Positions 1 to 64,000 of a stretch of 64,000 bases of DNA are shown here, one piece after another. A model generated the notes under the pieces. It did no database searches. It was not told the origin of the DNA and saw nothing but the letters and a program-made list of their open reading frames with translations. Within the stretch, counting starts at the first letter, position 1; each line of letters begins with the position of its first letter. Source of the stretch: Nocardiopsis algeriensis (GTDB lineage Bacteria > Actinomycetota > Actinomycetes > Streptosporangiales > Streptosporangiaceae). The position numbers were made by a program, and so were the translations under genes. Location: contig NZ_JACHJO010000003.1 in the NCBI RefSeq assembly GCF_014203695.1, positions 377,272 to 441,271 of the forward strand, given 5' to 3'.

Positions 1-28
1 CCCTGACAAGCTTTGGATACTTAGGCCG

Positions 29-46
29 CCCGTGGGAATCCACGGG
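29..46. other. Small hairpin upstream of ctaC
   Basis: Perfect 7-bp inverted repeat (CCCGTGG / CCACGGG) with a 4-nt loop, 24 nt before the ctaC start. It could be the terminator of an upstream gene outside the window or part of the ctaC leader. The window begins too close to decide. Confidence 0.4.
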
Positions 47-69
47 CTACACCGCTGGGAAGGCAATCC

Positions 70-1014
70 GTGAGTCCGACCCGCCAAGAAGATCGGCGCC
101 CAAGTCTGCGCCGATGGGCACCACGCGGCGCCGCGCTCGCCGTGCTGGGGCTGGCCGCGACCGGCTGCGCGTCAGACGATCTCACTCGTTTGGGCATGCC
201 GGGGCCGATCACCGAGCAGGCCGAGCGTGTTCTCTCGCTCTGGCAGGGCTCCTGGGTGGCGGCTTTCGCGGTCGGCATTCTCGTGTGGGGACTGATCATC
301 TGGTCGGTCATCTTCCACCGCCGGCGTTCTGATCAGCTGCCTCCGCAGGTCCGCTACAACCTGCCCATCGAGGCGCTCTACACCGTTCTCCCCATCGTCG
401 TCATCTCGGTGCTGTTCTACTTCACCGCGCGTGACCAGACCTACCTGATGGAGACCGAGAGGGAGGCCGACGTCCACGTCGAGGTCGTCGCCTTCCAATG
501 GGCCTGGCAGTTCAACTACCTGGACGCCCCGAAGGCCGAGGGCGGCGAGGTGCTCTTCACCGAGGTGGGCATCCCCAACCCGGACGGCACCACCGACCTC
601 TCCACGCAGCCGACCCTGACGCTGCCGGAGAACGCCGTCGTCCACTTCGACCTGCACTCCCCGGACGTGATCCACTCGTTCTGGGTCCCCGAGTTCGGTT
701 TCAAGATGGACGTCATCCCGGGCCGCGACAACGCGTTCCAGGTCGACGTCAAGGACGGCAGCGAGGGCCAGTACACCGGCCGCTGCGCCGAGCTGTGCGG
801 CGTGGACCACACCCGCATGCTCTTCCAGGTCGACGTCCTCACCGAGGACGACTACGAGACCTGGGAGTCCGAGCAGATCCAGGCCGCCGAGGCCGAGGAG
901 ACCGAGGCCGCCGACACCCCGGACGGCCCGGACACCTCGGAGGAGCAGGGTGCCGAGGGCTCCAACACCGAGGGCACGGGCTTCACCGACGAGGCCCAGG
1001 AGGATGACGAGTAA
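70..1014 (+). CDS. ctaC: Cytochrome c oxidase subunit II (aa3-type)
   Basis: Subunit II of complex IV; its CuA centre takes electrons from the cytochrome c branch, which in actinobacteria is probably the membrane-bound diheme QcrC. The 314-residue product has an Arg-rich N-terminus and a lipobox LAATGC at 28-33, so it is probably a lipoprotein. Two membrane helices follow at about 62-83 and 104-119. The CuA ligand set is complete: H202, C239, E241, C243, H247 and M250. The C-terminal ~45 residues are very acidic and probably disordered. The GTG start is preceded by GGAAGG six nt upstream. It overlaps ctaD by one base, so the two are co-transcribed and coupled. Confidence 0.95.
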
Positions 1015-2687
1015 TGGCCACCACGACAACCCCGGTCGAGACGAGGGCACAAGTGCCCTCGCACAAGGGCTCGAAGATCGTCGGCTGGCTCACGTCCACC
1101 GACCACAAGGTCATCGGGTACATGTACCTGATCACCTCGTTCGCGTTCTTCCTCCTCGGCGGCGTCATGGCGCTGGCGATGAGGCTCGAGCTGTTCTCCC
1201 CGGGCATGCAGGTCATGTCCAACGAGCAGTTCAACCAGCTGTTCACCATGCACGGCACCATCATGCTGCTGATGTTCGCGACCCCGCTCTTCGTCGGGTT
1301 CGCGAACATCATCATGCCGCTGCAGATCGGCGCGCCCGACGTGGCGTTCCCGAGGATGAACCAGTTCGGCTACTACCTGTTCCTGTTCGGCAGCCTGATC
1401 GCCATCTCCGGGTTCCTCACCCCCGGCGGCGCGCCGTCCTTCGGCTGGTTCGCCTACACCCCGCTGTCCAACGCGGTCTACTCGCCGGGCGTCGGCGGTG
1501 ACCTGTGGATCCTGGGTCTGGCCGTCTCCGGTCTGAGCACCATCCTCGGTGCGGTCAACTTCATCACGACCGGTCTGTGCATGCGCGCGCCCGGTATGAC
1601 GATGTTCCGCATGCCGATCTTCACCTGGAACACGATGCTCACCAGCATCCTGGTCCTGGTGGCGTTCCCGGTCCTGACCGCGGCCCTGATCGCCCTGGGC
1701 GCGGACCGCATCGTCGGCACCCACGTCTACGACGCCGCGCACGGCGGTGCCATCCTGTGGCAGCACCTGTTCTGGTTCTTCGGCCACCCGGAGGTCTACA
1801 TCATCGCGCTGCCGTTCTTCGGTATCGCGACCGAGATCCTGCCGGTCTTCAGCCGCAAGCCGATCTTCGGCTACAAGAGCCTCGTGGGCGCGACGATCGC
1901 CATCGCGGGCCTGTCGGTCACCGTGTGGGCCCACCACATGTTCCCGACCGGCGCGGTCCTGCTGCCGTTCTTCTCGTTCATGACGTTCCTCATCGCGGTC
2001 CCGACCGGGGTGAAGTTCTTCAACTGGATCGGCACGATCTGGCGGGGCCAGATCACCTTCGAGACGCCGATGCTGTACACGCTCGGCTTCATGGTCACGT
2101 TCCTCTTCGGCGGACTGACCGGTGTGCTCCTGGCCTCCCCGCCCATCGACTTCCACGTCACCGACTCCTACTTCGTGGTGGCCCACTTCCACTACGTCGT
2201 GTTCGGCACCGTGGTGTTCGCGATGTTCGCGGGCTTCTTCTTCTGGTGGCCCAAGTTCACCGGCAAGATGCTCGACGAGAAGCTGGGCAAGATCCAGTTC
2301 TGGTTCCTGTTCTTCGGCTTCCACGGCACCTTCCTCGTGCAGCACTGGCTGGGCGCGGCGGGCTTCCCGCGCCGCTACGCCGACTACCTGCCCGAGGACG
2401 GTTTCACCGAGCTCAACCAGATCTCCTCGGTGTCCTCGTTCGTCCTGGCCGCCTCGACCCTCATCTTCTTCTGGAACATCTACATCACCGCGAAGAAGGC
2501 ACCCAAGGTCGAGGTCGACGACCCGTGGGGCTACGGCTGCTCGCTGGAGTGGGCGACCTCCTGCCCGCCGCCGCGGCACAACTTCACGTCGCTGCCGAGG
2601 ATCCGCTCCGAGCGTCCCGTGTTCGACCTGAACCACCCGCACGCCGCGGCCCCGGGCGCGGTTCCCGCCGGCGTCACGAAGGAGTAG
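1014..2687 (+). CDS. ctaD: Cytochrome c oxidase subunit I
   Basis: Catalytic haem-copper subunit of the aa3 oxidase, reducing O2 to water while pumping protons. The 557-residue protein is of family length and shows about 12 hydrophobic helices. Conserved metal and haem ligand segments are visible: the first low-spin haem His in [10 protein letters not shown], the CuB/cross-linked Tyr segment FGHPEVYI, the His pair in VWAHHMF, and the haem a/a3 ligands in [10 protein letters not shown]. The start codon overlaps the ctaC stop (TAATG), and ctaF follows after 6 bp, giving a ctaC-ctaD-ctaF operon. ctaE lies 11 kb away with the bc1 genes, as is usual in actinobacteria. Confidence 0.97.
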
Positions 2688-2693
2688 GGGCCA

Positions 2694-3119
2694 ATGAAGA
2701 CGCAGGCCTATCTGTTCATGGGCGTCTCGACCTTCTTCGGAATGGTCGCCGGCCTGTACGCCTACTGGTCCTGGATCGACACCGGGACGATCGAATGGGC
2801 CGGTACCACGGTCCTGGCGATCGGTATCGGCTTCGGCTGGATGGTGGGTTTCTGGCTCTGGCAGTCGGCCCGCCGCAGCGAGCACTTCCACGGGCTTCCT
2901 CCCGAGGAGCGGCTCGACGGCGAGATCGTCGAGAACGCCGGCGAGTACGGGTTCTTCAGCCCGCACAGCTGGTGGCCGATGTTCGTCGCGATGTCCGTCG
3001 CCTTCACGGCGATCGGTATCGCGATCGGTTGGTGGATGGCCCTTCTCGGTGCCTTCGCCATCATCCTCACCGTCATCGGCTGGGTCTTCGAGTACTACCG
3101 CAAGGAGTTCCAGCACTAG
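2694..3119 (+). CDS. ctaF: Cytochrome c oxidase subunit IV, actinobacterial type
   Basis: Small accessory subunit of the actinobacterial bc1-aa3 supercomplex. The 141-residue product has four predicted membrane helices: two before a soluble loop (about 65-85, containing LPPEERLDGEIVENAGEYGFF) and two after it. The loop and the final FEYYRKEFQH tail match the CtaF family as I know it. It starts 6 bp after ctaD stops and ends just before a strong hairpin, so it is the last gene of the ctaCDF operon. It has no catalytic residues; a structural role is known for the family. Confidence 0.9.
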   Translation: MKTQAYLFMGVSTFFGMVAGLYAYWSWIDTGTIEWAGTTVLAIGIGFGWMVGFWLWQSARRSEHFHGLPPEERLDGEIVENAGEYGFFSPHSWWPMFVAMSVAFTAIGIAIGWWMALLGAFAIILTVIGWVFEYYRKEFQH

Positions 3120-3139
3120 GGGGACATCCCCGAGCGGAG

Positions 3140-3173
3140 GAGAGCCGCCCCGGCACCGGCCGGGGCGGCTCTC
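3140..3173. terminator. Bidirectional hairpin between ctaF and the mannosyltransferase
   Basis: 14-bp perfect GC-rich stem (arms 3140-3153 and 3160-3173) between two convergent genes. There is no clear T-run. It probably ends transcription from both sides. Confidence 0.65.
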
Positions 3174-3187
3174 GCCGTCTCCGGGGC

Positions 3188-4321
3188 TCAGGAGGCCGTC
3201 AGAAGGGCGCCGAGGCGTTCGGAGGTGCGGTCCCAGCTCCACTCCCCGGAGACCCAGGCGCGCCCGCGCGCACCCATCCTGGCGGCGCGGTCGGGGTCCT
3301 TCAGGAGTCCGATGAGAGCGCGCGCGGTCGGCCCGGGGCGGGTTCCGTCCACGACGTGGCCCGTCTCGCCGTCCAGGACGGCGTCGGGTGCTCCGCCGGA
3401 GTCGCCGGCGACCACCGGCAGACCCGTCGCCGAGGCCTCCAGGTAGACGATGCCCAGGCCCTCCACGTCCAGGCCGCCCCGCCGGGTCCGGCACGGCATG
3501 GCGAACACGTCGCCTGCGTCGTAGTACGCCGGAAGTTCCCGGGGGGCCACCGGACCGGTGAGGAGGACCGACCTCGTGCCGGCGGCGGCCGAGCGCAGCC
3601 TCCGCGCGTCGGGCCCGTCGCCCACGATCAGCAGCGCCGCGTCGGGGACGTCGGCCAGCACGCGCGGCCAGGCCCGGATCAGGGTGTCCTGGCCCTTGCG
3701 GGCCACCAGCCGCGACACGCACACGACCACGGGGCGCCCGCCCAGGCCGAGCCTCGCGCGGACCTCCTCGCCCCCCGAGCCGGGGCGGAAGCGCTCGGTG
3801 TCCACACCGGGTGCCAGCCGGCGCATGCGCGCGGCGGCGGCGGGGGTGAGGGCGCGGGCGAGCCTTCTCCGGGTGTACTCGCCCAGGTAGGTGACGGTGT
3901 CGGTGGTCTCGCCGATCCGCCTCAGGGCCTCGCGGGATCCCGGCAGCAGGGCCCATCCCGCCTCGTGCCCGTGTGTGAGGGCCACCTGCCGCCGCACGCT
4001 GCCGCGCAGTTCGGCCGCGGCCAGCCCGAGCGGTGCGGCGGCCCCGTAGAGAACGCTGTCGCAGCCCTCGAGGCGGGCGATCGCCCGGGCCCGCGCGACC
4101 ACGCGCGGCACGGGCAGCAGGACGCGGGCCCGGTCGCGCACCACGGGGAAGGGCAGGCGCAGGTCGAAGTGCGGATCGGCTGCCGCGTCCGAGGGCGAGG
4201 GCGAGGAGCAGTAGACGACCACGGAACCTTCGGGCCGCCGCAGCGCCAGCTCGTGGACGAAGGACTCGATACCCCCGGCGCGGGGCGGGAAGTCGTTGGT
4301 GATGATCAGTGTTCGCGGCAC
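3188..4321 (-). CDS. GT4 glycosyltransferase, PimB'-like mannosyltransferase
   Basis: Predicted GT-B fold glycosyltransferase of family GT4. The N-terminus RTLIITNDFPPRAGGIESF and the C-terminal nucleotide-sugar site (EGLGIVYLEASATGLPVVAG) resemble PimB', which adds the second mannose to phosphatidylinositol mannoside at the inner membrane face. The GTG at 4321 gives 377 residues, the usual size. It is chosen because family similarity begins there and a TAGACT -10 box lies 7 nt upstream, suggesting a leaderless mRNA. An in-frame ATG at 4462 would add 47 low-complexity residues. The neighbourhood (NlpC/P60, trpD, acyl-CoA synthetase) matches that of M. tuberculosis pimB. Substrate specificity is inferred. 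Confidence 0.82.
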   Translation of the reverse strand: MPRTLIITNDFPPRAGGIESFVHELALRRPEGSVVVYCSSPSPSDAAADPHFDLRLPFPVVRDRARVLLPVPRVVARARAIARLEGCDSVLYGAAAPLGLAAAELRGSVRRQVALTHGHEAGWALLPGSREALRRIGETTDTVTYLGEYTRRRLARALTPAAAARMRRLAPGVDTERFRPGSGGEEVRARLGLGGRPVVVCVSRLVARKGQDTLIRAWPRVLADVPDAALLIVGDGPDARRLRSAAAGTRSVLLTGPVAPRELPAYYDAGDVFAMPCRTRRGGLDVEGLGIVYLEASATGLPVVAGDSGGAPDAVLDGETGHVVDGTRPGPTARALIGLLKDPDRAARMGARGRAWVSGEWSWDRTSERLGALLTAS

Positions 4322-4328
4322 GGCTGCG

Positions 4329-4334
4329 AGTCTA
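4329..4334 (-). promoter_or_regulatory. -10 box of a leaderless promoter for the mannosyltransferase
   Basis: TAGACT on the minus strand, 7 nt before GTG 4321. Transcription would begin at or next to the start codon. No good -35 is visible. Confidence 0.45.
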
Positions 4335-4379
4335 GGCCGTGTTCTTCGGACGCTCTCTCCGCATCGGCGGAGCCGATCC
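4335..4379. repeat. Terminus-like copy of the 51.4-kb MITE
   Basis: A 45-bp stretch beginning GGCCGTGTTCTTCGGACG and containing ATCGGCGGAGCCGAT. It is closely similar to the inverted right end of the element at 51435-51615, and both are preceded by CTA. No matching second end is obvious, so it is probably a remnant. It lies directly upstream of the mannosyltransferase start. Confidence 0.5.
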
Positions 4380-4426
4380 CCGGCGGGTGCGGCAGGCGGG
4401 GCCGCGGACAGGGCGCCGGAAACGGC

Positions 4427-4457
4427 GGTGCCCCCGCCCGGGAGGGGCGGGGGCACC
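4427..4457 (-). terminator. Hairpin terminator after the first NlpC/P60 gene
   Basis: 13-bp perfect stem (4427-4439 / 4445-4457) with a 5-nt loop, 17 bp past the stop codon at 4474. There is no T-tract. Confidence 0.6.
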
Positions 4458-4473
4458 GGCATCGGCTCCGTTC

Positions 4474-5502
4474 CTACGGGCGGACGGCCGCGGTGAAGTT
4501 CGAGCGGTAGTAGTCGCTCAGGGTCACCGTGCCGATCGGGCGGCCCGACGTCGAGGCGTGGACCATGGTGTTGTTGCCCGCGTACATGCCGACGTGGCTC
4601 GGGCTGGCACCGTAGAAGAACATCAGGTCGCCGGGCTGCATGTTCTCCCAGCTGACCCGCTGGCCGGCGTTGATCTGGTCGTAGGTGGTGCGCGGCAGGG
4701 ACACACCCGCGGCGGCCCAGGCCGCCTGGGTCAGGCCGGAGCAGTCGTAGCCGTTCGGACCGGTGCCGCCCCAGACGTAGGGCTTGCCGATCTGGGCGTA
4801 GGCGAAGTCCAGGGCCACCCGGGCGCTGCCCGAGGCGGGGCCGTTGTAGGTGGCGCCTCCGCCGCCTCCGCCGCTGCTGCCTCCGCCGCCCGAACCGCCG
4901 CTGGAGTTGCTGACGTTCTGGGTCGCGGCGGCCTGCTCCTCGGCGGTGAGCTCGGAGAGCAGCTCCTCCTGCTCGGTGATGGCGTCCTCGGCCTCCTCGG
5001 TGGCCTTCTCGGCCTCCTCGAGGGCCTCTTCGGCCTCCTTCTCGGTATCGGAGGCCTCGACCTCCAGGCTCTCCAGCTTCTCCAGCTCCTCGACGTACTG
5101 GTCGAGGCCGCTGCTGTGCTGTTCGGACAGGTAGGACAGGTCAGCCTGGTGGGCCAGGGCCTCCTCGGGGCCGCTGGCGCCGATCAGCTGGGTGGGGGAG
5201 GTGAAGTCGACACCCGTGTAGGTGAGGTTGGCGAGCGTGCGCACGCCGGAGCTGAGCTCCTCGATCTTCTCCTCGGTCTCCTCGATCTCCCCGCGGATGT
5301 CCTCGAGCTTCTCCTCGGCGGTCTCGTGGGTCTCCTTGGCCTCGTTGTAGGTGGCGTTCAGCTCGCTGAACTCCTCCTCCAGGCGCTCGATCTCCTCGCG
5401 GACCTCTTCCACGGTGGGCTCGGCGTGTGCGACCCCGCTGGGGACGAGGAAGGCACAGGCGGCCATAACGGACACAACCGCTGTGCGTCGGGATGCAGAC
5501 AC
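4474..5502 (-). CDS. Secreted NlpC/P60 peptidoglycan hydrolase
   Basis: Predicted secreted endopeptidase cutting peptide stems of peptidoglycan. Layout: signal peptide ending at AHA-E near residue 28; a Glu-rich coiled coil to about 190; a Gly/Ser linker; and a C-terminal NlpC/P60 domain. That domain has the catalytic Cys in GYDCSGL, the His in SPSHVGMYAG and a third polar residue near MVHAS. This is the RipA/RipC-like arrangement in which the coiled coil is thought to regulate the hydrolase. The GTG at 5502 is preferred over upstream starts because GAGAAAGG lies 11 nt before it and the signal peptide follows directly. A very similar paralogue lies immediately upstream. Confidence 0.88.
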   Translation of the reverse strand: MSASRRTAVVSVMAACAFLVPSGVAHAEPTVEEVREEIERLEEEFSELNATYNEAKETHETAEEKLEDIRGEIEETEEKIEELSSGVRTLANLTYTGVDFTSPTQLIGASGPEEALAHQADLSYLSEQHSSGLDQYVEELEKLESLEVEASDTEKEAEEALEEAEKATEEAEDAITEQEELLSELTAEEQAAATQNVSNSSGGSGGGGSSGGGGGGATYNGPASGSARVALDFAYAQIGKPYVWGGTGPNGYDCSGLTQAAWAAAGVSLPRTTYDQINAGQRVSWENMQPGDLMFFYGASPSHVGMYAGNNTMVHASTSGRPIGTVTLSDYYRSNFTAAVRP

Positions 5503-5659
5503 GTTGGGAAATACCTTTCTCCCCTGGCCCCGAAGGGGACAGAACCGGGCAGGGCGCACCCGAGACCCGCAGGCCCCGGTGGAAAAAAGGGGAGTCCCGA
5601 CCCGGACGCGGTTGTCGCCGCCGGGGGACGGCGAAGAGGAGCAACCACGCTCGGCGATG

Positions 5660-5689
5660 ACACTAGTGCATGCCTTGGACTGCTCTCAA
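5660..5689 (-). promoter_or_regulatory. Promoter for the first NlpC/P60 gene
   Basis: Minus strand TTGAGA (5684-5689), an 18-nt spacer and TAGTGT (5660-5665). This gives a leader of about 150 nt containing a strong hairpin with arms near 5607-5650. The layout resembles the paralogue's promoter at 6972-7000. Confidence 0.5.
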
Positions 5690-5760
5690 CCGTTTCGTGA
5701 CGTTCCGATTGCTTCTCACACTTGTCCGAAAACCGAACCTTCGGCTCTTCCCCGAACCGA

Positions 5761-5793
5761 AAAGAGGCCGTTCCCGGAGCGGGAACGGCCTCG
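5761..5793 (-). terminator. Intrinsic terminator after the second NlpC/P60 gene
   Basis: 13-bp perfect stem with a 3-nt loop (arms 5765-5777 and 5781-5793). On the minus strand it is followed by TTTT. It lies 12 bp past the stop at 5806 and separates the two NlpC/P60 genes into independent units. Confidence 0.85.
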
Positions 5794-5805
5794 ACACGCG
5801 GTCCT

Positions 5806-6807
5806 CTACAACCGGACGGCGAACTGGAACTGACCGGCCCAGTAGGCGGCGAGTCCGACGACCTCGATGTTGCGGCCGGTGCGCGGGGCGTGGACCATCT
5901 GCCCGTTGCCCGCGTAGAGGCCGTCGTGGCCCAGGCCGCTGAAGAACATGATGTCGCCCGGCTGGAGCGCGTTCATGTCGTAGATGCGGGTGCCCACCTC
6001 GGCCTGGGCGTAGGTGGTGCGGGGCAGGTCGACGCCGGCGTACCGCCAGGCGGCCTGCACCAGGCCGGAGCAGTCGTAACCGTCGGGGCCGGTGCCGCCG
6101 AAGATGTAGGGCTTGCCGATCTGGGCGTAGGCGAAGTCGAGGGCCGCGGCGGCGTTGCCCGAGGCCGAGCCGGTGTAGGCCTGGCCCGAGGAGTCGTCGG
6201 CACCCGCGACCGAGGCGTCGGCGTCGGGGAACTGGGCGAGGATCTCCTCCTGCTCGGCGATGGCGGCCTCGGCCTCCTCCTTGGCCTCCTCCGCCTCCTC
6301 CAGGGTCTCCTCCGCCTCCTCCAGGGCCTTCTCCGCCTCGTCCTTGAGCGTGAACAGGCGCTCGGAGGACTCACCGAACTCGTTCAGCTGGGCCTGCTGG
6401 GACTCCGACAGGTAGTTGAGGTCGGCGTTCTGGTCCAGCAGCGTCGCGGGGCCGTCGGAGGCGAGGATGCTGGTCGTGGAGTCGAGCTCCCCGGCCTGGT
6501 AGGTGGCGTTGGCGAGCTGCTGGACCTTCTGCTTGAGCTCCTCGTAGCGCTCCTGCTCGTCGCCGACCTGCTCGTCGAGCTCCTCGTACCGGGTCTCGGC
6601 GACCTCGTGGTCCTCCTCGGCCTGGTTGTAGGCCTCGACCGCGGCGGCCGCCTCCTGGTTGAGTTCCTCGATCTTCTCCTCGACCTCTTCGCGGGTCGGC
6701 TCCGCGGAGGCGGTGCCCGGGACGAGGAGGGAACTGGCGACGACCGCTCCGATGCCGGTCGTAGCAGCGATTCGGCGAGCCGTACGCCGACCACCGGGGT
6801 TCTTCAT
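5806..6807 (-). CDS. Secreted NlpC/P60 peptidoglycan hydrolase (paralogue)
   Basis: Predicted secreted cell-wall endopeptidase of 333 residues. It has a twin-Arg-containing signal peptide ending ASA-E at about 35, a long Glu/Ala coiled coil to about 205, a short linker and a C-terminal NlpC/P60 domain. Catalytic Cys lies in GYDCSGL and His in GHDGLYAGNG. The domain shares the ALDFAYAQIGKPY segment with the downstream gene, so the pair arose by tandem duplication; the linker here is short and lacks the poly-Gly tract. The ATG start has AAGGAG 11 nt upstream. It has its own promoter and terminator. Confidence 0.88.
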   Translation of the reverse strand: MKNPGGRRTARRIAATTGIGAVVASSLLVPGTASAEPTREEVEEKIEELNQEAAAAVEAYNQAEEDHEVAETRYEELDEQVGDEQERYEELKQKVQQLANATYQAGELDSTTSILASDGPATLLDQNADLNYLSESQQAQLNEFGESSERLFTLKDEAEKALEEAEETLEEAEEAKEEAEAAIAEQEEILAQFPDADASVAGADDSSGQAYTGSASGNAAAALDFAYAQIGKPYIFGGTGPDGYDCSGLVQAAWRYAGVDLPRTTYAQAEVGTRIYDMNALQPGDIMFFSGLGHDGLYAGNGQMVHAPRTGRNIEVVGLAAYWAGQFQFAVRL

Positions 6808-6971
6808 GGCGGTCCACGCTCCTTGGGGTCTGGGAAGTCCGCACGGGGGGTCAGGAAAAAGATGTGGGGGAGCGGCCCGCGCCTGGAGCGCGAACGCGCG
6901 TGCGAGCTGCGGGACCCCACCGGCAGGTCCGCATATGGCCTTTTACCGGTAGAGCACTCACACTCCCGTAG

Positions 6972-7000
6972 AACCTAGCGGACCGCCTGCCACAGCTCAA
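6972..7000 (-). promoter_or_regulatory. Promoter for the second NlpC/P60 gene
   Basis: Minus strand TTGAGC (6995-7000), a 17-nt spacer and TAGGTT (6972-6977). The predicted leader is about 160 nt. Confidence 0.5.
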
Positions 7001-7061
7001 CCGGGAGGTCTCGCCCGCAAAGCCCCTCCCGTGCCCGGGGACGCTCCCGGGCACGGACGGA

Positions 7062-8417
7062 TCAGTGCGTCTCCAACCTGCGCAGGAAGATCGCCGAGGG
7101 CACCGCGCGGGCTCCCGCCCGCCGGACCGCCGACACGATCTCCCGGTCGGATGTGACCACCGCGACCGGGCGACCGGCCGGCTCGGCCCGCACCAGCCGC
7201 ACGATGAGCTCGTCGGCGGTCTCCCCCGGGGCGCTGAACAGCAGGCGCACGTGGCGGGGCGAGGCCATCGCGGGGGGCGTGTCCACGTCCGCTCCGTCGA
7301 AGACGCAGGTGATCTCCGCGCGGGTGCGGCTGGCCAGCCCCTCCAGGGAGGTGAGCAGGCGGTTGCGCTGATCGGCCAGCGGCAGGGTCCCGTACCCCGT
7401 CTTGGTGACGTTGTAGCCGTCCACCAGCAGGTGGACGCGCGGAACCGTCAGCAGGTGCTCCAGCAGACCGGGGGCGTCGTCGGGCAGGCCGCCCAGGGAC
7501 ACGCGCTGCCGCTCCTCGCTCTCGGCCGCGACCAGGTCGGCCGGGGTGTCGACCGAGGCGGGCAGGGCCAGTTCGCGGCGCAGCCCGTGGGACGCGTCCA
7601 CCAGCACGTCGATCAGCACACGCAGGCGCGCCTCGTCGGCGTTGCGCCCCGCGCGCGCGGCGCGGCGGGCGTTCTCCACCTGGGCCTCGGCCGCGGCCAG
7701 CCGGGACCTCAGTCGGCGGTTCTCCGACTCCAGCGCGCCGACCCGGCCGGCGGTCTCCGTCTCGCGGTCGGCGGTCCGGGCCGCGGCCTGCTCGGCCTGG
7801 GACCGGGCCTCCTTGGCGCGCCGGCGCTCCACGTGCACCTTCTGGCGCAGCTCGGCGATCTCGGAGCGCTGCTCCCTGATCTGGGCGCGCAGCCGCCGCA
7901 GCTCCGCCTGGTGGCCGTCACGCGTCTCCGCCAGCTCCCGCCGCACCGCGTCGAGGGCCTTGGCGGCCTCGTCGGCCTCCAGGGAACTGGCCCGGTGGTC
8001 CAGTTCGCCGTGGACGTCCTCGACGATGCCGGACCATCCCTCGGGGCGCAGCAGGTAGGCGCAGGCCGCGACCGCCACCGGGTCGGCGGCGGGCGGAACC
8101 ACACCCGAGCGCAGGCCCTCGGCCAGCTCGGGCCACACCTGCTCCACGCGGGAGGCCACCGCGGCGCGGAACTCCGCGTCGACCTCCAGCTGCGCGGCGA
8201 TCTGAGGCCCCGCGAGGCGGGCCCGCCGGCGCGGCTCGAACCTGGCCACGCGGCGCAGGGCAGGAGGCAGCTCGGAGGCCCGCATGCCGCCGAGCACGTC
8301 GGCGCCGTACTCCACGACCCGGGCGCGGACCGCCTCCGGCAGGGGCCGCCGCAGTCTCTCCTCCGCCTCCTCCGGGACGCCGTTCCCCGAGCTGCCGGCC
8401 TCCGGGCCGGTGCTCAC
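7062..8417 (-). CDS. NYN (YacP-like) RNA-associated protein with coiled coil
   Basis: A 451-residue protein with an N-terminal helical region, a central coiled coil (about 160-265, rich in Arg/Glu/Gln) and a C-terminal NYN/PIN-like domain. The domain starts at VHLLVDGYNVTKTGYG and carries acidic residues in CVFDGADVD and VVTSDREI, fitting a metal-dependent RNase fold. The family is known in actinobacteria next to a small zinc-ribbon protein, but its RNA target is not established. Start GTG 8417 overlaps the stop of the zinc-ribbon gene by 4 bp (GTGA), which argues for translational coupling and against the longer frame upstream. Confidence 0.78.
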   Translation of the reverse strand: MSTGPEAGSSGNGVPEEAEERLRRPLPEAVRARVVEYGADVLGGMRASELPPALRRVARFEPRRRARLAGPQIAAQLEVDAEFRAAVASRVEQVWPELAEGLRSGVVPPAADPVAVAACAYLLRPEGWSGIVEDVHGELDHRASSLEADEAAKALDAVRRELAETRDGHQAELRRLRAQIREQRSEIAELRQKVHVERRRAKEARSQAEQAAARTADRETETAGRVGALESENRRLRSRLAAAEAQVENARRAARAGRNADEARLRVLIDVLVDASHGLRRELALPASVDTPADLVAAESEERQRVSLGGLPDDAPGLLEHLLTVPRVHLLVDGYNVTKTGYGTLPLADQRNRLLTSLEGLASRTRAEITCVFDGADVDTPPAMASPRHVRLLFSAPGETADELIVRLVRAEPAGRPVAVVTSDREIVSAVRRAGARAVPSAIFLRRLETH

Positions 8418-8683
8418 CGGTGACCCGTCGGGCTCTCCGCCGAGGGCTGGTCGGCGTCGGGGCGGGCGGTGATCTCGACGCGGTCGGTGGCACCGCACCA
8501 GCGGCATGTGACCTGCTCGACCGTCTCGGAGAGCACGGTGCGCTCCTCGACCCGGCCCTCACCCGACAGGTCCTGGTGCACGTAGTCGCGGGAGCGGACC
8601 GTCCGTGTCACGTCGAACCGCGTGAGGTTGCCGCAACCGGTGCACCGCCACCGCTCGTCGTCGCCCGGCATCGCAATCCCCAC
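8414..8683 (-). CDS. Small zinc-ribbon protein
   Basis: An 89-residue soluble protein with two Cys pairs, CTGC near residue 14 and CRWC near residue 60, spaced as in a zinc ribbon. It also has a conserved-looking central segment TRTVRSRDYVHQDL. The enzymatic role is unknown; nucleic-acid or protein binding is plausible from the fold. It is the first gene of a two-gene operon with the NYN protein. The GTG start is preceded by GAGGAGG, a strong ribosome binding site; the ATG four codons later is the alternative. Confidence 0.6.
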   Translation of the reverse strand: MGIAMPGDDERWRCTGCGNLTRFDVTRTVRSRDYVHQDLSGEGRVEERTVLSETVEQVTCRWCGATDRVEITARPDADQPSAESPTGHR

Positions 8684-8797
8684 GGTTCCTCCTCATGGTC
8701 CTTCACGGCACGCGGGACCCTTTGCGTCCCATCACCCACATCCTCCCACGCCGGGCAGGTCAGGCCGTATTCCGGCTGGTCGGTCACCGGCTCCGGT

Positions 8798-8803
8798 TAC
8801 CCT
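8798..8803 (+). promoter_or_regulatory. -10 box of a leaderless promoter for the exonuclease/GIY-YIG gene
   Basis: TACCCT six nt before GTG 8810. No Shine-Dalgarno and no clear -35. Confidence 0.4.
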
Positions 8804-8809
8804 GACCGC

Positions 8810-10537
8810 GTGGTTCGACAGTCAGCGGCGCCCGCCGGCGTGCAGACCAGCATCATCGATCTCGGCACACCCCTGGCCGCGACCACCTTCGTCGTGCTCG
8901 ACCTGGAGACCACCGGGACCAGCGCGACGCACGACCGGATCACCGAGATCGGCGCGGTCAAGGTGCGCGGCGGCCGCACCGTGGACGAGTTCGAGACCCT
9001 CGTCGACCCCGGCGTCCCCGTCCCCGCGCAGATCACCCTCCTGACCGGGATCACCCCGTCCATGGTGGCCGCCGCCCCGCCGGCGGAGGAGGTCCTGCCC
9101 CGGCTGCTGGACTTCCTGGCCGCCGACCCCGACACCGCGCTGGTCGCCCACAACGCACCCTTCGACACCGCCTTCCTCGAAGCCGCGCTCGAACGCCACG
9201 GGCTGCCCCGGCCCGCCTGCCCGGTGGTGGACACCCTGCGCCTGGCCCGCGCGGTTCTGGCCCGCGGCGAGACCCGCAACCACCGCCTCGCCACCCTCGC
9301 CGCCCACTTCGGGGCCCCGGCCACCCCCAACCACCGGGCTCTTCAGGACGCGCGGGCCACCGCCTCGGTCCTGCAGGGGCTGATCGACCGGCTCGCTCCC
9401 ATGGGCGTCTCCAGCCTGGAGGAACTGCGCTCCGTCTCCAAGCCGCCCACCCGGGCCCAGCGTGCCAAGCGGCACCTGGCCGAGGGGCTGCCCGAGGCCC
9501 CCGGCGTCTACGTGTTCACGGACGCACGCGGCGCCGACCTCTACATCGGCAAGAGCAACAACCTGCGCCGCAGGGTGCGCTCCTACTTCACCGCCGCCGA
9601 GAGCCGCCGGCACATCCGCGAGATGGCCGCCGTGGTGGAGGGCGTCACCCCCATCGTGTGCACCACCGAGCTGGAGGCGTCGGTGCGGGAGCTGCGCCTG
9701 ATCGCCGAACGCCGACCGCCCTACAACCGGCGCTCGCCCCGGCCGGAGCGGGACTTCTGGATCGTGCTCACCGACGGCCCCTTCCCGAGGCTGTCGACCG
9801 CGCGGTCGGTCGGGGACGGGGCGGCCTGCATCGGTCCCTACCGGTCCCGGAGCGACGCCGAACAGGCCGCGGAGGCGCTGCTGCACGCCTTCCCGCTGCG
9901 CCGGTGCACCCACGACCTGCCCGCCGTCCCCGACGGCCGCGTCTCTCCGTGCGTGCTGGCCCAGCTGGGCCGCTGCGGGGCGCCCTGTGACGGTACCGAG
10001 TCCCGCGCTGCCTACCTCGCACACGCCGAGGCCGCGCGCTCGGCCATGACCGGGGACCCTTCCGCCGTCGTGGCCGCGCACACCGAGCGCATCGCCGAAC
10101 TGTCGGCCGACCTGCGCTACGAGGAGGCCGCGGCCCTGCGGGACAGACTGGCCTCGTTCCTGCGCGGCGCCCGCCGCGCCCAGCGCCTGGCCGCCATCGC
10201 GGCGGTCCCCCACCTGGTCGCCGGCCGGCGCGGCCGAGCCGGCTGGGAGACCTGCGTGGTCCGCCACGGCAGGCTCGCGGCCTCCGCCGTCCTGACACCG
10301 GGCAGCGACCCCGCCGCCTTCCTCTCCTCCCTCGTCGCCACCGCCGAACACGTCCCGCACGTCCCGGGGCCCCTGCCGGCGGCACTGCCCGGGGAGAGCG
10401 AGCTGGTCCTGGCCTGGCTCGCCGACCCCGCCACCCGCCTGGTCGAGATCGAGGGGGAGTGGACATGCCCCGTCGCGGGGGCCGAGGCGCACACGGAGAT
10501 GACACACTGGGCCCATGGCCGCGATCCCGCTCAATGA
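8810..10537 (+). CDS. DEDD exonuclease / GIY-YIG (UvrC-like) fusion protein
   Basis: A 575-residue fusion of a DnaQ-type 3'-5' exonuclease and a UvrC-like nuclease. The exonuclease (about 26-195) shows DLETTG at 31-36, HNAPFD at 114-119 and the final HRALQDARAT motif. The GIY-YIG domain begins at PGVYVF (231) with YIGKSNNLRRRVRSYF. A Cys-containing segment (VSPCVLAQLGRCGAPC) and a UvrB-binding-like helix (YEEAAALRDRL) follow; UvrC's C-terminal RNase H and HhH domains are absent. M. tuberculosis Rv2191 has this layout. A DNA-repair role is inferred, perhaps like E. coli Cho. GTG 8810 has a -10 box just upstream; the gene overlaps the rhomboid gene by 23 bp. Confidence 0.85.
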   Translation: MVRQSAAPAGVQTSIIDLGTPLAATTFVVLDLETTGTSATHDRITEIGAVKVRGGRTVDEFETLVDPGVPVPAQITLLTGITPSMVAAAPPAEEVLPRLLDFLAADPDTALVAHNAPFDTAFLEAALERHGLPRPACPVVDTLRLARAVLARGETRNHRLATLAAHFGAPATPNHRALQDARATASVLQGLIDRLAPMGVSSLEELRSVSKPPTRAQRAKRHLAEGLPEAPGVYVFTDARGADLYIGKSNNLRRRVRSYFTAAESRRHIREMAAVVEGVTPIVCTTELEASVRELRLIAERRPPYNRRSPRPERDFWIVLTDGPFPRLSTARSVGDGAACIGPYRSRSDAEQAAEALLHAFPLRRCTHDLPAVPDGRVSPCVLAQLGRCGAPCDGTESRAAYLAHAEAARSAMTGDPSAVVAAHTERIAELSADLRYEEAAALRDRLASFLRGARRAQRLAAIAAVPHLVAGRRGRAGWETCVVRHGRLAASAVLTPGSDPAAFLSSLVATAEHVPHVPGPLPAALPGESELVLAWLADPATRLVEIEGEWTCPVAGAEAHTEMTHWAHGRDPAQ

Positions 10538-11279
10538 CGACCATCCCGTCCGGCGTGTTCCCGTCGTCGCCTACCTGCTGATCGCGGCCAACGTCCTGGC
10601 CTACCTCGCCTCCCCTCAGGCCACCACCGCCGTCTGGTACCCGGTCGACTTCGCGGAGCGCTACTGCGCCGTCCACGACTACTTCCTGCGCTGGGGCGCG
10701 GTCCCCGCCGAGATGTTCGGCAGGATCGACGTGATCGGCCCCATGGAGCCCGGGTGCGCCCCGCTGGAGGACAAGAGCGTGTGGCTGTCGGTGCTCAGCT
10801 CGATGTTCGTGCACAGCGGCGCGCTGCACCTGCTGGGCAACATGGTCTACCTGTTCGTGTTCGGCCCCGTGGTGGAGGACCGCATCGGCCGGACCCGCTT
10901 CCTGCTGCTCTACCTGGCCACCGGTCTGGCCGCCGCCTACGGCTTCGCCCTGGGGGACCCCGGTGCGCAGGTGCCCATGGTGGGTGCCTCGGGAGCGGTC
11001 TCGGGAGTGCTCGGCGCCTACCTCGTGGTGCAGTTCCGCGGCCGGGTGACGACCCTGGTCCTCGGTGCCGTGCCGATGCGCCTGCCGGGATGGGCGATGG
11101 TGGGAAGCTACTTCGTGCTCGAGTATCTTCTCTACGTCACAACATCGAACACGCCCGGCTCGGCCTCCGGCGTCGCACACGCGGCGCACGTGTGGGGCTT
11201 CGTCGCCGGGGTGGTGGCGGGACTTGTGGTCTACCGGCTGCGACGGCGCTCCGGGACGCGGCTTTCCGACGTCTACTAG
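10515..11279 (+). CDS. Rhomboid-family intramembrane serine protease
   Basis: A 254-residue membrane protein with about six helices. The catalytic dyad is visible: Ser159 in GASGAVSG and His225 in HVWGF. The family's FVHSGALHLLGNM segment (His105, Asn109) forms the oxyanion region. It is expected to cleave membrane protein segments within the bilayer; substrates are unknown. The segment between helices 1 and 2 (residues 41-88, two Cys) is longer than in minimal rhomboids and probably faces outside. The start lies inside the end of the upstream exonuclease gene, so the two are probably coupled. Confidence 0.88.
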   Translation: MAAIPLNDDHPVRRVPVVAYLLIAANVLAYLASPQATTAVWYPVDFAERYCAVHDYFLRWGAVPAEMFGRIDVIGPMEPGCAPLEDKSVWLSVLSSMFVHSGALHLLGNMVYLFVFGPVVEDRIGRTRFLLLYLATGLAAAYGFALGDPGAQVPMVGASGAVSGVLGAYLVVQFRGRVTTLVLGAVPMRLPGWAMVGSYFVLEYLLYVTTSNTPGSASGVAHAAHVWGFVAGVVAGLVVYRLRRRSGTRLSDVY

Positions 11280-11330
11280 GGGCGGCCCCGGGCCGGGGCC
11301 CGCCCGCGCCGTTTCCGTGCTGGAGGCACA

Positions 11331-11606
11331 GTGATCACCGCGATCGTCATGATCAAGGCCGAAGTCCACCGCATCCCCGAGGTCGCCGAGGCGATCGCGG
11401 AGATCGAGGGGGTGAGCGAGGTCTACTCGGTCACCGGAGGGGTCGACCTGGTGGCCATGGTGCGGGTGCGCCGCCACGAGGACCTGGCCGTGGTCATCCC
11501 CGGCCGGGTCAACAAGGTCCCGGGCGTGATCTCCTCCGACACGCACATCTCCTTCCAGGCCTACTCGAGGCACGACCTGGAGTCCGCCTTCGCCATCGGC
11601 TGGTGA
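11331..11606 (+). CDS. Stand-alone Lrp/AsnC ligand-binding (RAM) domain protein
   Basis: A 91-residue protein made only of the C-terminal RAM domain of Lrp/AsnC regulators, with the conserved IEGVSEVYSVTGGVDLVAMV core. It has no helix-turn-helix, so it cannot bind DNA alone. Such proteins are thought to form ring oligomers that bind amino acids or to pair with full-length Lrp partners. The GTG start has GGAGG four nt upstream. It sits back to back with trpD across a terminator, which hints at, but does not show, an amino-acid link. Confidence 0.82.
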   Translation: MITAIVMIKAEVHRIPEVAEAIAEIEGVSEVYSVTGGVDLVAMVRVRRHEDLAVVIPGRVNKVPGVISSDTHISFQAYSRHDLESAFAIGW

Positions 11607-11608
11607 GG

Positions 11609-11636
11609 CGGTCCCGGGCCGGAAGGCCCGGGACCG
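11609..11636. terminator. Bidirectional terminator between the Lrp-domain gene and trpD
   Basis: 12-bp perfect GC-rich stem with a GGAA tetraloop (11609-11620 / 11625-11636) between convergent stops. Confidence 0.75.
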
Positions 11637-11643
11637 CTGTCAC

Positions 11644-12729
11644 CTACAGGTCCTTGGCGTGCGCCTGGCTGATCTCCACCCAGCGCTGGAGGGCCTGCTC
11701 GGCGGCGCCGCTGTCGACCGCGGCGACGGCCCGCTCGTACCCGGCGCGGACGGCGTCCGTCAGGGAGCCCTCCACACCGTCCGCCGCGGCCAGCGCCGCG
11801 CCGGCGTTCAGCAGCACCGCGTCGCGCACCGGGCCGGGGCGGCCGGCCAGCATGTCGCGCACGGCCCGGGCGTTGAACTCCACGTCGCCGCCGCGCAGGG
11901 CATCGGGTGCCGACCGGGCGATGCCCAGGTCCGCCGGGTCGAGGACCTCGCGCCGCGCCTCGCCGCCGCGCACCACCCACACCGTCGACGTGGTCGCGGT
12001 GGTGAGCTCGTCGAGGCCGTCGTCGCCGCGGAACACCAGGGCGGAGGAGCCCCGGCGGGCGAACACGCCGGCGATCACCCCGCACATGCGCTCGTCGAAC
12101 ACCCCGATCGCCGACGCGGTCGGCCGGGCGGGGTTGGTCAGCGGGCCCAGGAAGTTGAAGACGGTGGGTACCGCCAGCTCACGGCGCGGCTTGGCCGTGA
12201 AGCGGAACGACGGGTGGAACATCGGTGCGAAGCAGAAGGTGATTCCGGCCTCCTCCGCCACACGGGCGGTCAGCTCCGGCGGCAGGTCCAGGACCACGCC
12301 GAGCCGCTCCAGCACGTCGGCCGTTCCGCAGGAGGACGAGGCGGCGCGGTTGCCGTGCTTGACCACGCGCGCCCCGGCCGCCGACGCCACGATCGAGGCC
12401 ATCGTCGACACGTTCACCGTGTGGGCGCGGTCGCCGCCGGTGCCGACGATGTCCAGGGTCGGCCCGGGCACCTCCAGGCGCACCGCGTTGTCGAGCATGG
12501 CCCGGGCCAGGCCGGTCACCTCCGACACGTCCTCGCCCTTGGCGCGCAGGGCGATGGCGAACCCGGCCGTCTGGGCGTCGGTCGCCGAGCCGGACATGAT
12601 CTCGTTCATCGCCCACTCGGTGTCGGAGGCGCCGAGGGTGACGCCGTTGAGCAGGGCGGTGAGCAGGTGGGACCAGGTCCGCTCCGCGACGGCGGAATCG
12701 GGCTGCTGGTCAGGGGTCTGGTCGTTCAT
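11644..12729 (-). CDS. trpD: Anthranilate phosphoribosyltransferase
   Basis: Joins anthranilate to PRPP, the second step of tryptophan synthesis from chorismate. The 361-residue protein has the PRPP/Mg motifs DIVGTGGD and VNVSTMAS, and the anthranilate-contacting KHGNR and [11 protein letters not shown] segments, all intact. It starts at ATG 12729 with GAGAAGAG upstream. It stands alone rather than with trpE/C/B/A; the same isolated position beside the cta/qcr genes is known in Streptomyces and Mycobacterium. Confidence 0.95.
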
Positions 12730-12876
12730 CTCTTCTCGTGCTCCGCGATGGCAGGGGACTGGACGGCGGGAAAGGGCTGAGGCTGCGCCATCGCCCGGTG
12801 TCGGCGCCGTGGTTCAGGGCCCCGCCCACCGCGACGTGCCGGCGCTCCCGGTCGCCGCCCGTGCGGACAACGACGG

Positions 12877-12900
12877 GGGAGGCGGCCGCGGCCGCCTCCC
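12877..12900 (-). terminator. Palindromic terminator after the receiver-like gene
   Basis: 24-bp perfect palindrome, GC-rich, 23 bp beyond the stop at 12924 of the minus-strand receiver-like gene. It would form a hairpin with a minimal loop. Confidence 0.5.
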
Positions 12901-12923
12901 TCCGGTCACGCGCACCCGTCATC

Positions 12924-13376
12924 TCATCCGCTCAGGACCGCGAGCCGCTGCCGCATGAGCTCGGCGAGGGCGTCCGCCAGCACCACGGGGTCGATCGGCC
13001 GGGCGACCACCTTCTCGGCCCGCGACCAGTTCGCGAGCCAGGCGTCGTCGCGCCGCGCCACCAGCACGAGCACCGGAGGGCAGTTGAAGATCTCGTCCTT
13101 GACCTGGCGGCACAGGCCCATGCCGCCGGTGGGGGCGGCCTCGCCGTCGAAGATCGCGACGTCGATGCGCTCGGCCGCGTCGGTCTCCTCCAGCTTGCGC
13201 AGCACCATCGGCGCAGTCGCGCACTCGACGATCTCCACCCGGGGAACGTCGGCGGCCGGGCGGCGGCCGATCGCCTGCCGCACCTGCTCGCGGGTCTCGG
13301 CCTTGTCGCTGTAGACCAGTACGCGCATCCGGGCGTCCGTGTCCGTACCGCTGACCACCATCGCGAACCGTCCCAT
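12924..13376 (-). CDS. Degenerate response-regulator receiver protein
   Basis: A 150-residue single-domain protein shaped like a CheY receiver (about 17-145). Asp77 (AIFDGE) sits where the phospho-acceptor belongs. Other signature residues are replaced: the acidic pair is Ser-Asp (S23-D24), the usual Thr/Ser after beta-4 is Ala107, and the usual Lys-Pro is Arg126-Pro127. This points to a pseudo-receiver that does not undergo normal phosphorylation switching. There is no output domain. Start options are ATG 13376, 13361 and 13328; no strong ribosome site separates them. It lies between trpD and the divergent ctaE-qcr operon, a position conserved in related genomes. Confidence 0.6.
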   Translation of the reverse strand: MGRFAMVVSGTDTDARMRVLVYSDKAETREQVRQAIGRRPAADVPRVEIVECATAPMVLRKLEETDAAERIDVAIFDGEAAPTGGMGLCRQVKDEIFNCPPVLVLVARRDDAWLANWSRAEKVVARPIDPVVLADALAELMRQRLAVLSG

Positions 13377-13842
13377 CGCTTCCGTGCCGGGGCCGCTGCC
13401 GTGGGGGGCGGCCTGGGCATCCGTTGGCTGTACGCCTCCGACTCTATTGCCTCGTGTCCGCTGTGCCCAGGAGTCCCCGCACGGGAGCACCCGGCGGAGG
13501 ACCTTCGACCCGACCCAGGATGTCGGCACGTCTCGGGCTCCCGGCTGCCCCCCGAGACCGCATGTTGTCAAAGAGTGATAGTTATGTTGCACTGAGGTTA
13601 TCCCGGGGCGGTTGAGGCGGGCTTCGGCGGGGTACGGATCGCCGCAGCCGCCCAGGAACACGGATCCTGGCAGCCCCCGGTGTCCGGTCGACCCCGGGGG
13701 GTGCCCGCCGGCGGGCGCGATGAAGCGCACGTCACGTCCCCGGTCCGTTCCCGGGACCTTCGGGAGGGTGGAACCGGTACCGATCCGCCTCGTTACGGGG
13801 GGTCGAGTACGGGCCTTCGCGAGATGCCGTAATAATGCTCCC
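13377..13842. other. Intergenic region between receiver gene and ctaE
   Basis: 466 bp separating divergent genes. Most is GC-rich and featureless. An AT-rich island at about 13562-13606 (TTGTCA at 13565-13570, then GTGATAGTTATGTTGC) is the likeliest place for promoters of one or both genes. A leaderless-type box lies at its right edge next to ctaE. I see no small gene. Confidence 0.4.
13830..13835 (+). promoter_or_regulatory. -10 box next to the ctaE start
   Basis: TAATAA seven nt before GTG 13843, with no Shine-Dalgarno between. This suggests a leaderless transcript. Confidence 0.4.
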
Positions 13843-14469
13843 GTGGCGACAGCAACCGCGAACCCCAAATCAGCACCGACACCAGCACATGGTGCGGCAA
13901 AGCGTCCTGACCTGGTGAGCGTTGGCACCATCGTCTGGTTGGCCAACGAGCTCATGTTCTTCGCTGCGCTGTTCGCGATGTACTTCACCATCCGATCAGT
14001 GGTCAACGGGAACCCGGACCTCGGGCCGTGGCCCGACACCCACCTCAACGTTCCGTGGGCGTCGGCCATCACCGTGGTCCTCGTGGCTTCGAGCTTCACC
14101 GCGCAGTTCGGCGTATGGGCCGCAGAGCGCGGGGACGTCAAGAAGCTGCGCAGGTGGTTCTTCCTCACGTTCTTCATGGGCCTGTTCTTCATCTGCGGAC
14201 AGGCGTATGAGTACTACGAGCTCATCGCGCATGAGGGCCTGACGCTCCAGTCGAGCGCCTACGGGTCGATGTTCTACCTGACCACGGGTTTCCACGGACT
14301 CCACGTCCTGGGTGGCCTGATCGCGTTCCTCATCATGCTGGGACGCACGTACGCCGCGAAGCGCTTCACTCACCAGCAGGCGACCAGCGCCATCGTCGTG
14401 TCCTACTACTGGCACTTCGTCGACGTGGTCTGGGTCGCTTTGTTCTTCACCATCTACTTCATCCAGTAA
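13843..14469 (+). CDS. ctaE: Cytochrome c oxidase subunit III
   Basis: Third core subunit of the aa3 oxidase, which stabilises proton pumping and probably bridges to the bc1 complex. The GTG at 13843 gives 208 residues with five predicted helices, typical of the short bacterial form. Signature segments are [30 protein letters not shown] and [16 protein letters not shown]. Reading further upstream would add Arg/Pro-rich sequence unlike the family. It begins the ctaE-qcrC-qcrA-qcrB operon with 17 bp to qcrC. Confidence 0.93.
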
Positions 14470-14486
14470 CCCGAAACGGGGAAACC

Positions 14487-15458
14487 GTGAAATGGATTAC
14501 CGCGCGGCGACGGCATCCCCTCGCGGGGTATGCCGTCGTCATCCTCGCGCTAGTCCTGTTCGGGGTGGGATACGCCGCAGTGGCTCCCACCTCCGACCAG
14601 GCCCAGGCGCAGACCCTCGCCGCCGAAGTTGCATCACCGGATGACGCGGACGCGGCCGAGGGCAAGGTCGTCTTCGACCAGACCTGTGCCTCGTGCCACG
14701 GGCTCGACGGCTCCGGCACCGCGACCGGTCCGGACCTGCGCGAGGTCGGCCCGGCCTCGATCGACTTCTACGTCAGCACGGGCCGTATGCCGTCCTCCGA
14801 CCCGAGCGCGCAGATGCCGCGCCGGGAGCCGGTCGTCTCCGAGGAGGAGCTGGCCGACCTGATCGCGTACTACAACGAGTCGATCCGCTCCGGCGAGGCC
14901 GGCCCCGAGATTCCCTACGAGGTCCCCGACGAGGCCCCCGAGCCCGAGGACTTCGAGCCTCAGCGCAGCGACTTCGAGAGCGACGAGGAGTACGAGGCGG
15001 CGGTCGAGGAGTCCGCTGCCGAGTACGAGGCGGCGCTCGAGGAGTACGAGGCCGAGTACGAGGACTACATCCAGGGCGCCAGCGACACCGACATGGGCAT
15101 GCGCCTGTACCTGACCAACTGCGCCCACTGCCACGGCTGGTCCGGCGGCGGCGGCGCGCTCACGGACGGCCGCTGGGCTCCGGAGATCCACGACTCCACC
15201 CCGCGCGAGATCTACGAGGCCATGGTCAGCGGCCCCGGCGCCATGCCGATGTTCAGTGACGGCGTCATCTCGCCCGAGGAGAAGCAGGAGCTCATCTCCT
15301 ACGTGAAGACGCTCCAGGCCGAACCCAACGCGGGCGGCATCTTCGACCTCCAGCGGGTCGGCCAGGTCGCGGAGGGCTTCATCGGGTGGACCGTCGGTCT
15401 GTCCCTGATCGTCGCCTGCGCGATCTGGATCACCGCGAAGCAGCGTGCCCATGACTGA
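14487..15458 (+). CDS. qcrC: Diheme cytochrome c subunit of the bc1 complex
   Basis: Membrane-anchored c-type cytochrome that passes electrons from the Rieske protein to CtaC, replacing soluble cytochrome c. The 323-residue protein has an N-terminal anchor (13-33), haem motif CASCH at 67-71, a second CAHCH at 212-216 and a C-terminal helix at about 295-317. Between the two haem domains lies an unusual Glu/Tyr/Pro-rich stretch (about 140-197) absent, as far as I recall, from the ~270-residue Streptomyces and mycobacterial proteins. The first Met ligand may be M101. The stop overlaps the qcrA start by 8 bp. Confidence 0.93.
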   Translation: MKWITARRRHPLAGYAVVILALVLFGVGYAAVAPTSDQAQAQTLAAEVASPDDADAAEGKVVFDQTCASCHGLDGSGTATGPDLREVGPASIDFYVSTGRMPSSDPSAQMPRREPVVSEEELADLIAYYNESIRSGEAGPEIPYEVPDEAPEPEDFEPQRSDFESDEEYEAAVEESAAEYEAALEEYEAEYEDYIQGASDTDMGMRLYLTNCAHCHGWSGGGGALTDGRWAPEIHDSTPREIYEAMVSGPGAMPMFSDGVISPEEKQELISYVKTLQAEPNAGGIFDLQRVGQVAEGFIGWTVGLSLIVACAIWITAKQRAHD

Positions 15459-16572
15459 GAAGAACAACAACACCAGCGGAGCCGGGGAGGACACGCCTGA
15501 ACGCGTGGTCGGCACTCCCACGGCCGAACAGAGCGTCGTCACCGAGGCCCCCGCGGCCCAGGACGACCACGGAGGCCCCTACAAGGCGTCCGAGACGCAC
15601 GTGTGGCCCGAGGAGGTCCAGCGCCGCGGCGAGAAGGTCGCGTCCCTCTGGTTCCTCCTGGCCTTCCTGGGCGGTATCGGGTTCCTGGTCTCCTACTTCG
15701 TCTTCCCCGTCGACGAGATCGCGGACCCGCAGATCGGCCAGTACTCGAACATGGCGCTGGGCGGTTCGCTCACCCTGGCCATGTTCGGCATCGGCGCCGG
15801 CATGACGGTGTGGGCCCGCAAGGTCATGCCGCACTACGAGGTCGCCTCGCCCTACGACGAGCTGCCCTCGAGTGCCGAGGAGAAGGGGTCCTTCAGCGAC
15901 TTCTTCATGAAGGGTGCGGACGAGAGCGGGTTCACCAAGCGCCCGCTCATGCGCCGCACGCTCATCCTCGCCATGGTCCCGCTCGGCCTGGCGCCGATCG
16001 TGCTCCTGCGCGACACCGGCCCGCTCCCCGGCGACAAGCTGAAGAACACGCCGTGGGAAGACGGCATGCGGATGTACGTCGAGGGCACCCACCGCGCGAT
16101 CCGCGCGGAGGACCTGGAGAACGACCCGTACGGGATGATCTCCGCCCTCCCGGCCATCGACGACGAGAACTACCCGCACGGCATCAGCCTCAACGACGCC
16201 GCCAAGTCCGTCATCCTCCTGATCAAGGTCCCGGAGGACGACTGGAAGCAGGGGATGGAGGAGGAGATCGAGGTCGACGGCGAGTCCGGGCAGCGTCTGA
16301 ACTGGACGCACAACGGCATCGTCGCCTACTCCAAGATCTGCACCCACGTGGGCTGCCCCGCAGCCCTGTACGAGCGCACGACGCACCGCATCCTGTGCCC
16401 GTGCCACCAGTCCACGTTCGACGCGTCGGACGCCGCCAAGGTCGTCTTCGGTCCGGCCCACCGGCCGCTGCCGCAGTTGCCCATCGGCGTCGACGACGAG
16501 GGTTACCTCGTCGCCAGGGGCGACTTCACGGCGCCGCCCGGACCGACGTTCTGGGATTACGCGAAGGACTAG
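15451..16572 (+). CDS. qcrA: Rieske iron-sulfur subunit of the bc1 complex
   Basis: Rieske protein that oxidises menaquinol at the Qo site and reduces QcrC. The 373-residue product has a long acidic N-terminus, three hydrophobic helices (about 65-85, 105-125 and 170-188, the actinobacterial pattern) and a C-terminal [2Fe-2S] domain. Cluster ligands are in CTHVGCP and CPCHQSTFD. ATG 15451 overlaps the qcrC stop; a GTG two codons earlier is the alternative. It lies 3 bp from qcrB, so the order qcrC-qcrA-qcrB is intact. Confidence 0.94.
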   Translation: MTEKNNNTSGAGEDTPERVVGTPTAEQSVVTEAPAAQDDHGGPYKASETHVWPEEVQRRGEKVASLWFLLAFLGGIGFLVSYFVFPVDEIADPQIGQYSNMALGGSLTLAMFGIGAGMTVWARKVMPHYEVASPYDELPSSAEEKGSFSDFFMKGADESGFTKRPLMRRTLILAMVPLGLAPIVLLRDTGPLPGDKLKNTPWEDGMRMYVEGTHRAIRAEDLENDPYGMISALPAIDDENYPHGISLNDAAKSVILLIKVPEDDWKQGMEEEIEVDGESGQRLNWTHNGIVAYSKICTHVGCPAALYERTTHRILCPCHQSTFDASDAAKVVFGPAHRPLPQLPIGVDDEGYLVARGDFTAPPGPTFWDYAKD

Positions 16573-16575
16573 TCG

Positions 16576-18222
16576 ATGAGTAAGACCACGCAAGCACCCA
16601 AGGCGCTGCGCGGCGTCGGAAACTTCATCGACGACCGCTTCCATCTCGCCAAGACCGGTGAGAAGAACCTGCGCAAGGTCTTCCCCAACCACTGGTCGTT
16701 CATGCTGGGCGAGATCGCGCTGTACTCGTTCATCATCCTGCTCGTCTCGGGTGTCTTCCTCACGCTCTGGTTCAAGCCGAGCATGGTGGAGGTCATCTAC
16801 GACGGCTCCTACGAGCGCCTCCAGGGCGTCCCGATGTCGGAGGCCTACGCCTCGACGCTGTTCATCGACTTCGAGGTACGCGGTGGTTTCCTGGTCCGCC
16901 AGATCCACCACTGGGCCGCGCTGATCTTCGTGGCCTCGCTTGTGGTCCACATGCTCCGCGTGTTCTTCACGGGTGCGTTCCGCAAGCCGCGCGAGATCAA
17001 CTGGCTCATCGGTGTCGCGATCTTCATGCTCGCGATGATCGAGGGCCTCTTCGGCTACTCGCTGCCGGACGACCTGCCCTCGGGCATGGGCGTGCGCATC
17101 CTCCAGGGCGTGATCCTGGCGGTGCCGCTGGTGGGTACCTACATCTCGATGTTCCTGTTCGGCGGGGAGTTCCCCGGCGAGGACATCATCACCCGCCTGT
17201 ACATGCTGCACGTGCTGGCCATTCCCGCACTGCTGCTGGGTCTGATCGTCGCGCACTTCATGATCCTGTGGCACCAGAAGCACACCCAATACCCCGGACC
17301 GGGGCGTACGGACAAGACCGTGGTGGGAACACCCATGTTCCCCGGCTTCGCGGTCAAGGCCGGAGGGTTCTTCTTCTTCACGTTCGCCGTGATCGCGGGT
17401 CTGAGCGCGTTCGTCCAGATCAACCCCATCCACCTGTTCGGGCCCTTCACCCCGACGTCCATCACCTCCGGGCTCCAGCCCGACTGGTACATGGGCTTCA
17501 TGGAGGGTGCGCTCCGCATCTTCCCGAACTGGTTCGACTTCTCGATCTTCGGCTATGCCGTCCCCATGGGCGTGCTGGTGCCGGGGCTGGGAATCATGGG
17601 TGTGGTCTTCGGCGGACTGGCCCTGTGGCCGTTCATCGAGCAGTGGATCACCGGGGACAAGCGGGCGCGCAACGTCGCCGACCGTCCCCGCAACGCCCCT
17701 GTGCGCACCGGTGTCGGCGTCGCCATGATCACCTTCTACGGCCTGTGCTGGCTGGCCGGCTCCAACGACATCCTGTCGGAGACGTTCTCGATCAACCTCT
17801 ACCTGACCACGTACATCTTCCGTGTGCTGGTCATCCTGGGGCCGATCGTGGCCTTCATGGTCACCAAGCGGATCTGCCTGGGTCTGCAGCGCCGTGACCG
17901 GGACACCCTCGAGCACGGCTACGAGAGCGGCACCATCCGCCAGCTGCCCAGCGGTGAGTTCATCGAGGTCCACAAGGAGAGCTCCGAGGAGACCACCGAT
18001 GTCCTGGCGAGCAAGCCGGTGATCACCTCGACGGCCCTGGCCGACGAGGTCGACGACAAGGGTGTGGAGAACCCTGCCGCCCGCAAGGGCAAGGGCAGGC
18101 TCCGCCGCGCCCTGGCGCACTGGTACACCAAGGACAACGTGTCCTTCGAGGGGGTGGAGCCGCACAGCGGCCACCACCTGCACCACTCGAAGGACGTCGA
18201 GAAGGAGTCCGCGGCCCACTAG
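16576..18222 (+). CDS. qcrB: Cytochrome b subunit of the bc1 complex
   Basis: Membrane core of the menaquinol:cytochrome c reductase, carrying haems bL and bH. The 548-residue protein has the paired His segments RQIHHWAALIFVASLVVHMLR (His ligands on helices B and D), the LPDDLPSG and QPDWYMGF motifs near the quinone sites, and PxxW-type loops. The C-terminal ~110 residues are an extended hydrophilic actinobacterial tail ending HHLHHSKDVEKESAAH. It ends the operon and is followed by a strong intrinsic terminator. Confidence 0.96.
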   Translation: MSKTTQAPKALRGVGNFIDDRFHLAKTGEKNLRKVFPNHWSFMLGEIALYSFIILLVSGVFLTLWFKPSMVEVIYDGSYERLQGVPMSEAYASTLFIDFEVRGGFLVRQIHHWAALIFVASLVVHMLRVFFTGAFRKPREINWLIGVAIFMLAMIEGLFGYSLPDDLPSGMGVRILQGVILAVPLVGTYISMFLFGGEFPGEDIITRLYMLHVLAIPALLLGLIVAHFMILWHQKHTQYPGPGRTDKTVVGTPMFPGFAVKAGGFFFFTFAVIAGLSAFVQINPIHLFGPFTPTSITSGLQPDWYMGFMEGALRIFPNWFDFSIFGYAVPMGVLVPGLGIMGVVFGGLALWPFIEQWITGDKRARNVADRPRNAPVRTGVGVAMITFYGLCWLAGSNDILSETFSINLYLTTYIFRVLVILGPIVAFMVTKRICLGLQRRDRDTLEHGYESGTIRQLPSGEFIEVHKESSEETTDVLASKPVITSTALADEVDDKGVENPAARKGKGRLRRALAHWYTKDNVSFEGVEPHSGHHLHHSKDVEKESAAH

Positions 18223-18235
18223 GAGTCGCATCCGA

Positions 18236-18278
18236 CGACGGGCCCGGCCGCATCGCGCGGCCGGGCCCGTCGCTTTTT
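18236..18278 (+). terminator. Intrinsic terminator of the ctaE-qcr operon
   Basis: 16-bp stem (18236-18251 / 18257-18272) with a 5-nt loop, followed by CTTTTT. Textbook rho-independent structure just after qcrB. Confidence 0.92.
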
Positions 18279-18340
18279 CCGGGGTGGGACGTGCGCTCCG
18301 GGAGCCGCAGGACCATCGGAGGCGGCGGGGAGCGCCCCGA

Positions 18341-18388
18341 CCCGGGGACAGGGCCCGGTCCGACTGCGGACCGCGCCCTGTCCCCGGG
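18341..18388. other. Large two-tier inverted repeat between qcrB and the acyl-CoA synthetase
   Basis: Outer 14-bp arms (18341-18354 / 18375-18388) enclose an inner 6-bp stem (18357-18362 / 18367-18372). It sits between two convergent genes that already have their own terminators, so it may be a back-up terminator or a stable RNA 3' end. Confidence 0.5.
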
Positions 18389-18444
18389 CCGGGAGCGCGG
18401 CAAGGCCCCGCCCCCTGGAGCGGGGACGGGGCCGGGGAACACGG

Positions 18445-18471
18445 AACCGGCCCTCGAGGAGAGGGCCGGTT
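18445..18471 (-). terminator. Hairpin after the acyl-CoA synthetase
   Basis: 11-bp stem (18445-18455 / 18461-18471) 22 bp beyond the stop at 18493. No T-tract. Confidence 0.55.
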
Positions 18472-18492
18472 CGGGAAGGCGGGGCGGGGGGG

Positions 18493-20292
18493 TCAGACCG
18501 AGTAGATCTCCTCGATCTCCTTGCTCCATTCCTTGTTCACCACGTGGCGCTTGACCTTGAGAGAGGCCGTCATCTGGCCGTTCTCCTCGGTGAAGTCCGA
18601 GGGCAGGATCTTGAACTTCTTGATGCCCTCGGCCTTGGACACGGCCAGGTTGGCGTTGTCGACCGCTCCCTGGACGGTGGCGACCAGGTCCGGGTCCTCC
18701 GTGAGCTCGGCGATCGAGCCGGTCTTGCCGTTGTCCTTCTTCCACTGCTCGAACGACTCGGGGTCGATCGTGATCAGCGCGGCGATGAACTTGCGGTTGT
18801 CGCCGACGACCATGCACTGGCTGACCAGGGCGTGGGCCCGGATGCGGTCCTCCAGGACGGCCGGGGCGACGTTCTTGCCGCCGGCGGTGACGATGATCTC
18901 CTTCTTGCGTCCGGTGATGCTCAGGAAGCCGTCGTCGTCCAGGGAGCCCAGGTCGCCGCTGCGGTAGAAGCCGTCCTCGGTGAAGGCCTCCTTGGTGGCC
19001 TTCTCGTTCCCCCAGTAGCCGACCATGATGTGGTCGCCCTTGAGGAGGATCTCGCCGTCGTCGTCGATGCGGATGGTGCAGCCCGGCAGGGGCCGGCCCA
19101 CGGTGCCGATCTTGTTGAACTCGGGGCTGTTCACCGAGGTCGGGGCGGTGGACTCGGTGAGGCCGTAGCCCTCGATGATGGTGAAGCCGATGCCGCGGAA
19201 GAAGTGGCCGAGGCGCGAGCCGAGGGCGGAGCCGCCGGAGACGGCGTACTCGGCCTCGCCTCCCAGGGCGGCCAGCAGCTTGCCGTAGACCAGCTTGCTG
19301 AACAGGCTGTGCTTGAGCTTGAGGCCGAAGGGGATCCGGCCGCTGTCGAGTGCCTGGCTGTAGGCGATCGCGGCCTCGGCCGCGGCGGCGAAGATCTTGC
19401 CCTTGCCCTCGGCCGTGGCCTTCTGCTCGGCCTTGGTGTACACCTTCTCGAACACGCGGGGGACCGCGAGGAGGAAGGTCGGCTTGAAGACCGAGAGCTG
19501 TTCGATGAGCTCGGGGCCCGTGGAGGGGAAGTGGCCGAGGATGCCCTTGCCCTCGATGGTCATGACCTGCACGAAGCGGGCGAAGACGTGCGCCAGGGGC
19601 AGGAACAGGAGAGTGGAGGGGTTCTCCTTGCCGTACAGGACCTTCTGGGCGGGGCCTTCGAGGGCGCTGTGGGCGATGAAGAGGAAGTTGCGGTGGGTGA
19701 GCTCGCAGCCCTTGGGGCGGCCTGTGGTGCCCGAGGTGTAGATGAGGGTGGCGAGGTCGTCGACCTTGACCGCGGTGCGCCGCTTCTCCAGCTCCTCGTC
19801 GCTGATCCCGGAGCCCTCGCTCCGCAGCTGGGCGAACTCGGGCCCGTCGAAGCGCCATACGAGGGTGAGCTCCGGGGTCTTCTCGCGTACGGACTCGATC
19901 CGCTCGGCGTGGTCGGCGTTCTCGACGAACACGGCCTTGGCGCCGGAGTCGGAGAGGATCCATTCGATCTGCTCGGCGGAGGAGGTCTCGTAGATCGGTA
20001 CGGTGATCGCCCCGATGGACCAGATCGCGTAGTCGACGACGGTCCACTCGTAGCGGGTGCGCGAGAGCAGGGCGACCCGGTCGCCGTGCTCGATACCCGC
20101 GTTGATCAGAGCCTTGGCGTACGCGGCGATGTCGCCGTGCAGCTCAGCCACAGTGACGTCGCGCCACTGACCGGACTCCTGACGGCGGGAGGCCACGGCG
20201 CTCGGCTCGGCGGCGGCGCGCGCGTAGAGCGTGTCGGTCAGTCTCGCGTCATCGGAGATCGCAGCTTTGGCGGGAGAGCTGTATTCGCGCAC
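18493..20292 (-). CDS. Long-chain acyl-CoA synthetase (AMP-binding, FadD15-like)
   Basis: Activates fatty acids with ATP and CoA via an acyl-adenylate. The 599-residue protein shows the phosphate-binding motif YTSGTTGRPKG (185-195), the second core motif EGYGLTES, and the hinge/adenylate motif YRSGDLGSLDDDGF followed by TGRKKEIIV. The M. tuberculosis gene in the same position is fadD15. GTG 20292 is chosen because AGGAG lies six nt upstream and homology begins there. A promoter whose -10 is covered by a 14-bp palindrome lies 75 bp upstream, so a repressor, perhaps fatty-acid responsive, is likely. Confidence 0.88.
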   Translation of the reverse strand: MREYSSPAKAAISDDARLTDTLYARAAAEPSAVASRRQESGQWRDVTVAELHGDIAAYAKALINAGIEHGDRVALLSRTRYEWTVVDYAIWSIGAITVPIYETSSAEQIEWILSDSGAKAVFVENADHAERIESVREKTPELTLVWRFDGPEFAQLRSEGSGISDEELEKRRTAVKVDDLATLIYTSGTTGRPKGCELTHRNFLFIAHSALEGPAQKVLYGKENPSTLLFLPLAHVFARFVQVMTIEGKGILGHFPSTGPELIEQLSVFKPTFLLAVPRVFEKVYTKAEQKATAEGKGKIFAAAAEAAIAYSQALDSGRIPFGLKLKHSLFSKLVYGKLLAALGGEAEYAVSGGSALGSRLGHFFRGIGFTIIEGYGLTESTAPTSVNSPEFNKIGTVGRPLPGCTIRIDDDGEILLKGDHIMVGYWGNEKATKEAFTEDGFYRSGDLGSLDDDGFLSITGRKKEIIVTAGGKNVAPAVLEDRIRAHALVSQCMVVGDNRKFIAALITIDPESFEQWKKDNGKTGSIAELTEDPDLVATVQGAVDNANLAVSKAEGIKKFKILPSDFTEENGQMTASLKVKRHVVNKEWSKEIEEIYSV

Positions 20293-20357
20293 GTGGTTCT
20301 CCTGGACTTGACGGGTTTCTGGGATTGTGGGGACGTGACGACCGTAACAACACCGCG

Positions 20358-20371
20358 CTACTCGTGAGTAG
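20358..20371. promoter_or_regulatory. Palindromic operator candidate at the acyl-CoA synthetase promoter
   Basis: CTACTC-GT-GAGTAG, a perfect inverted repeat overlapping the -10 box of the minus-strand promoter. Its size and symmetry suit a TetR-family repressor; the regulator is not in the window. Confidence 0.5.
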
Positions 20372-20395
20372 AACAGGTTGCCGTTCGGTATCCAA
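20367..20395 (-). promoter_or_regulatory. Promoter for the acyl-CoA synthetase
   Basis: Minus strand TTGGAT (20390-20395), a 17-nt spacer and TCTACT (20367-20372). The start codon is about 75 nt downstream. Confidence 0.5.
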
Positions 20396-20780
20396 AGGTA
20401 ATCCGGAGTTGATCTGTCAGCCCGGTGAACAGGGAGTTCATCCCGGTGCCGCGGTCCCGCCCCGGTGTCTCGCGGGCGGGAGGGCGTGGCCGGCACCGCG
20501 GGTGCACGGTCCCCCGGTGCCTGCGGGTGCGGTTGGACACGTCGCTCTCCACACGCACGCGAACTATACGCCGGGTGTGTTGTTTGTGCACATCACACTG
20601 CTTCTGTGTCGTTCTGTAATCGTATGGGCGTTTGCTGTGGTAGAGGTCCTCCTCTTCTTCCAACGTCCCGGCGCCCCTGCCTCATCCCCTGATCGGACCC
20701 TGAACCTTCCCTGAGAAGGCGGCGGCGGAGCTCTTCCCGCGGTTAACGTGAGGTGACGATCCGGTACGAAGGAGGACGGG
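20396..20780. other. Intergenic region before the DUF5304 gene
   Basis: Contains a comparatively AT-rich stretch at about 20560-20640 that may hold the promoter of the DUF5304 gene. I see no clear box pair, no small gene with a ribosome site and no strong hairpin. Confidence 0.35.
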
Positions 20781-21197
20781 ATGGCGGAGAACGACGGCAG
20801 GACCGGCGACGGAACCGGCGGGGACCTGGTGGAGGACGCCCTGCGGCTGGTGGACGGCCTTCAGCGCAGGCTGCTCGTCGCCGGCGTCAAGAGGGGTGTG
20901 GGCGCCGTCGTCGCCCCGCCGCCGCCCAAGGGCGACGTGTGGGAGGAGGCGATCCGGCTGGAGACCGCGACCGAGCCCCGGCCCGCGCTGGAGGAGGTCC
21001 TCGACATCGTCCGCACCTCCGCCCCCGAGATCGCGGGTCACCTGGGTCGGGCGGGCCTGGCCGTGGCGGGGGCGCTCGGGCGCACCTGGGGCGTGCTCGA
21101 GCGCTCCCTGGAGCAGTCGGCCCCGCCGCCGGAGCGCGCGGCCGGGCCGGAGGGCGGCTCGGGGCGGACGTCCCCCGGGTCGGCGGACGGGGAGTAG
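20781..21197 (+). CDS. DUF5304-like protein upstream of glucokinase
   Basis: A 138-residue soluble protein of unknown function. It has a helical N-terminal half (VEDALRLVDGLQRRLLVAGVKRG), a central EVLDIVRTSAPEIAGHLGRAG segment and a low-complexity Gly/Ser/Pro tail. A gene of this type precedes glkA in Streptomyces (DUF5304 family), which is my basis for naming it. No catalytic residues or membrane segments are visible. ATG 20781 has GAAGGAGG five nt upstream. A link to glucokinase regulation is plausible only from position. Confidence 0.6.
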   Translation: MAENDGRTGDGTGGDLVEDALRLVDGLQRRLLVAGVKRGVGAVVAPPPPKGDVWEEAIRLETATEPRPALEEVLDIVRTSAPEIAGHLGRAGLAVAGALGRTWGVLERSLEQSAPPPERAAGPEGGSGRTSPGSADGE

Positions 21198-21239
21198 GGC
21201 GCCGGGGGTGTCCGGGGTGGCTCTGGCCTGGTTTAATCG

Positions 21240-21255
21240 AATGGTTTGCACCATT
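21240..21255. promoter_or_regulatory. TGGT-N4-ACCA operator candidate upstream of glk
   Basis: AATGGT-TTGC-ACCATT. The half-sites match those of the DasR-type palindrome before pfkA (TGGTCTAGACCA), though the centre differs. It lies 70 bp before glk. Confidence 0.45.
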
Positions 21256-21263
21256 TGAAAGAC

Positions 21264-21295
21264 CTCTGACATGAACTTCGGGACTTATGTCAGAG
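21264..21295. promoter_or_regulatory. 9-bp inverted repeat upstream of glk
   Basis: CTCTGACAT and ATGTCAGAG, perfect arms 14 nt apart, 29 bp before the glk start. It could be a second operator or, if transcribed, a leader hairpin. The regulator is unknown. Confidence 0.4.
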
Positions 21296-21324
21296 TTTGG
21301 GCGTAAGTAGAAGGAGCTGCCCCC

Positions 21325-22278
21325 ATGCTGACCATCGGCGTAGACATCGGCGGGACCAAGGTCGCCGCCGGCGTCGTCGACCACGACGGGCAGATCCTGG
21401 ACAAGGTCAAGTACCCCACCCCTGCCGACGACCCCGGAGGACTGGCTGCCGTCGTGGCCCGGGCCGTGGGAGAGCTGCGTGAGAGGCGGAGCGGGAAGGG
21501 GGAGGACGTCCGGGCCGTCGGTGTGGGAGTGGCCGGGTTCGTCGACGAGGACCGTGCCACGGTCCAGGTCGCCGTCAACCTCGGCCTGCGGAACGAGCCC
21601 CTCCGGGAGCGGCTCGAAGGCCTGGTGGGGCTGCCGGTCGTCATCGAGAACGACGCCAACGCCGCGGCCTGGGCCGAGGCGCGCTTCGGCGCGGGACGCG
21701 GCAGCGACCACCTCGTCTGCATCACCCTGGGCACCGGGATCGGGGGCGGGCTCGTCATGGACGGACGCCTGCACCGCGGCCGCTTCGGCGTGGCCGCCGA
21801 GGTGGGCCACTACCGGGTGGTCCCGCACGGACGCCGCTGCCCCTGCGGCAACCAGGGCTGCTGGGAGCAGTACGCCAGCGGCCGGGCCCTGGTCGCGGAG
21901 GGCCGTGAGCGGGCCCGCACCGACCCCCGGGGGGCCGAACGGATGCTCAAGCTCGCCGAGGGCGACGCGGAGGGGATCAGCGGCCACGTGATCACCCAGG
22001 CCGCGCTGGAGGGCGACGCGGCGGCCCTGGACTGCTTCCGCACGGTGGGCGAATGGGCGGGGGCCGGGATGGCCGACCTGGCCGCGATCCTCGACCCGGA
22101 GTGCTTCGTGGTCGGCGGCGGTGTCTCCGACGCCGGAGCCGTCCTCCTGGAGCCGATCCGCGACTCCTTCGCCCGCCACGTCCCCGGGCGGCCGAACCGG
22201 CGCCCGGCCGAGATCCGCCTGGCCGAACTGGGCGGCGAGGCCGGCATCGCCGGCGCCGGCGACCTCGCCCGCCACTGA
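21325..22278 (+). CDS. glk: ROK-family glucokinase
   Basis: Phosphorylates glucose to glucose 6-phosphate with ATP; in Streptomyces the orthologue GlkA also acts in glucose repression. The 317-residue protein has the ATP-phosphate motif VDIGGTKVAAGVVD, the catalytic-Asp segment ENDANAAAWAE, the GTGIGGG loop and the ROK zinc site CPCGNQGCWEQYASG. There is no N-terminal helix-turn-helix, so it is an enzyme rather than a ROK repressor. AAGGAG lies eight nt before the ATG. Two inverted repeats lie upstream and a 21-bp terminator stem follows. Confidence 0.93.
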   Translation: MLTIGVDIGGTKVAAGVVDHDGQILDKVKYPTPADDPGGLAAVVARAVGELRERRSGKGEDVRAVGVGVAGFVDEDRATVQVAVNLGLRNEPLRERLEGLVGLPVVIENDANAAAWAEARFGAGRGSDHLVCITLGTGIGGGLVMDGRLHRGRFGVAAEVGHYRVVPHGRRCPCGNQGCWEQYASGRALVAEGRERARTDPRGAERMLKLAEGDAEGISGHVITQAALEGDAAALDCFRTVGEWAGAGMADLAAILDPECFVVGGGVSDAGAVLLEPIRDSFARHVPGRPNRRPAEIRLAELGGEAGIAGAGDLARH

Positions 22279-22287
22279 GCCGGCCCG

Positions 22288-22334
22288 GACGCGAGCGGCC
22301 CCGGCCCCTTTCCGGGGCCGGGGCCGCTCGCGTC
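22288..22334. terminator. 21-bp bidirectional terminator between glk and plsC
   Basis: Perfect 21-bp stem (22288-22308 / 22314-22334) with a TTTCC loop between convergent genes. Its right edge touches the plsC stop. Confidence 0.8.
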
Positions 22335-22336
22335 CC

Positions 22337-23164
22337 TCAGTCCTTCTCCGCGTCCGGTCCGGAGCGGGAGGCCTTGTCCTTCCTCGCCTCCTTGCGGGCC
22401 CGGCGCTCCTCCTTGCGGCTCGCCCTCCTGGCCCTGCGGCGCTCCTTCTCGTCGGCGTTCTGCTCCTTGCGGGCCTCCTTGGCCTCCGCCTCCAGCTCCG
22501 CCTTGACCGTCTGGGCGTAGCGGTCCACGTACTCCTGCCCCGACAGCTCCATCAGCGCGTACATGATCTCGTCGGTGACGGCCCGCAGCACGCGCGGGTC
22601 CTCCTCCATGCCGTGGTAGCGCGAGAAGTCGAGCGGCTTGCCGAACTTCACGTGCGGGCGGATGCCCAGCTTCGGGACGGTCCGGCCCGGGGGCATGATC
22701 TTCTCCAGGTTGATCATCGCCATCGGCACGACCGGCGCCTTCGACTCCAGGGCGAGGCGGGCCACGCCCGTGCGGCCCCGGTACAGCTTGCCGTCGGGGG
22801 AGCGGGTGCCCTCCGGGTAGATGCCGAGCAGGTCACCGCGCCGGAGCACCCTCAGGCCCGTGCGCAGCGCCGCCTCGCTGGCCTTGCCGCCCGAGCGGTC
22901 GATCGGGATCTGCCCGACGCCGGTGAAGAACATCCGGCTGAAGAACCCCTTGAGCCCGGTGCCGGTGAAGTACTCGGCCTTGGCCAGGAAGGTGATCTTC
23001 CGCGGCAGCGGCAGCGGGCCGAAGAAGTGGTCGGAGAACGACAGGTGGTTGCTCACCATGATGGCCGGCCCCCGGCGGGGCACGTTCTCCACCCCCTCGG
23101 CGCGGGGCTGCCACAGCACGGCCAGGACCGGCCCCAGGAACGCCTTCACCACCCAGTAGAACAT
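22337..23164 (-). CDS. 1-acylglycerol-3-phosphate acyltransferase (PlsC-like)
   Basis: Adds the second acyl chain to lysophosphatidate in phospholipid synthesis at the membrane. The 275-residue protein has an N-terminal hydrophobic helix and the catalytic NHLSFSDH motif (HX4D). IPIDRSGGKAS, the substrate-binding YPEGTRSPDGKLYRGRTG and VVPMAMIN complete blocks I-IV. The C-terminal ~60 residues are an extremely Lys/Arg/Glu-rich tail (KERRRARRASRKEERRARK), which may bind acidic lipids or be disordered. Start ATG 23164 is chosen because the family N-terminus (MFYWVVKAFLGP) begins there. The M. tuberculosis block has a related gene, Rv2182c. Confidence 0.87.
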   Translation of the reverse strand: MFYWVVKAFLGPVLAVLWQPRAEGVENVPRRGPAIMVSNHLSFSDHFFGPLPLPRKITFLAKAEYFTGTGLKGFFSRMFFTGVGQIPIDRSGGKASEAALRTGLRVLRRGDLLGIYPEGTRSPDGKLYRGRTGVARLALESKAPVVPMAMINLEKIMPPGRTVPKLGIRPHVKFGKPLDFSRYHGMEEDPRVLRAVTDEIMYALMELSGQEYVDRYAQTVKAELEAEAKEARKEQNADEKERRRARRASRKEERRARKEARKDKASRSGPDAEKD

Positions 23165-23377
23165 CCTCGGATCACCCCTGCACACGCGGGGAGCACTGGG
23201 CACGCTCTGCCATGGTCCACTGTCCCGCTCAGCCGATATTGCCGTGTGGGCTCGCGCCCGACCAGACGAAGGATACTCAGTGCACCTGCCCCGGCGCGCC
23301 ACGCCCCTCACCCGGGCGAAGGGACGCGGTCCGCCGCGGCCGCGGGGACGCCCGTCGGCGGGCCCTGGTGCGCGCCC

Positions 23378-23407
23378 ATGACAAACGGCCCGGCGAAAGG
23401 TTAGCTT
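23378..23407 (+). promoter_or_regulatory. Promoter candidate for the esterase operon
   Basis: ATGACA (23378-23383), an 18-nt spacer and TAGCTT (23402-23407), about 75 nt before GTG 23491. The remainder of the divergent 23165-23490 region shows nothing else clear. Confidence 0.35.
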
Positions 23408-23490
23408 TACGGCTGTGGGGGCGGGTACGCGCCCCGGCCGATCCGACACAGCGTCGCCGTGCGCCGCTCGCATTCCCTGGGAGCATCTCC

Positions 23491-24294
23491 GTGAGAACGA
23501 TCCACTCCGCCCCTGCGATCCCCGGTGCGGAGCCGTTCAGCCACCGCGGATCGAGGACGGGCGTCCTGCTCTGCCACGGGTTCACCGGCTCGCCCTACTC
23601 GATGCGGCCCTGGGCCGAGCACCTGGCCGCTGCGGGGCTCAGTGTCGAAGTGCCCCTGCTGCCCGGACACGGAACGGTCTGGCAGGACATGAACACGACC
23701 ACGAGCGACGACTGGCTCGCCGAGGTGGAGCGGGCCCTGCTGGACCTGGACGGGCGCTGCGACGAGGTGTTCGCCATGGGGCTGTCCATGGGCGGGGCCC
23801 TCTCCCTGCGCCTGGCCCAGAGGCACCCCGGCATCGTGCGGGGCGCCGTGCTCGTCAACCCCTCCCTGGCCGTGGAGGACCTCAGGCTGCCCGTCATCGC
23901 CCCGGTCCGGCGCCTGGCCGCGCGCCTCATGCCCTCCACACCGGGCCTGGGCAACGACGTGTCCAAGGACGACACCAGCGAAGGCGGCTACGACCGGGTG
24001 CCCACGGCGGCCGCCGCGACACTCCCGAAACTGTGGCGCGAGGTCCAGGAGGGCATGCCCCGCCTGAGGTTGCCGATCCTGGCCTACCGGAGCCCCCAGG
24101 ACCATGTCGTCGGCCCCCGGAGTCTGCGTATCCTCGCCAGGAGGGCGGTCGGTGCACAGCTGACGATCCATCTGCTCCACGACAGCTACCACGTGGCGAC
24201 CCTCGACCACGACGCCGCCGCCGTCTTCGAGGGGAGCCTCGCCTTCGTGCGGGAGCACAGCAGAAGAAGAGTGGAAGAAGGAGCCGAGCGATGA
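23491..24294 (+). CDS. Alpha/beta-hydrolase, carboxylesterase/monoglyceride-lipase type
   Basis: A 267-residue cytoplasmic hydrolase. The oxyanion segment LLCHGFTGSP, nucleophile elbow GLSMGG, acid Asp in RSPQDHVVG and His in DSYHVATLD give a complete Ser-Asp-His triad in the order of Est30-type carboxylesterases. It probably hydrolyses short or medium acyl esters. It is divergent from plsC, so a lipid role is reasonable, but the substrate is inferred. GTG 23491 is preferred because the family starts near TIHSAPAIPGAEPF. The stop overlaps the next gene by 4 bp (ATGA). Confidence 0.85.
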   Translation: MRTIHSAPAIPGAEPFSHRGSRTGVLLCHGFTGSPYSMRPWAEHLAAAGLSVEVPLLPGHGTVWQDMNTTTSDDWLAEVERALLDLDGRCDEVFAMGLSMGGALSLRLAQRHPGIVRGAVLVNPSLAVEDLRLPVIAPVRRLAARLMPSTPGLGNDVSKDDTSEGGYDRVPTAAAATLPKLWREVQEGMPRLRLPILAYRSPQDHVVGPRSLRILARRAVGAQLTIHLLHDSYHVATLDHDAAAVFEGSLAFVREHSRRRVEEGAER

Positions 24295-25121
24295 CGCAAC
24301 GCCGGGGCAACGGCCTGCTCGCCGACGCCTACGTGCCCCTGGTGCTGCTCGCGCCCCTCCACGCGGACAGGATGCTGGAGGCGCTGCGCCGCAAGGGGAT
24401 CGCCGCCTACGCCGTTCCGTTGGAGGAGGACGTCCTCGAACCCTCCGGGGGAGCGGAGGACCCGCCCACCGACCACCTGTACGTGGACGCCGACGAGCGG
24501 GCCGAGGCCGAGCGCGTTCTCGGCACCGAACTTCCCCACCTCGGAGCGCAGAACCCGCTGCCGACCGGGGACGCGGATCCGGACGCCGGTGCGGCCGACC
24601 CCCGGACGCCGGTCGGCGGCGACCTCCTGGAGGGGCCGTCCGAGAACACCGGTTCCGACACGGCCCCCGGGGCCGGCGAGGACGAGGTGTGGAAGGACCT
24701 CGTCTCCCGCTTCTACGAGGACGACGCCCCGGAGCGGGACCTGCGCTCGTGGCCCGACGCCGAGAACCTCGGCGCCCCTCCCCGGGACGAGGAGCCCGCC
24801 GCCTCCGGTGACCTCCTCGCGGACGGGCCCGACCGCGAGGAGGAGGACCGCCGGACCGAGGCCGACCTGGAAGGCCACTACGAGCCTCCGCCGCCACCCC
24901 CTCTGCTCCAGGGCGACAGGACGGGCATCGCCGCCTGGTTCGGCTTCCTGGGCAGTCCCGCGCTGGTCTTCGGCATCACCTTCCTGGGGCTTCCCCGCCC
25001 CAACTGGCTCGTGTTCCTGGCGGTGCTGGTCTGCCTGGCCTGCTTCGTGGTGCTCATCCTGCGCATGAACGACCGCCGTCCCCCCGGTGACGGCGGTCCC
25101 GACGACGGGGCGGTGGTCTGA
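24291..25121 (+). CDS. Membrane protein of unknown function with acidic linker
   Basis: A 276-residue protein with an N-terminal globular segment (about 12-85: VPLVLLAPLHADRMLEALRR, then HLYVDADERAEAERVL) that looks like a small alpha/beta ligand or metal-binding fold. An acidic, Pro-rich disordered linker (about 90-205) follows, then two C-terminal membrane helices (about 215-237 and 240-262). I do not recognise a specific function. It is coupled to the esterase by an ATGA overlap and followed 3 bp later by the MacS-like kinase, so the three probably form one transcript. A similar gene adjoins macS in Streptomyces. Confidence 0.7.
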   Translation: MTQRRGNGLLADAYVPLVLLAPLHADRMLEALRRKGIAAYAVPLEEDVLEPSGGAEDPPTDHLYVDADERAEAERVLGTELPHLGAQNPLPTGDADPDAGAADPRTPVGGDLLEGPSENTGSDTAPGAGEDEVWKDLVSRFYEDDAPERDLRSWPDAENLGAPPRDEEPAASGDLLADGPDREEEDRRTEADLEGHYEPPPPPPLLQGDRTGIAAWFGFLGSPALVFGITFLGLPRPNWLVFLAVLVCLACFVVLILRMNDRRPPGDGGPDDGAVV

Positions 25122-25124
25122 GCC

Positions 25125-26267
25125 CTGGGTTTCGACGTCCCCCTCTGGCGCTCCTTCACCCTCTTCCGCGCCGTCTCCCTCGTCTACGCGCTCTTCCTGC
25201 TGGTCCGCAACCACGAACACCTGCTCCGTCCCTGGCTGGCCTGGGGCGTCCTGGTCCTCATGGCCGCATGGACCGTGGTGACCGCGCTGGCCTACGCCGC
25301 GCCGGAGCGGCGGACCTGGCGGCTGCTCACCGTCGACCTGGCGGTGACCTTTGGCTGCCTGTTCGCGACCGCCGCCGCGGCCACGCCGTTCTACCTCACC
25401 CAGGCACCGCCCCTGAGCGGCTACTGGTTCGCGGGTGCCGCGCTGGCCGCCAGCGTGATCTGGGGACGCCGCGGCGCCGTCGCGGTCGCCCTGCTCTACG
25501 GCTCGGCCGACCTCCTCCTGCGCGCCCTCATGGGTGCGGCCGTCACCCCGGCGACCGCACGGGGTGTGGTCCTGCTGCTCCTCACGGGCCTGGCCGTCGG
25601 CCACATGGCCCGGATCTCGGGACAGGCCGAGGAGCGCTTCGCGCAGGCGGTGGCCCTGGAGGCCCGGCTGCGCGAGCGCGAGCAGCTGGCCCGCTCGATC
25701 CACGACTCGGTCCTGCAGGTGCTGTCCCTGGTCAGCCGGCGCGGTGCCGAGGTCGGGGGAGAGGCCGCCGAACTGGGGCGGATGGCCGGTGAGCAGGAGG
25801 TGCGCCTGCGGGCCCTGCTCACCGACGGCACGTCCGATCCCGCCCAGGCGGACGAGGCCGGCCCCGCGCCCGCCCCCGACCGGACGGACCTGCGTGACCT
25901 GCTCCGGCCTCTGGAGTCGGTGCGGGTGGCCGTGTCCGCGCCGGCCACCCCCGTCACGCTGCCCGGGCCCACCGCGCGGGAACTGGCGGCCGCCGTCTCC
26001 GCCGCCCTGGACAACGTCGCCAGGCACTGCCCCGAGGGCACGCGCGCCTGGATCCTGGTGGAGGACGAGGGGGACGCGGTGGCGGTGTCCGTACGCGACG
26101 AGGGCCCCGGGATCCCCGAGGGGCGCCTGGAGCAGGCCCGCCGCGAGGGACGTCTGGGCGTGGCGCAGTCCGTGCAGGGGCGCCTGCGCGACCTCGGCGG
26201 CACGGCCGAGATCCTCTCGCTCCCCGGGCAGGGAACCGAGGTGGAGCTGCGCATCCCCCGCCCTTGA
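25125..26267 (+). CDS. MacS-like sensor histidine kinase (possible CTG start)
   Basis: Membrane sensor kinase with about five N-terminal helices (to about 165), a phospho-acceptor helix REQLARSIHDSVLQVLSLVSRR (His193), and an ATP-binding domain (NVARHCPEG, DEGPGIPEG, GQGTEVELRIP). The pattern matches the MacS family, whose partner is the NarL-type regulator MacR; a MacR-like gene lies at 31202. Kinase-like N-terminal sequence (VPLWRSFTLFRAVSLVYALFLL) runs 45 codons before the first ATG (25260). No ATG, GTG or TTG exists between the preceding in-frame TGA (25119-25121) and that ATG at a fitting place, so CTG 25125 is proposed as start. Confidence 0.72.
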   Translation: MGFDVPLWRSFTLFRAVSLVYALFLLVRNHEHLLRPWLAWGVLVLMAAWTVVTALAYAAPERRTWRLLTVDLAVTFGCLFATAAAATPFYLTQAPPLSGYWFAGAALAASVIWGRRGAVAVALLYGSADLLLRALMGAAVTPATARGVVLLLLTGLAVGHMARISGQAEERFAQAVALEARLREREQLARSIHDSVLQVLSLVSRRGAEVGGEAAELGRMAGEQEVRLRALLTDGTSDPAQADEAGPAPAPDRTDLRDLLRPLESVRVAVSAPATPVTLPGPTARELAAAVSAALDNVARHCPEGTRAWILVEDEGDAVAVSVRDEGPGIPEGRLEQARREGRLGVAQSVQGRLRDLGGTAEILSLPGQGTEVELRIPRP

Positions 26268-26290
26268 GGGCGGCCGGTCCCGGAGACCGG

Positions 26291-26941
26291 TCACAGGGGC
26301 GGGCCGTGGCCCGGTTCCTCCTGGTGGAAGAAGCGCTGCTCCTGCCAGACCTCGCCGCGGTTGTGGTATCCGCGCTCCTCCCAGAAGCCCCGGCGGTCGG
26401 CCGTCATGTACTCCAGGGCGCGCAGCCACTTGACGTTCTTCCACCCGTACAGGTGCGGCACCACCAGGCGCAGCGGATATCCGCGCTCCTTCGCCAGCGG
26501 CGCACCACCGGAGTGGGTGGCTAGCAGCACCCCCTCGGCCAAGAAGTCCTCCAGGCGCAGGTTCGCACTGTAGCCGTACTCGGCCCAGGCCATCACATGC
26601 GTCACCTCGGGCGCGGGCGGCGCGGCCGCGGCCAGGTCGGCGGAGCGTACACCCTCCCACGACATCCCGGGGACGCTGAAGCGCGCCACGCAGTGGAAGT
26701 CGCTCACCGAGCGGCTCCGGGGCAGGTGCGCGAACTCCTCCCACGTCCACCGGTACACCCCCAGGGAGGAGGTCGCCCCCATGACGCGGAAGTCCCACCT
26801 GTCCGCGCGGAAGCGCGGAACCGGCCCGTAGTGGATCGGCTTGTGGTGCAGGCGCACCCGCTGCCCCGGCGGCACGGCCGTCCCCTCCGAACGGCTGCCG
26901 CTCCCCGTCCCCTCGGACACACCTTCCCCCGTCCGTATCAC
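26291..26941 (-). CDS. Molybdopterin-dependent sulfite-oxidase-type protein
   Basis: Soluble protein of about 216 residues with the sulfite oxidase/MsrP-type molybdopterin fold. The Mo-ligating Cys lies in SDFHCVARFS, followed by SWEGV. Other family segments are GATSSLGVYRWTWEEF, EYGYSANLRLEDFL, GYPLRLVVPHLYGWKNVKWL and the C-terminal GFWEERGYHNRGE. No signal peptide is clear, unlike secreted MsrP. The natural substrate is unknown. The start is uncertain: GTG 26941 and GTG 26920 are both possible, as is a later GTG near PPGQRVRLHHKPIHYGPVP, where similarity probably begins. It is convergent with the MacS-like gene. Confidence 0.8.
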   Translation of the reverse strand: MIRTGEGVSEGTGSGSRSEGTAVPPGQRVRLHHKPIHYGPVPRFRADRWDFRVMGATSSLGVYRWTWEEFAHLPRSRSVSDFHCVARFSVPGMSWEGVRSADLAAAAPPAPEVTHVMAWAEYGYSANLRLEDFLAEGVLLATHSGGAPLAKERGYPLRLVVPHLYGWKNVKWLRALEYMTADRRGFWEERGYHNRGEVWQEQRFFHQEEPGHGPPL

Positions 26942-27089
26942 CGCGGTTCCAGATCTCCCGGGGCACCCCTGGGCGCCCCCGCCGCGCGGAGCAGAGGCGG
27001 CACCCGCCATCCTGCCAGGTGCCCGGAAGAGCGGGGTCGGTCGACCCGGGTGTGTGGACAACCGCCGGCCGTGCGCTATAGTTCCTGCC

Positions 27090-27161
27090 ATGCAGCGGAA
27101 CTTCTGGCGTTTTTATGGCTACCGGCCCGACACCCCGGTCGCCTGTAGAGCGCTGCGCTGA
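27090..27161 (+). CDS. Aromatic-rich leader peptide of DAHP synthase
   Basis: A 23-codon frame reading MQRNFWRFYGYRPD and ending CRALR. Six of residues 5-11 are Phe, Trp, Tyr or Gly, including all three aromatic amino acids made by the shikimate pathway. It lies 120 bp before DAHP synthase and is followed 13 nt after its stop by an intrinsic terminator. This is the layout of ribosome-mediated attenuation: scarcity of charged aromatic tRNAs would stall the ribosome and prevent termination. A Shine-Dalgarno is not obvious; an AT-rich GCTATAGT sequence 14 nt before the ATG looks like a -10 box, so translation may be leaderless or nearly so. Expression is inferred. Confidence 0.7.
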   Translation: MQRNFWRFYGYRPDTPVACRALR

Positions 27162-27187
27162 CACAGACGACTTGAGCCCCGGGCCGG
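27122..27187 (+). promoter_or_regulatory. Antiterminator pairing in the DAHP synthase leader
   Basis: CCGGCCCG at 27122-27129, inside the leader peptide right after the aromatic codons, is perfectly complementary to CGGGCCGG at 27180-27187, which includes part of the terminator's left arm. Forming this helix would exclude the terminator. Confidence 0.5.
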
Positions 27188-27204
27188 ACGACCCGGGGCT
27201 TTTT
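27175..27204 (+). terminator. Attenuator terminator before DAHP synthase
   Basis: 9-bp stem (AGCCCCGGG at 27175-27183, CCCGGGGCT at 27192-27200) followed by a T-run to 27204. It lies between the leader peptide and the DAHP synthase start, so it acts as an attenuator rather than an operon end. Confidence 0.8.
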
Positions 27205-27281
27205 GCTGTCCCGGGAGCCGGCGGTCCGACACGCACCGCGGGGCTCAGCTCCAGACCCAACACACAGGCAGGGACACGCAC

Positions 27282-28328
27282 ATGGTCATCGTGATGGCAC
27301 CGGACGCCACTTCCGACAACATCAGCGACCTGGTCGAGCTGATCGGCTCGGCCGGGGGAGAGGCCTACGTCACCCGCGGCGTGAGCCGCACGATCATCGG
27401 CCTCGTCGGGGACGTCGAACGGTTCCAGGACCTGGGCCTGGCCGCCAAACCCGGCGTCAGCGACGTCCTGCGCATCTCGGCCCCCTACAAGCTGGTCAGC
27501 CGGGAGAACCACGACAGCCGCAGCGTCGTCAGCGTCCGCGGCGTGCCGATCGGCGGCGACAACGTCACCCTCATCGCCGGCCCGTGCGCCGTCGAGACCC
27601 CCGAGCAGACCCTGGAGGCGGCGCGGATGGCACAGGAGGCCGGCGCGTCCCTGCTGCGCGGCGGCGCCTACAAGCCCCGCACCTCCCCCTACGCCTTCCA
27701 GGGACTGGGCGAGGAGGGCCTGAGGATCCTCGCGGACGTGCGCGCGGAGACCGGCCTGCCGGTCGTCACCGAGGTCGTGGACGCCGCCGACGTCGAGCTC
27801 GTCGCCTCCTACGCCGACATGCTCCAGATCGGCACCCGCAACATGCAGAACTTCGCCCTCCTCCAGGCCGCCGGCGACGCCGGCAAGCCCGTCATGCTCA
27901 AGCGCGGCATGAGCGCCACCATCGAGGAGTGGCTGATGGCCGCCGAGTACATCGCCCAGCGCGGCAACCTCGACATCGTCCTGTGCGAGCGCGGGATCCG
28001 CACCTTCGAGAAGGCCACCCGCAACACCCTGGACATCAGTGCCGTTCCCGTGGCCCAGAGCCTGTCCCACCTGCCGGTGATCGTCGACCCGTCCCACTCG
28101 GGAGGCAAGCGCGACCTGGTACTGCCCCTGACCCGGGCGGCCGTCGCGGTCGGTGCGGACGGAGTCATCGTCGACGTCCACCCCCGTCCCGAGACCGCCC
28201 TGTGCGACGGTCCGCAGGCCCTGGTGCAGGAGGATCTGGCCGGGCTGCGCGACGCGATCGGGACCCTGGCCGCCCTGACCGGCCGCGCCCTCACCCCCGC
28301 CCCGGGCCTCGAACTCGCCGGGATCTAG
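27282..28328 (+). CDS. aroF: 3-deoxy-7-phosphoheptulonate (DAHP) synthase, type I-beta
   Basis: Condenses phosphoenolpyruvate and erythrose 4-phosphate, the first step of aromatic amino acid synthesis. The 348-residue protein has an N-terminal ferredoxin-like regulatory domain (1-72; IGSAGGEAYVTRGVSRTIIG) and a TIM-barrel catalytic domain with LIAGPCAVE, GGAYKPRTSPYAFQGLG, MLKRGMSAT, CERGIRTFE and VDPSHSGGKR. This is the Thermotoga/Bacillus-type I-beta enzyme, in which the N-terminal domain mediates feedback inhibition. The ATG has a weak AGGGA upstream. Expression is probably controlled by the leader peptide at 27090. Confidence 0.93.
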   Translation: MVIVMAPDATSDNISDLVELIGSAGGEAYVTRGVSRTIIGLVGDVERFQDLGLAAKPGVSDVLRISAPYKLVSRENHDSRSVVSVRGVPIGGDNVTLIAGPCAVETPEQTLEAARMAQEAGASLLRGGAYKPRTSPYAFQGLGEEGLRILADVRAETGLPVVTEVVDAADVELVASYADMLQIGTRNMQNFALLQAAGDAGKPVMLKRGMSATIEEWLMAAEYIAQRGNLDIVLCERGIRTFEKATRNTLDISAVPVAQSLSHLPVIVDPSHSGGKRDLVLPLTRAAVAVGADGVIVDVHPRPETALCDGPQALVQEDLAGLRDAIGTLAALTGRALTPAPGLELAGI

Positions 28329-28379
28329 GCGTACTGACCGCGCGGGCCGGTGGCGCCCACCCCGCCCGACACGGACGAG

Positions 28380-28435
28380 GAGGGCCTCCGGCGCCGGTAG
28401 GGACCGCGGTGTCCTCCCGGAGCCAGGAGGCCCTC
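28380..28435 (+). terminator. Inverted repeat after DAHP synthase
   Basis: 10-bp arms GAGGGCCTCC / GGAGGCCCTC (28380-28389 / 28426-28435) with a 36-nt loop, then TTCGCC. Probable terminator of moderate strength. Confidence 0.4.
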
Positions 28436-28504
28436 TTCGCCTTCCACGGCTCGTGCTCCGGCGGAGCGCCTGCCCCCGGACCGGGGTCCCGGGGCAGGCC
28501 CCGC

Positions 28505-29788
28505 TCAGGCGCGGACGGCGGCGGGCCGGGTCTCCAGTCGGGCCGGGGCCGCCTCGCCCAGGAAGCTGGGCCTGTGCATCTGCGCCGTGGTCACCAGGTG
28601 CTCGGCGAGTTCCTCGGCGTCCAGGCGCTTCTCGATCTGGCGCAGGTCGGGGATCTTGGCCGCGGTCTCCACCTGGCGCGGGGTCAGCATGGTGCAGCAG
28701 TCCTCGTCGGGCAGCTCCGAGATGGCCAGCGTCCCGATCCTGCGGGCCTGGTCCATGATCTCGGTCTTGTCCATACCGATGAGCGGGCGCAGGATCGGCA
28801 GGTCGACCGCGTCGTCCAGCGCCGTCAGGTTGGCCATGGTCTGACTGGAGACCTGGCCGAGCGCGTCACCGGTGACCAGGCACTCCGCCCCCAGGTCGTC
28901 GGCCAGGGCCTCGGCGGTCTTGAGCATCAGGCGTCGCTGGGCGACGATCTGCAGCCGTTCCACACCCGAGCTCTTGAGCTGCTGCTGGGCCTTGCCGAAG
29001 GGGATCACGAACAGGCGGGAGCCCACCTGGTAGCGGTCGAGCTGGCGGACCAGGCTGTAGGCCTTGTAGATGGACTCGGGTCCGGTGAAGGGCATGCCCG
29101 AGAAGTGCAGGAAGTCCACCTTGAGCCCGCGCCGGATCATCCGGTGCGCGGCCACGGGGGAGTCGATGCCGCCCGACATCAGGACCAGGCCGCGTCCGCT
29201 CATCCCGGCGGGCAGGCCGCCCTGGCCCGGGGTGCCGTCGGTGAACACGAACGCCTCGTCCTTGTCCACCTCGACGAACAGGGTGTTGTCGGGCCGCTTG
29301 AGGTTCACCTTGTAGCCGTGCGCCTCGATGATCTTGTGGCCCAGGTGTCCGGCCAGCTCGGAGGAGGTCATCCCGAAGCGCTTGTCGCGGCGGCGGGCGC
29401 GCACGGCGAAGGTGCCCGTGCGTCCGGCCATGGAGCGCACGGCGACGTCGGTGACGGCGTCCAGGTCCTTGGCGACGCGGCGCACCAGGTGCACCCACAC
29501 GATCCCCATGACATGGGCCATGCGGTCGGCGATCTCGGCGACCTCGATGTCGGAGGCGCCGGGCTTGCGCACGATGATGACGCCGGCTCCGCGCTGGGAG
29601 AGGCGGATCTCACCCAGGTCGCGCACGCTGTTGCGGATGTTGTTGTGCAGGCGGCGCTCGAACAGCTTGCGGTTGGAGCCCTTGAGAACGATCTCGCCGA
29701 GCTTCATGAGCACGCAGAGCTCGCCCAGCCCTGCGTCGGCCCCGGCCTCGGTCACTGGGAGCGGCGCGGACTCAAGCGACGCGGTCAT
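28505..29788 (-). CDS. thiI: tRNA 4-thiouridine synthase ThiI
   Basis: Adenylates and thiolates uridine 8 of tRNA; in some bacteria it also supplies sulfur for thiazole synthesis. The 427-residue protein has an N-terminal ferredoxin-like and THUMP region (about 27-190) and a PP-loop ATPase domain starting MSGGIDSPVAA. There is no C-terminal rhodanese domain, so sulfur transfer must use another carrier, as in Bacillus-type ThiI. The Cys pair in DEDCCTML is near the active site in such forms. It lies 4-7 kb from thiG/thiS/thiO but in a separate transcript. Start ATG 29788 follows an N-terminus of ordinary length. Confidence 0.9.
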   Translation of the reverse strand: MTASLESAPLPVTEAGADAGLGELCVLMKLGEIVLKGSNRKLFERRLHNNIRNSVRDLGEIRLSQRGAGVIIVRKPGASDIEVAEIADRMAHVMGIVWVHLVRRVAKDLDAVTDVAVRSMAGRTGTFAVRARRRDKRFGMTSSELAGHLGHKIIEAHGYKVNLKRPDNTLFVEVDKDEAFVFTDGTPGQGGLPAGMSGRGLVLMSGGIDSPVAAHRMIRRGLKVDFLHFSGMPFTGPESIYKAYSLVRQLDRYQVGSRLFVIPFGKAQQQLKSSGVERLQIVAQRRLMLKTAEALADDLGAECLVTGDALGQVSSQTMANLTALDDAVDLPILRPLIGMDKTEIMDQARRIGTLAISELPDEDCCTMLTPRQVETAAKIPDLRQIEKRLDAEELAEHLVTTAQMHRPSFLGEAAPARLETRPAAVRA

Positions 29789-29936
29789 GGGTGCTACCTC
29801 CGGTTGGATGTCTTGGTGTCCCGGCTGCTGTGTGGGAGGCGACGGCGGTCCGAACCGGGAACGACCACTGACGTCCTTTCAGTATCGGACATTCTCCCCA
29901 CCGCTTCATCCGCTTTCCGAGAGGGGGCCGGACACA

Positions 29937-29976
29937 CCGCGGGCCCCCTCCGAGGGAGCTGGGAGGGGGCCCGCGG
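29937..29976 (-). terminator. Terminator after pfkA
   Basis: 15-bp perfect stem (29937-29951 / 29962-29976) 50 bp past the pfkA stop, GC-rich, without a T-run. Confidence 0.65.
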
Positions 29977-30026
29977 ACGGGCGGCCGTGGCCCGACGCCC
30001 GTCCGGCCGACGCGTGTTCCGCCGCG

Positions 30027-31052
30027 TCAGCCGAAGAAGACCTCGGCCTCGGTGTAGCGCTCGGCCGGGACGGTCTTGAGGGTGTCGGTGGCCTCGGCCA
30101 GGTCCACGCGCACGATGTCGGTGCCCCGCAGGCCGACCATCTTGCCGAAGGACTTGTCGTGCACGGCCTCGATGGCGTTGACGCCCAGGCGGGTGGCGAG
30201 CACGCGGTCGAACGCGCTCGGGGTGCCGCCGCGCTGCACGTGGCCCAGGACGACCGAGCGGGCCTCCTTGCCGGTGCGCTGCTCGATCTCCTCGGCCAGG
30301 CGCTGACCGATGCCGCCCAGGCGCACGTGGCCGAAGGAGTCCTTCTCGCCGGTGGCCAGCTCCATCTGCCCCTCCTTGGGGTGGGCCCCCTCGGCGACCA
30401 CGATGATGGGCGCGTACTGGGTCCGGAAGCGGCTCTCGACGTGCTTGACGACCTCGTCGATGTCGAAGGGGCGCTCGGGGATGAGGATGACGTTGGCCCC
30501 GGCGGCCATACCCGAGTGGAGCGCGATCCACCCGGCGTGGCGGCCCATGACCTCGACCACGAGCGCGCGGTGGTGCGACTCCGCGGTGGTGTGGAGGCGG
30601 TCGATGGCCTCCGTGGCGATGTTGACGGCCGTGTCGAAACCGAAGGTGTAGTCGGTCGCGTTGAGGTCGTTGTCGATGGTCTTGGGCACCCCGACGACGT
30701 TGACGCCGCGGTCGTGCAGCTGGCGGGCCACGCCGAGCGTGTCCTCGCCGCCGATGGCCACCAGCGCGTCCACGCCGAGCCCGGCCATGTTGTCCTTGAC
30801 CCGCTCGACACCGCCCTCGATCTTCATGAGGTTGGTCCGGGAGGAACCCAGGATGGTGCCGCCGCGCGGGAGGATGCCGCGTACGGCCTCCACGTCCAGG
30901 GGCATGGTGTCACCCTCGAGCGGACCGCGCCAGCCGTCCCGGAAGCCCACGAACTCGTAACCGTAGTCCTTGATCCCCTTGCGGACCACAGCGCGGATGA
31001 CAGCGTTCAGACCAGGGCAGTCCCCGCCACCGGTCAGCACCCCGACACGCAT
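30027..31052 (-). CDS. pfkA: 6-phosphofructokinase, PPi-type active-site residues
   Basis: Phosphorylates fructose 6-phosphate at C1. The 341-residue group III PFK has GGGDCPGLNAVI at the N-terminus, the catalytic PKTIDND loop (123-129), MGRHAGW and LGHVQRGG. The two residues known to set the phosphoryl donor are Asp104 (GGEDT) and Lys124 (PKTIDND). Asp/Lys is the pyrophosphate-dependent combination, whereas ATP enzymes have Gly at 104. The enzyme may therefore use PPi and work reversibly, as in Amycolatopsis methanolica; biochemical proof is needed. ATG 31052 has GAGGAG seven nt upstream. A DasR-type palindrome overlaps the promoter. Confidence 0.92.
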   Translation of the reverse strand: MRVGVLTGGGDCPGLNAVIRAVVRKGIKDYGYEFVGFRDGWRGPLEGDTMPLDVEAVRGILPRGGTILGSSRTNLMKIEGGVERVKDNMAGLGVDALVAIGGEDTLGVARQLHDRGVNVVGVPKTIDNDLNATDYTFGFDTAVNIATEAIDRLHTTAESHHRALVVEVMGRHAGWIALHSGMAAGANVILIPERPFDIDEVVKHVESRFRTQYAPIIVVAEGAHPKEGQMELATGEKDSFGHVRLGGIGQRLAEEIEQRTGKEARSVVLGHVQRGGTPSAFDRVLATRLGVNAIEAVHDKSFGKMVGLRGTDIVRVDLAEATDTLKTVPAERYTEAEVFFG

Positions 31053-31096
31053 ACGACTTCTCCTCGACGTTGTGTGGCTTGTGACGCATGGCGCCA

Positions 31097-31112
31097 TATG
31101 GTCTAGACCATA
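31097..31112. promoter_or_regulatory. DasR-type (dre-like) operator upstream of pfkA
   Basis: 16-bp perfect palindrome TATGGTCTAGACCATA. Its core TGGTCTAGACCA is identical to the core of the Streptomyces DasR-responsive element. It overlaps the predicted -10 box, implying repression. The second half-site pair GACCAT-A-ATGGTC (31106-31118) overlaps it. Confidence 0.75.
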
Positions 31113-31136
31113 ATGGTCCCGGCGAGCTCAGGCCAA
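31107..31136 (-). promoter_or_regulatory. Promoter for pfkA
   Basis: Minus strand TTGGCC (31131-31136), an 18-nt spacer and TATGGT (31107-31112). The -10 is part of the palindrome. Confidence 0.45.
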
Positions 31137-31201
31137 CCCCGAGGGGCGAACAGCGTGCGAATTCACTCCGGGGACGGACGGGCGTCACCGGCCGCGGAGG
31201 A

Positions 31202-31855
31202 TCAGCCGAGTCCCTGGTCGATGGCGTAGCGGACCAGTTGCGCCCTGTTGTGCAGATGCAGCTTGGTGAGCGTGTTCTGCACGTGGTTCTGCACGGTGCG
31301 GTGGGAGATCGACAGGCGCTGCGCGATCTGCTTGTAGGCCAGGCCCTTGGCGACCAGGCGCAGCACCTCGGTCTCGCGGGGGGTGAGCGCGGGGGCGGCC
31401 GCCTCGGGGCGCCGCTCGTCCGACGACAGCCTGCGGTACTCGCCCAGCACCAGGCCCGCCAGCCCCGGTGTGTACACGGCCTCGCCGCGGTCGACCCGCC
31501 GCACGGCGTCCAGGAGCTCCTCCCGGCCCGCCGACTTGACGAGGTAGCCCGTCGCCCCGGCCTTCACCGCCGCGAGGACGTCGTCGCCGGCACCGCTGGC
31601 CGAGAGCACCAGGACGCGCGGGGGTTCGGGCAGTGCGACCAGGGCCGCGGTGAGCTCCACCCCTGACATGTCCGGCAGGTGCAGGTCGACGACGGCCAGG
31701 GTGGGGCGGGCGGCCGGGGCGATGCGCAGCGCCTTGGCGCCGTCCCCGGCCGTTCCCGCGACGGTGATCCCGGCCTCGTCCAGATCGCGCGCGACCGCGT
31801 CGCGCCACATCGGGTGGTCGTCCACCACCAGGACCCGGATCCGCTCGCTCTCCAT
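31202..31855 (-). CDS. NarL/MacR-like response regulator
   Basis: A 217-residue two-component response regulator. The receiver has VLVVDDHPMWRDAVARDL, phospho-acceptor Asp in AVVDLHLPDMSG, the conserved Ser in LVLSASG and Lys in YLVKSAG. The C-terminal LuxR-type helix-turn-helix reads LTPRETEVLRLVAKGLAYKQ and HRTVQNHVQNTL. Sequence details (TPGLAGLVLGEYRRL, LHNRAQLVRYAIDQGL) match the MacR family, partner of MacS, whose gene is 5 kb away on the other strand. ATG 31855 is preceded by a TAAGGT box 7 nt upstream, so the mRNA may be leaderless. Target genes are not visible here. Confidence 0.85.
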   Translation of the reverse strand: MESERIRVLVVDDHPMWRDAVARDLDEAGITVAGTAGDGAKALRIAPAARPTLAVVDLHLPDMSGVELTAALVALPEPPRVLVLSASGAGDDVLAAVKAGATGYLVKSAGREELLDAVRRVDRGEAVYTPGLAGLVLGEYRRLSSDERRPEAAAPALTPRETEVLRLVAKGLAYKQIAQRLSISHRTVQNHVQNTLTKLHLHNRAQLVRYAIDQGLG

Positions 31856-31862
31856 GCGAGAG

Positions 31863-31868
31863 ACCTTA
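31863..31868 (-). promoter_or_regulatory. -10 box of a leaderless promoter for the MacR-like gene
   Basis: Minus strand TAAGGT, 7 nt before ATG 31855. No clear -35. Confidence 0.45.
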
Positions 31869-31894
31869 TCCCGCCCCGGGCGGGAGGGCACCGG

Positions 31895-33832
31895 TCAGTC
31901 GTCGTCCTCGTCCTCGCCGAGGTCGAAGGGCGTCGCGGTGATCGTGATCTCCGTGCCCTCGGGGGCCTCGCCCTCGTGGGACTGGGCGGACACGGTCCGG
32001 CCGCCGAGGATGCGCTCCACCTTGACCTTGAAGCCGGCCTCCTCCAGTTCCTCCTTGGCGTCCTTGACCGACATGCCGACCACGTCGGGGATCTCGACGG
32101 GGGGCGGACCCGTGGAGACCGTGAGCTGGACCGTGTCGCCGGCGCCGACGATGGAGCCGGAGTCGGGGGACTGGCTGATCACCAGGCCTTCCTTGACGTC
32201 CTCGCTCGCCTCCTCGGCGATCTGGACGTCCAGCCCCAGCGAGGTCAGGGCGCTCTCGGCCTGCGCCAGTTCCTGGCCGCCGACCGCGGGCACCTCGATG
32301 CCCCGGCTGACGGTGACGGTCACCGTCTCCTCGCGGTCGGCCTGCTCGCCCGCGGCCGGTGTGGTGGACACCACCTCGCCCGGGGCCACGCCCTCGGCGT
32401 CGACCTCCTCCCGGACGATGGAGTCCTTCTCGAAGCCGAGATCCTCCAGGGCCTCGACGGCATCGGAGTCGTCCTGCTTCACCAGATCGGGCATCTCCAC
32501 GTACTGGGGCCCCTTGGAGAGGTGCACGGTGACCTCGGTGCCGGGGGAGAGGCGCTCCCCGGCCTCGGGATCGGTGGAGGCGACCGCGCCCACCTCGACG
32601 TCGTCGCTGTAGACGGTCTCCTCGGACAGGTCGTAGATCAGACCCTCGGTGCGGATGGCCTCACGCGCGGCCTCGGGGGAGGACCCCACCACGTCGGGCA
32701 CCTCCTCGAAGCGGCCGACCAGGACCCACCAGCCGCCGGCGAGCAGCACGAGGGCGAGCAGCGCGGCGCCGACACCGATGAGCAGGCCCCGGCGGGGCGG
32801 ATCCCCGCCACCGTCGCCGTACTCGTCGTAGCCCTCGTCGAACCCGCCCATGTCGACGACCATGGTGGCGTTCTCGGTGCCCGGTCCGGCGCCGCCCGCG
32901 ATGAGCTGAGGGGCGGTGACGGAGGCCGTGGCCGCCTCACCGGGGTTGACCGGAGGCAGCGGGGCACCGCCTTTGCGCTGGTCGGCGGGCAGACCGTGCA
33001 GCACCTCCAGAACCCTGGCCAGGTACTGGCCCGCGTTTCCGGGGCGGTAGCGGGGGTCGCGCTCGGTGGCCTTGGTGACCAGGGCGTCGACCTCGGGCGC
33101 CAGCCCCGGCAGGAAGTGGGAAGGACGCGGAACGTCCTCGTTGACGTGCTGGTAGGCGATCGCGATGGGGGTCTCACCGGTGTGCGGCTGGCTGCCGGTG
33201 AGCAGCTCGTAGAGCATGATGCCCGCCGCGTAGACGTCGGTACGCGCGTCGGCGGTGCCCCGCTCGATCTGCTCGGGTGCCAGATAGGCGGCGGTGCCCA
33301 TGAGAGTGCCGGTGCGGGTGAGTCCCTGGGTGGACTGCTCCACCGCGCGGGCCAGACCGAAGTCGGCGACCTTGATCCGGCCGTCCTCGGTGATGAGGAC
33401 GTTCTCGGGCTTGATGTCGCGGTGCACCATGCCCGCCTGGTGGGCGGCGCCCAGGGCGGCCAGCACCGGCGCCATCACGTTCAGGGCGTCGTAGGCAGAC
33501 AGGCGCCCGCGTTCCTTGAGCAGTGCCCGCAGCGTGCGGCCGGGAACGTACTCCATGGCGAGGAAGACGTGGCCCCGGTCCTCCCCCTGGTCGAAGACCT
33601 GGACGACATTGGGGTGGGAGAGCTTCGCCACGGAGTGCGCCTCGTTGATGAAGCGCTGCACGAAGGTGGGGTCCTGGGCGAGGGAGGGGTGCATCACCTT
33701 CAGCGCGAGCCGTCGGTCCAGCCTCAGGTCGTGGGCGACGTAGACGGTCGCCATCCCGCCACCGGCGATTCTGGACTCCACGAAGTAGCGCTGGTCCAGC
33801 GTCTCGCCTACGAGCGGGTCGGAAGTCGTCAT
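31895..33832 (-). CDS. PASTA-domain Ser/Thr protein kinase (PknB/PknL type)
   Basis: A 645-residue membrane kinase. Cytoplasmic kinase domain (about 16-275): AGGGMATVY loop, Lys45 in LALKVM, catalytic HRDIKPEN (Asp139), DFG 157-159 and a Thr-rich activation loop [18 protein letters not shown] linker, one membrane helix (349-373) and four extracellular PASTA repeats ([32 protein letters not shown]) follow. PASTA repeats bind muropeptides or lipid II in the family. The position between DAHP synthase and an Rv2175c-like gene is that of M. tuberculosis PknL, which lacks PASTA repeats. ATG 33832 is chosen where the kinase N-terminus ([14 protein letters not shown]) begins; the ribosome site is weak. 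Confidence 0.92.
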
Positions 33833-34108
33833 GTCCACGGCGGAGTAGTGTCCTTGCTGCGGGGAGCGCGGGCTGTCGCGGCGGTGGCGCGTACCCGGCA
33901 CCAGGTGTCGAACCGACACGATAGCGGAAGCCCGCGCAGGATCTGCCCCGCGGTCGGCGGCGCGCCCCTCCACGGGCCGGGCGGACGCGCGCTGTTGGTT
34001 CTCTGTGCTCGCGGCGTCCTCCTGGGGACGACACGTCCACTCCAAGGTAGGGGACGGCGCCAAACCCGTGTCCGCGCCGCCTTCCGGCGGGCGGCGCGGG
34101 GACGCGGG

Positions 34109-35087
<979 letters not shown>

Positions 35088-35097
<10 letters not shown>

Positions 35098-36323
35098 TGA
35101 TGCTCCCAGTTCGTCGTGTGCCCGGACACCTCCGGGCGGTCGGCGGCGAACCGCCGCGCGTACTCCGGCAGGGCCTCCCCGGTGAGGACCTGCGCCATGG
35201 CCTCGCCGGTGACGGGGGCCAGCAGCACCCCGTGCCGGAAGTGGCCCCCGGCCAGGTGCAGTCCACCGACCCCGGTGGGCCCCAGCAGGGGTGCGTTGTC
35301 GGGAGAGCCCGGACGCAGTCCCACACAGGTCTCGGTGACCTCCAGCTCGTCCACCCCCGGCACGAGCTCCCGCGCGTCCCTGAGCACCTGCCACAGGCCG
35401 CCGACGGTGAGGGAGGTGTCGTGGCCCCGCTCCTCCTGTGTGGCGCCGACGACCACCTCGCCGTCGGCTCGCGGCACCAGATAGACGGGAGAGCCCCGGA
35501 CCAGGCCGCGGACCGTCCGGTGCACCAGCGGTGGCTCGCCGGCGGGCACCCGGGTGCGCAGCAGCTGGCCCTTGACGGGGCGCAGCGGCGGAACCACCGG
35601 CCGGGGAACCTTCACGCGGTCGCTCCGGCAGCCGGCGGCCAGCACCACCTGGCCGGCGGGCAGGACGCGCCCGTCGGAGAGGACCGCACCCAGGCGTGCG
35701 CCACCGGGGCCGCCCGCCGTGATCTCCACGACACGCTCCCGGACCTCGGCCACCCCCGCGCGGGTCCCGGCCGCGGCGAGGGCGCGCAGCAGCAGCCGGG
35801 GATCCACCGAGTGGTCCTCCGGGGCGAGCACGCCGCCGCGCACCGACGGGGCGAGCATCGGCTCCAGACGGCGGCACTCGCGGCCGGTCAGCCGCTCGGC
35901 GCGCACGCCGAGACGCCCCTGGAGGCCGTGCAGTTCGGTGAGGACGGCCAGGTCGTCGCGGTCGAAGGCGACCAGGAGCGTGCCGGTGGTGCGGTATCCC
36001 ACCCGGATGCCGGAGGCCTCCTCCAGCTCGGCGACGAAGTCGGCGTACATGCCCGCCGACCGGATCCCGAGCTCCATGAGGGGCTCCTCGCCGAACACCG
36101 CCTCGGTGGCCGGGGTGAGCATGCCGGCGGCGACGGCGGAGGCGGAGCGGGAGGCGGACGGGGCGGTCACGGGGTCGGGCTCGACCAGGGTGACCCGCAG
36201 GCCCCTCTGCGCGGCCCTCCAGGCGGTCACCCGCCCGGCGAGCCCGCCGCCGACCACGACGGTCGCGTGTTCCTCGGCGGGCGGACGGATCCTTCCGGAC
36301 CGGAGGTCCTCCTGCGTACGCAC
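35088..36323 (-). CDS. thiO: Glycine oxidase ThiO
   Basis: FAD enzyme that oxidises glycine to the dehydroglycine needed by ThiG. The 411-residue DAO-family protein has the dinucleotide motif VVVGGGLAG near residue 22, the FAD/substrate segments ALAAAGTRAGVAEV and VVLAAGCRSDRV, and a C-terminal GLRPGSPDNAPLLGPT plus GHFRHGVLLAP, typical of glycine oxidases. GTG 36323 follows the TPP riboswitch directly, with its SD (GGGAGGGGAG) lying in the 3' end of the riboswitch. It is the first gene of thiO-thiS-thiG. Oxygen-dependent thiazole synthesis is therefore expected rather than ThiH chemistry. Confidence 0.92.
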
Positions 36324-36337
36324 GGTGCGGTCTCCCC

Positions 36338-36425
36338 TCCCTTCGCCGGCATGACCCGGATCAGGTTCGTGCGGTCGGAGGCGGACAGCCTCCCTCTCAG
36401 CCGGGTCCCCCCGGCTCCCGCGGGA
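36338..36425 (-). ncRNA. TPP riboswitch (THI element)
   Basis: On the minus strand, upstream of thiO, the conserved pieces appear in order: GGGAGCC, GGCTGAGAGGG, then GAACCTGATCCGGGTCATG and [14 protein letters not shown]1 helix forms between TCCC (36422-36425) and GGGA (36338-36341). The 3' end merges with the thiO Shine-Dalgarno, so thiamine pyrophosphate binding probably blocks translation start. Confidence 0.95.
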
Positions 36426-36528
36426 CGTGAATGCTCGGGCCCATCCTACGCATCCCCGCCGCGGGAATCAGTGGCGGGGATCTCCTTCGGTCCGGGCCCG
36501 CCGGGACGCCCCTGTTCCCCCGGTGTGG

Positions 36529-36534
36529 CAGATT
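36529..36534 (+). promoter_or_regulatory. -10-like box before the Rv2175c-type gene
   Basis: CAGATT six nt before GTG 36541. Weak, but in the same leaderless position as several neighbours. Confidence 0.3.
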
Positions 36535-36540
36535 GGTGGG

Positions 36541-36900
36541 GTGACACCGAGCGATCTCGACATCGAAGCACTGGTCGGCGAGTGGCTGACCCTCAAGGAG
36601 GCGGCCGCGCCTCTGGGCGTGAGCCCGAACGCCGTCAAGACACTCATCCGGGAAGGGCGACTGGCGGGCGTGGTCCGGGGCGGAGAGCTGTGCATCCCCG
36701 CGGCCTTCGTCGACGGCGACAACTTCGTCAAGGGCCTCCAGGGCACACTCGTCCTGCTCGGCGACGCGGGCTTCTCCTCCGAGGAGGCCCTGCGGTGGCT
36801 GTTCACCCCCGACGCGTCCCTGCCGGGCACACCCATGGAGGCCCTGCGCGGCAACCGGGGCACCGAGGTGCGCCGCCGCGCCCAGGGCCTCGCCTTCTGA
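36541..36900 (+). CDS. Rv2175c-family winged-helix DNA-binding protein
   Basis: A 119-residue protein with an N-terminal helix-turn-helix (LTLKEAAAPLGVSPNAVKTLIREGRLAGV) and a C-terminal helical part (GLQGTLVLLGDAGFSSEEALRWLFTPDASLPG). The RWLFTPD segment and layout match M. tuberculosis Rv2175c, a DNA-binding substrate of the kinase PknL. Here the PASTA kinase lies 2.7 kb away on the other strand with thi genes between. The long phosphorylated N-terminal arm of Rv2175c is mostly missing; Thr2 is the only Thr before the helix-turn-helix apart from Thr18. The GTG start is set by the domain boundary and an upstream -10-like box. Confidence 0.82.
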   Translation: MTPSDLDIEALVGEWLTLKEAAAPLGVSPNAVKTLIREGRLAGVVRGGELCIPAAFVDGDNFVKGLQGTLVLLGDAGFSSEEALRWLFTPDASLPGTPMEALRGNRGTEVRRRAQGLAF

Positions 36901-36939
36901 CGGGGCCGCCTCCTGTGCGGGGCGCGCCGTCCCGCTCCT

Positions 36940-36968
36940 TTGGGCGGGCCCGCCCGAGGGCCTAGGGT
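36940..36968 (+). promoter_or_regulatory. Leaderless promoter for thiE
   Basis: TTGGGC (36940-36945), a 17-nt spacer and TAGGGT (36963-36968), seven nt before GTG 36976. The best-formed promoter of this kind in the window. Confidence 0.6.
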
Positions 36969-36975
36969 GGTCGGC

Positions 36976-37644
36976 GTGAGGACCAGCCACGGAACCAGCC
37001 TGCGCAAGCGCCTGGACGCATCCCTTCTGTACCTGTGCACCGACGCCCGGAAGGAGCGCGGCGACCTCGCCGAGTTCGCCGATGCCGCTCTCGCCGGGGG
37101 AGTGGACATCATCCAGCTCCGGGACAAGGGCCTGGAGGCCCGCGAGGAGATCGCCGCCCTGGAGGTGCTGCGGGAGGCCTGCGAGCGCCACGGCGCCCTG
37201 CTCGCCGTCAACGACCGCGCCGACATCGCCCGCGCCGTGCGCGCCGACGTGCTGCACCTGGGTCAGCGCGACCTGCCGGTGCCCATGGCCCGCGACATCG
37301 TCGGGGCCGATCCGGTCATCGGCCGCTCCAACAACGACCCCGAGGCGGCGGCCGCCTCCGCGGAGGAGGTCGGCAGCGACTACTTCTGCGTGGGCCCGGT
37401 CTGGGAGACACCGACCAAGCCCGGCCGCCGGGCCGCCGGAACGGGGCTGGTCGAGTACGCCGCGGCGCTGCGCACCGACCGCCCCTGGTTCGCCATCGGA
37501 GGCATCGACGAGGGCAACGTCGACCAGGTCCTGGACGCGGGGGCCCGCCGCATCGTGGTGGTGCGCGCCGTCACCGAGGCCGAGGACCCGAGGTCCGCGG
37601 CCGCCGCGCTGCGCGCCCGGGTGGAGGCGCGCAGCGCGCACTGA
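36976..37644 (+). CDS. thiE: Thiamine-phosphate synthase
   Basis: Couples the pyrimidine pyrophosphate with thiazole phosphate to give thiamine phosphate. The 222-residue TIM barrel has [57 protein letters not shown] and FAIGGID, all family signatures. It is on the opposite strand to thiO-thiS-thiG with the Rv2175c-like gene between, so it is not under the TPP riboswitch. GTG 36976 is supported by a TTGGGC-17-TAGGGT promoter ending 7 nt upstream and by the normal family length. Confidence 0.94.
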
Positions 37645-37652
37645 CCCCGGCG

Positions 37653-38546
37653 TCAGCAGAACACGTGCGACATGGCACTGGGGTGGCGGCGGAGGAAGCC
37701 CTCGATGGACTGGGCGGGGTGGCCGGTCAGCTTCTGGACCGTGGAGGCGACCACGTCCAGCTCGTTCGCCGCGATCGCGGTGTAGGAGGACACCCGGCCC
37801 TCCGCCTCCCACAGGGGCATCCCCTCGGCCAGACGGGCCTCCATCGCCTCCTGCGGGGTCTCGGGCACGTAGCGGATGCTGCGGCCCGTCAGGGCACCCA
37901 GCTTCTCGGCGGTCTCGGCCATGGAGAGCGCCTCGGGGCCGGTGACGTCGTGGGTTGCGTCCTCCGACACGGCAGCGGCCACCGGGTCGGCCAGCACCGC
38001 GGCGGCCACGTCGGCGATGTCGTCGCGTGAGACCCACGCCACCCTGCCCTCGCCCGCGGGGCCGCGCACCTCGCCCCGGTCACTGACCCACGCGGGCAGG
38101 AGGTCCAGGTAGAGGCTGGAGCGCAGGAACGTGTAGGTCAGGCCCGTCGACCGGATGTGGGCCTCGGTGAAGAAGTGCGTCCGCGCGAAGGTGAAGGTGG
38201 AGGCGGGGCCCGCCCCCAGGAAGGACAGGTAGACGATCCGCGACACGCCTGCCTTGAGAGCGCCGTCCACCGCGCTCAGGTGCACGTCGATCCGGTTCTC
38301 GGACTCGGTGGCGGGGACGAGGAAGAGCGTGTCCACGCCCCGGCAGGCCCGCTCGAAGTCGGACGTGTCCTCGTAGGTCGCCATCGCCGCCGTGCTGCCC
38401 GGGTACTCGGGCGCACGGTTGATGTCCCGCACGATGAGCCGTTGCGCCACCCCCAGACGTGCGAGTCGGGCGGCGACCCGCCCGCCCACCGCTCCGGTTG
38501 CCCCGGTCACCCCTATGGTGTGGTTTGTCATGTGATCGTCGCCCAT
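37653..38546 (-). CDS. NmrA/SDR-like NAD(P)-binding protein
   Basis: A 297-residue Rossmann-fold protein of the atypical short-chain dehydrogenase (NmrA) type. The nucleotide motif GVTGATGAVGGRVAARL lies near residue 12; the downstream VDTLFLVPAT and YLSFLGAG segments are typical. The usual catalytic YxxxK is absent, so it may be a redox sensor or a quinone/NAD(P)H-binding reductase like QorB. Its tail is short and ends FLRRHPSAMSHVFC. ATG 38546 has GGGGAG upstream; ATG 38531 is possible. It is convergent with thiE, with only 8 bp between stops. Confidence 0.8.
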   Translation of the reverse strand: MGDDHMTNHTIGVTGATGAVGGRVAARLARLGVAQRLIVRDINRAPEYPGSTAAMATYEDTSDFERACRGVDTLFLVPATESENRIDVHLSAVDGALKAGVSRIVYLSFLGAGPASTFTFARTHFFTEAHIRSTGLTYTFLRSSLYLDLLPAWVSDRGEVRGPAGEGRVAWVSRDDIADVAAAVLADPVAAAVSEDATHDVTGPEALSMAETAEKLGALTGRSIRYVPETPQEAMEARLAEGMPLWEAEGRVSSYTAIAANELDVVASTVQKLTGHPAQSIEGFLRRHPSAMSHVFC

Positions 38547-38611
38547 GACTCCCCATCCTGAAGGACGAGGGCGTGCCGGAGGCTGAGCGGCACGCCCCGA
38601 CTTTCGCCTCG

Positions 38612-39913
38612 TCAGGGAGAGGGGCGCCCCGGGTCCTCCCGCAGGTGTTCCGCACCGGCGGCGGGAGCGGTCGCACGTCCCGGCGAACCGCGCCGGTAGG
38701 CCAGACGGCGCAGCAGCGTCTCGGCCGGTCCCCGCACGCCCGCACGCTCCATGGCGTAGGCCGCGGCGACCGTCACCAGCCACACGGCGACCGCGTACAG
38801 GAACATGGTCCACGCGGTCAGCTGCCCGCCCAGGCCCAGTCCCCACGCGGCCAGCACCGGTGCGCACAGAACAGACTGGGCGAGGTAGGAGCTCAGGGAC
38901 CGCTTGCCCGTGGCGACGATCGCGGTCACGACCGGGCCGTGCGCGCGCCCGCGCGCATCCAGGCGGCGGGCGACCAGGGTGATCAGGGCGATGTAGCCCA
39001 GGCCTCCGGCCAGACCGGTCAGCATGTGCCACATGAGCAGCATCTCCACCTGTCCGGGGGCCAGGTCCCACACGCCGATCTGCGCCAGCGCGGCCGGAAG
39101 GCCACCCAGCCAGCCCGTGGCGATGCCGAGGAAGGCGGTCAGGCGCAGAAGGGACAGGTGCTCGCCCGGTTCCTCCAGGACACGCCGGCGCGCGGCCCAG
39201 AACCCGAACAGGACCGCCGCGGGGACGGCGAGGCCGAGCGCCTGGCCGAGGGAGAGGAACGGCCAGGCCGAGATGCGTCCCAGCGCCGCCCCCAGGACCG
39301 AGGGATCGGAGATGTTGGCCGCGGTCGAGGTGATGCTGCCTCCGACGGAGCTCTGGGCTCCCAGGTCGCCGCCGGCCAGGGTGAAGGCCAGCCCGGCCAG
39401 GCCGAACGCCGTCAGCAGGGCCATCAGGCCGACGATCACCCATGCCCACACCATCTGGGTGGCGGGCCTGCGGCGCAGGAACAACCACCCCAGGAGGAGC
39501 CCGGCCACACCGTAGGCCCCCAGGATGTCGCCCATCCACAGGAGCAGGGCGTGGAGGAAGCCGAACACGATCAGCCACAGGTTGCGGCGGCGCAGCAGTG
39601 CGTTCACGTCCCGCACGTCGGCACCCGCGGCCTCCTGGCGCGTGGCCAACTGCACCATGCCGTACCCGAACAGGAACGCGAACATCGGGTAGCTGCGCAT
39701 GTCCACCGCCATCACGGTGAAGAACTGCGCCGCCCGGTCGAGGACCCCCTCCGGAGCAGGGTGTACGTTCATGAGCCCCGGGTCGCCGGCCCACAGGTAC
39801 CACACGGAGTTGGCGATCGCGATGAACAGGAGCATGAAGCCGCGCGCCAGGTCGGGAGCCAGGGCCCGCTCGCCGGTGTGCACCGGTCCCCGGTGCGGGG
39901 TTCGCCATGTCAT
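38612..39913 (-). CDS. DUF418-family integral membrane protein
   Basis: A 433-residue protein with about nine to ten membrane helices. The N-terminal RALAPDLARGFMLLFIAIAN, the MFAFLFGYGMVQL segment, and the C-terminal GKRSLSSYLAQSVLC followed by an ERAGVRGPAETLLRRL tail are characteristic of DUF418/YeiB proteins. These resemble acyltransferase-3 membrane proteins, but no enzyme activity is established. ATG 39913 has GGAGGG eight nt upstream. It probably precedes the NmrA-like gene on one transcript (65 bp gap), but nothing shows a shared function. Confidence 0.83.
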   Translation of the reverse strand: MTWRTPHRGPVHTGERALAPDLARGFMLLFIAIANSVWYLWAGDPGLMNVHPAPEGVLDRAAQFFTVMAVDMRSYPMFAFLFGYGMVQLATRQEAAGADVRDVNALLRRRNLWLIVFGFLHALLLWMGDILGAYGVAGLLLGWLFLRRRPATQMVWAWVIVGLMALLTAFGLAGLAFTLAGGDLGAQSSVGGSITSTAANISDPSVLGAALGRISAWPFLSLGQALGLAVPAAVLFGFWAARRRVLEEPGEHLSLLRLTAFLGIATGWLGGLPAALAQIGVWDLAPGQVEMLLMWHMLTGLAGGLGYIALITLVARRLDARGRAHGPVVTAIVATGKRSLSSYLAQSVLCAPVLAAWGLGLGGQLTAWTMFLYAVAVWLVTVAAAYAMERAGVRGPAETLLRRLAYRRGSPGRATAPAAGAEHLREDPGRPSP

Positions 39914-40046
39914 GGGAGGGTCCCTCCGGTCCGGTCGGCCTCGTGCTGCCAACGTAACCGGAGAGGGGCGTCCGCACATCCGGGAATCCCTTACGGGAAT
40001 CCCCGGACATTTCCATGAGGGCCTTGCGGGCAGGCCCCGGCCAGCC

Positions 40047-41126
40047 TCAGTGCGCGCGGCGGGTGGCCGCGGCCACGAGCTCGCGCAGCGGCTCCCGGGC
40101 GCTCTCGTCCAGGGCCGGCGACTCCAGCGCCGCGAGGGCCTCGTCCGAGTACCGGGTGACGAGCTCCTCGCAGGCGTCCAGGGCCCCGGAGGACTCGATG
40201 AGGGCGCACATCCACTCCACCGCTTCCATCGACAGGTCCGGCGCCCCCAGCAGGGAGCGGAAGCGGTCGGCGTCGGCGCGGCCGGAACGGGCCAGGGTCT
40301 CGGCCACCACCAGGGTCCGCTTGCCCTCGCGGAGGTCGTCGCCCGCGGGTTTGCCGGTCGTGGACGGGTCGCCGAACACCCCGAGCACGTCGTCGCGCAA
40401 CTGGAAGGCCACGCCCAGGGGGATCCCGTAGGCGGTGTACACCGGGGCCAGCTCCTCGTGGCGTCCCGCCAGGGCGGCGCCCAGGTGCAGCGGCCGCTCG
40501 ATCGTGTACTTGGCGGACTTGTAGCGCATCACCCGCAGCGCGGCCTCGCGTGACTCGGTGCCCCGCACCTGCTCCAACGTGTCCAGGTACTGCCCTGCCA
40601 TCACCTCGGTGCGCATCGCGTCGAAGGGGCTCCGGCCCCGCTGGAGGGACTCCAGCGGGAAACCGCTCGCCTGGTACATCTCGTCGGACCAGGCCAGGCA
40701 CAGGTCGCCGATGAGCACGGCCGCGCCCTGCCCGAAGCCCTCGCTGTCGCCGTTCCAGCCGTGGTCCGCGTGCAGCTTGGCCAGCCTCTTGTGGGTGGCG
40801 GGCAGCCCGCGGCGGGTGTCGCTGTTGTCGATCACGTCGTCGTGGACGAGGGCGCACGCCTGCAGGAACTCCAGGGCCGCGGCGGCCCGGAACACGCGCG
40901 GATCGCCGGCCGCGCCGCCGGCCCCCCTCCAGCCCCAGTAGCAGAACGTCGGGCGCAGGCGCTTGCCTCCTGCGAGCATCGCCTCCAGCGCGTCCATGGC
41001 CGGGGCCAGTTCCGCGCCGATCTCCAGGAGCTGGGCGCGATGGGCGGTGCAGAAGGCCTCCAACTCGGCGTCCACGGCGGAGCGCACGGACGCAACGGGC
41101 GAGGCAGAGGAAGAACTGGCGGACAT
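40047..41126 (-). CDS. Polyprenyl (geranylgeranyl-type) diphosphate synthase
   Basis: Chain-elongating trans-prenyltransferase. The 359-residue helical protein has the first Asp-rich motif [12 protein letters not shown], the second [16 protein letters not shown] for IPP binding, and [10 protein letters not shown]. Residues before the first motif ([11 protein letters not shown]) set chain length, but product length cannot be fixed by eye; C20 is likely from the M. tuberculosis idsA2 position. The start ATG 41126 is supported by a TAGTGT box 6 nt upstream (leaderless). It is divergent from metF, as in the mycobacterial block. Confidence 0.9.
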
Positions 41127-41132
41127 ACCTGC

Positions 41133-41138
41133 ACACTA
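41133..41138 (-). promoter_or_regulatory. -10 box of a leaderless promoter for the polyprenyl synthase
   Basis: Minus strand TAGTGT, 6 nt before ATG 41126. No Shine-Dalgarno between. Confidence 0.5.
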
Positions 41139-41245
41139 GGGCATGTTTCGCAGGTGCTCGGCCTGCGGCGCGGCCCCTCGGCGCGACCTTGTCCTGGGAT
41201 CTCACATACCGGGACGCCGTTCCCGCACGGTGAGGAGGACTCGCC

Positions 41246-41251
41246 TAAGGT
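41246..41251 (+). promoter_or_regulatory. -10 box of a leaderless promoter for metF
   Basis: TAAGGT, seven nt before ATG 41259. An AAGG within it could also serve as a weak ribosome site. Confidence 0.4.
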
Positions 41252-41258
41252 TGTGGGC

Positions 41259-42209
41259 ATGCTCGCAGCACCGACACGCCCCACAGCAGCCCGCAGTCCC
41301 TCCGCCCGGCCGCGGCACATCCGCGACCTCCTCCGCACGGGCGAGCCGATGTTCTCCTTCGAGTTCTTTCCGCCCCGCAGCCCGGAGGCCAACCAGCGCC
41401 TCTGGCGGGCGATCCGTGAGATCGAGGCCCTGGGCCCCTCCTTCGTCTCCGTCACCTACGGCGCCGGCGGAAGCACCCGGGGCATGACGGTGGAGACCAC
41501 CGAGCGCATCGCGACCGACACCACTCTGCTGCCCGTCGCCCACATGACCCTCGTCGAGCACTCCGTGGCCGAGCTGCGCCACCTCATCGGCCGCCTCGCC
41601 GACGCGGGGGTCTCCAACATGCTCGCGGTGCGCGGCGACCCTCCCGGTGACCCGACCGGGGAGTGGATCCCCCACCCGCAGGGGCTGACCTACGCGGAGG
41701 AGCTCGTCCGGCTCCTCAAGGACAGCGGCGACTTCTGCGTGGGGGTGGCGGCCTTCCCCTACAAGCACCCCCGTTCGGAGGACGTCGCGACCGACACCGA
41801 GCGCTTCGTCCGCAAGTGCGAGGCCGGCGCCGACTACGCCATCACCCAGATGTTCTTCGACCCCGAGGACTACCTGCGCCTGCGCGACCGCGTGGCGGCC
41901 CGCGGCTGCGACGTGCCGATCATCCCGGAGGTCTTCCCGGTGGTGCGCACCTCGTTCATCCCCCGGTCGGAGCAGCTCTCGGGAGCACCCTTCCCCGCGG
42001 CCCTGGCCGAGCGCTTCGCCTCCTTCGGGGACGACGCCGCGGCGGTTCGGGCCTTCGGTATCGAGTACGCCCAGCGCATGTGCGAGCGGCTCCTGGACGA
42101 GGGGGCGCCGGGCATCCACTTCATCACCTCGAACCAGTCCACCGCCACCAGGGAGATCTACCGGGAGGTCGCCGGGCGGCGCCCGTCAGGGGCAGCCGGG
42201 CGGCCATGA
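41259..42209 (+). CDS. metF: 5,10-methylenetetrahydrofolate reductase
   Basis: FAD enzyme that reduces methylene-THF to methyl-THF for methionine synthesis. The 316-residue TIM barrel has [12 protein letters not shown], the catalytic-Glu segment, [56 protein letters not shown] and [11 protein letters not shown] 41259 follows a TAAGGT box by 7 nt. Its last 86 bp overlap the 3' end of the convergent acetyltransferase gene, and the final ~15 residues ([11 protein letters not shown]) lie beyond the conserved fold. Confidence 0.93.
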
Positions 42210-42735
42210 CGGAGAAGGGCTGGTCCGGGCTGCCCGGGAAGGTGAAGTCCTCCAGCACCTCGGTGAACCCGCACGAGCGGTAGAGGTGCCGGGCCGCCGA
42301 CGGCCCCGAGCGGGTGGACAGCACAGCGGTGCGCTCGGGCCTGCCCTCGCACAGAGCGTGCAGGAGCGAGCGTCCCACGCCCTGTCCCTGCGCGTCGGGA
42401 CGGACGTGGACCTCGGCGATCTCCAGGGCGTCGGAGAGCCAGTGGCGCGTGTGGCCGTGCCCGGCCGCGGCGCGCAGGCCGATGGCGACGGTGTCGTGCC
42501 ACCACTGCCCGGGCAGGCCGTGGAAGGCATAGGCGAAGCCGATCGGCGTCCCCTGACGCAGGGCGACGACCGAGCGGAAGCCGGGGTGGTGGGCGTGGCT
42601 GTGCATGACGGCGGCCCGCCCCGGCAGCTGCTGGGGCGGAGGCCTCATCGCCGCCTCGTACACCTCCAGGAGGGCGGGGACGGCGTGCGCGAACGCGGCC
42701 GGGGCCAGTTCGCGCAACTCGGTGTCGGCTGGCAC
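42124..42735 (-). CDS. GNAT-family N-acetyltransferase
   Basis: A 203-residue GNAT protein. The acetyl-CoA pyrophosphate loop is [18 protein letters not shown], preceded by the beta-4 strand ALEIAEVHV and followed by the CGF segment [13 protein letters not shown]. The acceptor substrate is unknown. M. tuberculosis Rv2170 holds the same position. GTG 42735 is supported by a TAATGT box 6 nt upstream. The C-terminal ~28 codons are antisense to the end of metF; the stretch after [11 protein letters not shown] is Arg/Trp-rich and looks like a by-product of that overlap. Confidence 0.83.
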
Positions 42736-42741
42736 GGACCC

Positions 42742-42747
42742 ACATTA
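42742..42747 (-). promoter_or_regulatory. -10 box of a leaderless promoter for the acetyltransferase
   Basis: Minus strand TAATGT, 6 nt before GTG 42735. Confidence 0.45.
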
Positions 42748-42905
42748 GGGCGTGTCCGGCGGATGCCGCCCGCAACGAGCGGGATCCGGGTGCGTCGCGC
42801 GAGGCCGGGCGAGGAGCCGGAGCGGTTCCCCGCCGCCGGCGGAAGCGAGGCGGGAGGGCGCCGGGGTGCGGAGTGCCCGGCCGCGCCGCTGCCGCGGGAA
42901 CGCAG

Positions 42906-42934
42906 CGAGGCCGGCTCCTGGGGAGCCGGCCTCG
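42906..42934 (-). terminator. Terminator after bldD
   Basis: 13-bp perfect stem (42906-42918 / 42922-42934) with a 3-nt loop, 40 bp past the bldD stop. Confidence 0.7.
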
Positions 42935-42973
42935 GGTGCCGGACGGGCCCGGGCGCGTTCCGCGGATGCCCGT

Positions 42974-43468
42974 TTAGAAGGCGTCCACCGCGCGGCGGGC
43001 CTCGGGGTCGAGGACGCCCCAGTTGATGAACTCCTCGGTCAGGTCGCCGGGCGACTTGTCGTAGATGACCGCGAGTGAGCGCAGGTCCTCGTGGCGAATG
43101 GAGAGCACACGGCCGTTGTAGTCGCCCCGCTGGCTCTGGATGGTGGCCACGTAGCGGGACAGCGGGCCGGCCTTCTCCTGCGGCAGCTGCTGCATGCGCT
43201 CCAGGTCGATGACCAGCTTCGGTGTCGGGCCGAGGGGCGCGGGCGCGGCGCCTCCGGGCAGCAGTTCCGACATGGGCACACCGTAGAAGTCGGCGAGCTC
43301 GGCGAGCTTCTGGACGGTGACCGCGCGGTCACCGCGCTCGTAGGAGCCGACCACGACGGCCTTCCAGCGTCCGTGGGACTTCTCTTCCACCCCGTGCAGG
43401 GACAGGCCCTGCTGGGTGCGGATGGCGCGCAGCCGCGCACCGAGGGACTTGGCGTATTCGGATGGCAT
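42974..43468 (-). CDS. bldD: Developmental regulator BldD
   Basis: Master repressor of development in Streptomyces, which dimerises through tetrameric cyclic di-GMP. The 164-residue protein has the helix-turn-helix (about 9-65: LRAIRTQQGLSLHGVEEKS, then GSYERGDRAVTVQKLAELAD) and the C-terminal domain with the c-di-GMP signature. That signature reads RGD at 114-116 and RHED at 125-128, where S. coelicolor has RGD-X8-RQDD; R114, D116, R125 and D128 are kept. The gene is flanked by a terminator and a good promoter with a BldD-like box at the transcription start, so autorepression is likely. It is divergent from pyrR, as is common in actinobacteria. Confidence 0.95.
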   Translation of the reverse strand: MPSEYAKSLGARLRAIRTQQGLSLHGVEEKSHGRWKAVVVGSYERGDRAVTVQKLAELADFYGVPMSELLPGGAAPAPLGPTPKLVIDLERMQQLPQEKAGPLSRYVATIQSQRGDYNGRVLSIRHEDLRSLAVIYDKSPGDLTEEFINWGVLDPEARRAVDAF

Positions 43469-43589
43469 CTTCTTGTCGCTCCCGGCCGTGACAGTGGCTG
43501 GCGAGGTGGGGAGACGTCCGCTCGCGCCCGGCAGGCCGCAGGAGCGGACCGGTCGGAGAGGTCACGGGGTGCAACCCCACTCGATAGTG

Positions 43590-43604
43590 GTTACAGACAG
43601 TGAC
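43590..43604. promoter_or_regulatory. BldD-box candidate at the bldD promoter
   Basis: Minus strand GTCACTGTCTGTAAC fits the outer positions (TNAC...GTNA) of the known BldD consensus, with a divergent centre. It overlaps the end of the -10 box and the predicted transcription start, as expected for autorepression. Confidence 0.5.
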
Positions 43605-43631
43605 GCTATGGGGGGTGGCCGTTCAGGTCAA
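43603..43631 (-). promoter_or_regulatory. Promoter for bldD
   Basis: Minus strand TTGACC (43626-43631), a 17-nt spacer and TAGCGT (43603-43608). Leader of about 130 nt. Confidence 0.65.
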
Positions 43632-43838
43632 GCCGTTGGGGTGAAACGCGACTAATCAGTGGCCAAACCGTGCGTAAGTGAGACTCCTCTCATATCCGTG
43701 CCGATCGGTGCGAGTGGGGAAGTCCGCTGTGACGGAAACTGCTTCCCTGCAAGGGGTTTTCGCGTATCCGCCTTCCTGGGGTGTATGCGCACTGTGGCCA
43801 GATGGGTGCCGAAGGAGAGCCGAACACTCCCCGTGCAC

Positions 43839-43852
43839 GTGATCAGAGTCAC
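43839..43852. promoter_or_regulatory. CRP-type site upstream of the pyr operon
   Basis: GTGA-TCAGAG-TCAC, a perfect 4+4 match to the TGTGA-N6-TCACA pattern of CRP/GlxR-family regulators, about 55 nt before the proposed pyrR -10. Confidence 0.4.
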
Positions 43853-43862
43853 ATTCAGGCTT

Positions 43863-43894
43863 TCGGGGGCCGGGTCCGCTCCGCAGGCCCCCGA
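43863..43894. other. Inverted repeat before the pyr promoter
   Basis: TCGGGGGCC (43863-43871) and GGCCCCCGA (43886-43894), perfect arms 14 nt apart, 10 nt upstream of the proposed -10 box. Operator or remnant terminator. Confidence 0.35.
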
Positions 43895-43904
43895 TCGCCG
43901 CTGG

Positions 43905-43910
43905 TAGCGT
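43905..43910 (+). promoter_or_regulatory. -10 box for the pyr operon
   Basis: TAGCGT, placing the start near 43917 and giving a leader of about 50 nt that includes the PyrR hairpin. The -35 is weak. Confidence 0.4.
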
Positions 43911-43934
43911 GTGCTCGATCGACATCCTTTAACG

Positions 43935-44591
<657 letters not shown>

Positions 44592-44592
<1 letters not shown>

Positions 44593-45500
44593 TGCGCCAC
44601 CTGCTCTCCGCCGGCGACCTCAGCAGGGACGAGGCCGTCCTCGTCCTGGACACCGCCGCCGAACTCGCCCTCGTGGGGGACCGCTCCGTCAAGAAGCTCC
44701 CCACCCTGCGCGGCCGCACCGTGGTCAACCTCTTCTACGAGGACTCCACCCGCACCCGCACCTCCTTCGAACTGGCGGCCAAACGCCTGTCCGCCGACGT
44801 CGTCAACTTCTCGGCCAAGGGGTCCAGCGTCTCCAAGGGAGAGAGCCTCAAGGACACCGCTCTCACCCTCCAGGCCATGGGCGCCGACGGCGTCGTCATC
44901 CGCCACAGCGCCTCCGGCGCGGCACACCGCCTCGCGGGCTGGGTCGACGGCTCGGTCCTCAACGCCGGCGACGGCACCCACGAACACCCCACGCAGGCAC
45001 TGCTCGACGCCTACACCATGCGCTCGCGCCTGGGCCGCCTGGAAGGCCTGCGCGTGGCCGTGGTCGGCGACATCCTGCACAGCCGTGTGGCCCGCTCCAA
45101 CGTCCTGCTGCTCACCACCCTGGGTGCCCACGTCACCCTCGTCGCACCGCCCACCCTCCTTCCGGTCTCGGTGCACACCTGGCCGTGCGAGGTCTCCTAC
45201 GACCTCGACGCCGTTCTGCCCAAGACCGACGTGGTGATGATGCTGCGCGTCCAGGCCGAGCGCATGCACGACTCCTTCTTCCCCTCCGTACGCGAGTACA
45301 GCCGCGGCTACGGGATGCACGGCGAACGCCTGGCACGCATGCCGGAGGACGCCATCGTCATGCACCCCGGTCCGATGGTGCGCGGCATGGAGATCTCCGC
45401 CGAGGTCGCCGACTCCCCGCGCTGCACCGTCACCGAGCAGGTCGCCAACGGGGTCAGCCTGCGCATGGCCGTGCTCTACCTGCTGCTCGGCGGCTCCTGA
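44592..45500 (+). CDS. pyrB: Aspartate carbamoyltransferase, catalytic chain
   Basis: Forms carbamoyl aspartate, the first committed step of UMP synthesis. The 302-residue protein has the carbamoyl-phosphate motif STRTRTSFE (52-60), the 80s loop [22 protein letters not shown], the aspartate-domain [11 protein letters not shown] and HPGPMVRG. No regulatory chain PyrI is in the cluster. The ATG overlaps the pyrR stop (TGATG). pyrC follows after 97 bp that contain no gene. Confidence 0.96.
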
Positions 45501-45597
45501 GCACCGGGGCGCCCGTGCGCCCGCGCCGGAGGCGCCCGCACGGCCCCGGCGCCCGGACCTCCCGACACCACGAGAACACGAGGAAGCCGAAACCGCG

Positions 45598-46896
45598 ATG
45601 CCCGACATCCGACCCCACCTGCTCCGCGGCGTCCGACCGCTCGGCGGAGAACCCGTCGACATCCTGCTCGCCGACGGCCTGGTCGCCGCGATCGGCGCCG
45701 ACCTGAGGGCCCCCGAGGGCACCACGGTCGTCGACGCCGGCGGTCTGATCGCCCTGCCGGGCCTGGTCGACCTGCACACCCACCTGCGCGAGCCCGGCCG
45801 AGAGGACGCCGAGACCGTCGAGAGCGGTTCGCGCTCGGCCGCCATGGGCGGCTACACCGCTGTCCACGCCATGGCCAACACCGACCCCGTCGCCGACACC
45901 GCGGGCGTCGTCGAACAGGTCTGGCGCCTGGGCCGCGAGGCCGGGTACTGCGACGTGCGCCCCGTCGGCGCCGTCACCGTCGGCCTGGCCGGCCGCCGGC
46001 TCTCCGAGATCGGGGCCATGGCCGACTCCGCCGCGCGCGTACGCGTCTTCTCCGACGACGGCATCTGCGTCTCCGACGCCCTGCTCATGCGCCGCGCCCT
46101 GGAGTACGTCAAGGCCTTCGACGGTGTGATCGCCCAGCACGCCCAGGAGCCCCGCCTCACCGAGGGCGCCCAGATGAACGAGGGATGCGTCTCCGACCGC
46201 CTCGGCCTGCCCGGCTGGCCCGCGGTCGCCGAGGAGGCGATCATCGCCCGCGACTGCCTGCTCGCCCAGCACGTCGGCTCGCGCCTGCACGTGTGCCACG
46301 TCTCGACCCGGGGCTCGGTCGACATCATCCGCTGGGCCAAGGCCCGCGGCTGCGAGGTCACCGCCGAGGTCACCCCGCACCACCTGCTGCTCACCGACGA
46401 CCTGGTCGAGTCCTACGACCCCGTCTACAAGGTCAACCCGCCGCTGCGCACGGCCGATGACGTCCAGGCGCTGCGCGAGGGCCTGGCCGACGGCACCATC
46501 GACGTCGTCGCCACCGACCACGCCCCCCACCCCAAGGAGGCCAAGGAGACCGAGTGGTCCACCGCCGCCATGGGGATGGTCGGACTGGAGACCGCGCTGG
46601 CCGTCGTGCAGAAGGCGATGGTCGACACCGGCCTGCTGACGTGGGAGCAGGTGGCCGAGCGCATGTCCGCGACGCCCGCCCGCATCGGCCGCGTCACCGG
46701 GCACGGCCGCCCCCTGGCGGTCGGTGAACCCGCCAACGTCGTCCTGTACGACCCCGCCGCGCCCGTCGGTGTCGACGGAGCGGCCATGGTCACCAAGAGC
46801 AGCAACACGCCCTTCGGGGGCATGACCCTGCCCGGCCGGGTGCGCGCCACGTTCCTGCGCGGCGCCCCCACCGTCCTGGAGGGCAAGATCCAGTGA
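45598..46896 (+). CDS. pyrC: Dihydroorotase
   Basis: Zinc amidohydrolase closing carbamoyl aspartate to dihydroorotate. The 432-residue class I enzyme has the metal ligands [10 protein letters not shown] (His60, His62), the bridging-residue region, His ligands in AQHAQEPRL and [10 protein letters not shown], and catalytic Asp in [10 protein letters not shown]. The substrate-binding [10 protein letters not shown] segment is also present. Start ATG 45598; the stop overlaps carA by 4 bp (GTGA). Confidence 0.95.
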
Positions 46897-48089
46897 ACAC
46901 CGCAGCAAGCGCCCAGGCCGGTCCTGGTGCGGCAGAGGGGGGAAACGTGTCAGAGGCAACCGGCGGTCCGGCGATCCTGGTTCTCGAGGACGGCCGCGTC
47001 TTCCGCGGGCGCTCCTTCGGCGCCCCCGGCGAGACCTTCGGAGAGATCGTCTTCAACACCGGGATGACCGGTTACCAGGAGACCCTCACCGACCCCTCTT
47101 ACCACCGCCAGATCGTGGTGATGACCGCCCCGCACGTCGGCAACACCGGTATCAACGACGACGACCCCGAGTCGGGCCGCATCTGGGTCGCCGGGTACGT
47201 CGTCCGCGAGCCCGCGCGCATCTCCTCCAACTGGCGTGCCGAGCGCACCCTCGACGAGGAGCTGCGCCGCCAGGGCGTGGTGGGCATCGCCCTGACCGGT
47301 ACCCGCGCCCTCACCCGCCACCTGCGCGACAAGGGCGCCATGCGCGCCGCCGTCAGCACCGTCGAGACCGACCCCGAGCGGCTGCTGGCCCGCGTCCTGG
47401 AGCAGCCTCCCATGGCCGGCGCCGACCTGGCCGGCGAGGTCAGCACCGACACGCCCTACGAGGTCCTGCCGCCCGAGGGAACGGAGGCCCGCTTCCACGT
47501 CGCCGCCGTCGACCTGGGCATCAAGGCCATGACCTCCCGGCGGCTGTCCGAACGCGGCTGCCGGGTCACCGTGCTGCCCTCCGACGCCACCGCCGAGGAC
47601 ATCCTCGCCCTCGACCCGGACGGCGTCTTCTTCAGCAACGGCCCCGGCGACCCCGCCGCCGCGGACGTCCCCGTCGCCGCTGTGCGCGGCGTCCTCGACG
47701 CGGGCAAGCCGCTCTTCGGCATCTGCTTCGGCAACCAGCTCCTGGGCCGCGCGCTCGGCCTGGGCACCTACAAGCTGCCCTTCGGCCACCGCGGCGTCAA
47801 CCAGCCGGTGATCGACACCCGCAGCCGAAAGGTCGCCATCACCAGCCAGAACCACGGCTTCGCCGTCGACGCCCCGCTCGACGGCCCCTTCGACACCCCC
47901 TACGGCCGGGCCGAGGTCAGCCACATCGGCCTCAACGACCAGGTCGTCGAGGGCCTGCGGCTGCTGGACCGCCCCGTGTTCAGCGTCCAGTTCCACCCGG
48001 AGGCCGCCGCGGGCCCCCATGACGCCGCCGAGCTCTTCGACGAGTTCATCGACCTGATGTCCGCCCAGCCCGCTCCGGCTGCCGAGTAG
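46893..48089 (+). CDS. carA: Carbamoyl-phosphate synthase small subunit
   Basis: Glutaminase subunit that delivers ammonia to CarB. The 398-residue protein has an N-terminal domain ([27 protein letters not shown]) and a class I GATase domain with the nucleophile Cys in [10 protein letters not shown], plus FHPEA carrying the catalytic His and Glu. SQNHGFAVD is typical of the family. Start is uncertain: GTG 46893 (GGAGG ten nt upstream, GTGA overlap with pyrC) or GTG 46947 (GAGG upstream), which would remove 18 low-complexity residues. Confidence 0.95.
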
Positions 48090-48106
48090 TCAAAGGAACA
48101 AAGAGC

Positions 48107-51409
<3,303 letters not shown>

Positions 51410-51434
51410 CCGGGGGCGCCTCCAGGGGCGTCCG

Positions 51435-51615
51435 GGCCCTGTTCTTCGGATCGTCTCGGGCTGCACGGCCGCCAGGCGCCCCCTTGCCGCGTCGGAGAGC
51501 TTGCCGAGCCACCAGGCTGAGCTGCGCTCCCCGCCTCCCAAGGGAACACCTGGTCGGCCGTTCGCCGGAGGATCGGCTCCGCCGATACGGCGAGAGCATC
51601 CAAAAAAACAGGGCC
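51435..51615. mobile_element. 181-bp MITE-like element
   Basis: Imperfect terminal inverted repeats of 23-24 bp: GGCCCTGTTCTTCGGATC... at the left (51435-51457) and GGCCCTGTTTTTTTGGAT... read inward from the right end (51592-51615). A subterminal hairpin ATCGGC-TCC-GCCGAT lies near the right end. The inside has no convincing gene, so it is non-autonomous. The right end abuts TAG, and a related end at 4335 abuts CTA, which suggests insertion at CTAG-like sites. It separates carB from pyrK. Confidence 0.65.
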
Positions 51616-51744
51616 TAGTCTGTAGGGGCCGGGTCCTGCACGCCGCTCGCGGCGGGCAGGACCCGGCCCCCGCACGGCGCGGGCCCCGCAGCACACCTCG
51701 CGGTGCCCGCCGGCCCAGAGCGCGAGAGAGGCTTTCCCGAGACG

Positions 51745-52644
51745 ATGAGCGACAACGGACCGGTGCAGGTCAGATGCCCCGTGCTGAACGTGCGCAGGGT
51801 GGATGCCTACTACGCCATCACCGTGGTCGCGCCCGGGATAGCCGAGCGCTTCCGGTCGGGCCAGTTCGTCTCCGTGGCGGTGGGCGGCGACCACTCCAGC
51901 ACCCTGCTGCGGCGCCCGTTCGCCGTTCACGACGTCAAACCCGACTACGGGGGCACCGTCGAGTTCCTCTTCTCCGTGCGGGGGACGGGGACGGCATGGC
52001 TGGCCGAGCGAAGATCGCGGGACCTGCTGGACGTGGTCGGCCCCCTGGGCCGCCCCTTCCCGCTGCCCCGTGACCCGGTCAACTGCGTGCTGGTGGGGGG
52101 CGGCTCCGGCAGCGCCCCGCTGTTCCCGCTCGCCCAGTCGCTGCGCCGGCGCGGCTGCCGTGTGGACTTCGTTCTGGGCGGTGCCTCCGCCGACCGGGTC
52201 TTCAGCGCCATCACCGCCCGCCGCATCGCCGAGACGGCGGTCTTCACCACCGACGACGGCTCCTTCGGCACCCGCGGCCGGGTCACGGACGTCCTGGGCC
52301 GGGTCATCGAGGAGTGCCGCTCCGACGCGGTCTACGCCTGCGGGCCCATGCCGATGCTGAGGGCGGTCACCGCCGTCGCGGCAGGACACGGCGTCCCCGT
52401 CCAGGTCTCGGTCGAGGAGACCATGGCCTGCGGCACGGGGATCTGCATGACCTGCGTGGTCCCGGTCGTGGGGGAGGACGGCGTCACCCGCATGGTGCGC
52501 TCCTGCGTCGACGGTCCGGTGTTCCGGGGGGAGCAGGTCCGCTTCGACGACGTGGGCACGATTCCCTTCGACGCGCTGGGTGCCCCCGGATGGAAGGGAT
52601 CGAGCGCGGCCCGCGCCACCGAATCCACCCGAGACATCGCCTGA
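51745..52644 (+). CDS. pyrK: Dihydroorotate dehydrogenase electron-transfer subunit
   Basis: FAD and [2Fe-2S] subunit that passes electrons from class 1B dihydroorotate dehydrogenase to NAD+. The 299-residue protein has the FAD-binding LLRRPFAVHD motif, the nucleotide-binding VLVGGGSGSAPLFPLA and YACGPMPML, and a C-terminal cluster site CGTGICMTC with a fourth Cys in RSCVDGP. It sits 43 bp before pyrD, as expected for a two-subunit enzyme. ATG 51745 is chosen where family similarity begins; an earlier in-frame start would add 14 residues. It probably reads through from carB despite the MITE. Confidence 0.93.
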   Translation: MSDNGPVQVRCPVLNVRRVDAYYAITVVAPGIAERFRSGQFVSVAVGGDHSSTLLRRPFAVHDVKPDYGGTVEFLFSVRGTGTAWLAERRSRDLLDVVGPLGRPFPLPRDPVNCVLVGGGSGSAPLFPLAQSLRRRGCRVDFVLGGASADRVFSAITARRIAETAVFTTDDGSFGTRGRVTDVLGRVIEECRSDAVYACGPMPMLRAVTAVAAGHGVPVQVSVEETMACGTGICMTCVVPVVGEDGVTRMVRSCVDGPVFRGEQVRFDDVGTIPFDALGAPGWKGSSAARATESTRDIA

Positions 52645-52687
52645 CCGGCGCGGGCCGGTCCCGCGCTCGACCACCGGAGAGGACACG

Positions 52688-53623
52688 TTGAACGCAGACC
52701 TCCGAGTCCGCCTGGGCGCCCTGGAACTGCCCAACCCGGTGGTGACCGCCGCCGGGTGCGCCGGAACCGGCCGCGAACTCGCCCACTTCTTCGACATCGC
52801 CTCCATCGGCGCCGTCACCACCAAGTCGGTGATGCTGGAGCCGCACGCGGGACGGCCGTCGCCGCGCATGGCCGAGACGCCCAGCGGGATGCTGAGCACG
52901 ACGGGCATGCAGGGGCCGGGCGTGGACGTGTTCCTGCAGAGGGACCTGCCGTGGCTGCTGTCGCGCGGGGGCAGGGCCATCGTGTCCGTGGCCGGTTCGA
53001 GCCTGGGGGAGTTCGGCGAACTGGCCCGCAGGGTCTCGGGCACCGCGGGGGTGGACGCGATCGAGGTCAACCTGTCGTGCCCCGACCCCGAGACCCCCTC
53101 CGGGCGCCGCTTCGCCGACGACCCCGCCCGGGCGGCGGCCGTGGTGCGGACGGTGCGCTCGCACGCCCGCTCGGAGGTGCCGGTCCTGGCCAAGCTGGCC
53201 GCGGACGTCCCCGACGTGGTGGAGCTGGCCGAGGCGTGCGCGGAGGCGCGGGCCGACGGACTGTCGATGATCAACACGGTCCGGGGCATGGCGGTGGACA
53301 CGCGGACCCTGCGTCCGGCCGTGGCCGGCGGCATGGGCGGGCTCTCGGGCCCGGCGATCCGTCCGCTTGCGGTGGGGTGCGTGTACCGGGTGCACGAGGC
53401 CATGCCGGACATGCCGATCATCGGGATGGGCGGTGTGCGTACCGGGGCCGACGTGGTGGAGTTCATGGCGGCCGGGGCGAGCGCGGTGGCGGTCGGCACG
53501 GTCAACTTCTCCGACCCTTCCGCGTGCGCGCGGGTGCTCCGGGAGTTCACCGAGTCGCTGGAGGCCCGGGGAGTGTCCAAGGCGTCCGAACTGGTGGGTG
53601 CCGCCCACCGGCAAGGAACGTGA
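52688..53623 (+). CDS. pyrD: Dihydroorotate dehydrogenase, class 1B catalytic subunit
   Basis: FMN enzyme oxidising dihydroorotate to orotate, NAD+-linked through PyrK. The 311-residue TIM barrel has NPVVTAAGCAGTG, TTKSVMLEP, the catalytic Cys in NLSCPDPE, VLAKLAADV and the FMN-phosphate GMGGVRTGADVVEFMAAGAS. The start is TTG 52688, supported by GGAGAGG five nt upstream and the normal N-terminus (NADLRVRLGALELPNP). Many actinobacteria use a class 2 quinone-linked enzyme, so this pyrKD pair is informative about lineage. Confidence 0.93.
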   Translation: MNADLRVRLGALELPNPVVTAAGCAGTGRELAHFFDIASIGAVTTKSVMLEPHAGRPSPRMAETPSGMLSTTGMQGPGVDVFLQRDLPWLLSRGGRAIVSVAGSSLGEFGELARRVSGTAGVDAIEVNLSCPDPETPSGRRFADDPARAAAVVRTVRSHARSEVPVLAKLAADVPDVVELAEACAEARADGLSMINTVRGMAVDTRTLRPAVAGGMGGLSGPAIRPLAVGCVYRVHEAMPDMPIIGMGGVRTGADVVEFMAAGASAVAVGTVNFSDPSACARVLREFTESLEARGVSKASELVGAAHRQGT

Positions 53624-53931
53624 CAGTCCGGACACACGGGGCGCAAGCGCTCGGAACGCGCTGAACGGCGCCGAGATGGCCCTGTGCGGCCGAACACCTG
53701 TGCCCGGGAGGGGCGGAAGGGGCGGACCGGGGCCGATGCGCCTGCGGCCGCCTGAGTAGCGTTACAGGGAAGTGACACGGGTGGGGCGCATGAACCGCTC
53801 CGGCCGGGGAATCGCACATCTGGTGGTGTGCACACGAAGATGAACGTGCATTCGTGATCGCGTCGGCAAGAACGCGGGGACGGGTGCGGCACCGGCCGGA
53901 ACCGGTGGCACACGATGGGAGAGACACCGAC
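53624..53931. other. Gap between pyrD and pyrF
   Basis: 308 bp without a convincing gene. It holds a perfect 10-bp palindrome GTGTGCACAC (53826-53835) and an AT-richer stretch to about 53860 that could carry a promoter for pyrF-mihF. No terminator is clear. Confidence 0.35.
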
Positions 53932-54648
53932 ATGACCGCGCACTCCGCGCCCATCGCAGTGGCGATCGACGCGAGGGAGATCGAGACCGCGGCGGCCTGG
54001 GCCACGGCGGTCGCGCCACACGTCAGCACGGTCAAGGTGGGGCTGGAACTCTACCTGCGCCACGGGCCCGAGGTGATCGCCGCCGTGCGCGGCGCCAACC
54101 GGGTCGGTGTCTTCCTCGACCTGAAGCTGCACGACATCCCGGCCACGGTCGCGGGGGCGGCGCGCAGCGTCGCGGGGCTCCGGCCCTCGATCCTGACCGT
54201 GCACGCGACCGGAGGGGCCGACATGGTGCGGGCTGCGGCCGAGGCCGCCCCGGACACGAAGATCGCCGCCGTGACGGTGCTCACCTCGATGGACGAGAAG
54301 GATCTGGAGCAGGTGGGGCTGCTCGGGCCGGCCCGGGACGCGGTACGGCGCCTGGCTGTCATGGCGGTCGGAGCCGGGGCGCGCGCCCTGGTCTGCTCGC
54401 CGCAGGAGGTGGCCCTGGTGAGGGCCGAGGTGGGCCCGGACGTCACCCTCATCACGCCGGGCGTGCGTCCGGCGGGGGCGGACCTGGGCGACCAGTCGCG
54501 AGTGGCGACCCCCGAGGAGGCGATCGAGGCGGGCGCGGACCTCCTGGTCATCGGCCGCCCCATCACCCGGGCCCCGGACCCCGGTGCCGCGGCGGCCTCC
54601 ATTGCGGCGGCGGTCCGGCGCGCGGCGAGCTCGTCCCAGGGAGCCTAG
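53932..54648 (+). CDS. pyrF: Orotidine 5'-phosphate decarboxylase, type I
   Basis: Last step of UMP synthesis, decarboxylating OMP. The 238-residue protein has the type I catalytic array [11 protein letters not shown] (Asp63, Lys65, Asp68) and the phosphate-binding [17 protein letters not shown] and [12 protein letters not shown]. Mycobacterial and Streptomyces PyrF are, to my knowledge, the longer type II form, so this is a lineage marker. GGGAGAG lies nine nt before ATG 53932. mihF follows after 404 bp, the usual actinobacterial neighbour of pyrF. Confidence 0.93.
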
Positions 54649-55052
54649 GGGCGCGGAAACGGCACCCGGGAGTCCCCCCTTCGGAGGTCGGAGCGCCCTG
54701 TCGGGCAGGGGAACGGCGGAGGTGGCGCTCGAAGTGTCGAACGAACACCAAGGTTCACAGTTTCAGGCGCAAGGACGGGGCCGAAGGGGATGACCGAAAT
54801 GGCGAACGAGCGCCCAGAGTGACCTGAGTCACCCCTCTGTGACCTCTGCTGGTGGCAAAGGTCGTCCGTCGGTCAATCGGGACTAAAGTCCTGACTTTTC
54901 CTTCTGTGCGTAATCGAGTCATTGCTACGAGTAGTTGGTTTGACGAAATAGCCCCTGAAAGGGCACTTTACGTTGCCTAAGGAGGGTCGGACCTACTAAC
55001 TTGCGCAGGCGTCCGCCCTCCACAAACGAGTAGAAAACCGAGGTGACCCGGC
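54649..55052. promoter_or_regulatory. Regulatory region upstream of mihF
   Basis: 404 bp, AT-richer from about 54820. It holds a CRP-type palindrome GTGA-CCTGAG-TCAC (54819-54832). A promoter candidate is TTGACG at 54940-54945 with CACTTT at 54964-54969 (18-nt spacer), about 80 nt before mihF. A small hairpin GGACT-AA-AGTCC is also present. No gene is seen. Confidence 0.45.
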
Positions 55053-55376
55053 GTGGCCCTTCCTCCCCTCACACCCGAGCAGCGCAGCGCGGCTCTCGAG
55101 AAGGCCGCCAAGGCCAGAAAAGAACGCGCTGAGGTCAAGAACAAGCTGAAGAACGGCGGTATCTCGCTGTCCCAGGTGCTCGCCGACGGCCTCGAGGACG
55201 ACGTCATCGGGAAGATGAGGGTCTCGGCTCTGCTCGAGTCCCTCCCCGGTGTCGGCAAGGTCCGTGCGAAGCAGATCATGGAGCGGCTCAACATCGCCGA
55301 GTCGCGCCGTGTCCGCGGCCTGGGCACGAACCAGCGCGCCGCCCTCGAGGCCGAGTTCGGCGACCTCGCCAAGTAG
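55053..55376 (+). CDS. mihF: Actinobacterial integration host factor MihF (sIHF)
   Basis: Small nucleoid-associated protein, unrelated in fold to Gram-negative IHF. The 107-residue product has a long basic N-terminal helix (LEKAAKARKERAEVKNKLKNGG) and a helix-two-turn-helix DNA-binding part with the conserved SLPGVGKVRAKQIMERLNI and RRVRGLGTNQRAALEAEF. In Streptomyces it affects DNA topology, sporulation and antibiotics. The GTG start has GAGGTG upstream. It follows pyrF and precedes gmk, the conserved order, but here a repeat array intervenes. Confidence 0.95.
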   Translation: MALPPLTPEQRSAALEKAAKARKERAEVKNKLKNGGISLSQVLADGLEDDVIGKMRVSALLESLPGVGKVRAKQIMERLNIAESRRVRGLGTNQRAALEAEFGDLAK

Positions 55377-55489
55377 TACCCCCGGTGCGGGCTCCGCCGC
55401 TTCCCCCACAGTCGCGGCGGGCGCCCGCGCCCCGGCGGCCTCCCCCGGTCGCGGTGTGCGGTGAGCCCCGGGTCCGGCTGCGTGCCGGG

Positions 55490-55866
55490 CCCGAGGACGA
55501 TCAGGCCGCGGTGTGCGGCCGGTTCCGAGTCCGGGAGCGCACCGGCATCCTGAGGGCCGCCGGGTGGTGGTGTGCGGCTGTTCGTGCGGCCGGGAGCGCA
55601 TTGCCGCCCTGAGGACCATCGGGTGGTGTGGTGCGCGGATGTTCCTACGGCTGTTCGTGCGGCTAAGGAGCGCACCGGCATCCTGAGGACCGTCGGGTGG
55701 TGGTGCGTGGCCGGTCCTGCGGCCGGGAGCGCACTGCTGCCCTGAGGACCATCGGGTGGTGGTGCGCGGCTGTTCGTGCGGCTGGGGAGCGCACTGCTGC
55801 CCTGAGGACCATCGGGTGGTGGTGCGCGGCTGTTCGTTCGGCCGGGAGCGCACTGCTACCCGATGG
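55490..55866. repeat. 59-60-bp tandem repeat array
   Basis: About six head-to-tail copies between mihF and gmk. The invariant GGAGCGCA octamer occurs at 55534, 55593, 55667, 55726, 55786 and 55845, giving periods of 59, 74, 59, 60 and 59. The middle copies share a long identical block around CCTGAGGACCATCGGGTGG. The 74-bp unit carries a short internal duplication; the outermost copies are more diverged. No start codon with a ribosome site uses it, so it is non-coding as far as I can see. Confidence 0.9.
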
Positions 55867-56015
55867 TATAAATGAAGCTTCCCGCGTCCTACCAGCGACG
55901 CCCCGCACATCACGCCGCCCGTACACCGACGGCGCCGGCCCGGGCCGGAGAAGCCCGAGGCCCACCTCCCCAGGCGCCCCGTGGCGGGCAAGGCCCGAAG
56001 GAAGCCTGGAACCAC

Positions 56016-56603
56016 ATGTCTGAGCCCGGAACCGAGCCTGCCCCGGCCGCCAAGCGGTTGATCGTCCTCTCCGGACCCTCGGGTGTGGGGAAGAGCACGG
56101 TCGTCGCCGAACTGCGCCGGGCCTATCCCGACGTGTGGCTCTCGGTGTCGGCGACCACCCGCGCACCGCGCCCCGGGGAGCAGGACGGCGTCCAGTACCA
56201 CTTCGTCGACGACGAGGAGTTCGACCGCCTCGTGGCGGAGGACGAGCTCCTGGAGTGGGCCCGGTTCGCGGGCAATCGCTACGGCACCCCCCGCCGTCCC
56301 GTGGAGGAGCGCCTGGCGGCCGGACTCCCCGTCCTGCTGGAGATCGAGCTCCAGGGCGCGCGCCAGGTCCGCGAGACCATGCCCGAGGCCCTGCAGGTCT
56401 TCCTCGCCCCGCCCTCGTGGGACGAACTGGTGCGCCGCCTCACCGGTCGCGGCACCGAGTCCGAGGAGGTCATCCGGCGCCGACTGGAGGCGGCCCGCGT
56501 CGAGCTCGCCGCGGAGAAGGAGTTCGACACCACTCTCGTCAACACGTCCGTGCGGGAAGTGTGCGCCGAGCTGCTAGCGTTGATCACCGCGCCCGCGGTG
56601 TGA
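56016..56603 (+). CDS. gmk: Guanylate kinase
   Basis: Phosphorylates GMP to GDP. The 195-residue protein has the P-loop [10 protein letters not shown] (19-28), the GMP-binding [21 protein letters not shown] and the lid [17 protein letters not shown], and [14 protein letters not shown] with the Walker B-like segment. ATG 56016 is preferred over an upstream ATG because AAGGAAG precedes it and the family N-terminus ([10 protein letters not shown]) is close. The order gmk-rpoZ-coaBC-metK is conserved in actinobacteria. Confidence 0.96.
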
Positions 56604-56719
56604 TATCGCCGCCTGGCGGCGCCGCACGGGACGCGCGAGCAGTTTCTCCGAGTCCTGTGGCCTACCAACGCCGGCGGATCCCCGCCGGATCGTGAAGACC
56701 GTCCCTGGGGGTAATCCAA

Positions 56720-56986
56720 GTGGCTGGAACCGAGCCCGTCGCCGAAGGCATCACCAACCCGCCCATCGACGACCTGCTGGAGCTGGTGGACAGCAAGTAC
56801 AGCCTGGTCACCATGGCCTCCAAGCGGGCCCGTCAGATCAACGCCTACTACGCCCAGCTCGGCGAGGGCCTGCTGGAGTACGTCGGCCCGCTGGTGGAGA
56901 CCCAGGTCCAGGAGAAGTCCCTCTCCATCGCCCTGCGCGAGATCAAGTCGGGTCTGCTCACCGCCGAGCCCTACGAGGGCAGCTGA
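56720..56986 (+). CDS. rpoZ: RNA polymerase omega subunit
   Basis: Small subunit aiding assembly of RNA polymerase through the beta' subunit. The 88-residue protein has the conserved [20 protein letters not shown] and [12 protein letters not shown] segments, the LLEYVGPLV actinobacterial insert and the C-terminal [14 protein letters not shown] 56720 is preceded by GGGGG ten nt upstream. It lies 116 bp after gmk and 25 bp before coaBC. Confidence 0.96.
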
Positions 56987-57011
56987 GAACACGCCTGGTA
57001 GAACTCCGAAC

Positions 57012-58229
57012 GTGAGTGACACAGGAAAACCACAGGTCGTCCTCGGCGTCTGCGGCGGTATCGCCGCCTACAAGGCGTGCGAGCTGCTCCGCCGTCTGAC
57101 CGAGTCGGGCCATGCCGTCCGGGTCGTGCCCACCGAGGAGGCGCTGCGCTTCGTCGGTGAGCCCACCTGGGCCGCCCTGTCGGGCAGGCCCGTCGCCACC
57201 GGGGTGTGGGACGCGGTCCACGAGGTCCCGCACGTGCGCATCGGCCAGACGGCCGACCTCGTGTTCGTCGCCCCGGCCACCGCCAACCTGCTGGCCAAGG
57301 CGGCGGCGGGCCTGGCCGACGACCTGCTCACCAACACCCTGCTCACCGCCCGGTGCCCCGTGGTGTTCGCACCCGCGATGCACACCGAGATGTGGGAGCA
57401 CCCCGCCACACAGGCCAACGTGGCCACCCTGCGCTCGCGCGGTGCCGTCGTCCTCGACCCGGCGGTGGGCCGCCTCACCGGCGCCGACACCGGCCGGGGC
57501 CGCCTGCCGGATCCCGCCGAGCTCTTCGAGGCCGCCCGCATGGTCCTGCGGCGGGGAGGCAGGGCCCCCGACCTGGCCGGCCGCCGCGTGGTGATCTCGG
57601 CCGGCGGGACCCGCGAGGCCATCGACCCCGTCCGCTTCATCGGCAACCACTCCTCCGGCAAGCAGGGCTACGCCCTGGCACGCACCGCGGCCGCCCGCGG
57701 CGCCGAGGTCACACTGGTCGCCGCCAACGTGGCCCTGCCCGACCCGGCCGGGGTGCGCGTCGTCCCAGTGGAGTCGGCGCTCGACCTGGCCGACGCCATG
57801 GAGGCCGAGCGGCGGGGAGCAGACGCCGTCGTGATGAGCGCGGCCGTCGCCGACTTCCGGCCCGCGGCCAGCGCCGCCTCCAAGATCAAGAAGGACGGCT
57901 CGGCCCCGGCCCCCGTCGAGCTCGTCGAGAACCCCGACGTCCTGGCCGGCCTGGTCGCCTCCCGCGACCGCGAGGGGTTGGCGCAGACCGTCGTGGGCTT
58001 CGCGGCGGAGACCGACGACGTCCTCGCCAACGGCCGCGCCAAGCTGGCGAGGAAGGGCTGTGACCTGCTCGTGGTCAACCAGGTCGGAGGCGGGCGCGCC
58101 TTCGGGACCGAGGACAACCAGGCCGTGGTCCTGGGACCGGACGGCACGGCGGTGGAGATTCCCCGCGGTCCCAAGGAGGATCTCGCCGACAGGGTGTGGG
58201 ACCTGGTCGCGGAACGGCTGCCCGACTGA
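57012..58229 (+). CDS. coaBC: Bifunctional CoaBC (phosphopantothenoylcysteine synthetase/decarboxylase)
   Basis: Two successive steps of coenzyme A synthesis. The N-terminal flavoprotein decarboxylase CoaC (about 8-180) has GVCGGIAAYKACELLRRL, APATANLLAKAAAG and the substrate-clamp segment PAMHTEMW, where many homologues have Asn instead of His. The C-terminal CoaB synthetase (about 188-400) has ISAGGTREAIDPVRFIGN, SSGKQG, MSAAVADFRP, the KIKKDG motif and GFAAETDD. At 405 residues it is full length. A TAGAAC sequence 7 nt before GTG 57012 may allow separate leaderless transcription inside the operon. Confidence 0.95.
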   Translation: MSDTGKPQVVLGVCGGIAAYKACELLRRLTESGHAVRVVPTEEALRFVGEPTWAALSGRPVATGVWDAVHEVPHVRIGQTADLVFVAPATANLLAKAAAGLADDLLTNTLLTARCPVVFAPAMHTEMWEHPATQANVATLRSRGAVVLDPAVGRLTGADTGRGRLPDPAELFEAARMVLRRGGRAPDLAGRRVVISAGGTREAIDPVRFIGNHSSGKQGYALARTAAARGAEVTLVAANVALPDPAGVRVVPVESALDLADAMEAERRGADAVVMSAAVADFRPAASAASKIKKDGSAPAPVELVENPDVLAGLVASRDREGLAQTVVGFAAETDDVLANGRAKLARKGCDLLVVNQVGGGRAFGTEDNQAVVLGPDGTAVEIPRGPKEDLADRVWDLVAERLPD

Positions 58230-58469
58230 CCGGTTTCCCGGGAACCGCCCACGTCGGGGACTGGATTCCTACCACCGGGTAAGTCAGACTGCCAACGGGT
58301 GTCCCGTGAACAGCCGCCAGGCCCTCGGGGAGTCCCGCCCCCAGCGGTCCCGTTACAGTGGACCAGATAACCAACCGCGCCGGTCGGTATCGGCCTCCCC
58401 GGCAGGGAGCCGGGGCGCCTGGCCGCACCGCACATGTCAGCCAGCAGCCGCTGCAAGGAGTCACGCAAC

Positions 58470-59663
58470 GTGTCCCGCCGCCTTTTCACCTCCGAGTCGG
58501 TCACCGAGGGCCATCCCGACAAGATGGCCGACCAGATCAGTGACGCGATCCTCGACGCGATGCTCACCCACGACCCCGCCAGCCGGGTCGCGGTCGAGAC
58601 GCTGATCACCACCGGTCAGGTCCACATCGCGGGTGAGGTCACCACCCAGACCTACGTCGACATCCCCGCCATCGTGCGCGAGACCATCCTCGGGATCGGG
58701 TACGACTCCTCCGCGAAGGGGTTCGACGGTGACTCCTGCGGGGTCAATGTCTCCATCGACGCCCAGTCGCCCGACATCGCCCAGGGTGTCGACACCGCCT
58801 ACGAGGCGCGTGTCGGGCACGAGGACGACCAGCTCAACAAGCAGGGCGCCGGCGACCAGGGCCTGATGTTCGGCTACGCCAACCGGGAGACCCCCGAGCT
58901 GATGCCGCTGCCGATCAAGCTCGCGCACTCGCTCGCCGAGCGCCTGTCCGAGGTCCGCCGCGACGGCACCGTCCCCTACCTGCGGCCCGACGGCAAGACC
59001 CAGGTCACCGTGGAGTACGAGGGTCACACCCCTGTGCGCCTGGACACCGTGGTGGTCTCCAGCCAGCACTCGGCGGACATCAACCTGGACGAGATGCTCG
59101 CCCCCGACATCCGCGAACACGTCATCGAGCCGGTCGTGGCCTCCTTCGGTCTGGCCTCCGACGACTACCGCCTCCTGGTCAACCCGACCGGGCGTTTCGA
59201 GATCGGCGGCCCGATGGGCGACGCCGGCCTCACCGGCCGCAAGATCATCGTCGACACCTACGGCGGCTACGCCCGCCACGGCGGCGGCGCCTTCTCCGGC
59301 AAGGACCCGTCGAAGGTCGACCGTTCGGCCGCCTACGCCATGCGCTGGGTCGCCAAGAACATCGTCGCGGCCGAGCTCGCCGAGCGCGCCGAGGTCCAGG
59401 TCGCCTACGCCATCGGCAAGGCGCACCCGGTGGGCGTGTTCATCGAGACCTTCGGCACCGAGCAGGTCGCCCCCGAGCTGATCGAGAAGGCCGTCAAGGA
59501 GGTCTTCGACCTGCGCCCGGCCGCCATCGTGCGCGACCTGGACCTGCTGCGCCCGATCTACTCCAGGACCGCCGCCTACGGTCACTTCGGCCGTGAGCTG
59601 GCGGAGTTCACCTGGGAGCGGACCGACCGGGCCGAGGCCCTGCGCTCCTTCGTGGGGGTCTGA
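58470..59663 (+). CDS. metK: S-adenosylmethionine synthetase
   Basis: Makes SAM from methionine and ATP. The 397-residue protein has [13 protein letters not shown], the [14 protein letters not shown] segment, the glycine-rich [19 protein letters not shown] and the [12 protein letters not shown] motif. GTG 58470 has AAGGAG nine nt upstream and gives the standard N-terminus (SRRLFTSES). The 240 bp upstream contain a small palindrome after coaBC (58230-58246) but no recognisable SAM riboswitch. A 21-bp terminator stem follows the stop. Confidence 0.97.
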
Positions 59664-59674
59664 GGCCTCCGCAT

Positions 59675-59720
59675 GCGCACGAGGGGCGGGCGGCCGTTCG
59701 GCCGCCCGCCCCTCGTGCGC
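59675..59720 (+). terminator. 21-bp terminator after metK
   Basis: Perfect 21-bp stem (59675-59695 / 59700-59720) with a GTTC tetraloop, 12 bp after the metK stop. Confidence 0.8.
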
Positions 59721-59816
59721 GTCGCGGACCCGCTCACGGCACACCTCCCGTCAAGTTACTCTGTGCTATCACATAGACACGAAGAGTTTCTCTTGGTGGA
59801 GAGCGGAGGAAGCGTC

Positions 59817-60479
59817 ATGGCCGTGGCGTCAGCAGTGGCAGCGGTGGGCCTGGCCGCGCTCGTGGCCGCGCCCGGGGCCCCGGGACAGACCGGGGAGATC
59901 CCTGGCACGGGCAGCCTGCACATCACCCTGGAGAGCACCACCTCGAACGAGGAGGGGCTGCGGCCGGGGGACAGGATCGAGTACACGATCCGGGTGCGCA
60001 ACTCCGGCGAGGAGGAGCTGCCCGAGGCGCAGGTGGTGCAGTACCTGCCGCCGACGGTGCGCCACGTCTCCGGAAGCGGGGACGCCGCGGTGGAGGAGCG
60101 GAAGATCACCTGGACCCGGTCCCTGGCCCCGGGGGAGCGAGCCTCCCTGAGGATGACCGGAGAGGTCACCGGCTTCCCCGAGGGCGCCCGGCGCCCGGTC
60201 ACCACGGCCTGCCTCAGGCCGGCTCCCGGCGCTGTACTGGCCGCATGCTCGGCCGAGTCGCACCGGGTCCAGGCGGTGCTGCCGTTCGGATGGGCCCTGG
60301 CGGGAGTTCTCGGCTTCGTCGCCGCGGCCTTCGGCATCGCCGTGCTGGGTCGCCTCCTGAAGAGGCGGAACGAGGCGCCCCGGTCCGAGGAGCCCCGGGA
60401 GCACGCCCCCGGAGAGGTCCCTGACCTGCGCACCTTTCCCGGGCGCTCGAACGTCCTCCACATGGACGTGAACAGGTAG
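59817..60479 (+). CDS. DUF11-domain membrane-anchored surface protein
   Basis: A 220-residue protein with an N-terminal signal/anchor segment (AVASAVAAVGLAALVAAPGAPG). One DUF11-type immunoglobulin-like domain follows (about 28-145: GLRPGDRIEYTIRVRNSGEEEL, then QYLPPTVRHVSG), then a C-terminal membrane helix (about 163-183) and a basic cytoplasmic tail. Such domains are usually extracytoplasmic and adhesive or structural; no enzyme role is seen. ATG 59817 has GGAGGAAG six nt upstream. It stands alone between the metK terminator and a convergent gene. Confidence 0.7.
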   Translation: MAVASAVAAVGLAALVAAPGAPGQTGEIPGTGSLHITLESTTSNEEGLRPGDRIEYTIRVRNSGEEELPEAQVVQYLPPTVRHVSGSGDAAVEERKITWTRSLAPGERASLRMTGEVTGFPEGARRPVTTACLRPAPGAVLAACSAESHRVQAVLPFGWALAGVLGFVAAAFGIAVLGRLLKRRNEAPRSEEPREHAPGEVPDLRTFPGRSNVLHMDVNR

Positions 60480-60547
60480 GCCCGGAAGGCGCCGGAGGCG
60501 GGCCGCAACGCGACCCGCCTCCGCACCGCTCACCCGGGCCGCCCCGG

Positions 60548-61780
60548 TCAGCTCATCTCGTCGAGGGCCTTCTCCGCCTCGGCCAGCCACGCCCGCCGGG
60601 CATCCAGGGCCTCCTCGGCCTCCTTGGCGCGCTTGGTGTCGCCTGCGGCGCGCGCCTTCTCCAGCTTCGCCTCCAGGCCGGAGATCGCCGACGCGAGCTG
60701 GTCGACCGTGTCCTTGGCGCGCGCCCGCGCCTCGGGGCTGGTCCGCTTCCACTCGGCGTCCTCGGCGCGGCGCACGTCGTCCTCGATCCGGCGGAAGGCA
60801 CCCTCGAGCTGGTCGCGCACGTCGCGCGGCAGCTCTCCGGCCGCCTCCCAGGCCTCCTGGTAGTCACGCAGGCGGGCGCGAGCCCGGCGGGGGTCGGAGA
60901 TGGCGGGGATCTCCGCCTGCGCCTCGGCGAGGATCTTCTCCTTGGCCTCGGCGTTGACCCGCAGCTCCGCGTCGCGCTCGGCGAAGACCGCGTTGCGCGC
61001 GTCGAAGAAGCGGTCCTGGGCGGCCTTGAAGCGCGCCCACAGCTTGTCCTCGCTGGCACGGTCGGCACGGCCGGTACGCTTCCACTGCTGCATCAGGTCG
61101 CGGTAGGCGCGGGCCGTGGGCCCCCAGTCCTCCGAGCCGGACAGGGCCTCGGCCTCGGCGACGATGCGCTCCTTCACGGCGCGCACCTCCTCGCGCTCCT
61201 GGTCCAGGCCGGCGAAGTAGGCCTTGCGCCGCTTGGAGAAGGAGTTGCGGGCCGCCGACATGCGCTTCCACAGGGCCTGCTCGGTGGGCCGGTCGGCCCG
61301 GGGAGCCTTCTTCCACTCCTCGATGAGCTGGAGCATCCGCTCGCCGCCGGACTTCCAGTGCGTCGTCTCCACCGCGACCCGCTCGGCCTCGGCGACGATG
61401 CGCTCCTTGGTCTCCCGGGCCTGCTCGCGCGCGTTCTCCTGCGCCTGCTTCTGCTCGACCTTGCGCTCCTCGGCGCGGTCGGCGAGCACGTCGAGCCGCG
61501 CCATCAGGGAGTCCAGGTCGCCGACGGCGCCGGCCTCCCGGACCGCCGTGCGCAGCTTGTCGATGCTCGACATGGCGGAGGAGGCGGACAGGTCGGTGCT
61601 GCGCAGCCGCTTCTCCAGCAGCTCCACCTCGGTGACCAGTGCATCGTACTTGCGGCGGAAGAAGGCCAGGGCCTCCTCCGGCTCCCCCGCCTGCCACGAT
61701 CCGACGACCCGCTCGCCTTCGCTCGTGCGCACGTAGACCGTGCCGTCGTCGTCAACGCGGCCCCAAGGGTCCGTGGTCAC
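60548..61780 (-). CDS. DUF349 coiled-coil protein
   Basis: A 410-residue, highly charged, almost entirely helical protein. The N-terminal WGRVDDDGTVYVRTSEGERVVGSW is a small beta element. Repeated DUF349 units with the WKKAPRADRPTEQALWKR and WKRTGRADRASEDKLWARF signatures follow, then a C-terminal coiled coil. Actinobacterial members are conserved beside metK-aspS, but their function is not firmly known; nucleic-acid or ribosome association has been suggested. GTG 61780 is strongly supported by AGGAGG five nt upstream. A distant TTTGCC-17-CATATT pair may be its promoter. Confidence 0.85.
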   Translation of the reverse strand: MTTDPWGRVDDDGTVYVRTSEGERVVGSWQAGEPEEALAFFRRKYDALVTEVELLEKRLRSTDLSASSAMSSIDKLRTAVREAGAVGDLDSLMARLDVLADRAEERKVEQKQAQENAREQARETKERIVAEAERVAVETTHWKSGGERMLQLIEEWKKAPRADRPTEQALWKRMSAARNSFSKRRKAYFAGLDQEREEVRAVKERIVAEAEALSGSEDWGPTARAYRDLMQQWKRTGRADRASEDKLWARFKAAQDRFFDARNAVFAERDAELRVNAEAKEKILAEAQAEIPAISDPRRARARLRDYQEAWEAAGELPRDVRDQLEGAFRRIEDDVRRAEDAEWKRTSPEARARAKDTVDQLASAISGLEAKLEKARAAGDTKRAKEAEEALDARRAWLAEAEKALDEMS

Positions 61781-62244
61781 CGTGTCCTCCTGCTGTCGTG
61801 AACCCGCTGCGCGGGTTCGGGGCGTCGCGGCGTGTCCGCGCGATCCGCGGCGGTGCCTGCCGTGCCGGGCACGGCGCTCCCGCGGTTCGGTGGGAACGAC
61901 GCGCCGTGTCTCACCGTATGCGCAGGCCTGTCTGTGCGCGGCCTGCCTCGGGGCCCGGTGCCGCCCGGTCGGCCTCGCCGGCCCGTCCGCTTCGTCGGGA
62001 CGCGCAGGTCGGGGCCCGGGCACACACCTGGACCGTGACCAATATGGCACTACCGCGCGGTTTGGCAAAGAGCCCGGGCGCGCGCGGTGATCGAATGGTG
62101 ATCAAAAGCATTCGCCGACCCTCGCGGCGTGCTGCTTTCCCGACCCGTCGGTAGGCTCTGGGGTACCGGCGTCAGGGCGGCCCGGAAGAAGTGGGTGCGC
62201 CGCCGCCGGAAGACCGACTCCCGAAGGACAGGACGACTTCCGCC
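61781..62244. other. Intergenic region between the DUF349 and metallo-hydrolase genes
   Basis: 464 bp between divergent genes. It holds a 9-bp hairpin GAACCCGC-TG-CGCGGGTTC near 61800, and an AT-richer patch at about 62040-62110 with directly repeated TGATC sequences. No small gene stands out. A minus-strand promoter candidate is listed separately. Confidence 0.35.
62041..62069 (-). promoter_or_regulatory. Promoter candidate for the DUF349 gene
   Basis: Minus strand TTTGCC (62064-62069), a 17-nt spacer and CATATT (62041-62046). The leader would be about 250 nt, which is long, so this is tentative. Confidence 0.3.
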
Positions 62245-62922
62245 GTGTTCATCGCCGCGCTTCCCACCGGCCCCCTCGCCGCGAACTGCTACGTGCTCGC
62301 ACCGGCTCGGGGTGGTGCGTGCGTCGTCGTCGACCCGGGCCAGGAGGCCTCGGCCCCGGTCGACCGGGTGCTGGCCGAGCAGGGGCTCACCCCGGCCGCG
62401 ATCCTTCTCACCCACGGCCACTTCGACCACGTGTGGTCGGCGGCCGAGCTGGCCGGACGGCACGGGACCCCGGTCCATGTGCACCCTGCCGACCGCCACC
62501 TGCTCACCGAACCCGCGGCGGGTGTCGACGCCGGCTTCGCCGCCCAGCTCTCCGCCCTTCTGGGGCCGGGCCCCCACAGCGAGCCGGAGAACCTGGTGGA
62601 GACCGGCGGCGGGGGAACCCTGGAGTACGCCGGACTGGAGATCTCCGTCCGGCACACCCCCGGCCACACCCCGGGATCGGTCGTCTACACGGTCTCCGAC
62701 GAGGGCGGCGCCCCCGTCATGTTCTCCGGTGATCTCGTCTTCGCGGGATCCGTCGGCCGCACCGACTTCCCGGGGGGCGACTCCGCCGCGATGGCGCGCA
62801 GCCTCGCCGAGGCCGTCCTGGCGGCTTCCGACGACACCCGGATCCTGCCCGGACACGGCCCCGCCACCACCGTCGCCCGCGAGCGCGCCACCAACCCGTA
62901 CCTGCGCGGCGCCTCCGCCTGA
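62245..62922 (+). CDS. Metallo-beta-lactamase-fold hydrolase (glyoxalase II-like)
   Basis: A 225-residue metallo-hydrolase. Zinc motif THGHFDHVW (HxHxDH), His in RHTPGHTPGS, metal-bridging Asp in FSGDLVFAGSVGR and the final His in LPGHGP are all present. The N-terminal FIAALPTGPLAANCYVL is typical of actinobacterial members found beside hisS/aspS. Hydroxyacylglutathione-type hydrolase activity is a family guess, since actinomycetes use mycothiol rather than glutathione. GTG 62245 begins the family N-terminus; earlier starts would add unconserved sequence. Confidence 0.85.
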   Translation: MFIAALPTGPLAANCYVLAPARGGACVVVDPGQEASAPVDRVLAEQGLTPAAILLTHGHFDHVWSAAELAGRHGTPVHVHPADRHLLTEPAAGVDAGFAAQLSALLGPGPHSEPENLVETGGGGTLEYAGLEISVRHTPGHTPGSVVYTVSDEGGAPVMFSGDLVFAGSVGRTDFPGGDSAAMARSLAEAVLAASDDTRILPGHGPATTVARERATNPYLRGASA

Positions 62923-63077
62923 GTGCTCCTTCGCGCCGCGGTCCGAACCCGGGGGTCCGCCGACGGCGTTGACGGTAGGATTCCAGTGTTCAGGGGGCAC
63001 CCATGCCCCCGGCCGGGCCCGCCAGCGGGCTCCCCGGCGCCCTCACCCAGCCGTGTAGCTAGTGGACTTGGTAACTC

Positions 63078-64000
63078 ATGCATCGTTACAGGACTCATAC
63101 GTGTGGTCAGCTCCGGAAGGAGCACGTCGGGCAGCAGGTGCGCCTGTCTGGCTGGGTGCACAACCGCCGCGACCTGGGCGGCCTGCTCTTCGTCGACCTG
63201 CGTGACCACTACGGCGTCACCCAGATCACGGCACGTCCCGAGTCCCCGGTGTTCGAGCAGCTGAGCCGGACCCCCAAGGAGACGGTCGTCCGTGTCACGG
63301 GCTCGGTCGCGGCCCGCAGCGGTGAGAACGTCAACCCCAACCTGGCCACCGGCGAGATCGAGATCGAGGCGGAGGAGCTGGAGGTGCTCGGCGGCACCGA
63401 CGAGCTGCCCCTGACGGTCTTTCCCGAGGACAACACCTCCGAGGAGCGCCGCCTGACCTACCGCTTCCTGGACCTGCGCCGGGAGCGGATGCACCGCAAC
63501 ATCATGCTGCGCTCGCGTGTGATCTCCTCGATCCGCGAGAAGATGACGGCGCTGGGCTTCAACGAGTTCCAGACCCCCATCCTCACCAGCTCCAGCCCCG
63601 AGGGCGCCCGCGACTTCCTGGTGCCCTCCCGGATCCACCCGGGCAAGTTCTTCGCCCTGCCCCAGGCGCCGCAGCAGTTCAAGCAGCTCCTGATGATCGC
63701 CGGCTTCGATCGCTACTTCCAGATCGCGCCGTGCTTCCGCGACGAGGACAGCCGCGCCGACCGCTCGCCCGGCGAGTTCTACCAGCTCGACGTCGAGATG
63801 AGCTTCGTCGAGCAGGAGGACGTCTTCGAGGTCATCGAGAAGGTCATGACCGACGTCTTCCGGGAGTTCTCCGAGGGCTGGGAGATCACCTCCCCCTATC
63901 CGCGCATCGCCTACCGCGACGCCCTGGAGTGGTACGGCACCGACAAGCCCGACCTGCGCGTGCCGATGAGGATGACCGACGTCACGGCGCTGTTCGACAA
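63078..64000 (+). CDS. aspS: Aspartyl-tRNA synthetase (5' part, cut by window end)
   Basis: Charges tRNA-Asp. The first 307 codons are present and open to the window edge. The N-terminal anticodon-binding OB fold (about 15-105) has [26 protein letters not shown]. The class II catalytic core begins with motif 1 around [12 protein letters not shown] and [19 protein letters not shown], and motif 2 is [19 protein letters not shown]. The bacterial GAD insertion and motif 3 lie beyond the window. ATG 63078 gives the usual N-terminus ([13 protein letters not shown]). hisS, often found just before aspS in actinobacteria, is absent here. Confidence 0.96.

Follow-up and report, generated by a model that had tools for sequence, protein, structure and literature searches.

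A probable leaderless attenuator with Phe, Trp and Tyr codons before type I-beta DAHP synthase in Nocardiopsis algeriensis, and similar leaders in other actinomycetes

Ribosome-mediated attenuation is a textbook mode of control; in the trp and pheA leaders of E. coli, stalling of the ribosome at control codons picks the antiterminator over the terminator. Among actinomycetes, the aroF leader of Corynebacterium glutamicum, reportedly named aroR in a paper of 2014, is leaderless and Phe-responsive, and the enzyme that it precedes is of type I-alpha. Excerpts of two papers describe an attenuator transcript and a Phe-Tyr-Phe leader before this aroF gene (cg1129) (PMC4046766, PMC3890552). In the excerpted parts of a 2005 actinobacterial survey that included Thermobifida fusca, the trp attenuators of Corynebacterium and Streptomyces have a leader peptide, a GC-rich terminator and alternative hairpins, and no conserved RNA structure is reported before phenylalanine/tyrosine operons (PMC1262725). 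For mycobacterial leaderless genes, excerpts of a further paper state that the -10 element and the Shine-Dalgarno sequence are mutually exclusive and that the start codon is ATG or GTG only (PMC4633059).

In the window, by which we mean the whole analysed stretch of 64,000 nucleotides from Nocardiopsis algeriensis, a type I-beta DAHP synthase gene is preceded by what is, with a probability of about 0.87, a ribosome-mediated transcription attenuator on a leaderless mRNA. Its features are as follows.

27055-27082, + strand: predicted sigma-70-type promoter, with -35 TGGACA at 27055-27060, a 16-nt spacer and -10 TATAGT at 27077-27082
27090-27161, + strand: leader peptide frame MQRNFWRFYGYRPDTPVACRALR, 23 codons, stop TGA at 27159-27161, without a Shine-Dalgarno sequence
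27102-27122, + strand: control codons F5 TTC 27102, W6 TGG 27105, F8 TTT 27111, Y9 TAT 27114 and Y11 TAC 27120
27117-27143, + strand: A:B hairpin, directly 3' of the control codons; inner stem 27121-27125/27135-27139, outer pairs 27117-27119/27141-27143
27122-27129, + strand: strand A, forming the left half of the antiterminator; paired with T1 in 92.2% of cells
27138-27146, + strand: N1, 5' side of a hairpin nested in the antiterminator, 76.9% of cells paired
27163-27171, + strand: N2, the 3' arm of that hairpin, with covariation in the alignment
27175-27204, + strand: intrinsic terminator, with T1 27175-27183, loop, T2 27192-27200 and T run 27200-27204, 99.8% of cells paired
27282-28328, + strand: type I-beta DAHP synthase (DAHP_synth_1 plus ferredoxin-like domain; Pfam, PDB), the gene proposed to be regulated

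As in E. coli trp and pheA, stalling at control codons would choose the structure, but those leaders are not leaderless and respond to one control amino acid each. The topology also differs, with 1:2, 2:3 and 3:4 pairings in E. coli and strand A pairing with either B or T1 here (1:2 or 1:3, then 3:4). The likeness to C. glutamicum aroF, as the excerpts present it, lies in a short aromatic-codon leader with an attenuator before an actinomycete DAHP synthase; the leader there is Phe-Tyr-Phe without Trp, whereas here Phe, Trp and Tyr codons stand before a type I-beta enzyme (PMC4046766, PMC3890552). Both I-beta and I-alpha placements were found in our survey, and the I-alpha leaders of other families resemble that of the window. 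The actinobacterial trp attenuators share with the present one a leader peptide, a GC-rich terminator and alternative hairpins, but they have, in the excerpts, repeated Trp codons and belong to trp operons (PMC1262725).

The enzyme encoded at 27282-28328 matches PF00793 (6e-82) and PF18152 (7.7e-17), its closest PDB match is 1rzm (9.6e-108), and its gene has a Shine-Dalgarno-like AGGGA on the 5' side. Between 26950 and 27320 a single promoter (shuffle mean 0.0) and a single terminator (shuffle mean 0.2) are predicted. The leader frame begins 7 nt downstream of the TATAGT hexamer, and the transcript probably starts on or close to the A of the leader's ATG, with the start codon as its 5' end. 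The 131-nt leader stretch folds better than 200/200 shuffles (z -3.18). A sequence-only reading of this region had claimed a 23-codon Phe/Trp/Tyr leader before DAHP synthase, a terminator and an 8-nt antiterminator match. All three were found as described, since 27090-27161 translates to MQRNFWRFYGYRPDTPVACRALR*, arms 27175-27183 and 27192-27200 are followed by TTTTT at 27200-27204, and CCGGCCCG at 27122-27129 exactly matches the reverse complement of CGGGCCGG at 27180-27187. Its view that this is an aromatic attenuator for Phe, Trp and Tyr, built on a terminator plus an alternative pairing, is also supported; the codons and the covarying stems are conserved, and the check that it proposed, for both in actinomycete relatives, was passed (37/37 same-genus genomes, 85/133 loci). 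Three elements by which an attenuator is recognized are present: a short frame with clustered end-product codons, presumably translated; an intrinsic terminator in the space that separates it from the structural gene; and a covarying antiterminator exclusive with that terminator. A reading frame divergent from the leader lies at 26291-27091 on the minus strand. At the site itself no Rfam family reached its gathering score, and weak matches to sRNA families fell far below their cut-offs; elsewhere in the window a TPP riboswitch was recognized at 36321-36431 on the minus strand (65.1 bits, above its gathering score).

The type I-beta enzyme is present in 52/60 relatives, including all 37 same-genus genomes, each of which has the leader, L037 with the variant MQRNTWRFFYGYRP. 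In a class-wide draw, the enzyme was detected in 104/296 genomes with an E-value no higher than 1e-60. A strict test required a frame to begin with ATG or GTG, to have TANNNT immediately before it, to run for 10-45 codons and to hold at least three aromatics in codons 2-14. By this test 85/133 evaluable I-beta loci (about 38 of them from the window's own genus) have a leader and 48/133 do not; four of the 137 loci had been excluded, L136 and L137 as partial matches and two for having little upstream DNA. Short frames dense in aromatic codons, with a score of at least 5.5, occur at 73/133 loci (two, L039 and L129, look spurious) vs 0/133 reverse strands and 2/1330 shuffles, controls that rule out a chance frame. 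Between relatives, the leader peptide shows synonymous changes and frame-keeping indels, and it differs outside the genus Nocardiopsis. When repeats were removed by the first 14 residues, 72 distinct leaders were obtained, 27/80 named loci, some from genomes that also occur among the unnamed ones, having been picked by eye; Phe is present in 72, Tyr in 71 and Trp in 56, and the last aromatic residue is Tyr in 49 of them vs 25.6 expected. The species compared here are related, and the shuffle and Fisher p-values overstate independence.

The way in which these frames begin points to leaderless translation. TANNNT occurs at -16 to -10 before 71/73 frames scoring at least 5.5, which were chosen regardless of upstream sequence, before 13/18 scoring 4 to below 5.5, and before 3/42 scoring below 4. 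The hexamer begins at -14 to -12 in 71/72 distinct chosen leaders vs 1/304 other ATG or GTG codons, a count that is inflated because seven frames dropped by eye as spurious (three lower-scoring ones were added) were judged partly on a missing -10; with the seven restored it is 71/79. An SD-like sequence, sought with one pattern and distance, stands before 3/72 distinct leaders vs 69/72 enzyme genes. The start codons of the distinct leaders are ATG in 38, GTG in 34 and TTG in 0. With the -10 element in position and no Shine-Dalgarno sequence, the leaders agree with the mark of leaderless genes given in the excerpts of the mycobacterial study (PMC4633059). At six loci that have no leader (L069, L072, L100, L112, L126 and L135), the DAHP synthase gene is, by eye, apparently leaderless in its own right: a -10-like hexamer lies about 7 nt upstream of its start.

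The pairings were compared in an alignment of 46 leaders chosen from 109 with a terminator. The terminator T1:T2 is paired in 99.8% of cells; A:T1 is paired in 92.2%, and two of its pairs switch both sides in 10 sequences each. N1:N2 is paired in 76.9%, with both-side changes in 6/8 pairs, and the inner stem of A:B in 91.6%, its outer three pairs being kept in 41, 33 and 36 of the 46 leaders. Neither the percentage paired nor the covariation score was reached by any of 500 shuffles for any of the four pairings. The compensatory changes represent few independent events, and counts of pairs and of pair types were mostly not above those of the shuffles, of which 73 and 499 of 500 reached them for A:T1, 98 and 109 for N1:N2, 18 and 70 for A:B, and 1 and 25 for the terminator. 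On this comparison of sequences, the peptide, the position of the promoter and the four pairings are supported. Strand A finds its antiterminator partner at 27180-27187, within the left side and loop of the terminator. A:B uses the same strand A, and its downstream side overlaps N1; its stretch has a mean folding z of -2.0 over the 72 distinct leaders (61 below -1), with a hairpin of this type sited elsewhere in L098. In other families, divergent A and T1 sequences are still complementary, as with GTGGGCTCCGAG and CTCGGAGCCCAC in L048. A hairpin with a T-rich tail, by a loose T test, follows 84/87 chosen leaders (two have none and one is spurious).

Two of these signals are unremarkable taken alone. 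A perfect match of at least 8 nt to the left side and loop of the terminator also arises in 21/2000 dinucleotide shuffles of the leader, so that the window's match is only moderately unusual; the reality of the leader is settled by its conservation in 37/37 same-genus genomes. Duplex energies of A:T1 are not extreme vs shuffles (mean z -1.3; 13/84 below -2), because the whole region is GC-rich. A further observation concerns the 3' end of the leader, GCGCTGCGCTGACA (xLR-stop; 27149-27163), whose nucleotides are conserved between families, third positions included, beyond what the nested hairpin accounts for.

In the scheme that we infer, down to the transcript start, the stalling, its kinetics, the response to each amino acid and the ribosome footprint on N2, transcription would begin at or near the leader ATG and a ribosome would translate the 23-codon leader during synthesis. 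With ample charged tRNA, the ribosome would reach the stop codon and cover the nested hairpin at N2, strand A would refold with B behind it, and T1:T2 would stop the polymerase near 27204. Under a shortage of charged tRNA for Phe, Trp or Tyr, the ribosome would halt at codons 5-9, N1:N2 would form, A would pair with T1, and the polymerase would continue into the DAHP synthase gene.

This scheme was examined with a model that counts only the RNA between ribosome and polymerase and reads the state of T1 before T2 is made. In 67 distinct leaders the mean T1 sequestration falls from 0.99 (ribosome at codons 5-6) through 0.75 (codon 9) to 0.37 (codon 12) and then rises to 0.47-0.58 (codons 13-16); shuffles, 8 per leader, give 0.88 at codon 5 and 0.82 at codon 12. 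When the modelled ribosome is at the stop codon, sequestration is at least 0.8 in 0/104 leaders and at most 0.3 in 87/104. Before transcription of N2, A:B stands at 0.97-0.99 for codons 4-6, 0.75 for codon 8, 0.43 for codon 9 and 0.13 for codon 10. In the modelled average leader, stalls at codons 8-9 would thus start to break A:B yet spare part of A.

For the leader of the window, it had been suggested that early stalls release the antiterminator strand and that a stall at the last Tyr masks it. Modelled T1 sequestration goes the same way, from 1.00 at codons 5-8 through a mild drop to 0.88 at Y9 and on to 0.61 at Y11. The trend of the A:B hairpin, which that suggestion left out of account, opposes it (0.94-1.00 at codons 5-8, with 0.95 at F8, then 0.76 at Y9 and 0.00 at Y11). 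The A:B competitor is thus predicted to be mostly intact at the main control codons. A ribosome stalled at Y11 covers strand A, so that the remaining pairing of T1 must use other bases.

The outcome depends on how the RNA is folded. At equilibrium, the terminator is the favoured fold of the full RNA in 16/18 leaders, whichever of the positions tried the ribosome occupies; L003 and L048 are the two that switch. A switch would therefore need to operate kinetically. In most of the 18, a ribosome at the stop codon fails to block A:T1 once base pairs are permitted to span the ribosome. Naked RNA tends to antiterminate in the model (81/104 at 0.8 or above), unlike that of E. coli trp.

The control codons are themselves unusual. 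In the distinct leaders Phe is encoded by TTT in 70/135 cases and Tyr by TAT in 64/108, while the figures for 67 DAHP synthase genes are 1/362 for TTT and 0/334 for TAT; the remaining leader codons have G or C in third place in 542/629. The rare TTT and TAT make up 34/70 of Phe/Tyr codons at codons 5-6, 89/118 at codons 7-9 and 1/21 at codon 11 (67 leaders). These rare codons may tune the sensitivity of the stall; alternatively, their preference may reflect local avoidance of structure.

Other explanations of the locus were weighed against the attenuator. Nascent-peptide sensors, of which TnaC is an example, suggest that the peptide might arrest the ribosome on a free aromatic compound and not on uncharged tRNA. 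The near invariance of FWRFYGYRP within the genus speaks for this, but between families the order and neighbours of the aromatics vary (WFFY, WFSYF, WYFLY, YFF, FWFWY) while their content and position stay constant. Residues 10-13 moreover overlap strand A, so that their conservation can be explained as RNA, and we regard such a sensor as unlikely. That the frame encodes a small functional protein, or that an ordinary terminator merely lies before the gene, with no switch involved, seems very improbable. An 8-nt match alone is found in 1% of shuffles, and at equilibrium most of the leaders tried fold into the terminator; nevertheless, compensatory changes fall in mutually exclusive pairings, the dependence on ribosome position is missing from shuffles, and the device is placed before entry enzymes of the aromatic pathway. 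A ligand-binding riboswitch, or a T-box, that contains a reading frame by coincidence would also appear as a structured 5' RNA before a biosynthetic gene, but conservation tracks the codons and the frame, which makes it a highly doubtful candidate.

The attenuator seems to be present on other genes as well. A covariance model from 46 leaders, run on the 296 genomes, matched in 72 of them. In 24 genomes of a large genus (g20), probably Streptomyces, leaders such as MLTQTTFLFTYGNRPTGCHGRAA precede a type II chorismate mutase, the mutase not being seen downstream in one of the 24 (L235); these genomes do not overlap with the 104 that have the I-beta enzyme. Two more chorismate-mutase leaders were found in other families. 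The 36 further matches of the model that were fetched comprise 26 aromatic leaders, 1 I-beta leader, 1 chorismate mutase with the leader cut off and 8 without an aromatic leader; chorismate mutase is downstream of 25/26 of the aromatic leaders, with which Pfam agrees in 8/8 tested. A Trp codon occurs in 2/25 distinct chorismate-mutase leaders vs 56/72 distinct I-beta DAHP leaders. Scarcity of Trp fits the Phe/Tyr branch, a rule that is not strict because I-beta leaders of some families, including Nocardioides, also lack Trp.

Leaders were also found before type I-alpha DAHP synthase, at 37/53 loci whose upstream region was read (57 genomes have this enzyme), and 33/37 of these have a terminator-like hairpin by a loose test. 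Among 33 genomes in which both isozymes were read, the leader precedes I-beta only in 13, I-alpha only in 17, neither in 3 and both in 0. The 13 belong to the window's family and the 17 to another (f21: Jiangella, Haloactinopolyspora, Phytoactinopolyspora), so this exclusive placement rests on essentially two clades; two of the three genomes with neither have a weaker, similar frame before I-alpha. The genome of the window has a second DAHP synthase, of type I-alpha (G000:C7:309629-310684), which lies, by eye, downstream of an acyl-CoA-ligase-like gene; no leader was found upstream of it. A search of this genome for a second leader copy gave one match at 1.3e-28, the others being 0.16 or worse, which speaks against such a copy. 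Type II DAHP synthase (PF01474) and type II chorismate mutase (PF01817) had no match in this genome.

The distribution across actinomycetes suggests a shared starvation sensor on one or other entry gene of the pathway. Somewhat short of even odds, we would tentatively go further and propose one actinomycete-wide family of leaderless aromatic attenuators, reassigned in evolution between I-beta DAHP synthase, I-alpha DAHP synthase and chorismate mutase according to which of them supplies amino acid synthesis. Such a family would pool up to three amino acids and would tend to lose Trp codons where the branch excludes Trp. Its tuning would come from rare TTT and TAT codons, read by wobble and sited close to where a stall starts to open A:B but leaves part of the antiterminator strand free. 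What is apparently new is the wide distribution with up to three amino acids in a leader, the exclusive placement on one DAHP isozyme, the version mostly without Trp before chorismate mutase, the rare TTT/TAT control codons, and the hairpin after them on the antiterminator's strand. The main text of one further paper has none of the terms chorismate, attenuat- and leader peptide (PMC4895711). If the placement rule holds, the leader would be a sequence-only marker of the isozyme that serves amino acid supply in two-isozyme actinomycetes, a point of importance for the metabolic engineering of products derived from shikimate. The leaders also form a natural set in which the amino acids encoded, the codons used for them and the place of the stall all differ, and with it the integration of three amino acids by one leader becomes directly testable.

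Two minor observations concern I-beta loci of other kinds. Loci of the Jiangella family without a leader (L050, L114, L115, L118, L123-L125, L127, L129 and L131) have, by eye, a conserved GTGACC-rich DNA element upstream, possibly an operator. In deltaproteobacterial contigs (L212, L216, L217 and L221; Syntrophaceae, Smithella and others), an unrelated aromatic-rich leader, for example MDRKLNANIGFYGYWFYTYFASVCPLLRRTC, is found with hairpins and a terminator before the I-beta enzyme, apparently an independent attenuator outside the actinomycetes.
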